Virus record (IMG/VR): IMGVR_UViG_3300023104_000009
Span: 1 to 40,817 of that record
Source of the DNA: a virus
DNA length: 40,817 nucleotides
Reading direction: 5' to 3' (one strand)
Shown here: piece by piece, positions 1 to 40,817 of the stretch
How the letters are laid out: every line of letters begins with the position of its first letter
How positions within the stretch are numbered: position 1 is the first letter of the stretch
Program-made: the position numbers and the translations under genes
Notes under the pieces: model-generated
Seen by the model: the letters and a program-made list of their open reading frames with translations, nothing else
Databases searched by the model: none
Told to the model about the DNA's origin: nothing

Positions 1-95
1 CATCCTCACCCGTCAACTGAATCGGCAGCAGCTTTGACGCGAGTTCTACAAGCTCGCGTCAAAGCTGCTGCCGATTCAGTTGACGGGTGAGGATG
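1..95. repeat. 43-bp perfect inverted repeat at contig start (probable fold-back artefact)
   Basis: Bases 1-43 are the exact reverse complement of bases 53-95, with a 9-base loop (44-52). The matching copy at 40692 onward carries ordinary small-terminase coding sequence in place of the first arm, so bases 1-39 have no counterpart in the closed genome. The genuine sequence has a short CGAG/CTCG palindrome exactly at the turn-round point, which fits fold-back priming during amplification or assembly. A true hairpin telomere is unlikely because the site lies inside a gene and no protelomerase was seen. Confidence 0.9.
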
Positions 96-165
96 GCGGG
101 CCGATGAAGGTGTCGATCGATACTTCGCGGCTGTCAGAGGCGACGTTGCGAGAGATTGCAGCGCA
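40..165. repeat. Terminal redundancy, left copy (circular closure)
   Basis: These 126 bases are identical to 40692-40817. The overlap lets the small terminase frame run unbroken from the right end into the left end, so the contig represents a circular or circularly permuted molecule. The length is close to a common assembly k-mer, so it is more likely an assembly overlap than a phage direct terminal repeat. Confidence 0.93.
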
Positions 166-184
166 GGGCACCACCGATGCGTGA
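41..184 (+). CDS. Terminase small subunit, C-terminal part (continues from 40519)
   Basis: This is the last 47 codons of the small terminase that starts at 40519 on the other side of the circular join. The frame enters at the EFYKLASKLL segment and ends at the TGA at 182-184. The small subunit recognises phage DNA and presents it to the large subunit for packaging. The full protein is 105 residues, short for a small terminase. The assignment rests on position directly before terL and on the GRPKGVPNK N-terminus. The next gene starts inside its end, at 177. Confidence 0.75.
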   Translation, partial: EFYKLASKLLPIQLTGEDGGPMKVSIDTSRLSEATLREIAAQGTTDA

Positions 185-380
185 CCTTCCTGCCCTCCTA
201 GCAGCCTCACAAGGACAGCCGGGCTATGGGCGGCGTGTCGCTATGCTGGAACGCGAGATCGAGGCTGGCGACCCCTTAGCGGCGATTTTAGCCCGCATCG
301 TGGATGCCGAGACACCGAAGGCTAACAGCACCGTGCGTAGGATGGCGAGGTTGGCGCGGGAGGCGCAAGGCCTTCTGTGA
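177..380 (+). CDS. Hypothetical protein between small and large terminase (67 aa)
   Basis: The start is the ATG at 177, which overlaps the small-terminase stop by 8 bases; in-frame upstream starts would only extend further into terS. The protein is soluble and Ala/Arg/Glu-rich, with helical segments and no transmembrane helix. I do not recognise the family. Its TGA is shared with the GTG start of the next gene (GTGA at 377-380), so it is probably translated as part of the packaging operon. Confidence 0.6.
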   Translation: MRDLPALLAASQGQPGYGRRVAMLEREIEAGDPLAAILARIVDAETPKANSTVRRMARLAREAQGLL

Positions 381-511
381 AGCATCGTGGTCCTGTGCGT
401 AAGATCCACTGGAAAGCGTGGGTTGAGTCTTTCGAGGGATACGATCGCTTGTTCCCGATCCACATTCCCAAGCTGATCCCGGCAAACGACACGGACCATC
501 GCTGGTGGTGA
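377..511 (+). CDS. Small hypothetical protein before terL (44 aa)
   Basis: A GTG start at 377 overlaps the preceding TGA, and the frame ends at the TGA at 509-511, which overlaps the terL start. The product is rich in Trp, His and Pro and ends in RWW. No family is recognised. Stop-start coupling on both sides is the main argument that this very short frame is real; without it the stretch before terL would be an unexplained gap. Confidence 0.5.
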   Translation: MKHRGPVRKIHWKAWVESFEGYDRLFPIHIPKLIPANDTDHRWW

Positions 512-1920
512 AACTCACCAGCCACGATGTCTTGGCGGCGCGTGCCGAACTGGCCAAGCGCCACCTGATCGACTTCGCCCCGCGCATCGTGCCCGGCTAT
601 CAGGTGGCGCGACACCACCGTATGATCTGTGAGGCGCTGGAGGCTGTCGAGCGTCGGGACATCGATCGGCTGATGATAACCATGCCGCCGCGCCATGGTA
701 AGTCGCAGCTTGCGTCTCGGTTGTTCCCGGCATGGTTGATGGGACGCAACCCCACACAGCAGATCATCGCCGCCAGCTACAACTCCGATATCGCCATGGA
801 CTTCGGACGTGATGTTCGCAACATCGTTGGCTCTGCCGAGTTTCAGGAGGTTTTTCCCGACGTGGCGCTGTCGCCGGACAGCAAGGCCGCTAACCGCATG
901 AACACCAACAGGGGTGGCGCGTACATCGCAGCGGGTGTCGGCACGGCCGTAACCGGGCGTGGTGCGCACGTTGCGCTGATCGATGATCCGTTCAAGGATC
1001 GTGCGGAAGCCGACAGCGAGCGAATGCGGGACAATGTGTGGGCTTGGTATCAGTCCACGCTTTACACACGCCTGATGCCTAAGGCCGCAATCGTCGTCAT
1101 CAACACCCGCTGGCACGATGATGATCTGTCCGGCCGGCTGCTCAACGGGCGCGACGAATGGACGCAGCTAGACCTGCCGGCAATCAACCCAGAGGGCGAG
1201 GCGCTGTGGCCGGAGTGGTATCCTGTCGAGGCGCTGGAGCGCATCAAGGCCAACGTCGGCGCGCGCGAATGGTCGGCTCTGTACCAGCAGAAGCCGCAGC
1301 CGGACGAAGGCACATACTTCAACCGTGATTGGTTCAAAGAGTGGGATCCTGTCACCCGACCGAAGCTGAATATCTACGCATCCAGCGATTATGCTGTAAC
1401 CGATGGCGGCGGCGACTACACCGTTCTAACCATCTGGGGTGTGGACAAGGACGGAAACCTCTATCGCCTCGACCAATGGAAGTCGCAAGCCACGCCGGAT
1501 GTCTGGATCGACGCGCAGGTGGATCTTATAGGCAAGTGGAAGCCGTTGTGCTGGTTCGGTGAGGCCGGCGTGATCCAGAAGGCTATCGAGCCGATGCTCC
1601 GCCGCCGGATGCTGGAGACGAAGAAGTATTGTCGGCTGGAGTGGGTATCGTCCATCTCCGATAAGCCGACGCGGGCGCGATCGTTCCAGGCACGTTGCGC
1701 CATGGGCAAGGTGTTTTTCGAGCCGGATGCTGATCTAGGCGAGTTCCTGCGTTTCCCGGCGGGCGTGCATGATGATGAGGTTGATACGGCTTCGCTGATC
1801 GGTCGGGTGATCGATGAGATGCACCCGGCCATCATCACGACTGTGCCAGTTGACACGAATCCCCGTTCGGGCGATTATAGGCCCAAGCGGATTGCGTCTG
1901 GCGGGAGTGCGTGGGGGTGA
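505..1920 (+). CDS. terL: Terminase large subunit
   Basis: This is the ATPase and nuclease motor that pumps DNA into the prohead and cuts the concatemer. The N-terminal ATPase shows a Walker A motif PPRHGKS (residues 61-67) and a Walker B motif VALIDD (156-161). The C-terminal RNase H-like nuclease shows acidic residues in SSDYAVTD (293-300) and HDDEVD (422-427). The length of 471 residues is normal for the family. Two in-frame GTG codons at 505 and 508 could start it; the one at 508 sits in a GTGA overlap with the preceding stop and may be the true start. Confidence 0.96.
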   Translation: MVKLTSHDVLAARAELAKRHLIDFAPRIVPGYQVARHHRMICEALEAVERRDIDRLMITMPPRHGKSQLASRLFPAWLMGRNPTQQIIAASYNSDIAMDFGRDVRNIVGSAEFQEVFPDVALSPDSKAANRMNTNRGGAYIAAGVGTAVTGRGAHVALIDDPFKDRAEADSERMRDNVWAWYQSTLYTRLMPKAAIVVINTRWHDDDLSGRLLNGRDEWTQLDLPAINPEGEALWPEWYPVEALERIKANVGAREWSALYQQKPQPDEGTYFNRDWFKEWDPVTRPKLNIYASSDYAVTDGGGDYTVLTIWGVDKDGNLYRLDQWKSQATPDVWIDAQVDLIGKWKPLCWFGEAGVIQKAIEPMLRRRMLETKKYCRLEWVSSISDKPTRARSFQARCAMGKVFFEPDADLGEFLRFPAGVHDDEVDTASLIGRVIDEMHPAIITTVPVDTNPRSGDYRPKRIASGGSAWG

Positions 1921-2084
1921 TTACCATTTCAGAGGCTGACCTTGCGCAGCTCCGCCATGCTTACAGTCAGCTCAAGCTGGGTTGCGTCATTAATCAAGCC
2001 GTGTTCGCAGAGGGCTTGCTCGCGCCGATTATCCGAAAAGCGGAGCGGCAGCAAAACGCCCCATTGCGTGCGGAGTTGACTTAA
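1917..2084 (+). CDS. Small hypothetical protein between terL and portal (55 aa)
   Basis: The GTG at 1917 shares the terL stop (GTGA), and the TAA at 2082-2084 shares its last base with the portal ATG, so the frame is linked on both sides. The protein is a short helical sequence (SEADLAQLRHAYSQL) without membrane segments. No family is recognised. A packaging or head-assembly accessory role is only an inference from position. Confidence 0.62.
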   Translation: MITISEADLAQLRHAYSQLKLGCVINQAVFAEGLLAPIIRKAERQQNAPLRAELT

Positions 2085-4051
2085 TGACCACGATGTTCCC
2101 GCTTGAAGATGACGAAAACCGCGATGGTATTGCGCTATCCGGGGCCACGCAGACCATTCCCGAATACATCAAGGGCGAAGCGCCATCTATCACTGTGCTG
2201 CGCGCACGGTTTGATGAGGCCCGCTCTGATCCGCAGGGAGCGCGCACCAAAGCGCAGACGGCCAGGGACTATTACGACGGCCCGAAACAGCTTAGCTCCA
2301 CCATCCGATCAGTTCTCGAATCCCGTGGCCAGCCTCGCAATTATACCAACCGCATCCGGCCTGCCATCAATGGTATCCTCGGCGTATTGGAGGCTGGCAG
2401 GCGAGACCCCCGCTGCCTTCCTCGCAACCCAGACGACGAAGACAGCGCAGACGTAGCCACCAAGACGCTGCGGTTTATCAACGATAAGTCGCGGTTCAAC
2501 GACACGCAGATGGACGTGGCGGAGAACTTCTTCATCGAGGGTGCCGGCGCTGCCATTATCGAGATGGATGGCGAGGATGTCGCCGTTACCCAGATCCGCT
2601 GGGAGGAGTTCTACTACGATCCCTATGCGCGTCGTTCCGATCTGAAGGACGCGCGGTATATGGGCATCGCCAAGTGGATGGATGCTTCTGCACTCAATTC
2701 TCGGTATCGTGCCCAGCTTGCCGAGATCGGGGATGTCATGGCCCCGCACGGCATGTCCTCCGACGCCTTCGAGGATCGTGGCGGCAATGCGTGCTGGGTG
2801 GATGCCAAGCGTCGGCGCGTGATGCTGATCGAAGAATACGCCATGGATGGCGGCGAGTGGAAGCGCATTGTCTATGTGGCGGCTGGCGTACTGGAATACG
2901 ACACCTCGCCGTATCTGGATGATAAGGGCCGTCCCTGCTGCCCGATCGAGGGCACGCGCTGTTACGTTAATCGCGATAATGATTCTTATGGCGCTGTCGA
3001 TGACATGATCCCCATCCAGGATGAGGTGAACGCCAGCCGGTCGCGCTCGCTGCATTTGATGAACAGCCGGCAGGTGCAGCAGACCGACCCGATGGCCCCG
3101 CCGATCGATGCTGAAATTGCACGGATCGAAGCCGCGAAGGCTGACGGCGTTATTCCGCCGGGCTGGGGCATCGTGCCCACCAGCGAGATGACCCAGGCAA
3201 ACATGGTTCGGATGCAGGAGGCCAAGAGTGAAATCGAGCGCATGGCTCCTACCCCTTTGGCGCGCGACCTTGAAAGTGGATCTGCGGTCTCAGGCCGTGC
3301 GCGACAGGTCAGCCAGCAGGCAGGGTTGTCAGAGCTTGCGCGCCCACTTGGTCGCCTCCACGGCTGGGTGCTGCGATGCTATGAGCAAATGTGGAACCGG
3401 GCGCGTCAATATTGGACCGACCCGATGTGGGTCCGCGTCACCGACAACCTGAAGGCACCGGAGTTCCTGAAGGTCAACGAGCCGGTTATGGGGCCGACGA
3501 TGTTGCCTGTTGCTGATCCGCAGACCGGACAGCCGATGGTCGATCCTATGACCGGCCAACCCCAGATGATGCAGGGTATTGGCCCCGTGGACGTGAAGAA
3601 CCGCCTTGCCGACATGGATATGGACATCATCCTTGACCAGGATGACGATACCGCGTCGCTCCAGCAGGAGGTTTTCGCGGAGCTGATGCAGCTCTTGGCC
3701 CCATCGGGCGGGTTGCCGGCCATCTTCTCGCCAGAGTTCGAGGTGGCGCTAGAGATCAGCCCCATGTCTGACAAGCGCCGGATCATGGAGACGATCAAGA
3801 CGAAGCGCGAGGAGCGCGATCAGTCGCAGGTTGTGCAGATGCAGCAGCAATTGGCGCAGTTGCAGGCGCAGTTGGAGGCCAAGCAGGAGCTTACGGCTGC
3901 GGAGACTGGCGCATCAATCGAGTTGAAGGCGGCGCAGACGGCGGCGACCTATGCCACGGCGAATAAGACGATGGTGGAGACGGCCGGCAAGGAAGTGGAG
4001 TTGACGGCGCGGGATCCGTTTGCGGAACCTGAAGATCAAGGCGGGGAATAG
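2084..4051 (+). CDS. Portal protein, P22-like
   Basis: The 655-residue protein resembles the P22 portal family (P22 gp1, about 725 residues), which forms the dodecameric ring at one capsid vertex where terminase docks and the tail assembles. The N-terminal third has the family pattern of an YYDG segment, RNYTNRIRP and RRDPRCLPRNPDDE, followed by FIEGAGAAIIE and WEEFYYDPYAR. Residues around 575-615 are a Gln-rich coiled coil (QSQVVQMQQQLAQLQAQ), likely part of the C-terminal barrel. It follows terL with one small gene between them and precedes the scaffold and coat genes. Confidence 0.92.
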   Translation: MTTMFPLEDDENRDGIALSGATQTIPEYIKGEAPSITVLRARFDEARSDPQGARTKAQTARDYYDGPKQLSSTIRSVLESRGQPRNYTNRIRPAINGILGVLEAGRRDPRCLPRNPDDEDSADVATKTLRFINDKSRFNDTQMDVAENFFIEGAGAAIIEMDGEDVAVTQIRWEEFYYDPYARRSDLKDARYMGIAKWMDASALNSRYRAQLAEIGDVMAPHGMSSDAFEDRGGNACWVDAKRRRVMLIEEYAMDGGEWKRIVYVAAGVLEYDTSPYLDDKGRPCCPIEGTRCYVNRDNDSYGAVDDMIPIQDEVNASRSRSLHLMNSRQVQQTDPMAPPIDAEIARIEAAKADGVIPPGWGIVPTSEMTQANMVRMQEAKSEIERMAPTPLARDLESGSAVSGRARQVSQQAGLSELARPLGRLHGWVLRCYEQMWNRARQYWTDPMWVRVTDNLKAPEFLKVNEPVMGPTMLPVADPQTGQPMVDPMTGQPQMMQGIGPVDVKNRLADMDMDIILDQDDDTASLQQEVFAELMQLLAPSGGLPAIFSPEFEVALEISPMSDKRRIMETIKTKREERDQSQVVQMQQQLAQLQAQLEAKQELTAAETGASIELKAAQTAATYATANKTMVETAGKEVELTARDPFAEPEDQGGE

Positions 4052-4426
4052 GCTTGGTGGAGCCGTTCGGCCTCGTGGTCTCCGAACCTGCGTTCCTCGC
4101 GGCTACGCAGACCGCCTAACTGATTGCGCGGCCCCATAAGTGAGTGATGCGACACCTCAAGACGGCACGACAGGTAACGCTCCTGCTTTGACCCGCTAAC
4201 GGGCTGCGTTTCTTAACGCCCCGTACCTATGCCGCATCACTCCCCAGCTTTCTGCCGCATCACCCCTTGACATTCAAGAACTAAAAGCGGTATCCAGATA
4301 CCACATCGCCGCCGGATGCTAATCGGGCGCACTCATCTTCCGGGATGTAAAGCCGGAGCAAGCCGCCGTTGCTGTCGGGCGTGTTCGTTCGCTGACCACG
4401 AAACGGTCGGGTAGGGAGAAGGCAAG
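4052..4426 (+). other. 375-bp non-coding gap between portal and scaffold genes
   Basis: No convincing gene lies here. Visible features are a 10-bp inverted repeat (GAGTGATGCG at 4142-4151 with CGCATCACTC at 4233-4242), two direct copies of TGCCGCATCAC near 4230 and 4253, a small CCCG/CGGG hairpin at 4192-4203, and the promoter-like element at 4267-4302. The gap splits the packaging and portal genes from the scaffold and coat genes, which are needed in far larger amounts, so an extra promoter here would make sense. Confidence 0.6.
4267..4302 (+). promoter_or_regulatory. Candidate promoter with palindromic operator before scaffold/coat genes
   Basis: A perfect sigma70-type -35 box TTGACA (4267-4272) is followed 17 bp later by GTATCC (4290-4295), a weak -10. 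The -10 lies inside a palindrome GGTATC-CA-GATACC (4289-4302), which could bind a dimeric regulator. GATACC also ends the 15-bp repeat found before the genes at 14488 and 18964. Confidence 0.4.
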
Positions 4427-5149
4427 TTGGCCGATTTTCTGGATGAGACTTTTGGCGAAGCTCCACAGGCTGAGCCCCCCGTTGAACCAGAGATTGTCGC
4501 ACCTGAATCGGAACCAGTAACCGAGGCACCAGCCCCGGAACCTGTACCGGAGCCGCAGCCCAAGGAAGAGAAGAGCATCCCGCTCGGCACCTTCCTGGAT
4601 ATGCGGGACAAGGCGCGAGAGGCTGAACGTCGTGCGGCAGAGCTTGAAGCTCGACTGAAACCAGCGTCAGATGTGCCAGATCCTTATGATGATCCTGATG
4701 CGTATCGGCAGTACGTCAATAATGACGTGCAGGCACAGGTTACCAACCTGAAGTTCCAGATGAGCGATCAGATGGCGCGACAGGTGCATGGCGCAGACAC
4801 CGTCGATAAGGCGGCAGAGTGGGCAACGGAACGGGCAAAGTCCAATCCTGCGTTCGCAGCAGCATACATGCGGGAGCCACATCCGATCGATTGGATTGTC
4901 CGGGAACACAAGCGGGATTCGATCTATTCGCAGTTGCCCACCGATGTGTCGTCTCTGGACGAATATATCGAGCGGGAGATTGCCAAGCGATCCCAGACCG
5001 CGCCGCCCGCCGCCGCTTCCGTCCCGGTAGTGGCAGCAACGGCCCCGAAGCCTGCTCCGCCGCCCCGCAGTATCGCATCCGATGTCACCGCACCGAATGC
5101 CCCTGTTCTGGACGAAGGCGCTAGTTTCGAGGCGATCTTCCGGAAATAG
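4427..5149 (+). CDS. Scaffolding protein (probable)
   Basis: The start is a TTG at 4427 preceded by GGGAGAAGG at good spacing. The 240-residue protein has a long acidic Pro/Glu-rich N-terminus (residues 10-50), a charged helical middle (about 58-80 and 95-130) and an Ala/Pro-rich C-terminus. This low-complexity, helical, acidic build and the position directly between portal and coat fit a scaffolding protein, which guides coat assembly and leaves the prohead. There is no enzymatic motif. The TTG start may keep its level below that of coat. Confidence 0.75.
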   Translation: MADFLDETFGEAPQAEPPVEPEIVAPESEPVTEAPAPEPVPEPQPKEEKSIPLGTFLDMRDKAREAERRAAELEARLKPASDVPDPYDDPDAYRQYVNNDVQAQVTNLKFQMSDQMARQVHGADTVDKAAEWATERAKSNPAFAAAYMREPHPIDWIVREHKRDSIYSQLPTDVSSLDEYIEREIAKRSQTAPPAAASVPVVAATAPKPAPPPRSIASDVTAPNAPVLDEGASFEAIFRK

Positions 5150-5161
5150 GGATCACCCGAA

Positions 5162-6322
5162 GTGGCAGAAGTCGTACTAGCAACCGCGCTCCAGGTTCAG
5201 AAGTGGAGCGACAATCTTGCGCGGGAATATATCCGTTCCAACGCGCTTTTCCCGTATATGGGCACCGCCAACACCAGCATTATCCGCATGCTGCGCGAGT
5301 TCAGCACGAAGGGTGGCGACACCATCAACTTCCCGCTGGTCACGCGGATTAAGGGTCGCGGCGTCAAGGGCGCTGAAGTCCTGAAGGGCAACGAAACCGA
5401 CCTCGGCCTGTTCAACACGGCGGTTTCCGTCGATTGGCGGCGTAATGCGGTCAAGGTGCCGAAGTCCACGCAGCTTCGCACCGAGATCAACATTCTCGAC
5501 GAGGCCAAGCCGCAGCTCAAGGAATGGTGCCAGGAAGCACTCCGCGATGATGTCATCATCGAGATGGCGGCAGTCGTGGTTCCGGGCACGCTGGACGCAC
5601 AGGGTTTGCCGGGCACCGATTCGACGGTAACCTATCAGCAGTCCAACGCTGCACAGCGCAACGCATTCCTGGTCAACAACAGCGACCGTATCGTGATGGG
5701 CAACGCGCGTGCCAACACGGCGTCTGGCAACTGGGCAACCAGCCTCGGCAACGTGTCGATCGCAACGGGGCAGTCTTCGGCAGCGCATATTCGCCTGCTC
5801 AAGACGATCGCCAAGAACGCTGGCGGCGTGGCTGTTACGGCCACCGGCTTCACCACCAACGTCCGCCCGTATAAGGCCGACATGGAAGCGGGCCGCGAGT
5901 GGTTCGTCTATTTCGTCGGTAGCCGCGAGTTTTCGGTTATCGGCCAAGACCCCACCATCGTTAGCATCAACACCTCGGCTCGCCCGCGCGAAGCTGGCGG
6001 CGTGGACAGCAACCCGCTGTTCCAGGATGGCGACCTGATGTATCAGGGCGTCATCATCCGCGAAGTGCCGGAGCTGGACCAGCTTCTCCTTCCGGGCGCT
6101 GGTGGTTCGGGTGCGGATCTGGCCATGGGCTTCTTCTGCGGTCAGTCGGCTATCGCGGTCGGCATCGGTCAGTCGCCCACGCCTCGCGTCGATTATGACG
6201 AAGATTACGGCTTCCGTCCGGCAGTCGCGATCGAGGAGCTGCGCGGAGTCAAGAAGACTTCGTTTGGCGGCGTCCAGTACGGCATGGTCACGTCGATCAC
6301 CGCCGTTCCGGTTCAGGCATAA
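5162..6322 (+). CDS. Major capsid (coat) protein
   Basis: The 386-residue protein resembles the N4-gp56/P22-coat group of HK97-fold major capsid proteins. Family-like features are the N-terminal LQVQKWSDNLAREYIRSNA, GGDTINFPLVTRI near residue 50 and the LFNTAVSVDWRRNAVKVPK segment near 85-105. It starts with GTG just after the scaffold gene and is followed by two small head genes. Length and position match P22 gene 5 (430 residues). Confidence 0.9.
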   Translation: MAEVVLATALQVQKWSDNLAREYIRSNALFPYMGTANTSIIRMLREFSTKGGDTINFPLVTRIKGRGVKGAEVLKGNETDLGLFNTAVSVDWRRNAVKVPKSTQLRTEINILDEAKPQLKEWCQEALRDDVIIEMAAVVVPGTLDAQGLPGTDSTVTYQQSNAAQRNAFLVNNSDRIVMGNARANTASGNWATSLGNVSIATGQSSAAHIRLLKTIAKNAGGVAVTATGFTTNVRPYKADMEAGREWFVYFVGSREFSVIGQDPTIVSINTSARPREAGGVDSNPLFQDGDLMYQGVIIREVPELDQLLLPGAGGSGADLAMGFFCGQSAIAVGIGQSPTPRVDYDEDYGFRPAVAIEELRGVKKTSFGGVQYGMVTSITAVPVQA

Positions 6323-6336
6323 GAGGGGATTGAGAG

Positions 6337-6777
6337 ATGGTTGCATATACCAGCGTCCAGCTAACCCCGCCCACCTACCCCGTCTCTGGGGTAGGCCTTG
6401 GCGGGCGCACGTCGCACTCGGCGCGTGGCGAATACACCGTTACCACCGCCTTGGCGGCTGGCGACACGATCGCGCTGTTCCGCCTTCCTCCGCGCGCTCG
6501 TATCAAGTCCGGCTTCATCAAGTCGGAGGCCGTCGATAGCGCCTCGGCCGTCACCTACAACGTCGGCATCACCGGCACGCCTGCTCTGTTCTTTTCGGGT
6601 AGCACGGTAGGCCGCACGGGTGGTGGTGTGGATCGGACGATGGCGTTCGCCGGCACCGATTTCACCACGTCGGCTTTCACTAACGTCCTGCTGACGGTCG
6701 GCACCGCGCCGGGTACTGGCACAACGGGCGGCAAGATCGTTGTGGACATCACGTACACGGTTGAGGAGCCGCTGTAA
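6337..6777 (+). CDS. Putative capsid decoration or head accessory protein
   Basis: The 146-residue product is Gly/Thr/Ser-rich and predicted to be mostly beta-strand, ending in IVVDITYTVEEPL. It starts at an ATG with a GAGAG ribosome site 14 bp after the coat stop and overlaps the next gene by one base (TAATG). Small beta-rich proteins right after coat are often decoration proteins, but no family was recognised and the role is inferred from context. Confidence 0.6.
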   Translation: MVAYTSVQLTPPTYPVSGVGLGGRTSHSARGEYTVTTALAAGDTIALFRLPPRARIKSGFIKSEAVDSASAVTYNVGITGTPALFFSGSTVGRTGGGVDRTMAFAGTDFTTSAFTNVLLTVGTAPGTGTTGGKIVVDITYTVEEPL

Positions 6778-7094
6778 TGGCTATCAAGACGTTCAACGCA
6801 GTCTGGCTTGGGGATGGAGATCCCCAGGCACAGATGGTCACTCTTGGCGGCATTCGCTTCATCAAGGGCGAGTCGGTCAAGGTTCCTGCTGACCTGAAGG
6901 TCAACGGCGTGGATTTTGCAGATACGATTCGCAACAACCCGACGTTTGAGTGCGATGGCGGCGAACCGGACGTGGTGGAGACCTCGGAGGAAGACGAGAT
7001 CGCCGCCACCAAGGAACTGCTGGATGGTGCGGGCATCAAGTACCGAGCCAATGCCAGCCTCGACAGCCTTCGCGCGCTGCTGGTCAAGGCCTAA
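6777..7094 (+). CDS. Head accessory protein with HeH/LEM-like C-terminus
   Basis: The 105-residue protein has a beta-rich N-terminal half and a C-terminal helix-extended loop-helix-like module (residues about 74-105, ending LDSLRALLVKA). Such modules occur at the end of many small head-tail connector proteins. It lies between the decoration-like protein and the gp4-like connector. Acidic residues cluster around 60-73. A connector or head-completion role is inferred. Confidence 0.6.
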   Translation: MAIKTFNAVWLGDGDPQAQMVTLGGIRFIKGESVKVPADLKVNGVDFADTIRNNPTFECDGGEPDVVETSEEDEIAATKELLDGAGIKYRANASLDSLRALLVKA

Positions 7095-7097
7095 GGC

Positions 7098-7832
7098 GTG
7101 GCAACCTGCCGCCAGACAGTTAACCTTGCACTCCGCAAGCTAGGCCGTCTGGCGGCAGGCCGCGAACCCCGACAGGCGGATGCCCAAGATGCGCTGGATG
7201 CCCTGCGCTCGCTCTACACCGCATGGATCGTTGGCGGTGCATTCGGTCGGCTGCGGGATGTGTGTCCTACCGGCGGCGAATATGTCGCATCGGGCAATGA
7301 GCGGGTGTTCCGCACCTCATCTTCCACGTTCACTGTCAAGCTGCCCGAAGTCATCGGCAACGGTTATCAGTCCACTTACCTGCCGTTGGTGACGCAGGTG
7401 GAGGATGGTACCACTGTAACGGTCGATTACAACATCAACCAATCCCATTACACGTCCGTCATCATTGACGATCAGGGCGAGTTTGTCGTGATCGATTTGG
7501 CCGACGGCGGATCATCGCTTAACTGCTGCACCCCGCCCCGTGATGGCGCGCCTGTGGTGGTGTCCGATTCTGTTTGCGGCAACACGCTCTCCTTCTTGTA
7601 TGACGGATCGATCAAGAAGTGGCAGGGCGTGGACAGTCTGGATCTGGATAGCGAAGCGCCGCGCTCGGTGATGGACCCGCAAGGGCTGGCGTCCTGTCTG
7701 GCGGTGGAGATTTCCGATCAGTTTGGCGTCGATCCTCCTGCTGCCACGCAGTTGCAGGCGGCGCGGTTCAAGATGGCGATGACCAGTCGGTTTTCGATGC
7801 CCCGTTCCCAGGCCGTTGGAGTATATGCCTGA
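7098..7832 (+). CDS. Tail accessory factor / head-tail adaptor (P22 gp4-like)
   Basis: The N-terminal 60 residues (TVNLALRKLGRLAAGREPRQADAQDALDALRSLYTAWI) resemble the P22 gp4 family, which binds the portal ring and starts tail assembly. At 244 residues it is longer than P22 gp4 (166 residues), with a beta-rich insertion in the middle and a C-terminal segment of adaptor type (MAVEISDQFG-like, with AARFKMAMT). It uses a GTG start. Its stop overlaps the next ATG. Confidence 0.8.
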   Translation: MATCRQTVNLALRKLGRLAAGREPRQADAQDALDALRSLYTAWIVGGAFGRLRDVCPTGGEYVASGNERVFRTSSSTFTVKLPEVIGNGYQSTYLPLVTQVEDGTTVTVDYNINQSHYTSVIIDDQGEFVVIDLADGGSSLNCCTPPRDGAPVVVSDSVCGNTLSFLYDGSIKKWQGVDSLDLDSEAPRSVMDPQGLASCLAVEISDQFGVDPPAATQLQAARFKMAMTSRFSMPRSQAVGVYA

Positions 7833-8437
7833 TGCCGCGTTTCGAGATTCCTGATGTCCGTGGCGAGACGCGGGATATGGCTATTCCTGCCAGCGATGGC
7901 ACGGTCACACAGTTGCAGGATCAGGTCACGTCGCTGACGACGGCTCTGGCGGCTGCACAGGCTGACGCCACCACGGCCAAGGTCGACGCTGCTGCCGCCA
8001 AGACGCAAGCCGCCACTGTGGCTAGCACCATGCCCAAGCCGGCTACGGACGCGCCCCCGCCGGTTCAGGTGGACAGTTCCAAGGGCACCACCTCCGGCCG
8101 CTTCGCGATGGAGGATCACACCCACCAGAGCCGCCTTCAGGCGCGGCGTATCCAGGTGACGCCGAACGCTGCTGGACAGGCGATCTATACCTTCCCGCTG
8201 GCCTATGATGCGGGGGTGATTCCCGTCCTTAGTACTACGGCAGAGACGCCGAACGGCGCTGCCTACCGCAATGATGCCAGTATCGTGCAGGGCACGACCA
8301 CCAATACGCAAACCACCATTCTTGTTACCCGTCTCAATCAAAATGTGGTAGTAGGATTGCTTAATGCGGTCCTGCCGGTATTTGCGCCGGTTACTACGGC
8401 AACTTGGGTCAACATCATGTCGAGGGCACCTAGCTGA
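7832..8437 (+). CDS. Short tail fibre protein with coiled coil
   Basis: The 201-residue protein has a coiled coil at about residues 28-70 (LQDQVTSLTTALAAAQADATT) followed by a GRFAMEDHTHQSR motif near 88-100. That motif is common in phage fibre and spike proteins where the trimeric stalk meets the distal domain. The C-terminal 100 residues are beta-rich. Coupled by overlap to the gp4-like gene before it and the spike gene after it, it probably joins a spike to the tail or forms a thin fibre. Confidence 0.65.
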   Translation: MPRFEIPDVRGETRDMAIPASDGTVTQLQDQVTSLTTALAAAQADATTAKVDAAAAKTQAATVASTMPKPATDAPPPVQVDSSKGTTSGRFAMEDHTHQSRLQARRIQVTPNAAGQAIYTFPLAYDAGVIPVLSTTAETPNGAAYRNDASIVQGTTTNTQTTILVTRLNQNVVVGLLNAVLPVFAPVTTATWVNIMSRAPS

Positions 8438-10473
8438 TGGCAATTTCACTCGGCACCACCACGTTTGTCCTCAACGAACGGTTTGAGACGCCACTGACCG
8501 GCTATAACGACCGGGAACGTGTGGTGGCCCTGTCGTCTGATGGCACGGCTCTAACGGTGCGACCGACGACGGTGAATGGGCTTGTGACCGGCATGATGCT
8601 GATCGGGCACTTCCGCACGCCGGGCACGCCAACAATCACGTTCATGCGTCAGCAGTTCCTTGCACCGTCGCCTACCGTGGAAACGCTGGCGGTGATTGTC
8701 GCTGCGCCATCCGCTGTGTCGATCACCGGGACGGCCGGCTCTGGCGTCGTGGGCGCTGATTACACGTTCATGCCGGTTGTGACGGGCGGCTCTGGCACGA
8801 AGCGTTTCTACCTGTCGTCGGGCACGCTGCCTGCCGGCCTGTCGATCAACCCGGCGACTGGCGGCATCATCGGCAAACCCGCTCCCTCGGCAACGAGCGC
8901 CACGGGGCTGGTTATCTCGGTGCAGGATGCGTCGGGAACCTATGCCGGATCATCGTTCGGTATCGCGGTTTCGGGGACAGTTACGCCGACTCCTACGCCC
9001 ACTCCGGGAACGGTCGCTCAGCCGTCCGGCTTCCCCGCTATGCAGGCAGTGCTACCGACGTTTTCGCGTAGCGGCAGTGCCGGGGCGTACACGTTCGATG
9101 ACACGTTCTCTTGGCCAGCTACCCGCGCTGGCCTTACCCCCGTGCAAATCTACTGGGTTGACAACGAGACGGGCAGCAACGTCAACGACGGCTCGCAAGC
9201 AACTCCGTGGCGCAGCCTAACGCTGGCGCTGGAAAAGGCGCAGGCTGCGCTTCCTTCGCTGTCTTGCATCAAGGTCAAGGGCAACGCGACCGGCGCGCCC
9301 CGCCGTTACCTGAATACTGCGACACAGGCGCGCACTGGCGATGCCACCTCCGCGTTTAACAAGACTTACGCGGATGCGCCAAATCAGACGTTCACGGATA
9401 TGAATGTTATCATCGAGCCGTGGGCGGATGGCGAGCTGTATGACAGCATTATCAATGCCGCCAACGTCACATGGACTGCTACGGCAGATGCCAATGTTTG
9501 GGTGGCTGCGACTGGTTTGCAGCACGTATTCGATTACAGTAACATGGATGGCCGGAAGGTCGCACGTCGCGTTGCCACATACTTCGGCACGGCGGTTACC
9601 AACGCAACTGCCGCTATCGCCGCCGTCAACGCGCTGTATGGCACAACTGCCAACAAGACCGATGCAACCGGGACGAACTACTCGCTTGGTGCCCTTGCGT
9701 TCGATACCGCAAACAATCTGACTTATCTGCGGCTTTGGGATAATCGCAGCCCGAACAGTGACGCCAATCTGAGCATTACGCGCACGTCAATTCAGGGGCT
9801 GCACTTCAACTACAGCGGCGCGGCGCGATCGGTCTATATCACCGGCCTTGGCCACTATGGCGGTTCGGGCGGTCTGCGTATCGCCACCAACGGCGTTAAG
9901 CCAACTATCATCTTTGACAGGTCGCGGTTCTGCGGCGGTCTTGGCGCAGGCGCTTTGTCGATCGCAGGATCGTCCGATACGGTCGATGGTGGTGATATCC
10001 TTAGCCATGAGTGCTCGGCACACGGGGCGATCAGCGACGGCTTCAACTACCAGTCGCAGTTCCGCATCATTGAGCTTGATTGCTGGGGCACTTGGAACGG
10101 CTGGAATACGGCGCTTAGCAACAACGGCTCGACCGTCCATTGGGGCTGCAAGATCGTCCGCAAGGGCGGCGTGTATATCTGGAACCAGGACAGGTCGGTT
10201 CACGATGTGGGCGACACCTTTATCTGGATGATGGGTGCGCAGTCTGGCAGCCGCCGCCCGGCGGGTGATGGCACCGGCCTTTCGATCGCGTTCGCTTGTG
10301 GCCATCAAACGGAGGTCGGCGTAACGCAGACGTGGATTGATGGCGTAACGGTGTTCAACACGCCTGAGTTTAACACCGCCTGCTATACTGACGATACGCT
10401 GCGATATGCCAACCTGACGTTCATTCCCACGGCAGGTCCGGGCACCGGGACCGTTGTGCCGTATTCGGCATGA
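8437..10473 (+). CDS. Tailspike-like protein with Ig-like domain and beta-helix
   Basis: The 678-residue product starts with a beta-rich attachment domain. Residues about 95-180 contain an Ig-like He_PIG-type domain (SGTLPAGLSINPATGGIIGKP is the family signature), then a Thr/Pro linker (VTPTPTPTPG). From about residue 235 a parallel beta-helix fold is likely (WVDNETGSNVNDGSQATPWRSL, then repeated short strands with Asn/Gly turns). This build fits a receptor-binding or polysaccharide-degrading spike. No catalytic residues can be assigned from sequence. Confidence 0.75.
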   Translation: MAISLGTTTFVLNERFETPLTGYNDRERVVALSSDGTALTVRPTTVNGLVTGMMLIGHFRTPGTPTITFMRQQFLAPSPTVETLAVIVAAPSAVSITGTAGSGVVGADYTFMPVVTGGSGTKRFYLSSGTLPAGLSINPATGGIIGKPAPSATSATGLVISVQDASGTYAGSSFGIAVSGTVTPTPTPTPGTVAQPSGFPAMQAVLPTFSRSGSAGAYTFDDTFSWPATRAGLTPVQIYWVDNETGSNVNDGSQATPWRSLTLALEKAQAALPSLSCIKVKGNATGAPRRYLNTATQARTGDATSAFNKTYADAPNQTFTDMNVIIEPWADGELYDSIINAANVTWTATADANVWVAATGLQHVFDYSNMDGRKVARRVATYFGTAVTNATAAIAAVNALYGTTANKTDATGTNYSLGALAFDTANNLTYLRLWDNRSPNSDANLSITRTSIQGLHFNYSGAARSVYITGLGHYGGSGGLRIATNGVKPTIIFDRSRFCGGLGAGALSIAGSSDTVDGGDILSHECSAHGAISDGFNYQSQFRIIELDCWGTWNGWNTALSNNGSTVHWGCKIVRKGGVYIWNQDRSVHDVGDTFIWMMGAQSGSRRPAGDGTGLSIAFACGHQTEVGVTQTWIDGVTVFNTPEFNTACYTDDTLRYANLTFIPTAGPGTGTVVPYSA

Positions 10474-10500
10474 TCCTTCAGCTAGAAAGCGAGCAATAAC

Positions 10501-11055
10501 ATGGCCTACATCGTTCTAGATCCGAACACCTATTACGATCCTCGCAAGCCGATCGTAGCCGAACCCGGCGACGTTCTCGACTGCCGGCAGATGTCGCCCG
10601 AAAACGGCTATTTCGGCACTGTTAACGTCGATCTGGAAAGCGGCATGGTGACGTTGGAAAATGCCGTTTTCGCAATCAAGGGCTTTCACACCGTGGAAAC
10701 CTCGCCCAACGGCGGCTGGTATGTCGGCACCGACGAGGCGGACGATTTCCGCAGCAACGCCGATGGGCGGCTCTATGCCGATTACATTGAGGCCAAGGGT
10801 GGTGATGATAAGCTCTCCGCCGTTTCGCCTCTCTCGATGCTATTCGGTGGTGCGGGCAAGGACACCTTCACCACGGCCATCAAGACGGTGACCATCCCGG
10901 CACGCTATCCGATGAACGTGGCCAAGCGTCGGCCGTACACCGCCAAGGAAGCCAAGGCGGCTGGCGTTGCTATCATTCCCGCACGGACTATCACTACAGA
11001 TGCCGTGAAGGATGCGGAGCCGGGCGAGGCCGTAACCAAAGGACCGATTAGCTAA
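10501..11055 (+). CDS. Spike-associated protein with RTX-like calcium-binding motif
   Basis: The 184-residue protein contains EAKGGDDKLSA and LFGGAGKDTFTT (residues about 98-122), close to the GGxGxDxL/F nonapeptide of haemolysin-type calcium-binding repeats. Upstream is a beta-rich domain with DEADDFRSNADGRLYADYI, which reads like degenerate turns of the same roll. It lies between two spike genes, so a calcium-stabilised spike cap, chaperone or linker is possible. It is too short to be an RTX toxin. Confidence 0.55.
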   Translation: MAYIVLDPNTYYDPRKPIVAEPGDVLDCRQMSPENGYFGTVNVDLESGMVTLENAVFAIKGFHTVETSPNGGWYVGTDEADDFRSNADGRLYADYIEAKGGDDKLSAVSPLSMLFGGAGKDTFTTAIKTVTIPARYPMNVAKRRPYTAKEAKAAGVAIIPARTITTDAVKDAEPGEAVTKGPIS

Positions 11056-12485
11056 TGGCACAGGTTATCCGCGCAGGATCATCGGTTCGCATCATCTCTG
11101 AGGATGGCGATGCCGCTTCCACCCAGCTTTTCAAGGCGGGGCTGATCGCGGAAGACACTGTGCAGGCGATGGATTCATATTTGGTGTCCGGCAAGTCTGA
11201 CCTAATACCTGTTAACTTGCTGGATTACGTGCTGGCCAACGGCGGCTCGACGGATGGCGAACTTGCAGCTGAACTGGCTCGGTTCCAGGCGGCGGTGAAC
11301 GAGTGCGCCGCCAGCGGGCGGGCGCTGTATATGCCTAGCACGGACAGGTTCATCCTCATTCGCGGCACCGTCGTGGTGCCGGACGGCGGCATCAGCATTA
11401 TCAGCGACGGGTGCAAGATCATCTCGCGTGCAGATGCGCCGGTGTTCAGCTTCGTCGGTAGCGCCCGCTTTCTGTCGGTAGGCAACTTTAATGTGGAGTT
11501 CCAACTATCCACTCCGCCCACCGCAGCATGCGCCGTTCACTTTGCGGCGGATGGCGGTTTTGTGGATTATTCAAAGTTCCACAATATCAGCACCTTCGGG
11601 GCCATTGCCACCATCATCTCCGAAAAGACGCCTCGTACCACCACCTTCGGGCTGGAGGGTAACGTCAACTGGTGCGTCTTCGATCGGCTGATGGGCTTCG
11701 GCGGTTCGCAGCTTCAGCGCAACGTGACGTGGTTCAAGAAGGGTAGCGGCACCGGTAACGTGTGGAGCGACACGACCGGGGATCTTGGCGACAGCGTGCG
11801 CGCATCGTACCATCGCTTCGACGGTGCCGGCTGTGTGGTGGGCGATACCATCGTCATCGGTGGGCACTATTCCAAGACGGCGCTGACGGTAACGGGTGAG
11901 TGCTGCGCTTACGAAGTCGCGGCGGACACCGTGTACCGCTCCAACATCACCCTTAACGGTTGCCAGACCGACAGCCGCATGGATCGGGTGTTCCGTTTCC
12001 TGTCAAATACGATCAAGTTCCACAACATCACGCATCGCGGCAACACGATCGGTGGCGCTACGGTGCTGGGGATCGACGTTCCGCTAATCACCGGCCGGAT
12101 CGATGATCGGGACGCGCTGGAATGGTCGGGCGGTACGGAGCCGTTCGATACGGCGGCAACGGGTGCGCAATCGCAGGCGGTGTGTAAGGTCACGCTGCTG
12201 CCGTTCAAGGCTGTGCGCTTGACGCTGACTGCTTCCGGGCTGGTTGGCGGGGCATCTGCTGGCACAGCGGTGAAAGTCATCTCGCTACGCGCCAGCGACG
12301 TGGGGCTGTCGAACGCCGTGGTATCCACCTCCTCCGAACCTGCTGGGTTGTTCGACTTCTCCGTGTCCATCGCCGGACTGGTGGCTACGATCAGCGTGAC
12401 GTTCTCGCCCACGGTGGCGGGGTCTTCGGTGTCCACCAATTGGGAGGGCAGGGGCGTCGGCTTCTGCATTGAGAGGCTGACTTAA
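11055..12485 (+). CDS. Second tailspike-like beta-helix protein
   Basis: The 476-residue protein begins with a small head-binding region, then LARFQAAVNECAASGRALYMPSTDRF (about residues 75-100), which has the look of the first turn of a pectate-lyase-like spike. Residues 100-350 are short strands with Asn/Gly turns typical of a right-handed beta-helix. The last 110 residues look like a beta-sandwich. It overlaps both neighbours by one base (TAATG), so it is made with them. The substrate is not predictable. Confidence 0.72.
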   Translation: MAQVIRAGSSVRIISEDGDAASTQLFKAGLIAEDTVQAMDSYLVSGKSDLIPVNLLDYVLANGGSTDGELAAELARFQAAVNECAASGRALYMPSTDRFILIRGTVVVPDGGISIISDGCKIISRADAPVFSFVGSARFLSVGNFNVEFQLSTPPTAACAVHFAADGGFVDYSKFHNISTFGAIATIISEKTPRTTTFGLEGNVNWCVFDRLMGFGGSQLQRNVTWFKKGSGTGNVWSDTTGDLGDSVRASYHRFDGAGCVVGDTIVIGGHYSKTALTVTGECCAYEVAADTVYRSNITLNGCQTDSRMDRVFRFLSNTIKFHNITHRGNTIGGATVLGIDVPLITGRIDDRDALEWSGGTEPFDTAATGAQSQAVCKVTLLPFKAVRLTLTASGLVGGASAGTAVKVISLRASDVGLSNAVVSTSSEPAGLFDFSVSIAGLVATISVTFSPTVAGSSVSTNWEGRGVGFCIERLT

Positions 12486-13804
12486 TGCCCTCCATTCCGC
12501 TCGCCCTCAACGCCTATCGCCGGCAGGCGTCGTATCTGCCGGAGGTGGTTTGCCGGAACATGGTTCTGGAGGCTGACAAGTCCGGCGTTTCGCCGGACAA
12601 GACGTTGCGCGTCCAGCGTCCGGGGCTGGTTCTGTCGCGCAAGTTCGATGGCACTATCCGGGGGCTGGACGTTCGCACCGCCACAGGCCAGCAGATCGCG
12701 GTGGCGGGAAGCGTGCTGTACGTGGATGCTGCAGCGGCGGGTGATATCGGAGGCAGTGAGAATGCGCCACTGGTGTCCAACGCCTTCGTCCAAGCGATCC
12801 TTGGCGGCACGCAAATCTATTTGTACGATACAGCCTTGACGGCTTTGGCCATGCCTGATGCCCGCGCCGTGCAGGACATCGACCAGCTCAACGGCTACAT
12901 CCTTGCGCTCTGCCCGGATGGTGTGTTCTACTGGCTGGTTCCTGGTGAATCCACGATCGATCCTCTGGACTTTGCGGATGCCGAATCCCTGTCTGATGGT
13001 GGCGTTGCGATCCGGCGTCTGGGGGATGAGTTCTACATCTTCGGCAGCCAGACGATTGAGCCTTGGCAGGCAACCGGGGATTTGAACGCACCGTTCCAGC
13101 GTGCCAGTGGGCGGCTGTACGAGCGTGGCTGTCTGGAACGCGACACGGTACGCCGCTTCGACAATTCGATCCTCTGGGTAGGCGACGACTGCCAGGTGTA
13201 CCGGCTGGGTGCTGTGCCGCAGGTGGTGTCCGATCCTGGCATCGCAGAGCGCATCCGCCTGCGCACAGGGCGCATGTCCGCGTGGGTGTTTAGCGCCGAC
13301 AGTCACAAGTTCTACTGCCTCCGCATTCCAGGGCAAGGCACCTTCGCCTTTGATGCCTCTACCGGCGCATGGGCCGAGTTCGCTACGTTGCGGGAAGGTG
13401 TGTGGGCACCGATGGTGGGCTATGAAACTGGCGGCGTCACCTATGCGGGCGGTGCCGATGGTGAGATATGGCGCGTAACGCCGGATGCCGCCGATGATGC
13501 CGGTCTAATGATCGAGCGGATAATTACGGGCACGGTATCCGTCACCGGCCAGAAGCCGCGCAATGATAGCTTCTCGATCATGGCGGCTGGCTCTGCGGAC
13601 TTCACGCTGCGGGTGCGGTGGAAAGATGGGCAGGATGATTTTCCCGATTATTACGATGAGCTGTCGGTATCGGCACCATCTGATATCGTGGACTTGTACC
13701 GCCTCGGCCAACCGGATCATCCGTTCCGCACTTTCGAGATTAGTGTGGTCGATCCAGTGCGCGTGACCATCTTCGGCGCGATGGTCAACGAGGGATGGGA
13801 GTAG
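12485..13804 (+). CDS. Packaged DNA stabilisation protein (P22 gp10-like)
   Basis: The 439-residue protein resembles P22 gp10 (472 residues), the tail hub plug that keeps packaged DNA inside. Family-like parts are the N-terminal IPLALNAYRRQASYLPEVVCRNMVLE, the repeated beta-propeller-like blades (GTQIYLYDTALTAL, LNGYILALCPDGVFYWL, DEFYIFGSQTIEPWQATGD) and GCLERDTVRRFDNSILWVGDD near residue 215-235. In P22 the gene follows gene 4 directly; here four fibre and spike genes lie between. Confidence 0.87.
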   Translation: MPSIPLALNAYRRQASYLPEVVCRNMVLEADKSGVSPDKTLRVQRPGLVLSRKFDGTIRGLDVRTATGQQIAVAGSVLYVDAAAAGDIGGSENAPLVSNAFVQAILGGTQIYLYDTALTALAMPDARAVQDIDQLNGYILALCPDGVFYWLVPGESTIDPLDFADAESLSDGGVAIRRLGDEFYIFGSQTIEPWQATGDLNAPFQRASGRLYERGCLERDTVRRFDNSILWVGDDCQVYRLGAVPQVVSDPGIAERIRLRTGRMSAWVFSADSHKFYCLRIPGQGTFAFDASTGAWAEFATLREGVWAPMVGYETGGVTYAGGADGEIWRVTPDAADDAGLMIERIITGTVSVTGQKPRNDSFSIMAAGSADFTLRVRWKDGQDDFPDYYDELSVSAPSDIVDLYRLGQPDHPFRTFEISVVDPVRVTIFGAMVNEGWE

Positions 13805-13805
13805 G

Positions 13806-14423
13806 ATGGTCAACCCGGTCAAGACCGCCAAACTTCAGCAGACCCAGCCTATCGTGGATTCGGAGGGCAGGCCGTCCACGGCGTTTATGCGCCTCATCAA
13901 TGGCAACACCGATAACCTTGCTTACGCGCTCAACCAGATCCTCTTGCTGCCACAGATCCAGGATGCCTTGGCAGCGTTGGATGTCGCTACGGCTGCGGCA
14001 CAAGCTGCGGCTGCGGCTGCCAATGGGGCTGCCGGCGATGCGGCAGCGCAGGCGGCAGCAGCACAAGCCCAGGCGGACGCACAAGCACGCGAAGCGGCAC
14101 TGGTCAACTCCTACATCGATCCCGGTTCGGTCCTGTCATCTAGTCCCACCACCATCTCCATCATGGCGCATACTCGCATTTACGGCGATGGCACGTCGGC
14201 TCCGGTCAATGCTGGTTCTGTGGCGGCTACTGCAACGGGCGATACGGATTACGTCTTCTACTCCGATCCGGCGCGCGGTGGCGGGCCTGTGACGTATCAG
14301 GTTAGCACGGATGCTCCGGTGCAGGGTGGGGATATCCACGTGGTGGGGGCGGTGACTATCCCTGCGGCGGGAACTCAGCCGGGTGGGCAGGGACCGCGTG
14401 CGCCGGGTTACGTGCAGCCGTGA
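13806..14423 (+). CDS. Tail needle-like or fibre protein (P22 gp26 position)
   Basis: The 205-residue protein has an N-terminal segment (residues 1-50), a long Ala-rich coiled coil at about 55-100 (ATAAAQAAAAAANGAAGDAA) and a beta-rich C-terminal domain with TRIYGDGTSAPVNAG. It sits right after the gp10-like gene, the position of the trimeric P22 needle gp26, and has the same coiled-coil build. No needle sequence signature is visible, so a short fibre is also possible. Confidence 0.55.
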   Translation: MVNPVKTAKLQQTQPIVDSEGRPSTAFMRLINGNTDNLAYALNQILLLPQIQDALAALDVATAAAQAAAAAANGAAGDAAAQAAAAQAQADAQAREAALVNSYIDPGSVLSSSPTTISIMAHTRIYGDGTSAPVNAGSVAATATGDTDYVFYSDPARGGGPVTYQVSTDAPVQGGDIHVVGAVTIPAAGTQPGGQGPRAPGYVQP

Positions 14424-14447
14424 CATCGGTTTCGGCATGTGCTAGTG

Positions 14448-14462
14448 TGGTAACAGGATACC
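14448..14462 (+). repeat. 15-bp repeat, copy 1 (TGGTAACAGGATACC)
   Basis: The exact 15-mer recurs at 18943-18957. Both copies lie in the only longer gaps of this part of the late operon and are preceded by a related CATGnGCTA. Each is followed by a gene start within about 30 bp. It may be a late promoter or a binding site; GGTA/TACC could also form a small hairpin. Confidence 0.6.
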
Positions 14463-14487
14463 GCTGCCTCGGTACGGAAGGGCGATA

Positions 14488-15222
14488 ATGGGCTTGTTCG
14501 GTTCTATCTTGGGCGGCATTACTGGTCTTGCGGGCGCTGCTGTTAGCGCCAAGGCCAGCAAGAAAGCTGCCAATACCCAGCTCCAGGCGCAGCAGCAGCA
14601 AATTGCCGCCACTACCGCCAATCGCGATTATCAGTATGGCCTGAACGCCCCTACGATCGAAGCCGGCAACAATGCAACTGGTACGATCCAAGGCTTGCTC
14701 AATGTCGGCGGCGATCCAGCAGCGGCCAAGACGGCGCTAGATACCTTCCGCGCATCCTCTGGTTATCAGGATTTACTCAGCACAGGCTTGGCGGCTGTTA
14801 ACAGCAATGCTTATGCGCGTGGGCTGGGTAACTCGGGCTCTGCGCTGAAGGCGCTACAGGCCAAGGGATCGAGCATTTCTGATAGTTCTTTGCAGGGCTA
14901 CATTGGCAACCTGAACAATCTTGCTAGCGCGGGTGGGAACGCGCTCAACCGCGTGGCCGGAGTTGGCAACAATTCTACCGCAATGATTAACGATGCCACC
15001 CAGACGGGTGCCAATGCGCAGAACGCGGGCACTTTGGCGGGCGCAAACAATGTCAATGGCACGCTACAGAGCCTCGCCAATTTGGGCGCTTCGGCGTTTG
15101 GTTCTAGCTATGCACCGCAGACAGCGCAATCGAGTGGGATCTACGCCAATTCGCCTACGTTGCAGGGATTGGTTGCACCGACTGCCGGACAGGCAGCGCG
15201 TAATCCGTGGGCAGCTTGGTAA
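14488..15222 (+). CDS. Ejection / virion internal protein (P22 gp7-like position)
   Basis: The 244-residue protein begins with a hydrophobic Gly/Ala-rich segment (LFGSILGGITGLAGAAVSAKASKKAAN), followed by a Gln-rich helix and long Ala/Asn/Gly-rich helical repeats. This matches the first of the three ejection proteins of P22-like phages, which enter the host with the DNA. The position is also that of the gp14/gp7 genes. A good ribosome site (GGAAGGG) precedes the ATG. Confidence 0.68.
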   Translation: MGLFGSILGGITGLAGAAVSAKASKKAANTQLQAQQQQIAATTANRDYQYGLNAPTIEAGNNATGTIQGLLNVGGDPAAAKTALDTFRASSGYQDLLSTGLAAVNSNAYARGLGNSGSALKALQAKGSSISDSSLQGYIGNLNNLASAGGNALNRVAGVGNNSTAMINDATQTGANAQNAGTLAGANNVNGTLQSLANLGASAFGSSYAPQTAQSSGIYANSPTLQGLVAPTAGQAARNPWAAW

Positions 15223-16832
15223 TGGCACAACAGTTCGACTTTTCCACCAAGCAGTTTGACCCGCTCCAGGCGCTTCAGATGTACGGCCAGTCGCGCACCC
15301 AAGCCGTGCGCAAGACGGCCCTTCAGTCGTTCGCGGGTGGCGATGCCAGCGGCGCACGTAGCATGGCGGCGCAAGAGGGAGACTTTGACCTTTATGGCAA
15401 GATCGGCTCGCTTCAGGAAAAAGAACAGCAGCAAGTGGCAGCACAAAGCAAGGCTTTGGCGTCCTTGGCGGCTGGATTGCAGAGCGTGCCTGCCGAACAG
15501 CGCCAGCAGGCGTTCGCAGCCATTGCGCCCCGTCTTCAGGCGCAGGGTTTCGATGCGGAAGATCTAGGCGCTATCAAGCTGGATGATGCAAGCTTGAGCG
15601 GATACACCGCGCTCGCCACCGATATCGACAAGGCGATGGCGGCAAAGTACAAGGCCGCAGAGCCGTACACGCTTGCTCCCGGCGCGCAGCGTATGCAGGG
15701 CGGTCAAGTCCTCGCCTCCAACGCGCCGAATGATCCTGAAACGATCCGCACTCTGCGCGCAGCCGGTATCGATCCAGAATCAGCAGAAGGTCGCGCGGCT
15801 ATTCTTGGCCATGTCAACCCGTCGCAGTTCATGGAGTTCGGTTCTGACGCTACTGGCCGTCAGCTTATCCAGACGCGCGGACAGGGTGTTGGTGGCGGTG
15901 GTGGCGCTCCCCTTAACGTGCGCAACAACAACCCCGGTAACATTATAGACAGCGCTTTCGCCCGGTCGCAGCCCGGTTATCAGGGCAGCGATGGCAAGTT
16001 CGCTATCTTCTCCGATGCCAATGCCGGACAGGGCGCACAGCACGCCTTGCTCAACAGTTACGTGCAGCGTGGGTTTGACACTCCGTTGGAGATTGCCAGC
16101 CGTTGGGCGCCATCGGGTAGCGGTGAGGGCAACAATCCTCGCGCTTATGCCGGCATGATTGCATCGGCGCTGGGTATCGGCGTCAACGATAAGGTCAGCC
16201 CGCAGCAGATCCCTGCCATCGCTCAGACTATTTCTATGGTTGAGGGCGGCACTGGCGGCACTGCACAGGCGGGGCCGCGTGTTGTGGCCTCTTTGGCTCC
16301 TGTTGCGGATCAGAGCGCTGTAAAGGCGGCAGCCAAGGAAGAAACTGCCAGCCGCAAGGAGCTTGTTACAGCCCGTAAGGAGTTTGCTGCACTTCCGGAA
16401 GTGAAGAACTTCAACACCATTCGTGGGCAGGTGCGGCAGATCCGCGAGCTGGCTAAAAAGCCAAACGCTCAGAATGATATTGCCATGATCTTTTCGTATA
16501 TGAAAGTTCTTGATCCCACCTCTGTCGTCAGGGAAGGCGAGTTTGCGACAGCGCAGAACGCTACTGGCGTGCCGGATCAGATCCGCAATATGTACAACAA
16601 GGCGCAGAATGGCGAGCGTCTTAACCCAGAACAGCGCAAGCGCATGACGCAATCGGCTGGCACAATCTATGCTTCGCAGCGCGAGATATATAACGAAACT
16701 GCCGGACGGTATCAGAATTATGCAAAACAGGCCGGGCTTGATCCTCGGCAGGTAGCGCCTCGCGCCATTCCAACGCCCCGCGATGTTCGTTCGGCCCTAC
16801 CCACTGGGTGGAAGGTAAGGCGCGTCAAATGA
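15222..16832 (+). CDS. Ejection / virion protein with probable murein-hydrolase domain
   Basis: The ATG at 15222 overlaps the preceding TAA and is preferred over an upstream GTG at 15207. The 536-residue protein has helical ends and a central domain at about residues 230-345 beginning RNNNPGNI and containing GKFAIFSDANAGQGAQHALL, IASRWAPSGSGEGNNPRAYA and a final MVEGG. This pattern occurs in phage virion-associated muralytic domains that open the cell wall during DNA entry. Position corresponds to P22 gene 20. Hydrolase activity is a family-level inference. Confidence 0.68.
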   Translation: MAQQFDFSTKQFDPLQALQMYGQSRTQAVRKTALQSFAGGDASGARSMAAQEGDFDLYGKIGSLQEKEQQQVAAQSKALASLAAGLQSVPAEQRQQAFAAIAPRLQAQGFDAEDLGAIKLDDASLSGYTALATDIDKAMAAKYKAAEPYTLAPGAQRMQGGQVLASNAPNDPETIRTLRAAGIDPESAEGRAAILGHVNPSQFMEFGSDATGRQLIQTRGQGVGGGGGAPLNVRNNNPGNIIDSAFARSQPGYQGSDGKFAIFSDANAGQGAQHALLNSYVQRGFDTPLEIASRWAPSGSGEGNNPRAYAGMIASALGIGVNDKVSPQQIPAIAQTISMVEGGTGGTAQAGPRVVASLAPVADQSAVKAAAKEETASRKELVTARKEFAALPEVKNFNTIRGQVRQIRELAKKPNAQNDIAMIFSYMKVLDPTSVVREGEFATAQNATGVPDQIRNMYNKAQNGERLNPEQRKRMTQSAGTIYASQREIYNETAGRYQNYAKQAGLDPRQVAPRAIPTPRDVRSALPTGWKVRRVK

Positions 16833-18925
16833 GCCAGACCTATAAGGCTACCGCTCCTAACGGACGCACCTATGAGTTCGAGGTGCCAGACGGCACTTCG
16901 GAAGATGAGATTTCGTCCTTTGTCCAGAACAATTTTGCGGAAGCTAAAGGTCGGCGCACGGTATTTGCCAAGGGCGAGAAACCGACTTCGGAGCAGATGA
17001 ACACGCCTGAAGGTCTGGCACAGGCCCGCAATCTTGTGCGGGGCGAGCCGGGCGCTGAAGATCTGATGATGCAGGGGGCCACGTTCGGGCTTTCTGATGA
17101 GGCGTCCGGGGTGGGCAACGCCATCAGCAACGCCATCACTGCGCCTTTCAGCTCCAGCGTCGATTTCGATCCCGTGGGCGCGTACACCACCGGCCGCGAT
17201 GCGGAACGTCTGCGCTTGGATCAAGCCCGCCAATCTTCCGGCTGGGGCGGAACTGCCGCTGAAGTTCTGGGTGGCTTCGCCGGTGGCGCTGCACCTACTG
17301 CGGTAGGGCAAGGTGTCACGTCCCTTATCTCGGCGGCGCGTGGGGCTGCGCGCACTGGCGCTATTGCTGGCGCGGTTGGCGGCTATGGCTACGGGGAAGG
17401 TGGTCTAGGAAGCCTGATCCAGTCCGGCGTTGGAGCGCTTGGCGGAGCGGCCATAGGCGCGGCATTGCCCGTGGCTGGCAAGGTCATCGCTAATCGTGCT
17501 AGCGCGGTCCAGAGGCTTGTTAGCGGCGATCGTGGCGGCATTGCGCGACAGGTTGTGGGCGAAACGCTGGCACAGGACGCGTCTTCTCCACGCGCGGCTG
17601 GCGCTATGGTTCAGGCGGCGCAGGATCGTGGCGTACCCATGATGTTGGCAGATACAGGGGAAAATGCGCGTGGGCTTCTGGCCTCGGTTGCACGCCGTCC
17701 GGGAGCTGCCCGCACCATCACGCGCGAGGCTGTAAACGAGCGGCAGGGAGCGCAGGGCGACCGGGTGGTAGGAGCCATCTCCCGCGACCTAGGAGCCATC
17801 GGCAATCCCGACCAGATCTCGGATGACCTGATGCGTAACGCCTCCCGTGCCGCAGCGCCGCTGTACGAGCAGGCTTACGCTACCCAAGTCGATATGACGC
17901 CAGAGCTTATTAGCGTTCTGGAAACTCCGGCGGCGCGACAGGCGCTGAATAAGGCCCGCACGATTGCCGCCAACGAACGCCGCGATCCCACGGCGCTTGG
18001 CTTCGATACAGACGAAGCTGGCGAAACGATTCTAACGCAAACTCCATCCATGCAAACGCTGGACTTGGTGAAGCGCGGGTTGGATGATGTTTTGGAGGAT
18101 GCGCGCGATCCTGTCACGCGCCGCCTGCCACTCACTTCTACAACGCGCGCTATCCAGGGCGTCCGGCAGGATTTGCTTAGCCAGTTGGATCAGATAAGCC
18201 CAGATTATGCTGCGGCGCGTGCTGTGTTCGCAGGTCCGGCAGGTCAGCGTGATGCGCTTATGCTCGGTCGGGCTTCGCTCAATGCGTCGGCTGATGATAT
18301 CGAGCGTGCCACTACGCCGTTGAATGAAGCAGAGCGGGAGCAGTTCGCCCTTGGATTTCGCGCCGCGATGGGCGACAATCTCGGCAGGGCTGTGGACGGT
18401 GCAGACAAGGTAAACCGTCTGTTGGGCACACCTCGCAAGCGGGCATCTCTGGCACGCCTGTTCGGCGGCAGCGAGAACTTCGATCAGTTTCTTGCCACGA
18501 TGGCGGATGAGCGCGCTACCAACGAAACGTACCGTTCGGTTATGACAGGATCGCAGACAGCGGAGCGTTTGGCGGCTGACGAGACCACCAGTGACACCGG
18601 GCTTATCGAAAGCGCGGCTGGATCAGCGCTGCGGCGTGGCGGAAGCGTCGTAGGTATGCTTGGCGATGCACTGAAGGCGATGGGAGAAGTCGGCCGCTTC
18701 GGAGCGGGACAGGCCGGGAACGAGACGCGCGAGAGCGTCGCAGCGCTGCTTACGGAGACGGACCCTGCGGTCCTCCGTGACTTGCAGAGGGCTATTCGCC
18801 AAGCGGCTATTCAGCAGCGCTTGCGGGGGCGGGCAGTCAACCGCATTGGCGGCAGGGTTGGCAATGTTGGTAGCCGTGCTGTGGTTGGTGCTGCGGAATC
18901 TGTTTCTAGCAAGCCGGGCCAATAG
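16829..18925 (+). CDS. Large ejection / internal virion protein (P22 gp16-like position)
   Basis: The ATG at 16829 shares the stop of the gene before (ATGA). The 698-residue protein starts with a small domain (YKATAPNGRTYEFEVPDGTSEDEISSFVQNNF) seen at the N-terminus of many phage virion proteins. A Gly/Ala-rich stretch at about 145-230 (GGYGYGEGGLGSLIQSG) could insert into membrane, and the rest is long helices. It is the third of three genes in the ejection-protein positions, just before the tailspike. Assignment rests on order and composition. Confidence 0.65.
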   Translation: MSQTYKATAPNGRTYEFEVPDGTSEDEISSFVQNNFAEAKGRRTVFAKGEKPTSEQMNTPEGLAQARNLVRGEPGAEDLMMQGATFGLSDEASGVGNAISNAITAPFSSSVDFDPVGAYTTGRDAERLRLDQARQSSGWGGTAAEVLGGFAGGAAPTAVGQGVTSLISAARGAARTGAIAGAVGGYGYGEGGLGSLIQSGVGALGGAAIGAALPVAGKVIANRASAVQRLVSGDRGGIARQVVGETLAQDASSPRAAGAMVQAAQDRGVPMMLADTGENARGLLASVARRPGAARTITREAVNERQGAQGDRVVGAISRDLGAIGNPDQISDDLMRNASRAAAPLYEQAYATQVDMTPELISVLETPAARQALNKARTIAANERRDPTALGFDTDEAGETILTQTPSMQTLDLVKRGLDDVLEDARDPVTRRLPLTSTTRAIQGVRQDLLSQLDQISPDYAAARAVFAGPAGQRDALMLGRASLNASADDIERATTPLNEAEREQFALGFRAAMGDNLGRAVDGADKVNRLLGTPRKRASLARLFGGSENFDQFLATMADERATNETYRSVMTGSQTAERLAADETTSDTGLIESAAGSALRRGGSVVGMLGDALKAMGEVGRFGAGQAGNETRESVAALLTETDPAVLRDLQRAIRQAAIQQRLRGRAVNRIGGRVGNVGSRAVVGAAESVSSKPGQ

Positions 18926-18942
18926 CGTGTACATGGGCTACA

Positions 18943-18957
18943 TGGTAACAGGATACC
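18943..18957 (+). repeat. 15-bp repeat, copy 2 (TGGTAACAGGATACC)
   Basis: Identical to 14448-14462, 7 bp before the tailspike start, with CATGGGCTACA upstream resembling the CATGTGCTAGTG of copy 1. Conservation of the flank as well as the core suggests a functional site that gives the tailspike gene separate control. Confidence 0.6.
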
Positions 18958-18963
18958 TCACCA

Positions 18964-20853
18964 ATGGCTAGCGCGCCCTGCATCACGGTCCAGTTTCCCG
19001 GCACTCCGGTGCAGAACTTGCGCTCGGTGTTGAGTATCGCCCTGTTGCGCCTGATCCCGTCTTCCACGCTGGAGGATGGCGAGAACGTCATTGTCCAGTA
19101 TCGCTCCAACCCGGACGACGGCCTGGGCAACGTCTATTACTGGGATGCCTCCTCCGTCGCCAATGACGATGGCGTAACGATCGTCCGCCCGTTCGATGTC
19201 CTGCCATTGCAGGCGGGACGGTGGACCGTCTTGCTGGATCTGTATCCGAAGATTACCCCCATAGGCGCTACCCCCGATGGCGTCACCAATTCCCGTGCTG
19301 CCTTTGCCGCTGCGGATGCTGTTGCGCCCATTACGATATCCCCCGGCCTGTACCTCATCGGCTCCAACATCACGCTTACTCGCCATGTCACTTTCACGTC
19401 GGGCGCTCGGCTGGTTATTCCCAGCGGCGTCACCGTCACCTTCTCCGGCGGCATGACAGCCCCCGATATGCAGGTGTTCAATATCTCTGGCACCGGGGCT
19501 GTGGCGGGGCTGGGTGAGGTTGAGGTTGCATGGTTCGCGGGCGATCTGCGCAATACGCTAACCAATTCGGTGGCGGCGGTTCAGCGGGCGGTTAATGCCG
19601 CTATCGATGGCGGGCTGGTTCGCTGGCGGGGTAGCTACGCCACCAACGGTGATGCGGCGATCAGCGTGTCCCGTGGGCAGGTTATCGAAGGTTCCGGCAC
19701 CTCTAGCGCACTGACGTGGACAACTGCCGTCTGCGCTGGCTTCCGGCTTAGCGGCGCTTCCTTCCCCACCGTCAAGGGTATTCGCTTCGCCCTGTCAGCG
19801 ATCGACATCATTCCGGCATCCGGGGTGGCGGTCAAGATGGAGGCATATGGGTCGCACGTCGAGGGTTGCTATTCGACGCATTGCTACATCGGCACGCACC
19901 ACACCGCTCAAAACCAAACGGTTCGCGATTGCCAGTTCAACGGCGCTACGTGGTCCGCCGATTGGGTGGACAACGTGCCAAACATCCAGATCATCGGGTG
20001 CGACAGCAGCGCGTTCTCCGATTGGTTCGATCTGTCCTCGACTGCCGGGTTTCAGCCGGGAGAAAGTCTGTCGTGGCCCGGTCCTGGTGGCGGAACTTAC
20101 GGCGGCTCCTACGGCTACACCTGCTCCAGCACGCGATGCAAGGTGGTCGTTAACGATGTCCTCCCGGCCCCTGGAGCAGTCATCACGGGCGGAACGTCTG
20201 GCGCTTCGGCTACGCTCACCTCTCGCGTGATTGGCCATCTAGGCGGCGGGCTACGGATGCAGGGCAACGCGGCCGGCTGCATTCTTACCGGCTCCTCTTG
20301 GGCGGCTGGCTGGCAATCGCTTTATATGTTCGCCACTACCAACGCGCATGGTAGCCGCCCTGAATATTGCGAGTTTTCTGCTTGCTATTTCGACTTCGCG
20401 TATACCGGCGCAAACATCGATGGTGCGGCTGGCCACAGCTTCACCTCTACATGGATCAACGGTCGTCAAAGCAGCGGCCTTAACCTGATCCGCGACACGC
20501 ATTCCAAGTTCATCGGCTGCAATTTTTCCGGTTCTTGGGAAAACGGTGTCCTGTTGGGTGCCGGCAGCAAGAGCGCGATCTTCACCGGATGCACGGTGGA
20601 AGGTGCCAACCGCTCCAACAATAGCAAAAGCGGGATGTACGCCATTGGCGGAGCAGCCGACTTCATCATCACCAGTTGCCGCATCGGCGGGCAAACCGCT
20701 TCAGGGTACGGTGGCATCCAGACTTATCCTGTCACTGTCGAGGTTGGCTGCACGGGATATATCATCCGTAACAACCGCATCAGTGAGAATGTGAACAACA
20801 CGGTGCTGGACGGCGGTGGGGGTGTTACCAAGTCGGTAGGGGATAACATATGA
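18964..20853 (+). CDS. Tailspike protein (beta-helix), P22 gene 9 position
   Basis: The 629-residue product has an N-terminal virion-binding domain of about 110 residues (SNPDDGLGNVYYWDASSVANDDGVTIVRP is typical of phage spike N-termini). Next is TPDGVTNSRAAFAAADA, the entry turn of a pectate-lyase-like fold, then a right-handed beta-helix to the end. It is the last structural gene, as in P22. Such spikes bind and often cut surface polysaccharide; catalytic residues cannot be named here. Its stop overlaps the next ATG. Confidence 0.82.
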   Translation: MASAPCITVQFPGTPVQNLRSVLSIALLRLIPSSTLEDGENVIVQYRSNPDDGLGNVYYWDASSVANDDGVTIVRPFDVLPLQAGRWTVLLDLYPKITPIGATPDGVTNSRAAFAAADAVAPITISPGLYLIGSNITLTRHVTFTSGARLVIPSGVTVTFSGGMTAPDMQVFNISGTGAVAGLGEVEVAWFAGDLRNTLTNSVAAVQRAVNAAIDGGLVRWRGSYATNGDAAISVSRGQVIEGSGTSSALTWTTAVCAGFRLSGASFPTVKGIRFALSAIDIIPASGVAVKMEAYGSHVEGCYSTHCYIGTHHTAQNQTVRDCQFNGATWSADWVDNVPNIQIIGCDSSAFSDWFDLSSTAGFQPGESLSWPGPGGGTYGGSYGYTCSSTRCKVVVNDVLPAPGAVITGGTSGASATLTSRVIGHLGGGLRMQGNAAGCILTGSSWAAGWQSLYMFATTNAHGSRPEYCEFSACYFDFAYTGANIDGAAGHSFTSTWINGRQSSGLNLIRDTHSKFIGCNFSGSWENGVLLGAGSKSAIFTGCTVEGANRSNNSKSGMYAIGGAADFIITSCRIGGQTASGYGGIQTYPVTVEVGCTGYIIRNNRISENVNNTVLDGGGGVTKSVGDNI

Positions 20854-21029
20854 CGGTCACACTGGATCAGTTGCAGGCAATGGCTATGGCGCAAGCGCCG
20901 GCGTTGTTCCATGCGCGGAATACGGAGCCTGCATTGGACCAAGCGCGCAAAAACGTGCTACAGCAGATCCGGGCCGGCTTGATCGCAGCCGGTCTTGAAG
21001 TCGAAACGGTGGAGGCAGAAAATGAGTAA
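20850..21029 (+). CDS. Small hypothetical protein after tailspike (59 aa)
   Basis: The ATG at 20850 shares the tailspike TGA (ATGA), and the end overlaps the next small gene by 8 bases. The protein is helical (LDQLQAMAMAQAPALFHARN, then a second amphipathic helix) and acidic at its C-terminus. No family is recognised. It may assist spike assembly or begin the lysis unit. Confidence 0.55.
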   Translation: MTVTLDQLQAMAMAQAPALFHARNTEPALDQARKNVLQQIRAGLIAAGLEVETVEAENE

Positions 21030-21150
21030 GCCCAAGATCCCGGATGAGGTCAAGGTCAGCAAGCCTTCCCACAAAGGACCGTCCACATTCGGCGGGGGCA
21101 TCCCTCCCCGTCCACCGCCCAAGCCGCCTGAACCCGACATTCCCACGTAA
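21022..21150 (+). CDS. Small proline-rich protein (42 aa)
   Basis: The ATG at 21022 lies inside the end of the previous gene, and the TAA at 21148-21150 shares a base with the next ATG. The product is Lys/Pro-rich, with GGGIPPRPPPKPPEPD near its C-terminus, and probably disordered. No function is known to me. Overlap on both sides supports it as a real gene. Confidence 0.55.
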   Translation: MSKPKIPDEVKVSKPSHKGPSTFGGGIPPRPPPKPPEPDIPT

Positions 21151-21617
21151 TGCACCTTATCGCCGTTCTATCCGGTGTGGCGTGTGCCGGGGCAATCGCT
21201 CTGGCACCGCTATCCCCAAAGCGTGACCGCCGGGACTGCATGTTTCTGGCGGTCACGCTGCTTGCGGCGTGGGCGGTATCCAACGAAGCGTGGCTGCTGG
21301 ACTCGCTGGAGAAGCTAGCTGTGATGGATGGTGCCATTTTGGCGCTGTCTGTTGTGTTGATCCGGCACCACCCAAGCGGTTGGCGGCTGTGGTTTGCCGG
21401 CATGGCCCTCGCACAGATGGCCTTGGATATGCTATACGCTTGGAATGGCCCGGCTTTCTACCCTGTATATTGGGTCTTGTACGATCTCACCTTCCTGGGT
21501 GAGATTATAGCCGTTGGATGGGGAGGCGGGGTGAATGTTCTGGTGGCTCTTAGGCGCGTCTTTCGTACCTCTCGCATATTTCTACCGTTCAAGCTGGTTC
21601 AAAAGGTAGGGGCATGA
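21150..21617 (+). CDS. Multi-pass membrane protein at start of lysis module
   Basis: The 155-residue protein has about four hydrophobic segments (roughly residues 2-20, 29-47, 58-72 and 78-130) and a basic C-terminus (RRVFRTSRIFLPFKLVQK). It directly precedes two further membrane proteins and the endolysin, joined by start-stop overlaps. It could be a holin, an antiholin or a superinfection-related membrane protein. No specific family was recognised. Confidence 0.55.
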   Translation: MHLIAVLSGVACAGAIALAPLSPKRDRRDCMFLAVTLLAAWAVSNEAWLLDSLEKLAVMDGAILALSVVLIRHHPSGWRLWFAGMALAQMALDMLYAWNGPAFYPVYWVLYDLTFLGEIIAVGWGGGVNVLVALRRVFRTSRIFLPFKLVQKVGA

Positions 21618-21922
21618 ACGGTGACCATCCCTGGTGGGCAAACTTGTATCTGATGTTCGCAGCCTTCTGCGGATCAGTCACTTCGCTCAGCTTGATGCAG
21701 TGGAAAACTATGGAGCGAAAAGAGGTGATGCTGACACTGTTCGTCGGCACCACCTTCTCCGTGTTCGTGGCTCCATTTATCGCCGCAGCGGTTTTTAACA
21801 TAGATATCGAAAAACTGCGGGCGATGTGTTTTGTGATGTATGTTGGCGCGACTGGTGCCAACGCCTTTCTCCCTGCGATCATTAAGCGGATCGTTCGTTT
21901 TTTCAAAGGAGATGCAGAATGA
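21614..21922 (+). CDS. Holin candidate, three transmembrane segments
   Basis: The 102-residue protein has three hydrophobic segments (about residues 8-28, 39-61 and 71-90) and a charged C-terminal tail (KRIVRFFKGDAE), the topology of a class I holin. Holins form the membrane lesions that release or activate endolysin. It overlaps both neighbours through ATGA-type junctions and lies two genes before the endolysin. Which of the adjacent membrane proteins is the true holin cannot be decided from sequence. Confidence 0.6.
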   Translation: MNGDHPWWANLYLMFAAFCGSVTSLSLMQWKTMERKEVMLTLFVGTTFSVFVAPFIAAAVFNIDIEKLRAMCFVMYVGATGANAFLPAIIKRIVRFFKGDAE

Positions 21923-22251
21923 CGATCTTTATCGTCGCAAACTGCCTGCTCCGTGCCGTGCTTTCAATCATGATGGCCCTGTGCATCGTGTGGTTCGATA
22001 GCTGGCTATCTCGCGCGGAACGTCTGGGTATCGGCATCATGGGCGGAACCGGGTTGATGACTGTGCCGGTTATCTACATGACAGCCAAACATATCCCATC
22101 GCCTTACGATGGTTGGGCATCTCTGCTGTTCACTGTCGGCGCAATAGTCTTTTTCTCAGGCTGGATGCACCGCAAGCGCACGCATGATCTGGCCAATGAC
22201 CGGGCAGCGCGGGAAGCGCATTCATACTTAAGCAGCAGGGGGAAGATATGA
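21919..22251 (+). CDS. Small membrane protein, holin or antiholin candidate
   Basis: The 110-residue protein has three hydrophobic segments (about residues 3-25, 37-55 and 66-82) and a strongly charged C-terminus (HRKRTHDLANDRAAREAH). The gene lies directly before the endolysin with a 4-base overlap. Size, topology and place fit a holin or its antagonist. It shows no obvious sequence relation to the preceding membrane protein. Confidence 0.57.
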   Translation: MTIFIVANCLLRAVLSIMMALCIVWFDSWLSRAERLGIGIMGGTGLMTVPVIYMTAKHIPSPYDGWASLLFTVGAIVFFSGWMHRKRTHDLANDRAAREAHSYLSSRGKI

Positions 22252-22718
22252 CTTATACCCTAGGCCAAGCATCGCTCAAGGAGCTTGCTGGCGTGCACCC
22301 CAAGCTAGTGGCGGTGGTCAAGCGAGCTATCCAGATCACGACGCAGGATTTCTCCGTGCACGATGGGCTTCGCACGATGGAGGAGCAGAAGCGGTACGTC
22401 GCCACCGGCGTCTCCAAGACGATGAACTCCATGCACCGGACCCAGCCGGACGGCTACGGTCACGCGGTCGATCTGGTGCCCTACATCAACGGCAAGCTGC
22501 GGTGGGAATGGCCCGCGATCTACCCGATTGCCGTGGCAGTGCGAGAGGCGGCGCGGGAACTGGATGTTGATATCCGCTGGGGCGGACATTGGGGACGGTT
22601 GGGCGACATTGCCGCCACCTCGCAGTCGATGAACAAGGCGGTGCAGGATTACGTTGCTGCGCGTCGTAAGGCCGGCAAGTCGGCGTTTATCGACGGCCCT
22701 CATTACGAGTTGGCGTGA
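22248..22718 (+). CDS. Endolysin, M15 family peptidase
   Basis: The 156-residue enzyme resembles M15 (VanY/T5-endolysin type) zinc peptidases that cut peptidoglycan stem peptides. Candidate zinc ligands are His63 in SMHRTQPDGYGHAVDL, Asp75 of the same motif and His152 in DGPHYEL; FSVHDGLRTMEEQ (residues 35-47) matches the conserved N-terminal part. There is no signal peptide, so export depends on a holin, consistent with the preceding membrane proteins. Confidence 0.9.
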   Translation: MTYTLGQASLKELAGVHPKLVAVVKRAIQITTQDFSVHDGLRTMEEQKRYVATGVSKTMNSMHRTQPDGYGHAVDLVPYINGKLRWEWPAIYPIAVAVREAARELDVDIRWGGHWGRLGDIAATSQSMNKAVQDYVAARRKAGKSAFIDGPHYELA

Positions 22719-22981
22719 TGACAGCCCGCGAACAGCTTATAGCCTACCTTGCTACACTAGGCGCTCTAGTGCTGGTGTTCTTGGCGGCTCTGGTGGCTAT
22801 CGCTTTCGGCGCTGATGGCGCAACGATCGGGCAGGCGTTCGGGCTAGGGACTATCACCGGCGGATTGATCGGCGTGCTTCGCATTCCTTCTTCGCGAAGT
22901 GTTACGATCGACAATGCTCCTGGCGATCCTGTGCCGACCACAGAAGCCAAAGGCACCGCCCCAGGAGACTATCGTCCATGA
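22718..22981 (+). CDS. Small membrane protein between endolysin and spanin
   Basis: Start at the ATG 22718 (a GTG directly before it at 22715 overlaps the endolysin stop and is an alternative). The 87-residue protein has two hydrophobic stretches (about residues 9-31 and 35-53) and an acidic, Pro-rich soluble tail. A second holin or an accessory lysis protein is possible. Its end overlaps the Rz start by 4 bases. Confidence 0.55.
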   Translation: MTAREQLIAYLATLGALVLVFLAALVAIAFGADGATIGQAFGLGTITGGLIGVLRIPSSRSVTIDNAPGDPVPTTEAKGTAPGDYRP

Positions 22982-23367
22982 TGATCCCCAACCTCTACCT
23001 CCATGCCGCCATAGGGGCGCTTGTGGGTGCCGTGGCGTTCTATGGTGGGAGCCAGCACGAACACCGCACCCACGTTGCACGCGAAGCTGCGGCGGCTGCG
23101 CGTATCGAGAAAGCCAAGGCGAAGCTTCAGGATGCGTTCGACACGGTGGCCACTCGCACCGTAGCCGATCAACAGATCCAAACCCAAACTTTCACGGAGA
23201 TTCGTCGTGTCGCAGGCCCGATCGTTTACCGCAATACTAGCGTGTGTCTGCGGGGTGACGATGTCAGCCTGCTCGACCGTGCCCGCGATGCCGCCAACTC
23301 CTCCGCGCTTGCCCGCGAATCTGATGGTGGAGCCGCCGCTGTTGCCGGCGTTCCCCCGCAACGCTGA
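22978..23367 (+). CDS. Inner-membrane spanin subunit (Rz-like)
   Basis: The 129-residue protein has one N-terminal transmembrane segment (about residues 6-23) followed by a periplasmic charged coiled coil (AREAAAAARIEKAKAKLQDA). This is the build of i-spanins, which join an outer-membrane lipoprotein to fuse the two membranes in the last step of lysis. The overlapping lipoprotein frame inside its 3' half and the position after the endolysin support the call. Confidence 0.82.
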   Translation: MMIPNLYLHAAIGALVGAVAFYGGSQHEHRTHVAREAAAAARIEKAKAKLQDAFDTVATRTVADQQIQTQTFTEIRRVAGPIVYRNTSVCLRGDDVSLLDRARDAANSSALARESDGGAAAVAGVPPQR

Positions 23368-23491
23368 CGGCTCGATTAGCGGCGGACAGTGCCTTATGGG
23401 CGCGATCGATCTGTACGCTGCCGCCGGGGCTATGCGGGTGCAGTTGATGGGGCTGATTGAGGCGGAGATGGCGAGGCAGGGCCAGAGATAG
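23207..23491 (+). CDS. Outer-membrane spanin lipoprotein (Rz1-like)
   Basis: This frame starts with GTG at 23207 inside the Rz gene in another frame and runs past its end. The 94-residue product has a lipoprotein signal ending MSAC with the lipidated Cys at position 22, then a Pro-rich stretch (VPAMPPTPPRLP) typical of Rz1. The C-terminal extension of about 60 residues is longer than in classical Rz1. It is the last gene of the late + strand region. Confidence 0.82.
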   Translation: MSQARSFTAILACVCGVTMSACSTVPAMPPTPPRLPANLMVEPPLLPAFPRNADGSISGGQCLMGAIDLYAAAGAMRVQLMGLIEAEMARQGQR

Positions 23492-23497
23492 CTACCG

Positions 23498-23563
23498 CTT
23501 GTCGCTCATGGATTAACGACAAGACAACTTGTGTATCACCAAAGGGCATTTGACGATACACAA
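23498..23563. terminator. Two hairpins between convergent genes, probable bidirectional terminator
   Basis: Two perfect inverted repeats stand in tandem: CTTGTCG (23498-23504) with CGACAAG (23517-23523), and TTGTGTATC (23529-23537) with GATACACAA (23555-23563). They fill the 77-bp gap between the last + strand lysis gene and the last gene of the minus block. There is no clear U-run, so termination is inferred from position and symmetry. Confidence 0.45.
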
Positions 23564-23568
23564 CGCCA

Positions 23569-23940
23569 TCACTCACCCCCTTCCCGGCCACCGGCAGGGC
23601 GAGCGGCGCGGAGTGCAAGCCATTCGTAGAACTCGGGCCATTCGTCCAGGCTGCCCATACGCCACGATCGCAGGAAGGTGTCCGGCTCTGTGCATAGATT
23701 GTAGTCCAGCGCGAAATCAATCGCCTCGCTTGCTGTGCCGTGGTCACCGAGCGGGCGACCAGTGCGTGGGTCCATCATCTCCACCGTCGGCTCATCCGGC
23801 TCAGCGGGCGGAAGGGCGCGGATGGCGGCGGCGATACGATCCATAGCATCGTGATCCGCGTCCCAAGCCAGTTCGTTTCCGACCATCGGCTCTAAGTAGG
23901 CATACAGTGCCGCCCGCTCAATCCCGTCTCTCTCGCTCAC
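23569..23940 (-). CDS. Hypothetical acidic protein (123 aa), last gene of minus block 1
   Basis: The GTG at 23940 shares the stop of the upstream gene (GTGA) and is chosen over longer in-frame starts that would overlap that gene heavily. The product is acidic and soluble, with a C-terminal WPEFYEWLALRAARPAGG segment. DAMDRIAAAIRALPPAEPD is reminiscent of small phage accessory proteins. No function is assigned. Confidence 0.6.
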   Translation of the reverse strand: MSERDGIERAALYAYLEPMVGNELAWDADHDAMDRIAAAIRALPPAEPDEPTVEMMDPRTGRPLGDHGTASEAIDFALDYNLCTEPDTFLRSWRMGSLDEWPEFYEWLALRAARPAGGREGGE

Positions 23941-24152
23941 GATCCGGCTCCATCTAGCAACCTGAGACCTTCGGCTATCGTGAAACAGTGCGCGGCTTTG
24001 GCGGCGGCGTCCCAATCCATAAGAGGCCAATCTTCGATCGATCTCTCCACTAGAACCTGACCGCGCCGCATCCACGATGCTACGTCTGCGGCTTCGTCAC
24101 CCCTGCCTTGGATTTCGGGCAACGGTCGTGGGTCGAACATTCGGCCGCTCAC
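23937..24152 (-). CDS. Hypothetical protein (71 aa)
   Basis: A GTG start at 24152 overlaps the stop of the gene before, and its own end (GAGS then stop) overlaps the next GTG. Both junctions carry the same 21-bp sequence (23934-23954 and 24146-24166), so the gene is bracketed by a direct repeat. The product is a small soluble helical protein. No family is recognised. Confidence 0.58.
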   Translation of the reverse strand: MSGRMFDPRPLPEIQGRGDEAADVASWMRRGQVLVERSIEDWPLMDWDAAAKAAHCFTIAEGLRLLDGAGS

Positions 24153-24679
24153 GATCCGGCTCCATCGGTGTGGAGGGCGTCTCGGGCGTCTGCGAGAAGG
24201 AAGCGCTCACGCTCACGGTCAAGCGCTCGGAACCAGCACTGCCATACGATGGTGTCCGCAGCCTCAGCATCCCCCGCCGCGTCAAGACGCGCGACCACGG
24301 CGGCAATATGGGCGTTGTTGGTGGCGCGATGTTTGCTGATCGACGGCACTCGGCCAGCGAATTGATCGATAGCCCGCTTTATCGCCCGCCACTGTGGATC
24401 CGGCTCACCGTTTTCAGGCGGATCGATCGGGTCTTCTTCCCGCGCCGAAACTCGGGCCTCGGCGGCGATGCGGTGACGGGCAACTGCACTGGTGGCATCA
24501 TCCAGAGACAACGAGCAGTCATCCTGGATAAAAGCCGCGAGCAACCGATCCTCCTGCGTGACCGTCACCACCGCGCGCGTGTCAGGATTGGGCATGGCTT
24601 TCGCGAGGCGGTGATTTTCACTCGCATTTACGGCTTCACCGGCCTCGATCAGGTCGCGCATCGTCGATTCACTCGGCAT
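24149..24679 (-). CDS. Hypothetical protein (176 aa)
   Basis: The ATG at 24679 lies inside the end of the preceding gene (11-base overlap), and the TGA overlaps the next start. The protein is mostly helical, acidic in the middle (EEDPIDPPENGEPDP) and ends in DGAGS, the same last five residues as the next protein. No motif reveals a function. Confidence 0.6.
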   Translation of the reverse strand: MPSESTMRDLIEAGEAVNASENHRLAKAMPNPDTRAVVTVTQEDRLLAAFIQDDCSLSLDDATSAVARHRIAAEARVSAREEDPIDPPENGEPDPQWRAIKRAIDQFAGRVPSISKHRATNNAHIAAVVARLDAAGDAEAADTIVWQCWFRALDRERERFLLADARDALHTDGAGS

Positions 24680-25319
24680 CGTCAGCCCCCGTGTTCATTG
24701 CAGCGAGGAAGGTGGCGGCAAGGTCATCGCCGTCGCCGTTCGTCTCGATCTTCCGCAGCACCCCCACCGCCGCTTCCAGCTTGCGTTCGGCAGCGAGGCG
24801 GGCTTCGTCAGCTGCACCAGCGTTGCGAGCCGCCACCTTGCGCAGTTCCGACAACGCCGCGTTCTTCTCCCGCAGCGCATCGATCTCGGCTGCGGCGCTG
24901 GCGTTGGCGCGGATGTACGCGGCAGCTTCCAACAATGCGTTGGCTTTTTCCGACCACGCATAGAGAGAAAGCTCCATCGAAGTGTTGGCAAGCTCCTCTG
25001 TCACGCGCTCCAACCGCCCCGCGATCTCCTTCGCATCGCCGGCAACCTTGGGGGGTGTGGGGCGGGTTTTCCAAGTCGCGATGCGCGCCATCATTTGGCC
25101 CGCCTGATATGTCGCCTCGCTCGCCCGTTGAACATCATCCGGACCGTGGGCAGGCCACATCATCATAGCCACCGAACCGCCGGCACGATCCCGGATATAT
25201 GCTGCTCCGTTATCGTCGGCAGGTTCAACGAGCGTCCATGGGAATGGATAGTAGTGATCGACCAGCAGCAGATCGTCTGCGCTCGCAACCGCCACAATCT
25301 CGGGGGTGTCAGACATCAT
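24669..25319 (-). CDS. Coiled-coil hypothetical protein (216 aa)
   Basis: Two ATG codons at 25319 and 25316 can start it; AAGGA lies just upstream. The N-terminal 60 residues look like a small beta domain (DDLLLVDHYYPFPWTLVEP, AAYIRDRAGGSVAMMMWPAH). Residues about 95-195 form long helices likely to be coiled coil (RLERVTEELANTSMELSL and IDALREKNAALSELRKVAA). The N-terminal half is similar in style to other small phage proteins of unknown role. Confidence 0.62.
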   Translation of the reverse strand: MMSDTPEIVAVASADDLLLVDHYYPFPWTLVEPADDNGAAYIRDRAGGSVAMMMWPAHGPDDVQRASEATYQAGQMMARIATWKTRPTPPKVAGDAKEIAGRLERVTEELANTSMELSLYAWSEKANALLEAAAYIRANASAAAEIDALREKNAALSELRKVAARNAGAADEARLAAERKLEAAVGVLRKIETNGDGDDLAATFLAAMNTGADDAE

Positions 25320-25626
25320 CTTGATCCTTTTGGAGTATCTGGCGGATGGCGAGGCCGAGCGGGGTGAGGTAAGTCCGACTGTCCTTGCGATCTGGTGCCC
25401 ACGCGATCAGGCCGAGATCCATCAGCAGCCTGCCCGCATTAGCAAACGAGGATGGGTCGCGGGCTGGCTGCGGCCAGCCTAGGTTGCGATTGCCGTAGAG
25501 GTAGCCAGGCGTATGCCAGAACAAAGGCGACCATTGCGCCTTCGTCAGACCCGCCACGATAACAGCCATCTCCGCAGCGTCGGGGGTGGGGACCTCACGC
25601 TGCATCGGAGGAGCCTTTCGGCTCAT
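25309..25626 (-). CDS. Winged-helix-like hypothetical protein (105 aa)
   Basis: The product has helices followed by GRLLMDLGLIAWAPDRKDSRTYLTPLGLAIRQIL (about residues 66-99), which reads like a winged-helix module with a strand-turn-strand wing and a final helix. A DNA-binding role is possible but unproven. The first ATG (25626) overlaps the upstream gene by 32 bases; an ATG at 25605 is an alternative start. Confidence 0.55.
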   Translation of the reverse strand: MSRKAPPMQREVPTPDAAEMAVIVAGLTKAQWSPLFWHTPGYLYGNRNLGWPQPARDPSSFANAGRLLMDLGLIAWAPDRKDSRTYLTPLGLAIRQILQKDQDDV

Positions 25627-25921
25627 GGCGGCGGTGGTGCTTAGGCAACTCCGCCCTCGGCCAATCGTCGTACAGACCGCCCAAGCATGGCGCGCAGTAG
25701 TCTCTCCAGCCGGCGTTTTGTCGCCGGTTCCGGTTGCGTGCGGCGACGCAAGGCCAACATGTCTTGTAGCGATCCGGTCGATGATCCCAGATCCCCGAGA
25801 CTAGCTTGTAGGTGTGGCCGCGACTGATCGTGTTGCCGCACTCACAGCAGACATGATCCTTGCGGGCGACAACACGGCGCTGGGTGAAAGCGCTAGGGAC
25901 CTCGCAATCACAGTCACACAT
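25595..25921 (-). CDS. Zinc-ribbon-like protein of a common phage family
   Basis: Start at the ATG 25921, giving 108 residues beginning MCDCDCE. The pattern MCDCDCExPSAF, ARKDHVCCECGNTISRGHTYKLVSG, then CWPC and CAPC is shared by many short phage proteins of unknown function. The Cys pairs probably bind zinc. A nucleic-acid or protein-binding role is likely, but nothing more can be said. Confidence 0.72.
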   Translation of the reverse strand: MCDCDCEVPSAFTQRRVVARKDHVCCECGNTISRGHTYKLVSGIWDHRPDRYKTCWPCVAARNRNRRQNAGWRDYCAPCLGGLYDDWPRAELPKHHRRHEPKGSSDAA

Positions 25922-26162
25922 CGGAGGATGCCTGTGCGAGAGCGGCGCGGGCGCAATCGTAGGTGATGGGCCGCACCAGCATTGCGCGTTGACGGGCAAT
26001 CGTCTGCGGGTCCGGACCCCACAAGAACTCTCCGCTCTCAACGATGAAGGCGTCGATGCGGCCGCTATTGTCGCCGTACTCGCTTTTCATGCCGAGCGTG
26101 TCGCCAGCCCAGAACAGACCCGGCGGGCACTCCGCCAGCGCCATCAGCTCACCCGCGCTCAC
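25914..26162 (-). CDS. Hypothetical protein (82 aa)
   Basis: The GTG at 26162 shares the upstream stop and is chosen over longer frames that would run through the neighbour. The product (GELMALAECPPGLFWAGDTLGMKSEY...) is a compact alpha/beta-looking small protein. No family is recognised. The start lies in the repeated junction CGCTCACGACCGTGCC (26156-26171). Confidence 0.57.
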   Translation of the reverse strand: MSAGELMALAECPPGLFWAGDTLGMKSEYGDNSGRIDAFIVESGEFLWGPDPQTIARQRAMLVRPITYDCARAALAQASSDV

Positions 26163-26362
26163 GACCGTGCCTTCCGTGCTTTGCGTGCAGCCGCGCTCTT
26201 GGCCCGACGACGGGCGCGCTCTGCTCGGCTGATGTCGCGGCGCTGGCCAGCCACGCTGGTGGCGTCGAAGAACACCGGATCGTATGTCCGGGTCATCTCG
26301 CCACACAGGACGTAGACGCCAGTCGGCTCGTTCGGCCGCCAAAGGTCCAGCGTACCGCTCAC
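26159..26362 (-). CDS. Small basic hypothetical protein (67 aa)
   Basis: It starts with GTG at 26362 in a GTGA overlap and ends in another GTGA overlap. The N-terminal half is neutral (LDLWRPNEPTGVYVLCGEM); the last 25 residues are strongly basic (RRDISRAERARRRAKSAAAR), suggesting nucleic-acid binding or an intrinsically disordered tail. Both ends carry the 16-bp junction repeat. Confidence 0.57.
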   Translation of the reverse strand: MSGTLDLWRPNEPTGVYVLCGEMTRTYDPVFFDATSVAGQRRDISRAERARRRAKSAAARKARKARS

Positions 26363-26700
26363 GACCGTGCCTCGGGCTGGGGTGCGAGTTGACGGATGGC
26401 GGTGGCGCGGTAGTGCGCGATCAGAGCTGGCAAGGCGTTGACGGCCGCGACAAAACCCTCAGCGTTGCTCTGCTCTGTCTCGCAGAAGTCGCCGGGTGCG
26501 CCGTTCTCAATTGTTGCGACCATGTATGATCGATCACCGCGAACCGCCGCGATGCCGCACCGCATGTCGTCGGTTGGGCTTACCCCTTTGACGACTTCTA
26601 ACGGCCCCGGCGTCATCTTCGCCAGCAAAGCCTCAAGCTTCTCGACCTCCTCCCTAAGCTCCACCCGCTGGGGTGCGTCTTCTGTCGTTCCTGTATTCAT
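26359..26700 (-). CDS. Hypothetical protein of the TPGP/AVNALP phage family (113 aa)
   Basis: The ATG at 26700 follows GAGGAG at 8-base spacing and is preferred over an ATG 6 bases upstream that would be too close to it. The N-terminal helix (VELREEVEKLEALLAK) leads into TPGPLEVVKG, and the C-terminal part has NAEGFVAAVNALPALIAHY. The TPGP opening and AAxNALPxLI ending define a widespread family of small phage proteins; the protein at 31794-32111 is another member. Function unknown. Confidence 0.65.
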   Translation of the reverse strand: MNTGTTEDAPQRVELREEVEKLEALLAKMTPGPLEVVKGVSPTDDMRCGIAAVRGDRSYMVATIENGAPGDFCETEQSNAEGFVAAVNALPALIAHYRATAIRQLAPQPEARS

Positions 26701-26725
26701 CTTCATTCTCCTCGATCTCATTTTA

Positions 26726-26760
26726 GGCGGGCCACCCAACGCTCGCTTGAAAGGCCCGCC
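26726..26760. repeat. 8-bp GC-rich inverted repeat inside minus block 1
   Basis: GGCGGGCC (26726-26733) and GGCCCGCC (26753-26760) can form a strong stem with a 19-base loop in the gap between the genes at 26771 and 26700. There is no U-run on either strand, so it may be an attenuator or RNA-stability element more than a terminator. Confidence 0.45.
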
Positions 26761-26770
26761 AGAGATAAGA

Positions 26771-26881
26771 TCAGTAGGGCCAGTCCATGATGTCGCAGAA
26801 CGGATCGTTGGGACGGATGCAGGCGGTTGCGGGCGCAACGGCGGTGAACAAGACAGCGACGGCGATTGCAAGCTTCAACAT
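26771..26881 (-). CDS. Very small exported protein (36 aa)
   Basis: The ATG at 26881 has AGGAG 9 bases upstream. The product has a short positive start, a hydrophobic core (LAIAVAVLFTAVA) and a cleavage-like APATAC, followed by only 16 residues (IRPNDPFCDIMDWPY). It could be a secreted two-cysteine peptide or a tiny lipoprotein. The longer in-frame reading upstream would overlap another small gene. Confidence 0.55.
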   Translation of the reverse strand: MLKLAIAVAVLFTAVAPATACIRPNDPFCDIMDWPY

Positions 26882-26892
26882 TAGGTAGGCTC

Positions 26893-27006
26893 CTAGTTCG
26901 GGGTCATCGCCATGAACGCCAGGGCGATGATGATCCATACCGCGCCGCCAAGCGAAGCAGCAAGGATGGCTTTCCACAAAGGGAAAGTTTTGGTTGGGGC
27001 GATCAT
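26893..27006 (-). CDS. Very small membrane protein (37 aa)
   Basis: The ATG at 27006 shares the stop of the upstream gene (ATGA). The product has a basic N-terminus (MIAPTKTFPLWK) and one transmembrane helix (AILAASLGGAVWIIIALAFM). No family is recognised. It lies next to the exported peptide gene, so the two may act together at the envelope. Confidence 0.5.
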   Translation of the reverse strand: MIAPTKTFPLWKAILAASLGGAVWIIIALAFMAMTPN

Positions 27007-27497
27007 GCCCCACGTCCGTATTTGATGCCGGCTAGGGCGCATTTAACTGAGCAGCCTTCGTCCATACCCCCTTGGAGAATCATGTTTACGATTCCAAGGC
27101 TACCTACATTACGCGCCGCAATTTCCCGCGCCTCAATCAGGTCGGGATCAACCGGCTTGGGGAGGAGGGTGGTGATGGCGCGGGCTTCGCTGAAGCGGAC
27201 GCCGTAAATATCATCAGCCGCCATACCCCGCACCAACGCCACCATCCTCTCCACCACCTCATCCGATGGCCGCTCTACCGCCGGGATAGCAGTGGCGGGC
27301 TGGACGTTGCGGATGCGCCAGCCGTCCCAGCCTTTTATCATAGGCTTACCGTCCTCGCTCCATATGCCGGGAGCGTCGTCATCTGATTTGACGACATCGG
27401 TCCAATGGCCGTCCTTGTCGGCATCTCGATCATAGGTAAGCGCCACAACCCGACCATCCGTATGATAAGCCTCAAGCTTCCCAGACCAATCAACCAC
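27003..27497 (-). CDS. Hypothetical protein (164 aa)
   Basis: The sequence AGGAGG at 27509-27504 is an ideal ribosome site for the GTG at 27497 (6-base spacing); an ATG at 27512 lies upstream of that site and would need another one. The N-terminal half is beta-rich (DWSGKLEAYHTDGRVVALTYD, WDGWRIRNV) and the C-terminal half helical, with paired Cys near the end (DEGCSVKCALAG). No family is recognised. Confidence 0.6.
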   Translation of the reverse strand: MVDWSGKLEAYHTDGRVVALTYDRDADKDGHWTDVVKSDDDAPGIWSEDGKPMIKGWDGWRIRNVQPATAIPAVERPSDEVVERMVALVRGMAADDIYGVRFSEARAITTLLPKPVDPDLIEAREIAARNVGSLGIVNMILQGGMDEGCSVKCALAGIKYGRGA

Positions 27498-27762
27498 CAC
27501 AAACCTCCTCATCCACAGTGTAAACCATCCCCAAATCATCCCGATCGACGTTGCCGGTGCCGTCGCAATCGGGGCACAGATCCTCCGTGGGAGCCGGCCC
27601 CGTGTCGCCCAGTAGGATACCATGCCCCTCACACGCCCAGCACCTTGCATCAAACTCCCGCTTGGCATCCTCCAGCTCCAGCGTGGCCTGTGCCAATTCC
27701 TGGACGCGGCCCGTGCCGGTGAGGTGGCGGACGGCGATGGTGGCGGTTAGGAGGCGGGTCAT
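27490..27762 (-). CDS. DnaJ-type zinc-finger-like protein (90 aa)
   Basis: The ATG at 27762 shares the upstream stop. A helical N-terminus (QELAQATLELEDAKREF) is followed by two CxxCxGxG-type motifs, CWACEGHG (about residues 46-53) and CPDCDGTG (about 67-74), the signature of the DnaJ cysteine-rich zinc domain. With only two motifs it would bind a single zinc. No J-domain is present. Protein-binding or chaperone-like activity is conceivable. Confidence 0.62.
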   Translation of the reverse strand: MTRLLTATIAVRHLTGTGRVQELAQATLELEDAKREFDARCWACEGHGILLGDTGPAPTEDLCPDCDGTGNVDRDDLGMVYTVDEEVCGG

Positions 27763-27923
27763 GCTGCTTTCCAGACTGCGTAGGAGACGCAGGCGGTGCC
27801 AAATGCGGCGAACAGTACAAAAGCTGCATACCATCCCCGGCCCTGATAAATTGCTTCGTAACCTTCAGCGATTCTTTGCAGGCATTCCAAGGCCAGAATT
27901 ATTGCCCCTAGATACAGCATCAT
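27759..27923 (-). CDS. Small two-helix membrane protein (54 aa), first gene of minus block 1
   Basis: Two adjacent ATG codons (27923 and 27920) follow the strong site GGAGGAGAG. The protein has two hydrophobic segments (about residues 3-14 and 30-51) separated by a charged turn. It is the first gene after the divergent control region, so it should be made early and strongly. No family is recognised. Confidence 0.58.
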   Translation of the reverse strand: MMLYLGAIILALECLQRIAEGYEAIYQGRGWYAAFVLFAAFGTACVSYAVWKAA

Positions 27924-27950
27924 GTCACACTCTCCTCCGCTTCCCCCTCT

Positions 27951-27979
27951 GTATGCGTCCGGATCGGGGGTTGGGTCAA
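27951..27979 (-). promoter_or_regulatory. Candidate promoter of minus block 1
   Basis: On the minus strand TTGACC (27979-27974) is followed by CATACA (27955-27950, 18-bp spacing) or GCATAC (17-bp spacing). The TTGACC-CAACCC start resembles the TTGACACCCA promoters at 38.4-39.5 kb. Transcription would begin about 20 bases before the first gene of the block. Confidence 0.45.
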
Positions 27980-27994
27980 TGCACATTTATCGCA

Positions 27995-28023
27995 TTGCGC
28001 GAATTATTTTCGCAGGCTATACC
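27995..28023 (+). promoter_or_regulatory. Candidate promoter with internal operator for the HTH gene at 28030
   Basis: TTGCGC (27995-28000) and TATACC (28018-28023) are 17 bp apart. Between them lies an inverted repeat GCGAA-ttatt-TTCGC (27999-28013) that a dimeric repressor could bind. The predicted start of transcription is about 28030, the A of the ATG, so the mRNA would be leaderless. Binding there by the 28030 product would give autorepression. Confidence 0.5.
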
Positions 28024-28029
28024 GACGCC

Positions 28030-28224
28030 ATGGACAGAAAAACCATCATGCAGGCAGTCGAGAGACGCGCCTTCGCCCTTCGGGTGCCCCTGTCCACCGT
28101 GTGCAAGGATGCGGGTGTCTCCACCAGCATCGCGTCGCGGTGGACTACAGGAAAGAACACCCCAAGCCTCGCCACCATAGCTTCGCTGGAGAAGCGGCTA
28201 ACACAGATGGAGAAGGAATCGTGA
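28030..28224 (+). CDS. Small helix-turn-helix regulator (64 aa)
   Basis: The product has an XRE-like helix-turn-helix at about residues 18-50 (LRVPLSTVCKDAGVSTSIASRWTTGKNTPS), the usual form of small phage repressors. No ribosome site precedes the ATG at 28030, in keeping with a leaderless message. It is transcribed away from minus block 1, sharing its control region, so it probably regulates that block and itself. A much longer frame starting at 27922 is rejected because it would run through the promoter. Confidence 0.75.
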   Translation: MDRKTIMQAVERRAFALRVPLSTVCKDAGVSTSIASRWTTGKNTPSLATIASLEKRLTQMEKES

Positions 28225-28502
28225 CCTACGGCCCACCATGCCCGTTCCGGGCTGCTGGTTATACATGGAAAGCCGGCCTTTACCCGCTGTCCCCATCGGG
28301 GCTGGAAATCATCGCAGAGCATAACGGCGTGTCCGTCGATCAACTGCCGCGCGGCGCTCGCAATTCGTCCAGCGCCTACATGCATAGCTGGATTGAGGCG
28401 CTAGGCGCTCGCAAGGCCTTAGGTTTGGATACGCGCCGTGATGGTCGGTGGATTCTACCGTCAGAAATTAACCGAGAGGACACCCAGCATGACCGAACCT
28501 GA
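28221..28502 (+). CDS. Hypothetical protein (93 aa) coupled to the HTH gene
   Basis: A GTG at 28221 shares the regulator's stop. The sequence PLSPSGLEIIAEHNGVSVDQLPRGARNSSSAYMHSWIEALG contains a helical region that could be a second helix-turn-helix. The end overlaps the next gene by 14 bases. Function unknown; coupling to the regulator suggests a shared regulatory task. Confidence 0.57.
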   Translation: MTYGPPCPFRAAGYTWKAGLYPLSPSGLEIIAEHNGVSVDQLPRGARNSSSAYMHSWIEALGARKALGLDTRRDGRWILPSEINREDTQHDRT

Positions 28503-28695
28503 CGCGAATGGATGGTTGCCGATTGAGACGGCACCTAGGGATGGGACGTTAATCCTTCTTTGGAGCAAGGGTAGAGGGGTGCAGCGCGGTTTCCGATACG
28601 CCACTGGCAAAGAGTGCCACGTAGGACACCGAAAAAGAGGCATGCAGGCTACACATTGGCAACCAGATCCCCTCCCTCCCACACAGGAATCCTAA
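28489..28695 (+). CDS. DUF551-like protein (68 aa)
   Basis: The ATG at 28489 follows GAGAGGA. The product shows WLPIETAPRDGTLILLWSKG near the N-terminus and THWQPDPLPPTQE at the C-terminus, the two halves of the DUF551 signature common in phages. Family function is unknown. Trp-rich ends probably form one small beta domain. Confidence 0.75.
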   Translation: MTEPDANGWLPIETAPRDGTLILLWSKGRGVQRGFRYATGKECHVGHRKRGMQATHWQPDPLPPTQES

Positions 28696-28696
28696 C

Positions 28697-28972
28697 ATGC
28701 CCACTAACCTAGCCTCACTCGAAAGCACGCTGGCGGATCGTCGGGCGCGGTATGGGGAGTTTGAGGATGTGGCGGATACCGGATTTAAGATCCGTACTGC
28801 CATCGCAGAACGCCGCAACAAGTTTGCCCCGGTGCAGGAGGAGGCGTTACACATGATCGCCAACAAACTCGCCCGCATAGCCAACGGCGATCCAAACTGC
28901 CACGATTCCTGGCATGACATTGCCGGCTACGCCACCCTCGTCGCCCAAACCCTCGAACCGGAGGCGGAGTGA
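28697..28972 (+). CDS. DUF6378-like phage protein (91 aa)
   Basis: The pattern RRARYGEFEDVADTGFKIRTAI, QEEALHMIANKLARIANGDPN and DSWHDIAGYATLVAQTLE matches a widespread family of small phage proteins (DUF6378). Conserved His, Asp and Lys residues in helices have led to suggestions of nucleotide-related activity, but the role is not established. It directly follows the DUF551-like gene and overlaps the next start. Confidence 0.78.
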   Translation: MPTNLASLESTLADRRARYGEFEDVADTGFKIRTAIAERRNKFAPVQEEALHMIANKLARIANGDPNCHDSWHDIAGYATLVAQTLEPEAE

Positions 28973-29682
28973 TGGGCGGGCGTCCTTTACGCGAAGCGCC
29001 GGCAGAGTTCGCCATCAAGGCGGTGGAGATGACATGGGATGAAGCGCGCAAGCATTGGGCGTGCGGTGCAGCTACACTGACACGATGGATGTCCGAAACA
29101 GGAGCAAAGCTTCGCGTTATCAACCCCGAACTTCGCGGCCATAAGCTGCGCCCCATGCCCAATGACTTCCGCAGATATGGACATGTCGAAAGCCTGAAGG
29201 CGCTGTGCGCCCGCTACACGACAGGCCCGGATGTGGTACGTCGGTGGCGGGAGGAGGTGGGAGCCAAGCCCCTGCCCATGAACAAAATGCGCCCCATGCC
29301 AGATGACTTTCGGGAAATGGCGGCAACGCTTCACAGGGAAAAATTGGCGGTACTATACCAGTGCGGGCAGCCTGTCTTGTCCAGGTGGTTCGCCGAATCG
29401 GGCGTGACACCCAAGGAATACAAAAATCCCGATCTGGGCAAGTTCTGGCACGGCCGAGCCACCGGGCTGGTGCCGGTTACACCCCAGCCCCAGCGGGATG
29501 CCACGGTTGCCGGTGAAGCCGCCGACTTCCTGCGGCGCAAAGGGTGGGTAGTGTTCCGGGCGAGGATCATCAGGACGGAAGCGCCCAAGGATGACTGGAT
29601 AGTTGGTCGCCTCACCCTGCCCACCAGTGAGATGGTGGCACAGGCGGAACGGGGCGGGTTTGTGCGAAGGGATATGATGTGA
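28972..29682 (+). CDS. Putative DNA-binding protein with three helix-turn-helix-like repeats
   Basis: Three internal repeats lie at about residues 11-46, 60-99 and 107-145. Each ends in a recognition-helix-like segment (TLTRWMSETGAK, VVRRWREEVGAK, VLSRWFAESGVT), and two open with RPMPnDFR. The remaining C-terminal 85 residues contain EAADFLRRKGWVVFRARI and are different. Such an array suggests binding to a long or repeated DNA site. The start is the ATG at 28972; a GTG directly before it is an alternative. No known family was recognised. Confidence 0.6.
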   Translation: MGGRPLREAPAEFAIKAVEMTWDEARKHWACGAATLTRWMSETGAKLRVINPELRGHKLRPMPNDFRRYGHVESLKALCARYTTGPDVVRRWREEVGAKPLPMNKMRPMPDDFREMAATLHREKLAVLYQCGQPVLSRWFAESGVTPKEYKNPDLGKFWHGRATGLVPVTPQPQRDATVAGEAADFLRRKGWVVFRARIIRTEAPKDDWIVGRLTLPTSEMVAQAERGGFVRRDMM

Positions 29683-29858
29683 AACACGTAGCAGCACTGA
29701 CGATCGGGGCATTCGTGCTGATGATCGTCTATAGCATAGCCAAGCTGACTGTGAACTATCCTGAGACAGCAGGTAGGGGGCTTATTGCTCTCTGGTTCCT
29801 ATTCGTGGCGTACATAATCGGCCGAGCGTATTTAGCCGTTCGCAGTGCAGGGAGATGA
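29679..29858 (+). CDS. Small two-helix membrane protein (59 aa)
   Basis: A GTG at 29679 shares the stop of the previous gene. Two hydrophobic segments (about residues 5-24 and 35-53) flank a short polar loop (TVNYPETAGRG). Codon use is less GC-rich than in neighbouring genes. No family is recognised; the translational coupling supports it. Confidence 0.57.
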   Translation: MKHVAALTIGAFVLMIVYSIAKLTVNYPETAGRGLIALWFLFVAYIIGRAYLAVRSAGR

Positions 29859-29862
29859 TGTG

Positions 29863-30162
29863 ATGTCTAGCGAGGATATGGTTGAGAGGGTGGCTCGGGC
29901 GATTGATGAAGCTACACTTAAGTATGTAGCTGGGTCAAATAATAGCCTTGACATACTTCGAACAATGCAGGCCCGTGTCGCCATAGAGGCGATGCGGGAG
30001 CCGACGGAGGGGATGGTCGAAGCTGGGTGGAAAAGCAAAAGCGATAGTGTCGATGGCCGACCTGTTTGGAAACTATCGGTAGATGTGCAGGCAAAGCACC
30101 AATACGTCGCAATGATCGACGCCGCCCTATCCGGCCCGCAAGATCCCCCACACCCTCTTTAA
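29863..30162 (+). CDS. Hypothetical protein (99 aa)
   Basis: The ATG at 29863 has GGGAG about 9 bases upstream; a GTG at 29860 is in frame. The product begins SSEDMVERVARAIDEATLKY and continues with AIEAMREPTEGMVEAGW and VDVQAKHQYVAMIDAAL. This mosaic of motifs (VARAI, MREPTEGMVEAG, YxAMIDAAL) is common in small proteins of alphaproteobacterial phages. Function unknown. It is the last gene of this + strand block. Confidence 0.65.
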   Translation: MSSEDMVERVARAIDEATLKYVAGSNNSLDILRTMQARVAIEAMREPTEGMVEAGWKSKSDSVDGRPVWKLSVDVQAKHQYVAMIDAALSGPQDPPHPL

Positions 30163-30188
30163 CTCCACCTCCACCAACGGTCGAATAG

Positions 30189-30222
30189 AGGCGGGCAGCT
30201 TGCAGAGAAGCGCCCGCCTTTT
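30189..30222 (+). terminator. Rho-independent terminator closing the 28030-30162 block
   Basis: AGGCGGGC (30189-30196) pairs with GCCCGCCT (30212-30219), followed by TTTT (30219-30222). It lies 27 bp after the last + strand gene and 12 bp before the end of the convergent minus gene. Confidence 0.8.
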
Positions 30223-30233
30223 CCGTGCCTGTG

Positions 30234-30398
30234 CTACTCAGCCACCGTGCGCAGCACAGCCCTAAGATCCGCGCGCAAGATGTCGCCGATCGGATCGTAA
30301 CTGTCCTCCACGCCATATGCGTGCTGCAACGTCTCTCCGTCTGCCACACCCTGAAGGCGACGGCGGGCGGTGGCGAGGTCTGTGGTTTCTTCGGTCAT
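30234..30398 (-). CDS. Small hypothetical protein (54 aa)
   Basis: The ATG at 30398 gives a soluble acidic protein with two helices (TTDLATARRRLQGVADG and GDILRADLRAVLRTVAE). It follows a terminator hairpin, so it depends on read-through or a promoter of its own, neither of which is obvious. No family is recognised. Confidence 0.5.
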   Translation of the reverse strand: MTEETTDLATARRRLQGVADGETLQHAYGVEDSYDPIGDILRADLRAVLRTVAE

Positions 30399-30412
30399 TA
30401 TAGCATCCTTAA

Positions 30413-30444
30413 ACAAGAAAAGGCGCGCCTGTTACAGCGCGCCC
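30413..30444 (-). terminator. Rho-independent terminator after gapR-like gene
   Basis: On the minus strand GGCGCGC (30443-30437) pairs with GCGCGCC (30428-30422) around an 8-base loop, followed by TTTTCTTG (30421-30414). It ends the transcript carrying the GapR-like gene. Confidence 0.78.
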
Positions 30445-30464
30445 AGTATGTTGGTGTTGGTGGC

Positions 30465-30701
30465 CTAGATGCCGACTGCTTCGCGGTACGTCTCGATAAG
30501 CGCGTCCTGCTCGTCGCGGGTGTGCTTCTCCAGCTTGCGGAGCTTGACCAGCGCCTTCATGGCCTTGGTGTCGAAGCCGGTGGACTTGGCCTCCTTGTAA
30601 ACGTCGGAAATGTCGCTGGCCAATCCACTTTTCTCCTCATTCAATCTTTCTACCCGTTCCAGAAAGAGGCGGAGCTGGTCGGCTGCTACGGTATCGGTCA
30701 T
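30465..30701 (-). CDS. gapR: GapR-like nucleoid-associated protein (DUF2312)
   Basis: The 78-residue product matches the GapR/DUF2312 family: FLERVERLNEEKSGLASDISDVYKEAKSTGFDTKAMKALVKLRKL is the family core with its long helices. In Caulobacter GapR binds overtwisted DNA ahead of replication and transcription and stimulates topoisomerases. A phage copy may manage supercoiling of replicating phage DNA or compete with the host protein. AGGAG precedes the ATG, and a strong terminator follows. Confidence 0.88.
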   Translation of the reverse strand: MTDTVAADQLRLFLERVERLNEEKSGLASDISDVYKEAKSTGFDTKAMKALVKLRKLEKHTRDEQDALIETYREAVGI

Positions 30702-30763
30702 TTCGTGTTCTCCTGGTTGTACGGCTTGCGCTTGGTGGGTTGGGCGGCGTCTAGGATGCTCAT
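30698..30763 (-). CDS. Possible 21-residue peptide gene
   Basis: The ATG at 30763 shares the stop of the upstream gene, and the TGA shares bases with the gapR-like ATG, so ATGA overlaps occur at both ends. The peptide is basic and polar (DAAQPTKRKPYNQENTK at the C-terminus). It may be a real micro-protein or only a translational link that raises GapR synthesis. Confidence 0.38.
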   Translation of the reverse strand: MSILDAAQPTKRKPYNQENTK

Positions 30764-31185
30764 GCCATTGCCTTTTCGTAACGAGATTTAGCCCAGTCGA
30801 TTGCCTTTCTCATGGCGTCATCGGCTGTGGGGGCGAAGAAGCTGGAAACGTTGGTATGTCCCCAACTGAATGACACGCTGCGCTCGCCCGTTTTTTTGTA
30901 AACAGGGACGCTTGCCTGCACTACGAAGCCAGATATGCCGCGCTCAAACATGCGGCTAAAAATCTCATTCCAAGAGTCCCGTGCGCGGGTGCAATCACCC
31001 TCGAACAGAGCTTCGACGTCATCGTCTTCCCAGTGGCGTACCAGATCTTGCATGCCATCAGGCAACTTGCCCGCAGCCTCGAATGATTCCATCAGCCACT
31101 CTGGCACCTCTGCGTTGGGCAGTGGCCAGATCGCCTCGATACGAGTGTTAGCATCGTACAGGCGCGTTCCAATATCTTCGGTCAC
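30760..31185 (-). CDS. Hypothetical protein (141 aa)
   Basis: An acidic protein with helical N-terminus (PEWLMESFEAAGKLPDGMQDLVRHW), a strand-rich middle (GFVVQASVPVYKKTGERSVSFSWGHT) and a C-terminal helix (AMRKAIDWAKSRYEKAMA). No known family is recognised. The ATG at 31185 shares the preceding stop region (4-base overlap). Confidence 0.62.
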   Translation of the reverse strand: MTEDIGTRLYDANTRIEAIWPLPNAEVPEWLMESFEAAGKLPDGMQDLVRHWEDDDVEALFEGDCTRARDSWNEIFSRMFERGISGFVVQASVPVYKKTGERSVSFSWGHTNVSSFFAPTADDAMRKAIDWAKSRYEKAMA

Positions 31186-31412
31186 AGCTTCTTCTCCTCA
31201 TCTGCAACAGGGGCGGGGTGAAGGCGGTAGGCTATCAGACGGGCTTTGCTTATTGGCAAAGGGCCATGCCATTTATGCAGCCCCGCTTTTTCGGCAATTT
31301 CACAATCACCATCCGACCATTTTACATCTACGAGACATGATCGCGGCACAGGACAATCCCCACCCCGCCACTCCACCCAGCCTGCCGCGATGTCTTCGGG
31401 GGTGAGGGTCAT
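31182..31412 (-). CDS. Hypothetical protein (76 aa)
   Basis: Start at ATG 31412. The product has TPEDIAAGWVEWRGGDCPVP, VDVKWSDG and a C-terminal ARLIAYRLHPAP. This WxEWxGGxCPVP pattern is common in short phage proteins that look like a small beta domain. Function unknown. Confidence 0.65.
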   Translation of the reverse strand: MTLTPEDIAAGWVEWRGGDCPVPRSCLVDVKWSDGDCEIAEKAGLHKWHGPLPISKARLIAYRLHPAPVADEEKKL

Positions 31413-31597
31413 GACTCCTCCACGGTGCTGGAGGTGACAGTCACGCTGCGGATGTAGCCATCGCCAATATCCCAATCTACCTTGGCGCGGTCATCGAAGC
31501 CGCACGCTTTAATCAGGATTTCATCGATCTGCTCATCGCTAAGATCGACCGTAACAGTCCGTGTCACGCGCGTCGTTGTCTTGGACACCTTGTTCAT
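31409..31597 (-). CDS. Hypothetical protein (62 aa)
   Basis: The ATG at 31597 overlaps the preceding stop (TGATG). The protein alternates Thr/Val-rich strands (TTTRVTRTVTVDLS and RSVTVTSSTVEES) around a helix (DEQIDEILIKACGF), suggesting a small alpha/beta fold. No family is recognised. Confidence 0.6.
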   Translation of the reverse strand: MNKVSKTTTRVTRTVTVDLSDEQIDEILIKACGFDDRAKVDWDIGDGYIRSVTVTSSTVEES

Positions 31598-31797
31598 CAC
31601 CCCTTCTCCTGCTGGCGGGCGAGGAGGAGGGCGCGGGCCTCCTCTAGCTCGTAAGCCATGGCGAGCCAGCAATTCGCTCCTGCGGGCATCTCATCCAGCC
31701 AAGGATCACCATAACGAAGCACGTAGGCTCCGCCGGTTTCAGGCTGGACGATGGTGTATTTCTTTCCCTCGACATCGAGGCGCAAAAGGTCGCTCAC
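31597..31797 (-). CDS. Hypothetical protein (66 aa)
   Basis: A GTG at 31797 shares the upstream stop (GTGAGCG junction, as in minus block 1). The product contains LDVEGKKYTIVQPETGGAYVLRYG and a C-terminal helix (AMAYELEEARALLLARQQEKG). No family is recognised. Confidence 0.6.
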   Translation of the reverse strand: MSDLLRLDVEGKKYTIVQPETGGAYVLRYGDPWLDEMPAGANCWLAMAYELEEARALLLARQQEKG

Positions 31798-32111
31798 CCC
31801 TCACCCCCATCCGTGCCGAGGGCGCGGGCGATGGCGGTGCGGGCGTCAGTTATCTCCGGGTATTCGTTGGGCGTGGCATGGGGAAAAAACTCCCGCATGA
31901 CAGCCTGAAGCGCCTTCAGCGAATCCGGGGCTGCTGCGATGAGGCGGGCGTTGGCCGCGTTGTCTGGACCTTGAACTCGCGCGACGTAAATGCCGTCGTT
32001 ATTCGATGTGCCGCCATCCGCATTGCTGCTGATAAGCGTCGTGTGGATACTCCCTGAATCCACTAGCACCCACGGCCCCGGCGTAAACCCACCCTTGCTT
32101 CCACTGTCCAT
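31794..32111 (-). CDS. Hypothetical protein of the TPGPW phage family, first gene of minus block 2
   Basis: The ATG at 32111 has AAGGAG 8 bases upstream. The 105-residue product shows FTPGPWVLVDSGSIH, IYVARVQGPDNAANARLIAAAPDSLKALQAVM: the TPGPW opening and NARLIAAAPxxLxAL ending of a family found in very many phages, function unknown. The gene at 26359-26700 has a diverged form. It is transcribed away from the HTH gene at 32196. Confidence 0.75.
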   Translation of the reverse strand: MDSGSKGGFTPGPWVLVDSGSIHTTLISSNADGGTSNNDGIYVARVQGPDNAANARLIAAAPDSLKALQAVMREFFPHATPNEYPEITDARTAIARALGTDGGEG

Positions 32112-32152
32112 CTCACCACTCCTTCTTCTGCTTCGGGGTTGCTTTTGCGCTC

Positions 32153-32183
32153 GATAATGATAGGGGTCAAGTGCATTTTCGGA
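32153..32183 (+). promoter_or_regulatory. Divergent control region of minus block 2 and the HTH gene at 32196
   Basis: The 84-bp gap (32112-32195) holds a -10-like GATAAT (32153-32158) on the + strand, without a clear -35, and GGGTCAAGTGCATTTTCGG (32164-32182). The latter resembles GGGTCAATGCACATTTATCG in the gap at 27924-28029 and, read on the minus strand, starts with TTGACC, a possible -35. Confidence 0.38.
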
Positions 32184-32195
32184 AGGAACACGAAC

Positions 32196-32378
32196 ATGAT
32201 GACCCTTGAGGAGATCCAGGTGGCTCTCCGGCACCACAAGATTGGCAAGGTTGCCGAGGCAGTTGGCATCAACCGAACCAGCATCGCGGCGATCATGAAG
32301 GACCGTTGCCATGAGCCTCGATACAGCACCGTCAAGGCGCTGTCTGACTACCTCAAAGCCAACGCGGTGGTGGGGTGA
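32196..32378 (+). CDS. Small helix-turn-helix regulator, Cro-like (60 aa)
   Basis: The ATG at 32196 (a second ATG follows at 32199) has GGAAGGA upstream. The protein is a minimal helix-turn-helix: IGKVAEAVGINRTSIAAIMKDRCHEPRYSTVKALSDYLKAN (residues about 15-56), with helix 2 AEAVG and helix 3 RTSIAAIMK. It probably controls minus block 2 and the DNA-metabolism operon that follows. Its stop overlaps the next GTG start. Confidence 0.78.
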   Translation: MMTLEEIQVALRHHKIGKVAEAVGINRTSIAAIMKDRCHEPRYSTVKALSDYLKANAVVG

Positions 32379-32758
32379 CCGCGCAAAAGCTAGGCACGCT
32401 GGTTTGCACCCTGCCGATGTGCCCTACCTCCAACCACCTGTTTGCCACGGACTTCAAAACCAAGCGCAGGTTCAAGTCCAAGGAGTATTCGGCGTGGCAG
32501 AAGGTGGCCGGTACAGCGCTCCTTGCCGCGTGGGAGGAGCAGGGCAGACCGGTGGTGGGCCAACCGTGGAAGGCCTCCATTCGCGTCGGCTGTAACTATC
32601 GCACAGACATAGACGGGCGGGTTAAGGCGGTACTGGATCTTCTGGTCAAGACCATTCCAGGCTGGCCCGACGATCGGCACGTGGACCGTTTGGTTGTGAC
32701 GCGAGGCGGCGAGATCGGCACGATGCTGGTGTCCGCTGCTGATTTTGTGGAGATTTGA
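32375..32758 (+). CDS. RusA-like Holliday junction resolvase
   Basis: The 127-residue protein matches the RusA family of phage endonucleases that cut four-way DNA junctions. NYRTDIDGRVKAVLDLL (residues 74-90) carries the two catalytic Asp residues (78 and 80) and the conserved Lys84; a third Asp is in PDDRHVDRL (99/100). It starts with GTG in a GTGA overlap with the regulator gene. It would resolve recombination intermediates or branched DNA before packaging. Confidence 0.87.
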   Translation: MTAQKLGTLVCTLPMCPTSNHLFATDFKTKRRFKSKEYSAWQKVAGTALLAAWEEQGRPVVGQPWKASIRVGCNYRTDIDGRVKAVLDLLVKTIPGWPDDRHVDRLVVTRGGEIGTMLVSAADFVEI

Positions 32759-32759
32759 G

Positions 32760-33497
32760 ATGGAAACCATCGGCAACGGCATATTCGGCGTGGGCGACTG
32801 CTTTGAGCTTATGGCGAAGTTGGGGGATCAGAGTGTGGATATGATCCTCTGTGATCTTCCTTATGGCGCCACGCAGAATAAGTGGGACTCGGTGCTGCCG
32901 CTGGATAGGTTGTGGGCGGAATATTGGCGAGTTTGTAAGGGGGCGGTGGTGCTTACGGCAGCGCAGCCTTTTACGTCTGTATTGGTCTGCAGTGCTTTAT
33001 CTAATTACAAATATGATCTTGTCTGGCACAAGAACAAAGCATCTGGTCAGCTTAACGCCAAGAGGCAACCTATGCGCGCGCACGAAAGTGTTTTGGTGTT
33101 TGGCAAGGGATCTTATAATCCTCAAATGACAGAGGGCCATAGGCCGGGCAACGCCGCTCACCAAAAGACGCAAAGCGATAACTATGGAGCGACTAAGGGG
33201 GCCTCTTACGGAGGCCAAACGGTTCGCTACCCCCGTTCGGTTTTGGACTTCGCTGTAGTTAACAATGACGATCCTGGCCGTATCCATCCCACCCAAAAAC
33301 CCGTCGCCCTATTCGAGTACCTAATCCGCACCTACACCAACGAAGGCGACACCGTACTCGACAACACAGCCGGCTCCGGCACCACCGCCATCGCGGCAGA
33401 GAATGCCGGGCGGAAGTGGATCTGTATCGAGCGTGATGAGGAGTATGCGGCGAAGGCGATGGAGCGGATACGCAAGCACGTGGAGATCCTTATATGA
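32760..33497 (+). CDS. DNA methyltransferase (N6-adenine or N4-cytosine), orphan
   Basis: The ATG at 32760 follows the RusA stop. The 245-residue enzyme has catalytic motif IV as DLPYG (residues 32-36) and, later in the chain, HPTQKP (176-181) and the AdoMet-binding motif I DNTAGSGTT (201-209). This order is that of beta-class methyltransferases such as CcrM/M.HinfI-like enzymes. Leu in place of the usual second Pro (DPPY to DLPY) is seen in several phage enzymes. No restriction gene is nearby, so it probably protects phage DNA or regulates. Confidence 0.9.
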   Translation: METIGNGIFGVGDCFELMAKLGDQSVDMILCDLPYGATQNKWDSVLPLDRLWAEYWRVCKGAVVLTAAQPFTSVLVCSALSNYKYDLVWHKNKASGQLNAKRQPMRAHESVLVFGKGSYNPQMTEGHRPGNAAHQKTQSDNYGATKGASYGGQTVRYPRSVLDFAVVNNDDPGRIHPTQKPVALFEYLIRTYTNEGDTVLDNTAGSGTTAIAAENAGRKWICIERDEEYAAKAMERIRKHVEILI

Positions 33498-34255
33498 CCC
33501 CCTTCGATCGCCACAACATCTCGCATTTGTCAGCATCTAGCTTGAACCTATTTGTTGCTCAACCATCGTTATGGATGGCAAGTTATTTGCTGAAGCGCCG
33601 CACCGGCGTAGGGCCAGCAGCGCATCGTGGCACCGCGATCGAGTGCGGCGTGGAGGCGGGATTGTTCGATCCACATATGCCGGTGGCAGAGGCGCAGAAG
33701 TTGGCGGAGGCCAAGTTTCACACCCTCACCCGGTTCAGTGCGGACGCACGGATTGAAAAGGAGCGGGAGCTTGTGGCCCCGTCTGTCGAGGTGGCATTAG
33801 CCGAGTTGCGGCAGTACGGGGTTCCGGAGAAGCCGGAGAATGGACGGCAGCACAAGATCGAGGTGGAGTTGGGCGAGGGTTTGCCTCCTGCCTGGGGCTT
33901 CCTCGATTTCAAGTTTCAGGATCACGGCATCACCGTGGATCTTAAGACATCCTCCCGCGTCCCGTCTGAAATTTCCGTGCCACACAGCCGGCAGGGGGCC
34001 ATCTACTGGAAACATCTGGGCAATCACCAGATCCGTTTCGCCTATGCGTCCGGTAAGCGTATGGCAGTGTACGCGCTTGAGGAACCGGCCATCCACTTTG
34101 CCGAGTGCGTAAAAATTGCACGGGCAATCGAAAGGCTATTGTCATTGAGTGACGATGGTGAGAAGTTGACCCGTGCGCTGTACCCCGATGCGACGTCATT
34201 TTATTGGGGAGACGCCAGCGCACAAAGCCTAGCAAGAGAGATTTGGGCGGACTAG
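33494..34255 (+). CDS. PD-(D/E)XK nuclease, RecB/Cas4-like
   Basis: The 253-residue protein shows the RecB-family nuclease motifs in order: HRGTAIE (residues 44-50), GFLDFK with Asp138, VDLKTS with Asp149 and Lys151, and QGAIYWK (167-173). The ATG shares the methyltransferase stop. Only the nuclease domain is present, with no helicase and no obvious Cas4 cysteine cluster. It likely processes DNA ends in recombination or degrades host DNA. Confidence 0.85.
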   Translation: MTPFDRHNISHLSASSLNLFVAQPSLWMASYLLKRRTGVGPAAHRGTAIECGVEAGLFDPHMPVAEAQKLAEAKFHTLTRFSADARIEKERELVAPSVEVALAELRQYGVPEKPENGRQHKIEVELGEGLPPAWGFLDFKFQDHGITVDLKTSSRVPSEISVPHSRQGAIYWKHLGNHQIRFAYASGKRMAVYALEEPAIHFAECVKIARAIERLLSLSDDGEKLTRALYPDATSFYWGDASAQSLAREIWAD

Positions 34256-34312
34256 CCCGAGTGGCTGACGACTGGCCTACGGTCGGGTTAACGAGCAAAG
34301 AGGAATGATGTC

Positions 34313-34948
34313 ATGGGACTTATGCAGAGCAACACCGGCGGCGAGGGCGGTGGATTTAAGGTGTACTGCAAGTATAACGCCAAGGCGGGGCGCTGGTACA
34401 CCAAGGAGGACAAGCAGGACGGCCAGGAGTTCGAGGTTACGAACCTGACGGCGGTGTTCGATCTTCAGAATGTTCGCACGGGTTGGTTTTTGTTCGCGGC
34501 TGGTACTGCACCGGCCAAGACGTTCGATCCGTCGCTGACGCAGGCCGCGACCAAGCCGGGAGATGGCTTCAAGCGCGGGTTCGAGGTGGACATCTTCAGC
34601 GAAAAGAACCTGGGCGGTGTGCGTGAATTCTCTTCCACCGCTGGGGTTGTTATCGACGCTATCAACCCCCTGTACGACGCATACACCGCTGCGCCAGAGG
34701 CGGCGCAGGGCAAGTTGCCGGTGGTCAAGTGCGCGGGCGTCACTCCGGTGACGAACAAGCACGGCACCAACTACCAGCCCAAGCTGGAGATCGTGTCGTG
34801 GGTGGATCGTCCGTCTGCGCTGGCTGACGGTGGCACCGCGTCCACGTTGGCCTCTACCCCACCCGTAGAGAAGCCCAAGGCACAGACCGTGGCTCCGCCG
34901 GCTCCTGTGGATGCGTTCAAGGAAACGGACTCTGACGTAGAGTTCTGA
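34313..34948 (+). CDS. Putative single-stranded DNA-binding protein
   Basis: The 211-residue protein has a beta-rich N-terminal domain of about 170 residues (FKVYCKYNAKAGRWY, VTNLTAVFDLQNVRTGWFLF, FSSTAGVVIDAI). A Pro/Ala-rich linker follows, with an acidic tip FKETDSDVEF. This layout of OB-like core, disordered linker and acidic aromatic tail is that of SSBs. It lies between the nuclease and the primase-helicase and has a strong terminator after it, as expected for an abundant protein. Family assignment needs a profile search. Confidence 0.65.
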   Translation: MGLMQSNTGGEGGGFKVYCKYNAKAGRWYTKEDKQDGQEFEVTNLTAVFDLQNVRTGWFLFAAGTAPAKTFDPSLTQAATKPGDGFKRGFEVDIFSEKNLGGVREFSSTAGVVIDAINPLYDAYTAAPEAAQGKLPVVKCAGVTPVTNKHGTNYQPKLEIVSWVDRPSALADGGTASTLASTPPVEKPKAQTVAPPAPVDAFKETDSDVEF

Positions 34949-34969
34949 GCCAACCTAACAAAGCGAACC

Positions 34970-35001
34970 GGGCCTTTCGGAGAAATCCGGGAGGCCCTTT
35001 T
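34970..35001 (+). terminator. Rho-independent terminator after the SSB-like gene
   Basis: GGGCCT (34970-34975) pairs with AGGCCC (34992-34997), with an inner CGGA/TCCG extension, and TTTT follows at 34998-35001. Confidence 0.8.
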
Positions 35002-35030
35002 CATTTATGTTGCGATGTGGTTTATAGGGC

Positions 35031-35064
35031 GGGTGGGGAGCGTTAGCCGACGCTCAACCCACCC
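35031..35064 (+). promoter_or_regulatory. Strong 12-bp hairpin in the leader of the primase-helicase gene
   Basis: GGGTGGG-GAGCG (35031-35042) pairs with CGCTC-aa-CCCACCC (35051-35064), leaving an 8-base loop and a 2-base bulge. There is no U-run. A weak promoter (TTCATT at 35000-35005, 17 bp, TATAGG at 35023-35028) just precedes it, so the hairpin would form at the very start of the mRNA and could stabilise it or control translation. Confidence 0.5.
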
Positions 35065-35097
35065 TGACACCATCAGCGGGGAGAGGGCCGCTTACAA

Positions 35098-35145
35098 TGC
35101 CTGACTTTACCCTACCATATATTGCGCCTGAGGCAAGCCTGTGAA
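35098..35145 (+). CDS. Possible 15-residue leader peptide before primase-helicase
   Basis: An ATG at 35098 with a good site (GGGAGAGGG) opens a frame of 15 codons (PDFTLPYIAPEASL) whose TGA overlaps the GTG start of the primase-helicase. The GTG itself has no clear ribosome site, so translation of the primase probably depends on this leader by coupling. Confidence 0.45.
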
Positions 35146-37312
35146 GCGGCTTATCGAGATCGGGGCCATAGATATTGAGGCGATCAAGGACCAGTTCCCA
35201 CTGGCTGATTTTGTCGCCAGTACCGTCGATCTGAAACGCAAGGGGCGGGCCTTGGTTGGCCTCTGCCCGTTCCACGGTGAAAAGACGCCGAGCTTCACGG
35301 TGTACCCAAGCGATCAGCGCTTCCATTGCTATGGCTGTGCGGCGGACGGCGATCTGTTCGACTTTGCCGAGCATATGAACAAGTGGACGATCCGAGAAAC
35401 GGCCGAGCATTTGGGCATGGGCACCATCCCAACCTACACGCCCGACCGGATCGAGGAGATCCGCAACAAGCGCCTCGCGGCCGAAACCAAGGACGCAGAG
35501 GACCGTGCAAAGGTCATCACCCAATCGCAGGAAAGGTGGGACGCGGCTGTGCCCGTCATCCACCACCCGTATCTGGCCGCTAAGGGCATCCAGGCGCACG
35601 GTGCGAGGATCGAGGCAGACGGAACGCTCCTTACCCCGATCATGGGCCAGAACGGCGCTATCCAGTGCGTGCAAGGCATATCCGAGGAGGGCGAGAAACT
35701 GTTTCCCTTCCGTGGCACGGTATCGGGCGGCTTCCATATCATGGGCGGCAAGGTGGCCAAGGCGACCGAGCCTGTGATCCTGTGCGAAGGCTTCGCCACC
35801 GCTGCCTCTATCCAGGAGGCCACCGGCCGCACGGTGATCTGTACCTATAACGGCGACAATATGGTGAAGGTGGCCCGGTTCTTCGCTGATCGCTACCCCG
35901 GCCGGCAATGGCTGGTAGCAGGCGACGACGACCATTCCAATCAATCCAATACTGGATCGATTAAAGCCGCTGAAGCTGCCGCCGTCCTGAGTTGTCCGTA
36001 TGTCCTGGCTGCGCACGACGGAGACGACGCCAACAGCGACTTCAACGATATGGCCAAGCTTTATGGGCTGGAGGCTGTGAAAACGTTGATTGTTGATGGC
36101 GTGACACCCGAGGGGGCGGAGCAGCAACCGGAAGATCCAAACGACTTCAAGCCTACCCCTTGGGTTGCAATAGACCCTTCTTCCATCCCGCCGCGTGAAT
36201 GGCTGTTCGGTGATATTCTCGCCCGCAGTTTCGTGTCCGTGCTGGTGGCTCCGCCGGGCGTGGGTAAATCGATCCTGACGATTGAAGCGGCGATATCGAT
36301 CGTACTTAAGCGGGATCTGGGGCCGTTCAAGGCCCACGAAAAATCCAAGGTCTGGATCTTCAATAACGAAGACCCGAGACAAGAGCTTAACCGCCGCATC
36401 TCCGCTTTCATTCTCGCCAACGATCTGGACGCTGCCAAGGTGGCGGAAGGGCTGTTCGTGGACAGTGGAGAGGAGCGGCATCTTCTGATCGCCAAGTATG
36501 ATGAGGATCGCAACGTTATGCGGATGCCGGTTGTGGACCGTTTGATAGAGCATATCGAGCGCAACCAGATCGGGCTTCTCATAGTCGATCCGTTCATCGA
36601 GACGCATGGTGTCAATGAGAACGACAACGGGGCCATAAGCGCTGTCGCCCGCATGTACCGAGAGGTAGCGCAGAAGACCAACTGCGCTGTCTGGCTAGTG
36701 CACCACACCCGCAAGACACCCGCAGGCGCTAGCGCATCCGCTCCCGGTGACAGCGACGCTGGGCGTGGCGCAAGTGCTCTGGGTGGTGTTGCCCGGTTCA
36801 CGGCCACCTTGTTTAATATGAGCAAGGAGGACGCCAAGGCGTTGGCGATCGAGGAGGAGGACCGGCATCGGTATGTCCGGTTTGACGACGGAAAGGCTAA
36901 CCTGAAGATGCGCACGGATCAATGCATCTGGTGGCGCAAGCGCTCTGTTTCGCTTGGCAATGAGCGCGGCTTCAGGCCCGCTGACAGCATGGGTGTGCTG
37001 GAATGGGCGGACATGACGGACGCCACGACAGCAGCCCAGGAGCAGCGCCGGGAGCAATGGCAGGCCATCGCCTATGTGCTTCAGGGGTTGGTAGAGGAAG
37101 GCGAGGAAATCACCCTCAACTCCGCTGTCGCCAAGCTGGACGGGGTGGCTCGCGACCAGGGTTTTTCATCCGGTAGAACCCTGGACAGGTTCCTTAAAGA
37201 CAGCCTCACCAAGCCGTATCGGCAGGGTGCGTGGATGCTCACCCTGACCGAAAAGACGCAAGGAAACGGGCGTTTCTGGATCGGAAAAAGGAGGGCAAAG
37301 GCATGGGAGTAA
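35141..37312 (+). CDS. Primase-helicase, CHC2 zinc finger + Toprim + RecA-like ATPase
   Basis: The 723-residue protein starts with a CHC2 primase zinc finger (Cys42, His45, Cys63, Cys66). A Toprim-like domain follows, with VILCEGFATAAS (Glu216) and VAGDDDHSNQ (Asp262-264). The C-terminal RepA/RecA-type ATPase has Walker A APPGVGKS (370-377) and Walker B LLIVDPF (Asp483), then the VWLVHHTRKTP sensor. It would make primers and unwind DNA at the phage fork. It starts with GTG coupled to a leader peptide. No DNA polymerase gene is seen, so the host enzyme is probably recruited. Confidence 0.93.
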   Translation: MKRLIEIGAIDIEAIKDQFPLADFVASTVDLKRKGRALVGLCPFHGEKTPSFTVYPSDQRFHCYGCAADGDLFDFAEHMNKWTIRETAEHLGMGTIPTYTPDRIEEIRNKRLAAETKDAEDRAKVITQSQERWDAAVPVIHHPYLAAKGIQAHGARIEADGTLLTPIMGQNGAIQCVQGISEEGEKLFPFRGTVSGGFHIMGGKVAKATEPVILCEGFATAASIQEATGRTVICTYNGDNMVKVARFFADRYPGRQWLVAGDDDHSNQSNTGSIKAAEAAAVLSCPYVLAAHDGDDANSDFNDMAKLYGLEAVKTLIVDGVTPEGAEQQPEDPNDFKPTPWVAIDPSSIPPREWLFGDILARSFVSVLVAPPGVGKSILTIEAAISIVLKRDLGPFKAHEKSKVWIFNNEDPRQELNRRISAFILANDLDAAKVAEGLFVDSGEERHLLIAKYDEDRNVMRMPVVDRLIEHIERNQIGLLIVDPFIETHGVNENDNGAISAVARMYREVAQKTNCAVWLVHHTRKTPAGASASAPGDSDAGRGASALGGVARFTATLFNMSKEDAKALAIEEEDRHRYVRFDDGKANLKMRTDQCIWWRKRSVSLGNERGFRPADSMGVLEWADMTDATTAAQEQRREQWQAIAYVLQGLVEEGEEITLNSAVAKLDGVARDQGFSSGRTLDRFLKDSLTKPYRQGAWMLTLTEKTQGNGRFWIGKRRAKAWE

Positions 37313-37320
37313 ATGGCTTC

Positions 37321-37514
37321 GTCCGCAGGTTCGCACGCATGTCGTGCGGACTGCGGACCCCTACGAAAACTGCCGTTTTTTGGGTCGAAATGGTAGGGTC
37401 CGCACGCACTTTCCAAAAACAGTGCGAACCCCCCTTAAAAAATGGCGGTTTTCTGCGGACCTCGCACGTCCGCACGTCCGCACCCCTTATAGGGGTTGGC
37501 CGCTTGTGCGGACC
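37321..37514. repeat. Iteron-like cluster, candidate replication origin
   Basis: The 8-mer GTCCGCAC or its complement occurs exactly five times: + at 37398, 37468 and 37476; minus at 37344 and 37506. There are also five one-mismatch copies (37321, 37329, 37351, 37422, 37453). Also present are a near-complementary pair around AAAACTGCCGTTTTTT (37366 region) and AAAAAATGGCGGTTTT (37437 region), a hairpin GCGGACCCCTAC/GTAGGGTCCGC (37353-37403), and a palindrome ACCCCT-tat-AGGGGT (37482-37496). The 260-bp gap (37313-37572) otherwise holds no convincing gene. Position after the primase-helicase fits an origin. Confidence 0.6.
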
Positions 37515-37572
37515 CTATCAAGGGCCGGTCTGAAAGCATCGAACATTCTGATATTTTGAAAGGAGAGACGAG

Positions 37573-37875
37573 ATGGACGAGATGATGAAGAAGCTGGTGG
37601 ATGCGCCGTTGGCTGACGCGCTCAAGCTGCACTTGCCTGCCGGCAAAAGGGCGGGCCCGAAGAACCGCAAACCGCAGGCTGACAAAACCTTCGCGCCACC
37701 CATCACCCACAAACAGGTTCGGGAGCGGAAGGAAGCCGCCATGTCGGCCAAGACCATCGCCGTGCTGGATTACTATGCAACCACGACGGTGCCTGTGGAT
37801 CGGGTTGCGAGCCATTGTGGGATCAGCGTGGAGGACGCGACCAAGGCCATGCTGCGTCGGGGACGAGTGCTGTGA
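37573..37875 (+). CDS. Basic hypothetical protein with C-terminal helical domain (100 aa)
   Basis: The ATG follows AGGAGAG. The protein has a helical start (MDEMMKKLVDAPLADALKLHLP), a Lys/Pro-rich linker (GKRAGPKNRKPQADK) and a C-terminal part with VDRVASHCGISVEDATKAMLRRG (about 74-97), which resembles a helix-turn-helix. It could bind the repeat cluster just upstream; this is inference only. Confidence 0.58.
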   Translation: MDEMMKKLVDAPLADALKLHLPAGKRAGPKNRKPQADKTFAPPITHKQVRERKEAAMSAKTIAVLDYYATTTVPVDRVASHCGISVEDATKAMLRRGRVL

Positions 37876-38414
37876 TCGGCGCACCCCCAACTCGGCTGGA
37901 GCGCATGGATCAGATAACGATCGTTGCGGATGCGGTACGGGAACGAGAGAATCTGGCGGAGCGCCGGTGGGGGATTGGCCGGTTGCCTCGGCTGGTGCCG
38001 ATCGATCTAGCCACCAAGTTCCATACCCAGGCCCGTAAGTTCAATGCGTCGGTATGGGATGGAACGGCAGAGGAGGCCCGTAGGCACGGAGATGCAATGA
38101 TGCGGGCCTATGACGCCCTTGAGGCCGCAGCGTCGTCTGGCGGGCACTCCTACGCCAAACCTGAGGTATGGGAGATGGAGGTTGATGGTAAGCTGGTGCT
38201 GCTCATTCGCGACAAGGCCGAGATACCGTGCGTGAACACGCAAGGGCGCGAGTGCCAGGTGTGGTCGCTGGATGAGGTGGCTAGCGTGATCGGTGCGCAG
38301 GAGATCCTGATCGCGGCCAAGGCTGCGTTTGAGGGCGCAACGATTGAAGGTATGCGGCCGGCCAAAAAGGTTAAGGACAAGCTGGACGATAGTTTGGCGG
38401 ATCTGCCTTTTTAG
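37872..38414 (+). CDS. Hypothetical protein with SSB-like acidic C-terminal tip (180 aa)
   Basis: The GTG at 37872 shares the previous stop. The product is helical at first, then mixed (WEMEVDGKLVLLIRDKAEIP, WSLDEVASVIGAQEILIAAKAAF), and ends KVKDKLDDSLADLPF. The last residues resemble the SSB tip (DDDIPF) that docks replication partners. It may belong to the replication machinery; no family was recognised. Confidence 0.6.
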   Translation: MIGAPPTRLERMDQITIVADAVRERENLAERRWGIGRLPRLVPIDLATKFHTQARKFNASVWDGTAEEARRHGDAMMRAYDALEAAASSGGHSYAKPEVWEMEVDGKLVLLIRDKAEIPCVNTQGRECQVWSLDEVASVIGAQEILIAAKAAFEGATIEGMRPAKKVKDKLDDSLADLPF

Positions 38415-38426
38415 CATCAAACGGTG

Positions 38427-38455
38427 TTGACACCCACCCAAACCGGGGGTAGAGG
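38427..38455 (+). promoter_or_regulatory. Early-type promoter 1 (TTGACACCCA family)
   Basis: TTGACA at 38427-38432, 17-bp spacer beginning CCCA, then TAGAGG at 38450-38455. CATCAACCCAA follows at 38461, as after promoter 2. The first gene start is 38488. Confidence 0.75.
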
Positions 38456-38487
38456 TGGGGCATCAACCCAATCAAGGAGCTTACGAC

Positions 38488-38754
38488 ATGGCCACCACCG
38501 CAGCCCGCCGCGAAGTCCTCTCCGACGCACTGGATGCGTTCCTGAAGGCAGGCGACTTCGAAACCACCTTGAACCCGCGCGGCTACATCAAGGCGGAGAA
38601 TCGCCTGATCGACGCAGCGGTGGATTGCGGCATGGATCGGGACCATGCGTTCCCGAGCGAGTGGGCGTCGGTGATCGTGGCTTACGGTACCCCCATCTCG
38701 GGGCTGTGGGCTGGCTCGGGAATCGCTCGCAACTATTCGTTGGAGGTGGGGTGA
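38488..38754 (+). CDS. Hypothetical protein (88 aa) behind promoter 1
   Basis: The ATG at 38488 follows AAGGAG at 8-base spacing, right after promoter 1. The product is helical and acidic (REVLSDALDAFLKAGDFETTLN, KAENRLIDAAVDCGMDRDHAF) with a glycine-rich end. No family is recognised. Its own promoter and strong ribosome site suggest high early expression. Confidence 0.65.
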   Translation: MATTAARREVLSDALDAFLKAGDFETTLNPRGYIKAENRLIDAAVDCGMDRDHAFPSEWASVIVAYGTPISGLWAGSGIARNYSLEVG

Positions 38755-38761
38755 AAGGGTG

Positions 38762-38790
38762 TTGACACCCACGTTTCTAGCGAGCATACG
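38762..38790 (+). promoter_or_regulatory. Early-type promoter 2 (TTGACACCCA family)
   Basis: TTGACA at 38762-38767, 17-bp spacer beginning CCCA, then CATACG at 38785-38790, followed by CATCAACCCAAA at 38798. It begins 8 bp after the preceding gene. Confidence 0.72.
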
Positions 38791-38822
38791 GGTCTCATCA
38801 ACCCAAACGAAAGATCGGCACT

Positions 38823-38975
38823 ATGGACAACTACAACGCTTTCAACCGCCTCGACAGCTACCCGGCTTACTCGCTTGACGAGCTGAAGGCTGCGGTTGCT
38901 GCCGGCCACAACAACGTCAAGATGCTGGCCGAGATCGCTTACCGCGAAGCCCGCATCCTTGAGGCGACGGAGTGA
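38823..38975 (+). CDS. Small hypothetical protein (50 aa)
   Basis: The ATG at 38823 is followed by a short protein with aromatic residues at the front (DNYNAFNRLDSYPAY) and a long helix behind (DELKAAVAAGHNNVKMLAEIAYREARIL). The TGA shares a base with the next ATG. No family is recognised. It is directly downstream of promoter 2. Confidence 0.62.
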   Translation: MDNYNAFNRLDSYPAYSLDELKAAVAAGHNNVKMLAEIAYREARILEATE

Positions 38976-39163
38976 TGGAAAGCCTCGCAGTGTTGTTTCC
39001 TTGCGGTCACCCTCGCTCCGAATGGAATAGCAAGGCCCGCGGCGATCGCCCCACAGGCGTCAAGTGCCGGATCTGTGCGAACGAGCGGGCAAGGGTGTCG
39101 ATTGCGAAGAAAAGATTGCGAGAGCGCGATTTGGCTGTTGACACCCAATCAATCGCGTCCTAA
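38975..39163 (+). CDS. Zinc-ribbon-like protein (62 aa)
   Basis: The ATG at 38975 overlaps the preceding stop. CGHPRSEWN near the N-terminus and VKCRICANERARV (about residues 29-41) form a Cys/His-Cys-Cys set that could bind one zinc; a basic helical tail follows (SIAKKRLRERDL). A nucleic-acid-binding role is plausible. The 3' end of the gene contains promoter 3. Confidence 0.62.
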   Translation: MESLAVLFPCGHPRSEWNSKARGDRPTGVKCRICANERARVSIAKKRLRERDLAVDTQSIAS

Positions 39164-39166
39164 AGA
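39138..39166 (+). promoter_or_regulatory. Early-type promoter 3 (TTGACACCCA family), drives the structured element
   Basis: TTGACA at 39138-39143, 17-bp spacer beginning CCCA, then TAAAGA at 39161-39166. The predicted start of transcription (about 39172-39174) coincides with the first base of the 14-bp stem of the element at 39172-39300. Confidence 0.75.
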
Positions 39167-39171
39167 TCAGT

Positions 39172-39300
39172 TGTCGAGCCGGTTAGGGCTAGAGGAAGCG
39201 GGAAGACGCTTGGAGGACCGGTTAACCGAAAGGTTCAAGTCCAAGGGCGAAACGGGGGTCAGGCCCCCTACCAAGCGACCAGCGGTTAACCGGCTCGACA
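39172..39300 (+). ncRNA. Candidate structured RNA closed by a perfect 14-bp stem
   Basis: TGTCGAGCCGGTTA (39172-39185) is the exact complement of TAACCGGCTCGACA (39287-39300). Inside, CGCTTGG (39207-39213) pairs with CCAAGCG (39271-39277). That helix encloses a GGAC/GTCC stem (39215-39242) topped by AACC-GAAA-GGTT (39224-39235, a GNRA tetraloop) and a GGGGG-TCAGG-CCCCC hairpin (39254-39268). AAGCG (39196-39200) can compete for CGCTT, so two folds are possible. The 157-bp gap has no convincing gene, and the next ATG at 39321 has its ribosome site just outside the outer stem. It may be a free RNA or a regulatory leader. Confidence 0.65.
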
Positions 39301-39320
39301 CACAAGCAGGGGGTAGAGAG

Positions 39321-39506
39321 ATGGCTAGTGGCACCTGGAGCGAGTACGTTGCCAACCGTAAGGCTTATCTCGAAATGATCGCCTACGAGCGGTCGAGAGG
39401 CCGCAAAAAGTACCTCCACAATCTCCGCTTAGACATGGTGGCTTGCCGAGCCACTCATTATGCCAAAGGTCGTCAGCGTCGTTATAATCTGGATTTTTCC
39501 CGTTGA
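39321..39506 (+). CDS. Small basic protein (61 aa) downstream of the structured element
   Basis: The ATG at 39321 follows GGGGGTAGAGAG, directly after the stem-closed element. The product is rich in Arg, Lys and Tyr (YVANRKAYLEMIAYERSRGRKKYLHNLRLDM and AKGRQRRYNLDFSR), suggesting nucleic-acid binding. The last bases overlap the -35 region of promoter 4. It might be regulated by, or bind, the preceding RNA. Confidence 0.6.
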   Translation: MASGTWSEYVANRKAYLEMIAYERSRGRKKYLHNLRLDMVACRATHYAKGRQRRYNLDFSR

Positions 39507-39531
39507 CACCCACCCCACCCCCGCATAAGGT
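39503..39531 (+). promoter_or_regulatory. Early-type promoter 4 (TTGACACCCA family)
   Basis: TTGACA at 39503-39508, 17-bp spacer beginning CCCA, then TAAGGT at 39526-39531. CCACCCC before and GGTGGGGG after can pair around the -10, giving a small hairpin at the RNA 5' end. Confidence 0.74.
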
Positions 39532-39560
39532 GGGGGTACAGAGCGAGCAGGAGACACCAA

Positions 39561-39719
39561 ATGACCTACACCACCAAGATCATCCAGGATGCACAGGGCT
39601 TTTTCAACGCTTCGGTGCTGTACGACAACCGGATGGTTCCGGGCATTCCGATGCGCTCCTATGCTACCCGCAAGGCCGCTGAGCGTGGCGCAGCCCTCAT
39701 GCTGAAGAAGGCGGCGTGA
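39561..39719 (+). CDS. Small hypothetical protein (52 aa)
   Basis: The ATG at 39561 follows CAGGAG. The protein reads like a small beta-hairpin (TTKIIQDAQGFFNASVLYDNRMVPG) plus a basic helix (SYATRKAAERGAALMLKKAA), a form common among small phage proteins. Its stop shares a base with the next ATG. Confidence 0.65.
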   Translation: MTYTTKIIQDAQGFFNASVLYDNRMVPGIPMRSYATRKAAERGAALMLKKAA

Positions 39720-39895
39720 TGGATGACGCACTTGCCTTGGCGGCAAAGAAGATCGCCAAGAAGGGTTGGGAAAGCAATTTCCCCGGTGGGCGGTACGAGG
39801 AGGTTAGCCAGCAGTCCCGTAACTTGTTGGAGGCGATTGCCGAAGCGGGCTTGGCGCTTGGGTTGGTGATGGGTAGAGATTCCCATGCAGTCTAG
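39719..39895 (+). CDS. Small hypothetical protein (58 aa)
   Basis: The ATG at 39719 overlaps the previous stop (TGATG). It has a helical front (DALALAAKKIAKKGWES) and a hydrophobic helix at the back (SRNLLEAIAEAGLALGLVMG). No family is recognised. Confidence 0.6.
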   Translation: MDDALALAAKKIAKKGWESNFPGGRYEEVSQQSRNLLEAIAEAGLALGLVMGRDSHAV

Positions 39896-39995
39896 CAACC
39901 CCCTCCAAATCCTGCTACACCCTTGCGGGATCAGAGGTGCAGGCTGGACGCTGGGGCGCATCTGTGCGCTGGGCTTGACGGGATGGAGGCGGTGA
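39885..39995 (+). CDS. Possible 36-residue protein
   Basis: An ATG at 39885 inside the end of the preceding gene opens 36 codons, and the TGA at 39993-39995 shares a base with the next ATG. The product is Leu/Gly/Arg-rich (LQILLHPCGIRGAGWTLGR). No good ribosome site is present, so the case rests on overlaps and on filling an otherwise empty 100-bp gap. Confidence 0.33.
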   Translation: MQSSNPLQILLHPCGIRGAGWTLGRICALGLTGWRR

Positions 39996-40249
39996 TGGCC
40001 AGTGAAGGTTGGAAGCATGGACAGGCCGCTTTTGCCGAGATGCCTGAGGATCAGCTTGTCGCCTATATTGCGATGAAGGGTGGTCATCACGAGGGCGCTA
40101 GTGCGGAATTAGCCAAGCGGACGTATTTGTTTACCGAAGCCACCGGTCGTCAGTACGGTTACGCCGCTGAAAACGCGGAGCACGCCCGTTCTGAGAACCG
40201 CAGGCTGAAGGCGATAACGGATACAATGCTCGAAGGTCACGGCGGCTGA
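39995..40249 (+). CDS. Hypothetical protein, paralogue of the 40344 product (84 aa)
   Basis: The product starts ASEGWKHGQAAFAEMPEDQLVAYI and has SAELAKRTYLF further on. The protein encoded at 40344-40517 shares HGWLQGQAAFAQMPSDQLV and SAELARRS, so the two arose by duplication. The longer C-terminal half here is helical and acidic (AENAEHARSENRRLKAI). Function unknown. Confidence 0.65.
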   Translation: MASEGWKHGQAAFAEMPEDQLVAYIAMKGGHHEGASAELAKRTYLFTEATGRQYGYAAENAEHARSENRRLKAITDTMLEGHGG

Positions 40250-40347
40250 TGCTTGACCGCGAAGACTGGCTGTATCTCGGGTTGCTCCTAATCTTGATGA
40301 CGGCGCTCGCGGGGATGGTTTGGGTTGCTGTGGAGTGGGTATTTTGA
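40249..40347 (+). CDS. Single-helix membrane micro-protein (32 aa)
   Basis: The ATG at 40249 overlaps the preceding TGA. A charged start (MLDREDW) leads into one transmembrane helix (LYLGLLLILMTALAGMVWVAV). It lies between the two paralogous genes and overlaps the second. No family is recognised. Confidence 0.5.
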   Translation: MLDREDWLYLGLLLILMTALAGMVWVAVEWVF

Positions 40348-40517
40348 ACGTGTTTCCAGATCGACATGGCTGGTTGCAGGGTCAGGCTGCTTTCGCGCAG
40401 ATGCCTAGCGATCAGTTGGTTCATATCATTTCCAATGCCACGAAAACTTGGCCGTCAGGTCAGGGCAACGCTATAAGCGCTAGCGCTGAACTGGCGCGGC
40501 GCTCGACGGTAAAATAG
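40344..40517 (+). CDS. Hypothetical protein, shorter paralogue of the 39995 product (57 aa)
   Basis: A TTG at 40344 overlaps the preceding stop (TTGA); a GTG at 40350 is an alternative that would give 55 residues. The frame shares the GQAAFAxMPxDQLV core and SAELAxR motif with the 39995 product but lacks its C-terminal half. It directly precedes the small terminase gene. Confidence 0.6.
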   Translation: MNVFPDRHGWLQGQAAFAQMPSDQLVHIISNATKTWPSGQGNAISASAELARRSTVK

Positions 40518-40518
40518 C

Positions 40519-40817
40519 ATGGCATTGTCGCCAGAAATGCGGGCAAACGCAGGCAAGGGCCGTCCCAAAGGCGTGCCCAACAAATCCACCGCCACCATGA
40601 AGGCGGCTATCCAGTCGGTTTATGATCAGCTCCAGGCGGGTCACAAGGAGCCGCACGGTCACTTCCTCAGCTGGGCGCAAGAGAACGAAACCGAGTTCTA
40701 CAAGCTCGCGTCAAAGCTGCTGCCGATTCAGTTGACGGGTGAGGATGGCGGGCCGATGAAGGTGTCGATCGATACTTCGCGGCTGTCAGAGGCGACGTTG
40801 CGAGAGATTGCAGCGCA
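40519..40817 (+). CDS. Terminase small subunit, N-terminal part (continues at 166)
   Basis: The ATG at 40519 opens a frame that runs off the right end and continues at position 166, ending at 184; the joined protein has 105 residues. The N-terminus contains GKGRPKGVPNKSTATMKAAI, a motif common at the start of small terminases and other phage DNA-binding proteins, followed by a helical segment. It lies directly before the packaging genes. Confidence 0.78.
   Translation, partial: MALSPEMRANAGKGRPKGVPNKSTATMKAAIQSVYDQLQAGHKEPHGHFLSWAQENETEFYKLASKLLPIQLTGEDGGPMKVSIDTSRLSEATLREIAA
40692..40817. repeat. Terminal redundancy, right copy (circular closure)
   Basis: Identical to 40-165. Removing one copy and the 39-base fold-back gives a circle of about 40,652 bp with an intact small terminase gene. 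Confidence 0.93.

Follow-up and report, generated by a model that had tools for sequence, protein, structure and literature searches.

A conserved 129-nt structured RNA preceding a small basic-protein gene in two different phages

The window, by which we mean the whole stretch of DNA analysed here, corresponds to a 40,817-base virus record of IMG/VR, which carries genes for the large subunit of the terminase (505-1920), the portal (2084-4051), the major head protein (5162-6322) and a primase-helicase (35141-37312). The named phages with the closest portal matches are the Pseudanabaena phages Pam1 and Pan3 (36-38% identity). Among cellular carriers of a related portal the nearest is the sphingomonad Rhizorhabdus (53%), and the host of the window phage is therefore likely to be alphaproteobacterial. 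At the very start of the record (1-95) lies a 43-bp perfect inverted repeat, copying part of the small-terminase gene from the other end, which is an assembly fold-back artefact. The start of the record overlaps its end inside that same small-terminase gene, so the genome is nearly complete, and its true form is about 40.7 kb, self-overlapping in the small-terminase gene.

The 129-nt element with which we are concerned here (39172-39300) sits among a run of small genes, with the replication genes on one side and the terminase on the other. Upstream, at 38975-39163, is the gene of a small cysteine-containing protein (FPCGH...CRICANERARV) for which Pfam has no family and which is 84% and 50% identical in its relatives at L003 1951-2094 and L018 3804-3926. 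Four promoters of the TTGACACCCA kind are found in this region, at 38427, 38762, 39138 and 39503. The one that precedes the element has its -35 box TTGACA, a part of TTGACACCCA, at 39138-39143 and its -10 box TAAAGA at 39161-39166, both on the plus strand and separated by a 17-nt spacer. The preliminary description of this DNA had the RNA starting on the first base of the element; the promoter is indeed present, while counting from the -10 box would place +1 at about G39173, the second base. More generally, promoters of the family TTGACACCC, whose -10 boxes are weak (often with GGGGGTAGAG there) and set off by a 17-nt spacer, drive small genes in both the window phage and L003, where members occur at 1242 and 1714. 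These two also share inverted repeats directly 3' of the primase gene (37320-37530 in the window, with copies of GTCCGCAC, and L003 1107-1199, with TGTCCCTTACGCACG, 15 bp), which we regard as origin-like; the L003 repeat was also considered as a possible relative of the element and set aside as unrelated, lying away from a promoter start.

The element is closed by a perfect 14-bp inverted repeat (39172-39185 and 39287-39300) enclosing 101 nt, just as first described, and in the RNA a fifteenth pair, G-U, extends this stem, P1, to arms at 39186 and 39286 (39172-39186 and 39286-39300, plus strand). In simulated sequence of the same dinucleotide make-up, 0.15 inverted repeats of at least 14 bp with a spacer of 10-250 are expected per 40.8 kb; by itself the stem is mildly unusual only, and its place at the predicted transcription start, in a non-coding gap, adds weight. 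The fold energy of the whole element is -60 kcal/mol (z -4.3), with none of 200 shuffles as good, and its z-score is the best among 408 windows of 129 nt save for the fold-back artefact at 1-95, a ranking for which the element was tested in register and the other windows were not.

In the best fold the RNA is a three-way junction carried on a long irregular closing helix. Beyond P1 the helix continues on the plus strand with 39188-39202 (GCU-AGA-GG-AA-GC-G-GG) pairing with parts of 39271-39283 (CC-AA-GC-GA-CC-AGC), in the steps GCU/AGC, GG/CC, GC/GC and GG/CC with purine-rich internal loops between them, and it ends in a junction with two arms. Arm 2 (39207-39249) is built from P2 (39207-39210/39246-39249), P3 (39215-39218/39239-39242) and a GNRA-capped hairpin, AACC-GAAA-GGTT (39224-39235); the other arm is the hairpin P4, GGGGGU-CAG-GCCCCC (39254-39268). 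Both the GNRA-capped stem and the GGGGG/CCCCC hairpin had been pointed out beforehand, and both are kept in the homolog described below; a long-range 7-bp helix proposed alongside them (39207-39213/39271-39277) is not part of the best fold, and two of its seven pairs are broken in the homolog. The stretch GGTTCAAGTCC at 39232-39242 is the same in the two RNAs; it is shaped like a tRNA T-loop with two closing G-C pairs, a pairing that competes with the GNRA hairpin. ARAGORN finds no tRNA or tmRNA in the window, although GGTTCAAGTCC resembles a T-arm.

By codon statistics there is no coding signal in any of the six frames of the element: the best plus-strand and minus-strand frames score -0.43 and -0.18 bits per codon, against a mean of +0.30 and a 5th percentile of +0.02 for true genes. 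One plus-strand frame stays open throughout. The minus strand, too, has a good fold (z -4.6); however, the conserved G-U pairs (columns 15/115, 39/75, 54/63 and 88/92) become A-C mismatches there, and these pairs together with the direction of the promoter mean that the RNA fits the plus strand only.

With a short piece of the purine-rich strand, AGAGGAAGNGGGAAGAC, as the pattern, a scan of IMG/VR returned nine contigs, of which a one-sequence covariance model made from the window element alone picked a single one, IMGVR_UViG_3300020045_004793 (L107 in what follows), at 1102-1230 with 140.8 bits and an E-value of 1.9e-26. The two elements are equal in length and align without a gap, 117 of their 129 positions being identical, and the L107 RNA folded alone adopts the same MFE structure (-53.2 kcal/mol, z -4.1). 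Both arms of P1 and both sides of its extension are unchanged. All 43 pairs are standard in both RNAs, so the 12 substitutions break none of them. Three pairs are changed on both sides: 38/76 in P2 (C38-G76 to U38-A76) and 85/95 and 87/93 in P4, which reads GGAGAU-UAG-GUCUCC in L107. One further pair, in arm 2, goes from A-U in the window to G-U in L107. When the 12 substitutions were placed at random, zero broken pairs resulted in 1e-4 of trials over the whole element and in 5e-4 of trials when they were confined to the variable core. The shuffle control of the pair-change test gave 80/500, a test with little power for two sequences, and in this family of only two members P1 is invariant, so that covariation is uninformative on P1 itself.

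The promoter is preserved along with the RNA: the same TTGACA box stands at the same distance from the L107 element (at 1068), and a -10 box TAAAGT follows with the 17-nt spacer and the 5-nt gap to the element seen in the window, giving TTGACA-17-TAAAG(A/T) as the promoter common to both loci. Homologous phages without compensatory changes had been named in advance as the observation that would tell against a structured RNA, and L107 turned out to have three compensatory pairs and none broken. The original suggestion of a new structured RNA at a transcription start thus finds strong support in L107, an independent homolog in which pairs have changed in a compensatory way and the spacing of the promoter is kept, and we hold 39172-39300 to be, very probably, a real conserved structured RNA of phages. 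Other details fared less well. The palindrome CGGTTAACCG does occur twice in the window element, but its first copy reads CGGTTAGCCG in L107, and the competing helices named at the outset are not conserved there.

The gene that follows encodes a basic protein of 61 amino acids (39321-39506, plus strand; pI 10.3, net charge about +9), predicted to form a helical hairpin. It begins 20 nt downstream of the element, and its Shine-Dalgarno sequence, AGGGGG (39308-39313, plus strand), lies outside the folded RNA. No terminator is predicted between the RNA and the gene; therefore the element is probably transcribed at least as the leader of the basic-protein mRNA. L107 has a homologous gene in the corresponding place (1255-1455; 36% identity, E 9e-10), encoding 66 amino acids with a pI of 10.7, and R13, K14, R24, R43, H46, Y47, R53 and Y55 are kept in both proteins. 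Neither protein has a Pfam or PHROG family above cut-off, and Foldseek gave no structural match to the model of the 61-residue protein, which is of modest confidence (mean pLDDT 68).

Of particular interest is how differently the RNA and the gene have changed. Only 20 of 60 third codon positions (33%) and 4 of 13 four-fold sites are identical between the two basic-protein genes, which is close to saturation; upstream of the -35 box, 7 of 40 bases are common to both loci in an ungapped comparison, and in the promoter 20 of 34. The stem-side columns of the element (1-37 and 96-129), by contrast, are identical at 71 of 71 positions, and in both phages the limits of conservation fall within about 2 nt of the ends of P1. 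Near-saturated gene sites next to an RNA that has changed so little argue that strong selection acts on the letters of the RNA, beyond what pairing alone would call for. An RNA that remains nearly unchanged, each time before a fast-changing basic-protein gene, must be doing something important.

The two carriers are otherwise different. The terminase of the L107 phage belongs with phrog_3717 and phrog_2 and that of the window with phrog_38, and the L107 portal is of the DUF1073 kind; with different terminases and portals, L107 belongs to a different phage, and the shared order promoter - RNA - basic-protein gene represents a mobile cassette. (The portal ORF of the L107 phage, L158 3-1844 on the minus strand, extends into a domain that we take to resemble an Acb1-type 2H phosphoesterase, with HVTIAYS and HFSLDYS as what are presumably its motifs.) In IMGVR_UViG_3300017694_000009 (portal 66%), the nearest relative of the window phage that we found, the upstream gene is again present (84%) and a similar promoter leads into TTGTCG, but the leader and the gene that follow are others, an arrangement that fits exchange of cassettes at this site.

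Further members were sought widely. Rfam 15 gave no match above gathering scores in the whole window; at E <= 10 the element itself drew three matches of 10-13 bits, far below the gathering scores, and the L107 homolog one unrelated match of 10 bits. A 41-nt match to IMES-2 (RF02035) covers one GNRA hairpin and scores 10.5 bits where the gathering score is 54.7; it is absent from the L107 homolog, and we take it to be chance. A nucleotide search of INPHARED phages, PLSDB plasmids and E. coli genomes found nothing above chance, and blastn against 301 genomes of the Sphingomonad family gave five weak matches at chance level. The basic protein had no match in a protein search of phages and viral contigs, and the RNA is in none of the relatives gathered by portal (71 viral and 7 genome loci). 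Model R2 likewise had no match, under strict filters, in 401 genomes of the order and 385 of the class, which together are 786 alphaproteobacterial genome draws. The IMG/VR pattern scans need exact words and so pass over diverged members; the pattern GGTTCAAGTCC-N3-7-CGAAAC returned mostly tRNA genes. The 129-nt RNA is so far undescribed, and as a defined family it now has coordinates, a covariance model and a search pattern.

One candidate member, L018 9904-10014, fell from an E-value of 0.07 with model R1 to 3.3 with R2, and by eye it overlies a degenerate tRNA-like gene on the opposite strand; it was rejected. In these loci tRNA-like T-arms (GGCGGTTCGATCCCGCC, GCAGGTTCGATTCCTGC, GCGGGTTCAAATCCCGCC) are found on the minus strand at L018 9905-10060 and L019 10140-10250, between the portal and the next gene; they are not called by ARAGORN, and these regions are degenerate or unusual phage tRNA genes. 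At L020 5040-5432, behind a TAGACACCC-17-TATCTA promoter, no gene is obvious over about 370 nt just ahead of a small gene and the terminase; this gap has many hairpins, with a fold z of only -0.9, and is possibly another leader RNA.

From the charge of the protein and the neighbourhood of its gene, we consider it quite possible, if short of probable, that the 129-nt 5'-leader RNA is a binding platform of the co-encoded basic protein. The transcript would begin at about 39173 with 129 nt (give or take one) of folded RNA, followed by the basic-protein gene. The conserved irregular helix with its purine-rich loops, frozen in sequence, would form the specific binding platform, and its ligand would most likely be the co-inherited basic protein, predicted to be helical, whose gene starts 20 nt further on. 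RNA and protein might then form a ribonucleoprotein, or the protein might control its own mRNA through the leader, or both, while the long 5'-terminal stem, keeping the 5' end paired, should stabilise the RNA.

A fast-changing protein beside an RNA that hardly changes speaks against a simple one-to-one partnership. A conserved third partner, whether a host protein or a host RNA, fits as well, and with a conserved host partner it would be easier to understand that the RNA has changed less than the protein. We also suggest, tentatively, that this is a new family of phage ribonucleoprotein cassettes, in which a sequence-frozen 129-nt three-way-junction RNA and a fast-evolving basic protein pass as a unit between unrelated phages; the RNA would act on a conserved target in the host, with the basic helical-hairpin protein as its carrier or partner. 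There are few families of small phage RNAs, and almost none is known to move together with a protein gene of its own. In the present case the conservation of the RNA goes far beyond that of its saturated protein partner, in two phages that differ in their head and packaging genes, a pattern that points to a conserved host-side or RNA-side function. The homolog lifts what had been a hunch from a single sequence to a defined family.

The main rival to the binding-platform reading, possible though on balance rather unlikely, is a free trans-acting RNA: the 14-15 bp of P1 would be cut by a host RNase such as RNase III, and the released 129-nt RNA would act on a conserved host target, with the basic protein as neighbour or chaperone. 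Conservation whose limits in both phages lie no more than about 2 nt from the ends of P1 would suit such a product, and an invariant stem half beside a variable protein is what a conserved host partner would lead one to expect; yet neither a promoter nor a terminator separates the RNA from the gene, and the same gene lies alongside in two cases out of two.

An improbable alternative is a nascent-RNA antiterminator like the put sites of phage HK022, where RNA polymerase, once bound by the folded 5' end of its transcript, passes terminators. Like putL and putR, the element belongs to a phage transcript and folds at its 5' end or close to it, is strongly conserved in sequence and has few known members, and such an RNA needs in principle no nearby protein; putL likewise lies directly downstream of an early promoter (PMC9378689). 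However, put RNA has about 70 nt in two stem-loops (PMC9378689), against a 129-nt three-way junction with a helix closing its 5' and 3' ends, and model R2 has no match in the HK022 genome. Moreover, in L107 there is little downstream to be antiterminated: the basic-protein gene and one small ORF, and then a converging terminase gene.

Less probable again, and in our view very doubtful, is that P1 is simply a 5'-terminal stability stem and the remaining structure has no specific role. The stem does begin at the expected +1 in both phages, but for this purpose pairing alone would suffice, and yet the stem and the internal loops keep 71 of 71 bases and the distal arms maintain their pairing by compensation.

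The two-state leader put forward in the preliminary description, which would hide or free the ribosome binding site of the basic-protein gene, we consider very unlikely. The 3' strand of P4 (39265-39269) is complementary to the Shine-Dalgarno sequence at 39308-39313 (CCCCCU/AGGGGG), the same is true of L107 1195-1199 and its own Shine-Dalgarno sequence (CUCCU/AGGAG), and the complementarity changes together at one position. This is the only masking pairing found, however, and it costs 19-21 kcal/mol (18.9 and 21.5 kcal/mol against the best fold when forced); P4 would also fold before the Shine-Dalgarno sequence is made, an alternative helix of 11 bp with the 3' arm of P1 comes out 7.5-8.9 kcal/mol less favourable, and the competing helices on which the proposal relied are broken in the homolog. 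An element acting at the DNA level, either a MITE with 14-bp terminal repeats, as had been offered as an alternative, or paired repressor operators, would account for the perfect inverted repeat and the doubled CGGTTAACCG, but is scarcely credible, and the MITE is rejected, because promoter and downstream gene flank the RNA and are homologous on both sides in the two phages, which leaves no insertion there, and because compensatory and G-U-tolerant changes lie between the repeats and the first palindrome copy is not conserved.

Several known systems invite comparison with the RNA and its protein gene. Type III toxin-antitoxin RNAs are tandem-repeat RNAs standing before the gene of an endoribonuclease toxin; this possibility was rejected, since the element has no repeat unit and the 61- and 66-residue proteins no PHROG or Pfam family above cut-off. 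The pRNA of phage phi29, of about 120 nt, with paired 5' and 3' ends and a three-way junction, begins at its promoter, and the element resembles it in all these respects: size, paired ends, junction and promoter start. It differs in being linked to a basic-protein gene rather than to a packaging ATPase of the phi29 type, and model R2 has no match up to E 10 in phi29 1-2500, the left end with promoter A1. The ornate phage-associated RNAs GOLLD and ROOL (PMC12286853) are, like the element, conserved structured RNAs of phages or mobile elements, but they extend over several hundred nucleotides rather than 129, and the element is linked with a protein gene and matches no Rfam family. In ribosomal-protein operons, too, a structured autoregulatory leader stands directly before a gene whose product is a small basic or RNA-binding protein, as on rplJL, with its leader bound by L10(L12)4 (PMC4538822). 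Position before the gene and co-inheritance are found in both of our phages, with binding by the protein predicted, and no host RNA was found that the element mimics. In the phage cassette, unlike the ribosomal-protein leaders, it is the RNA that is conserved and not the protein.
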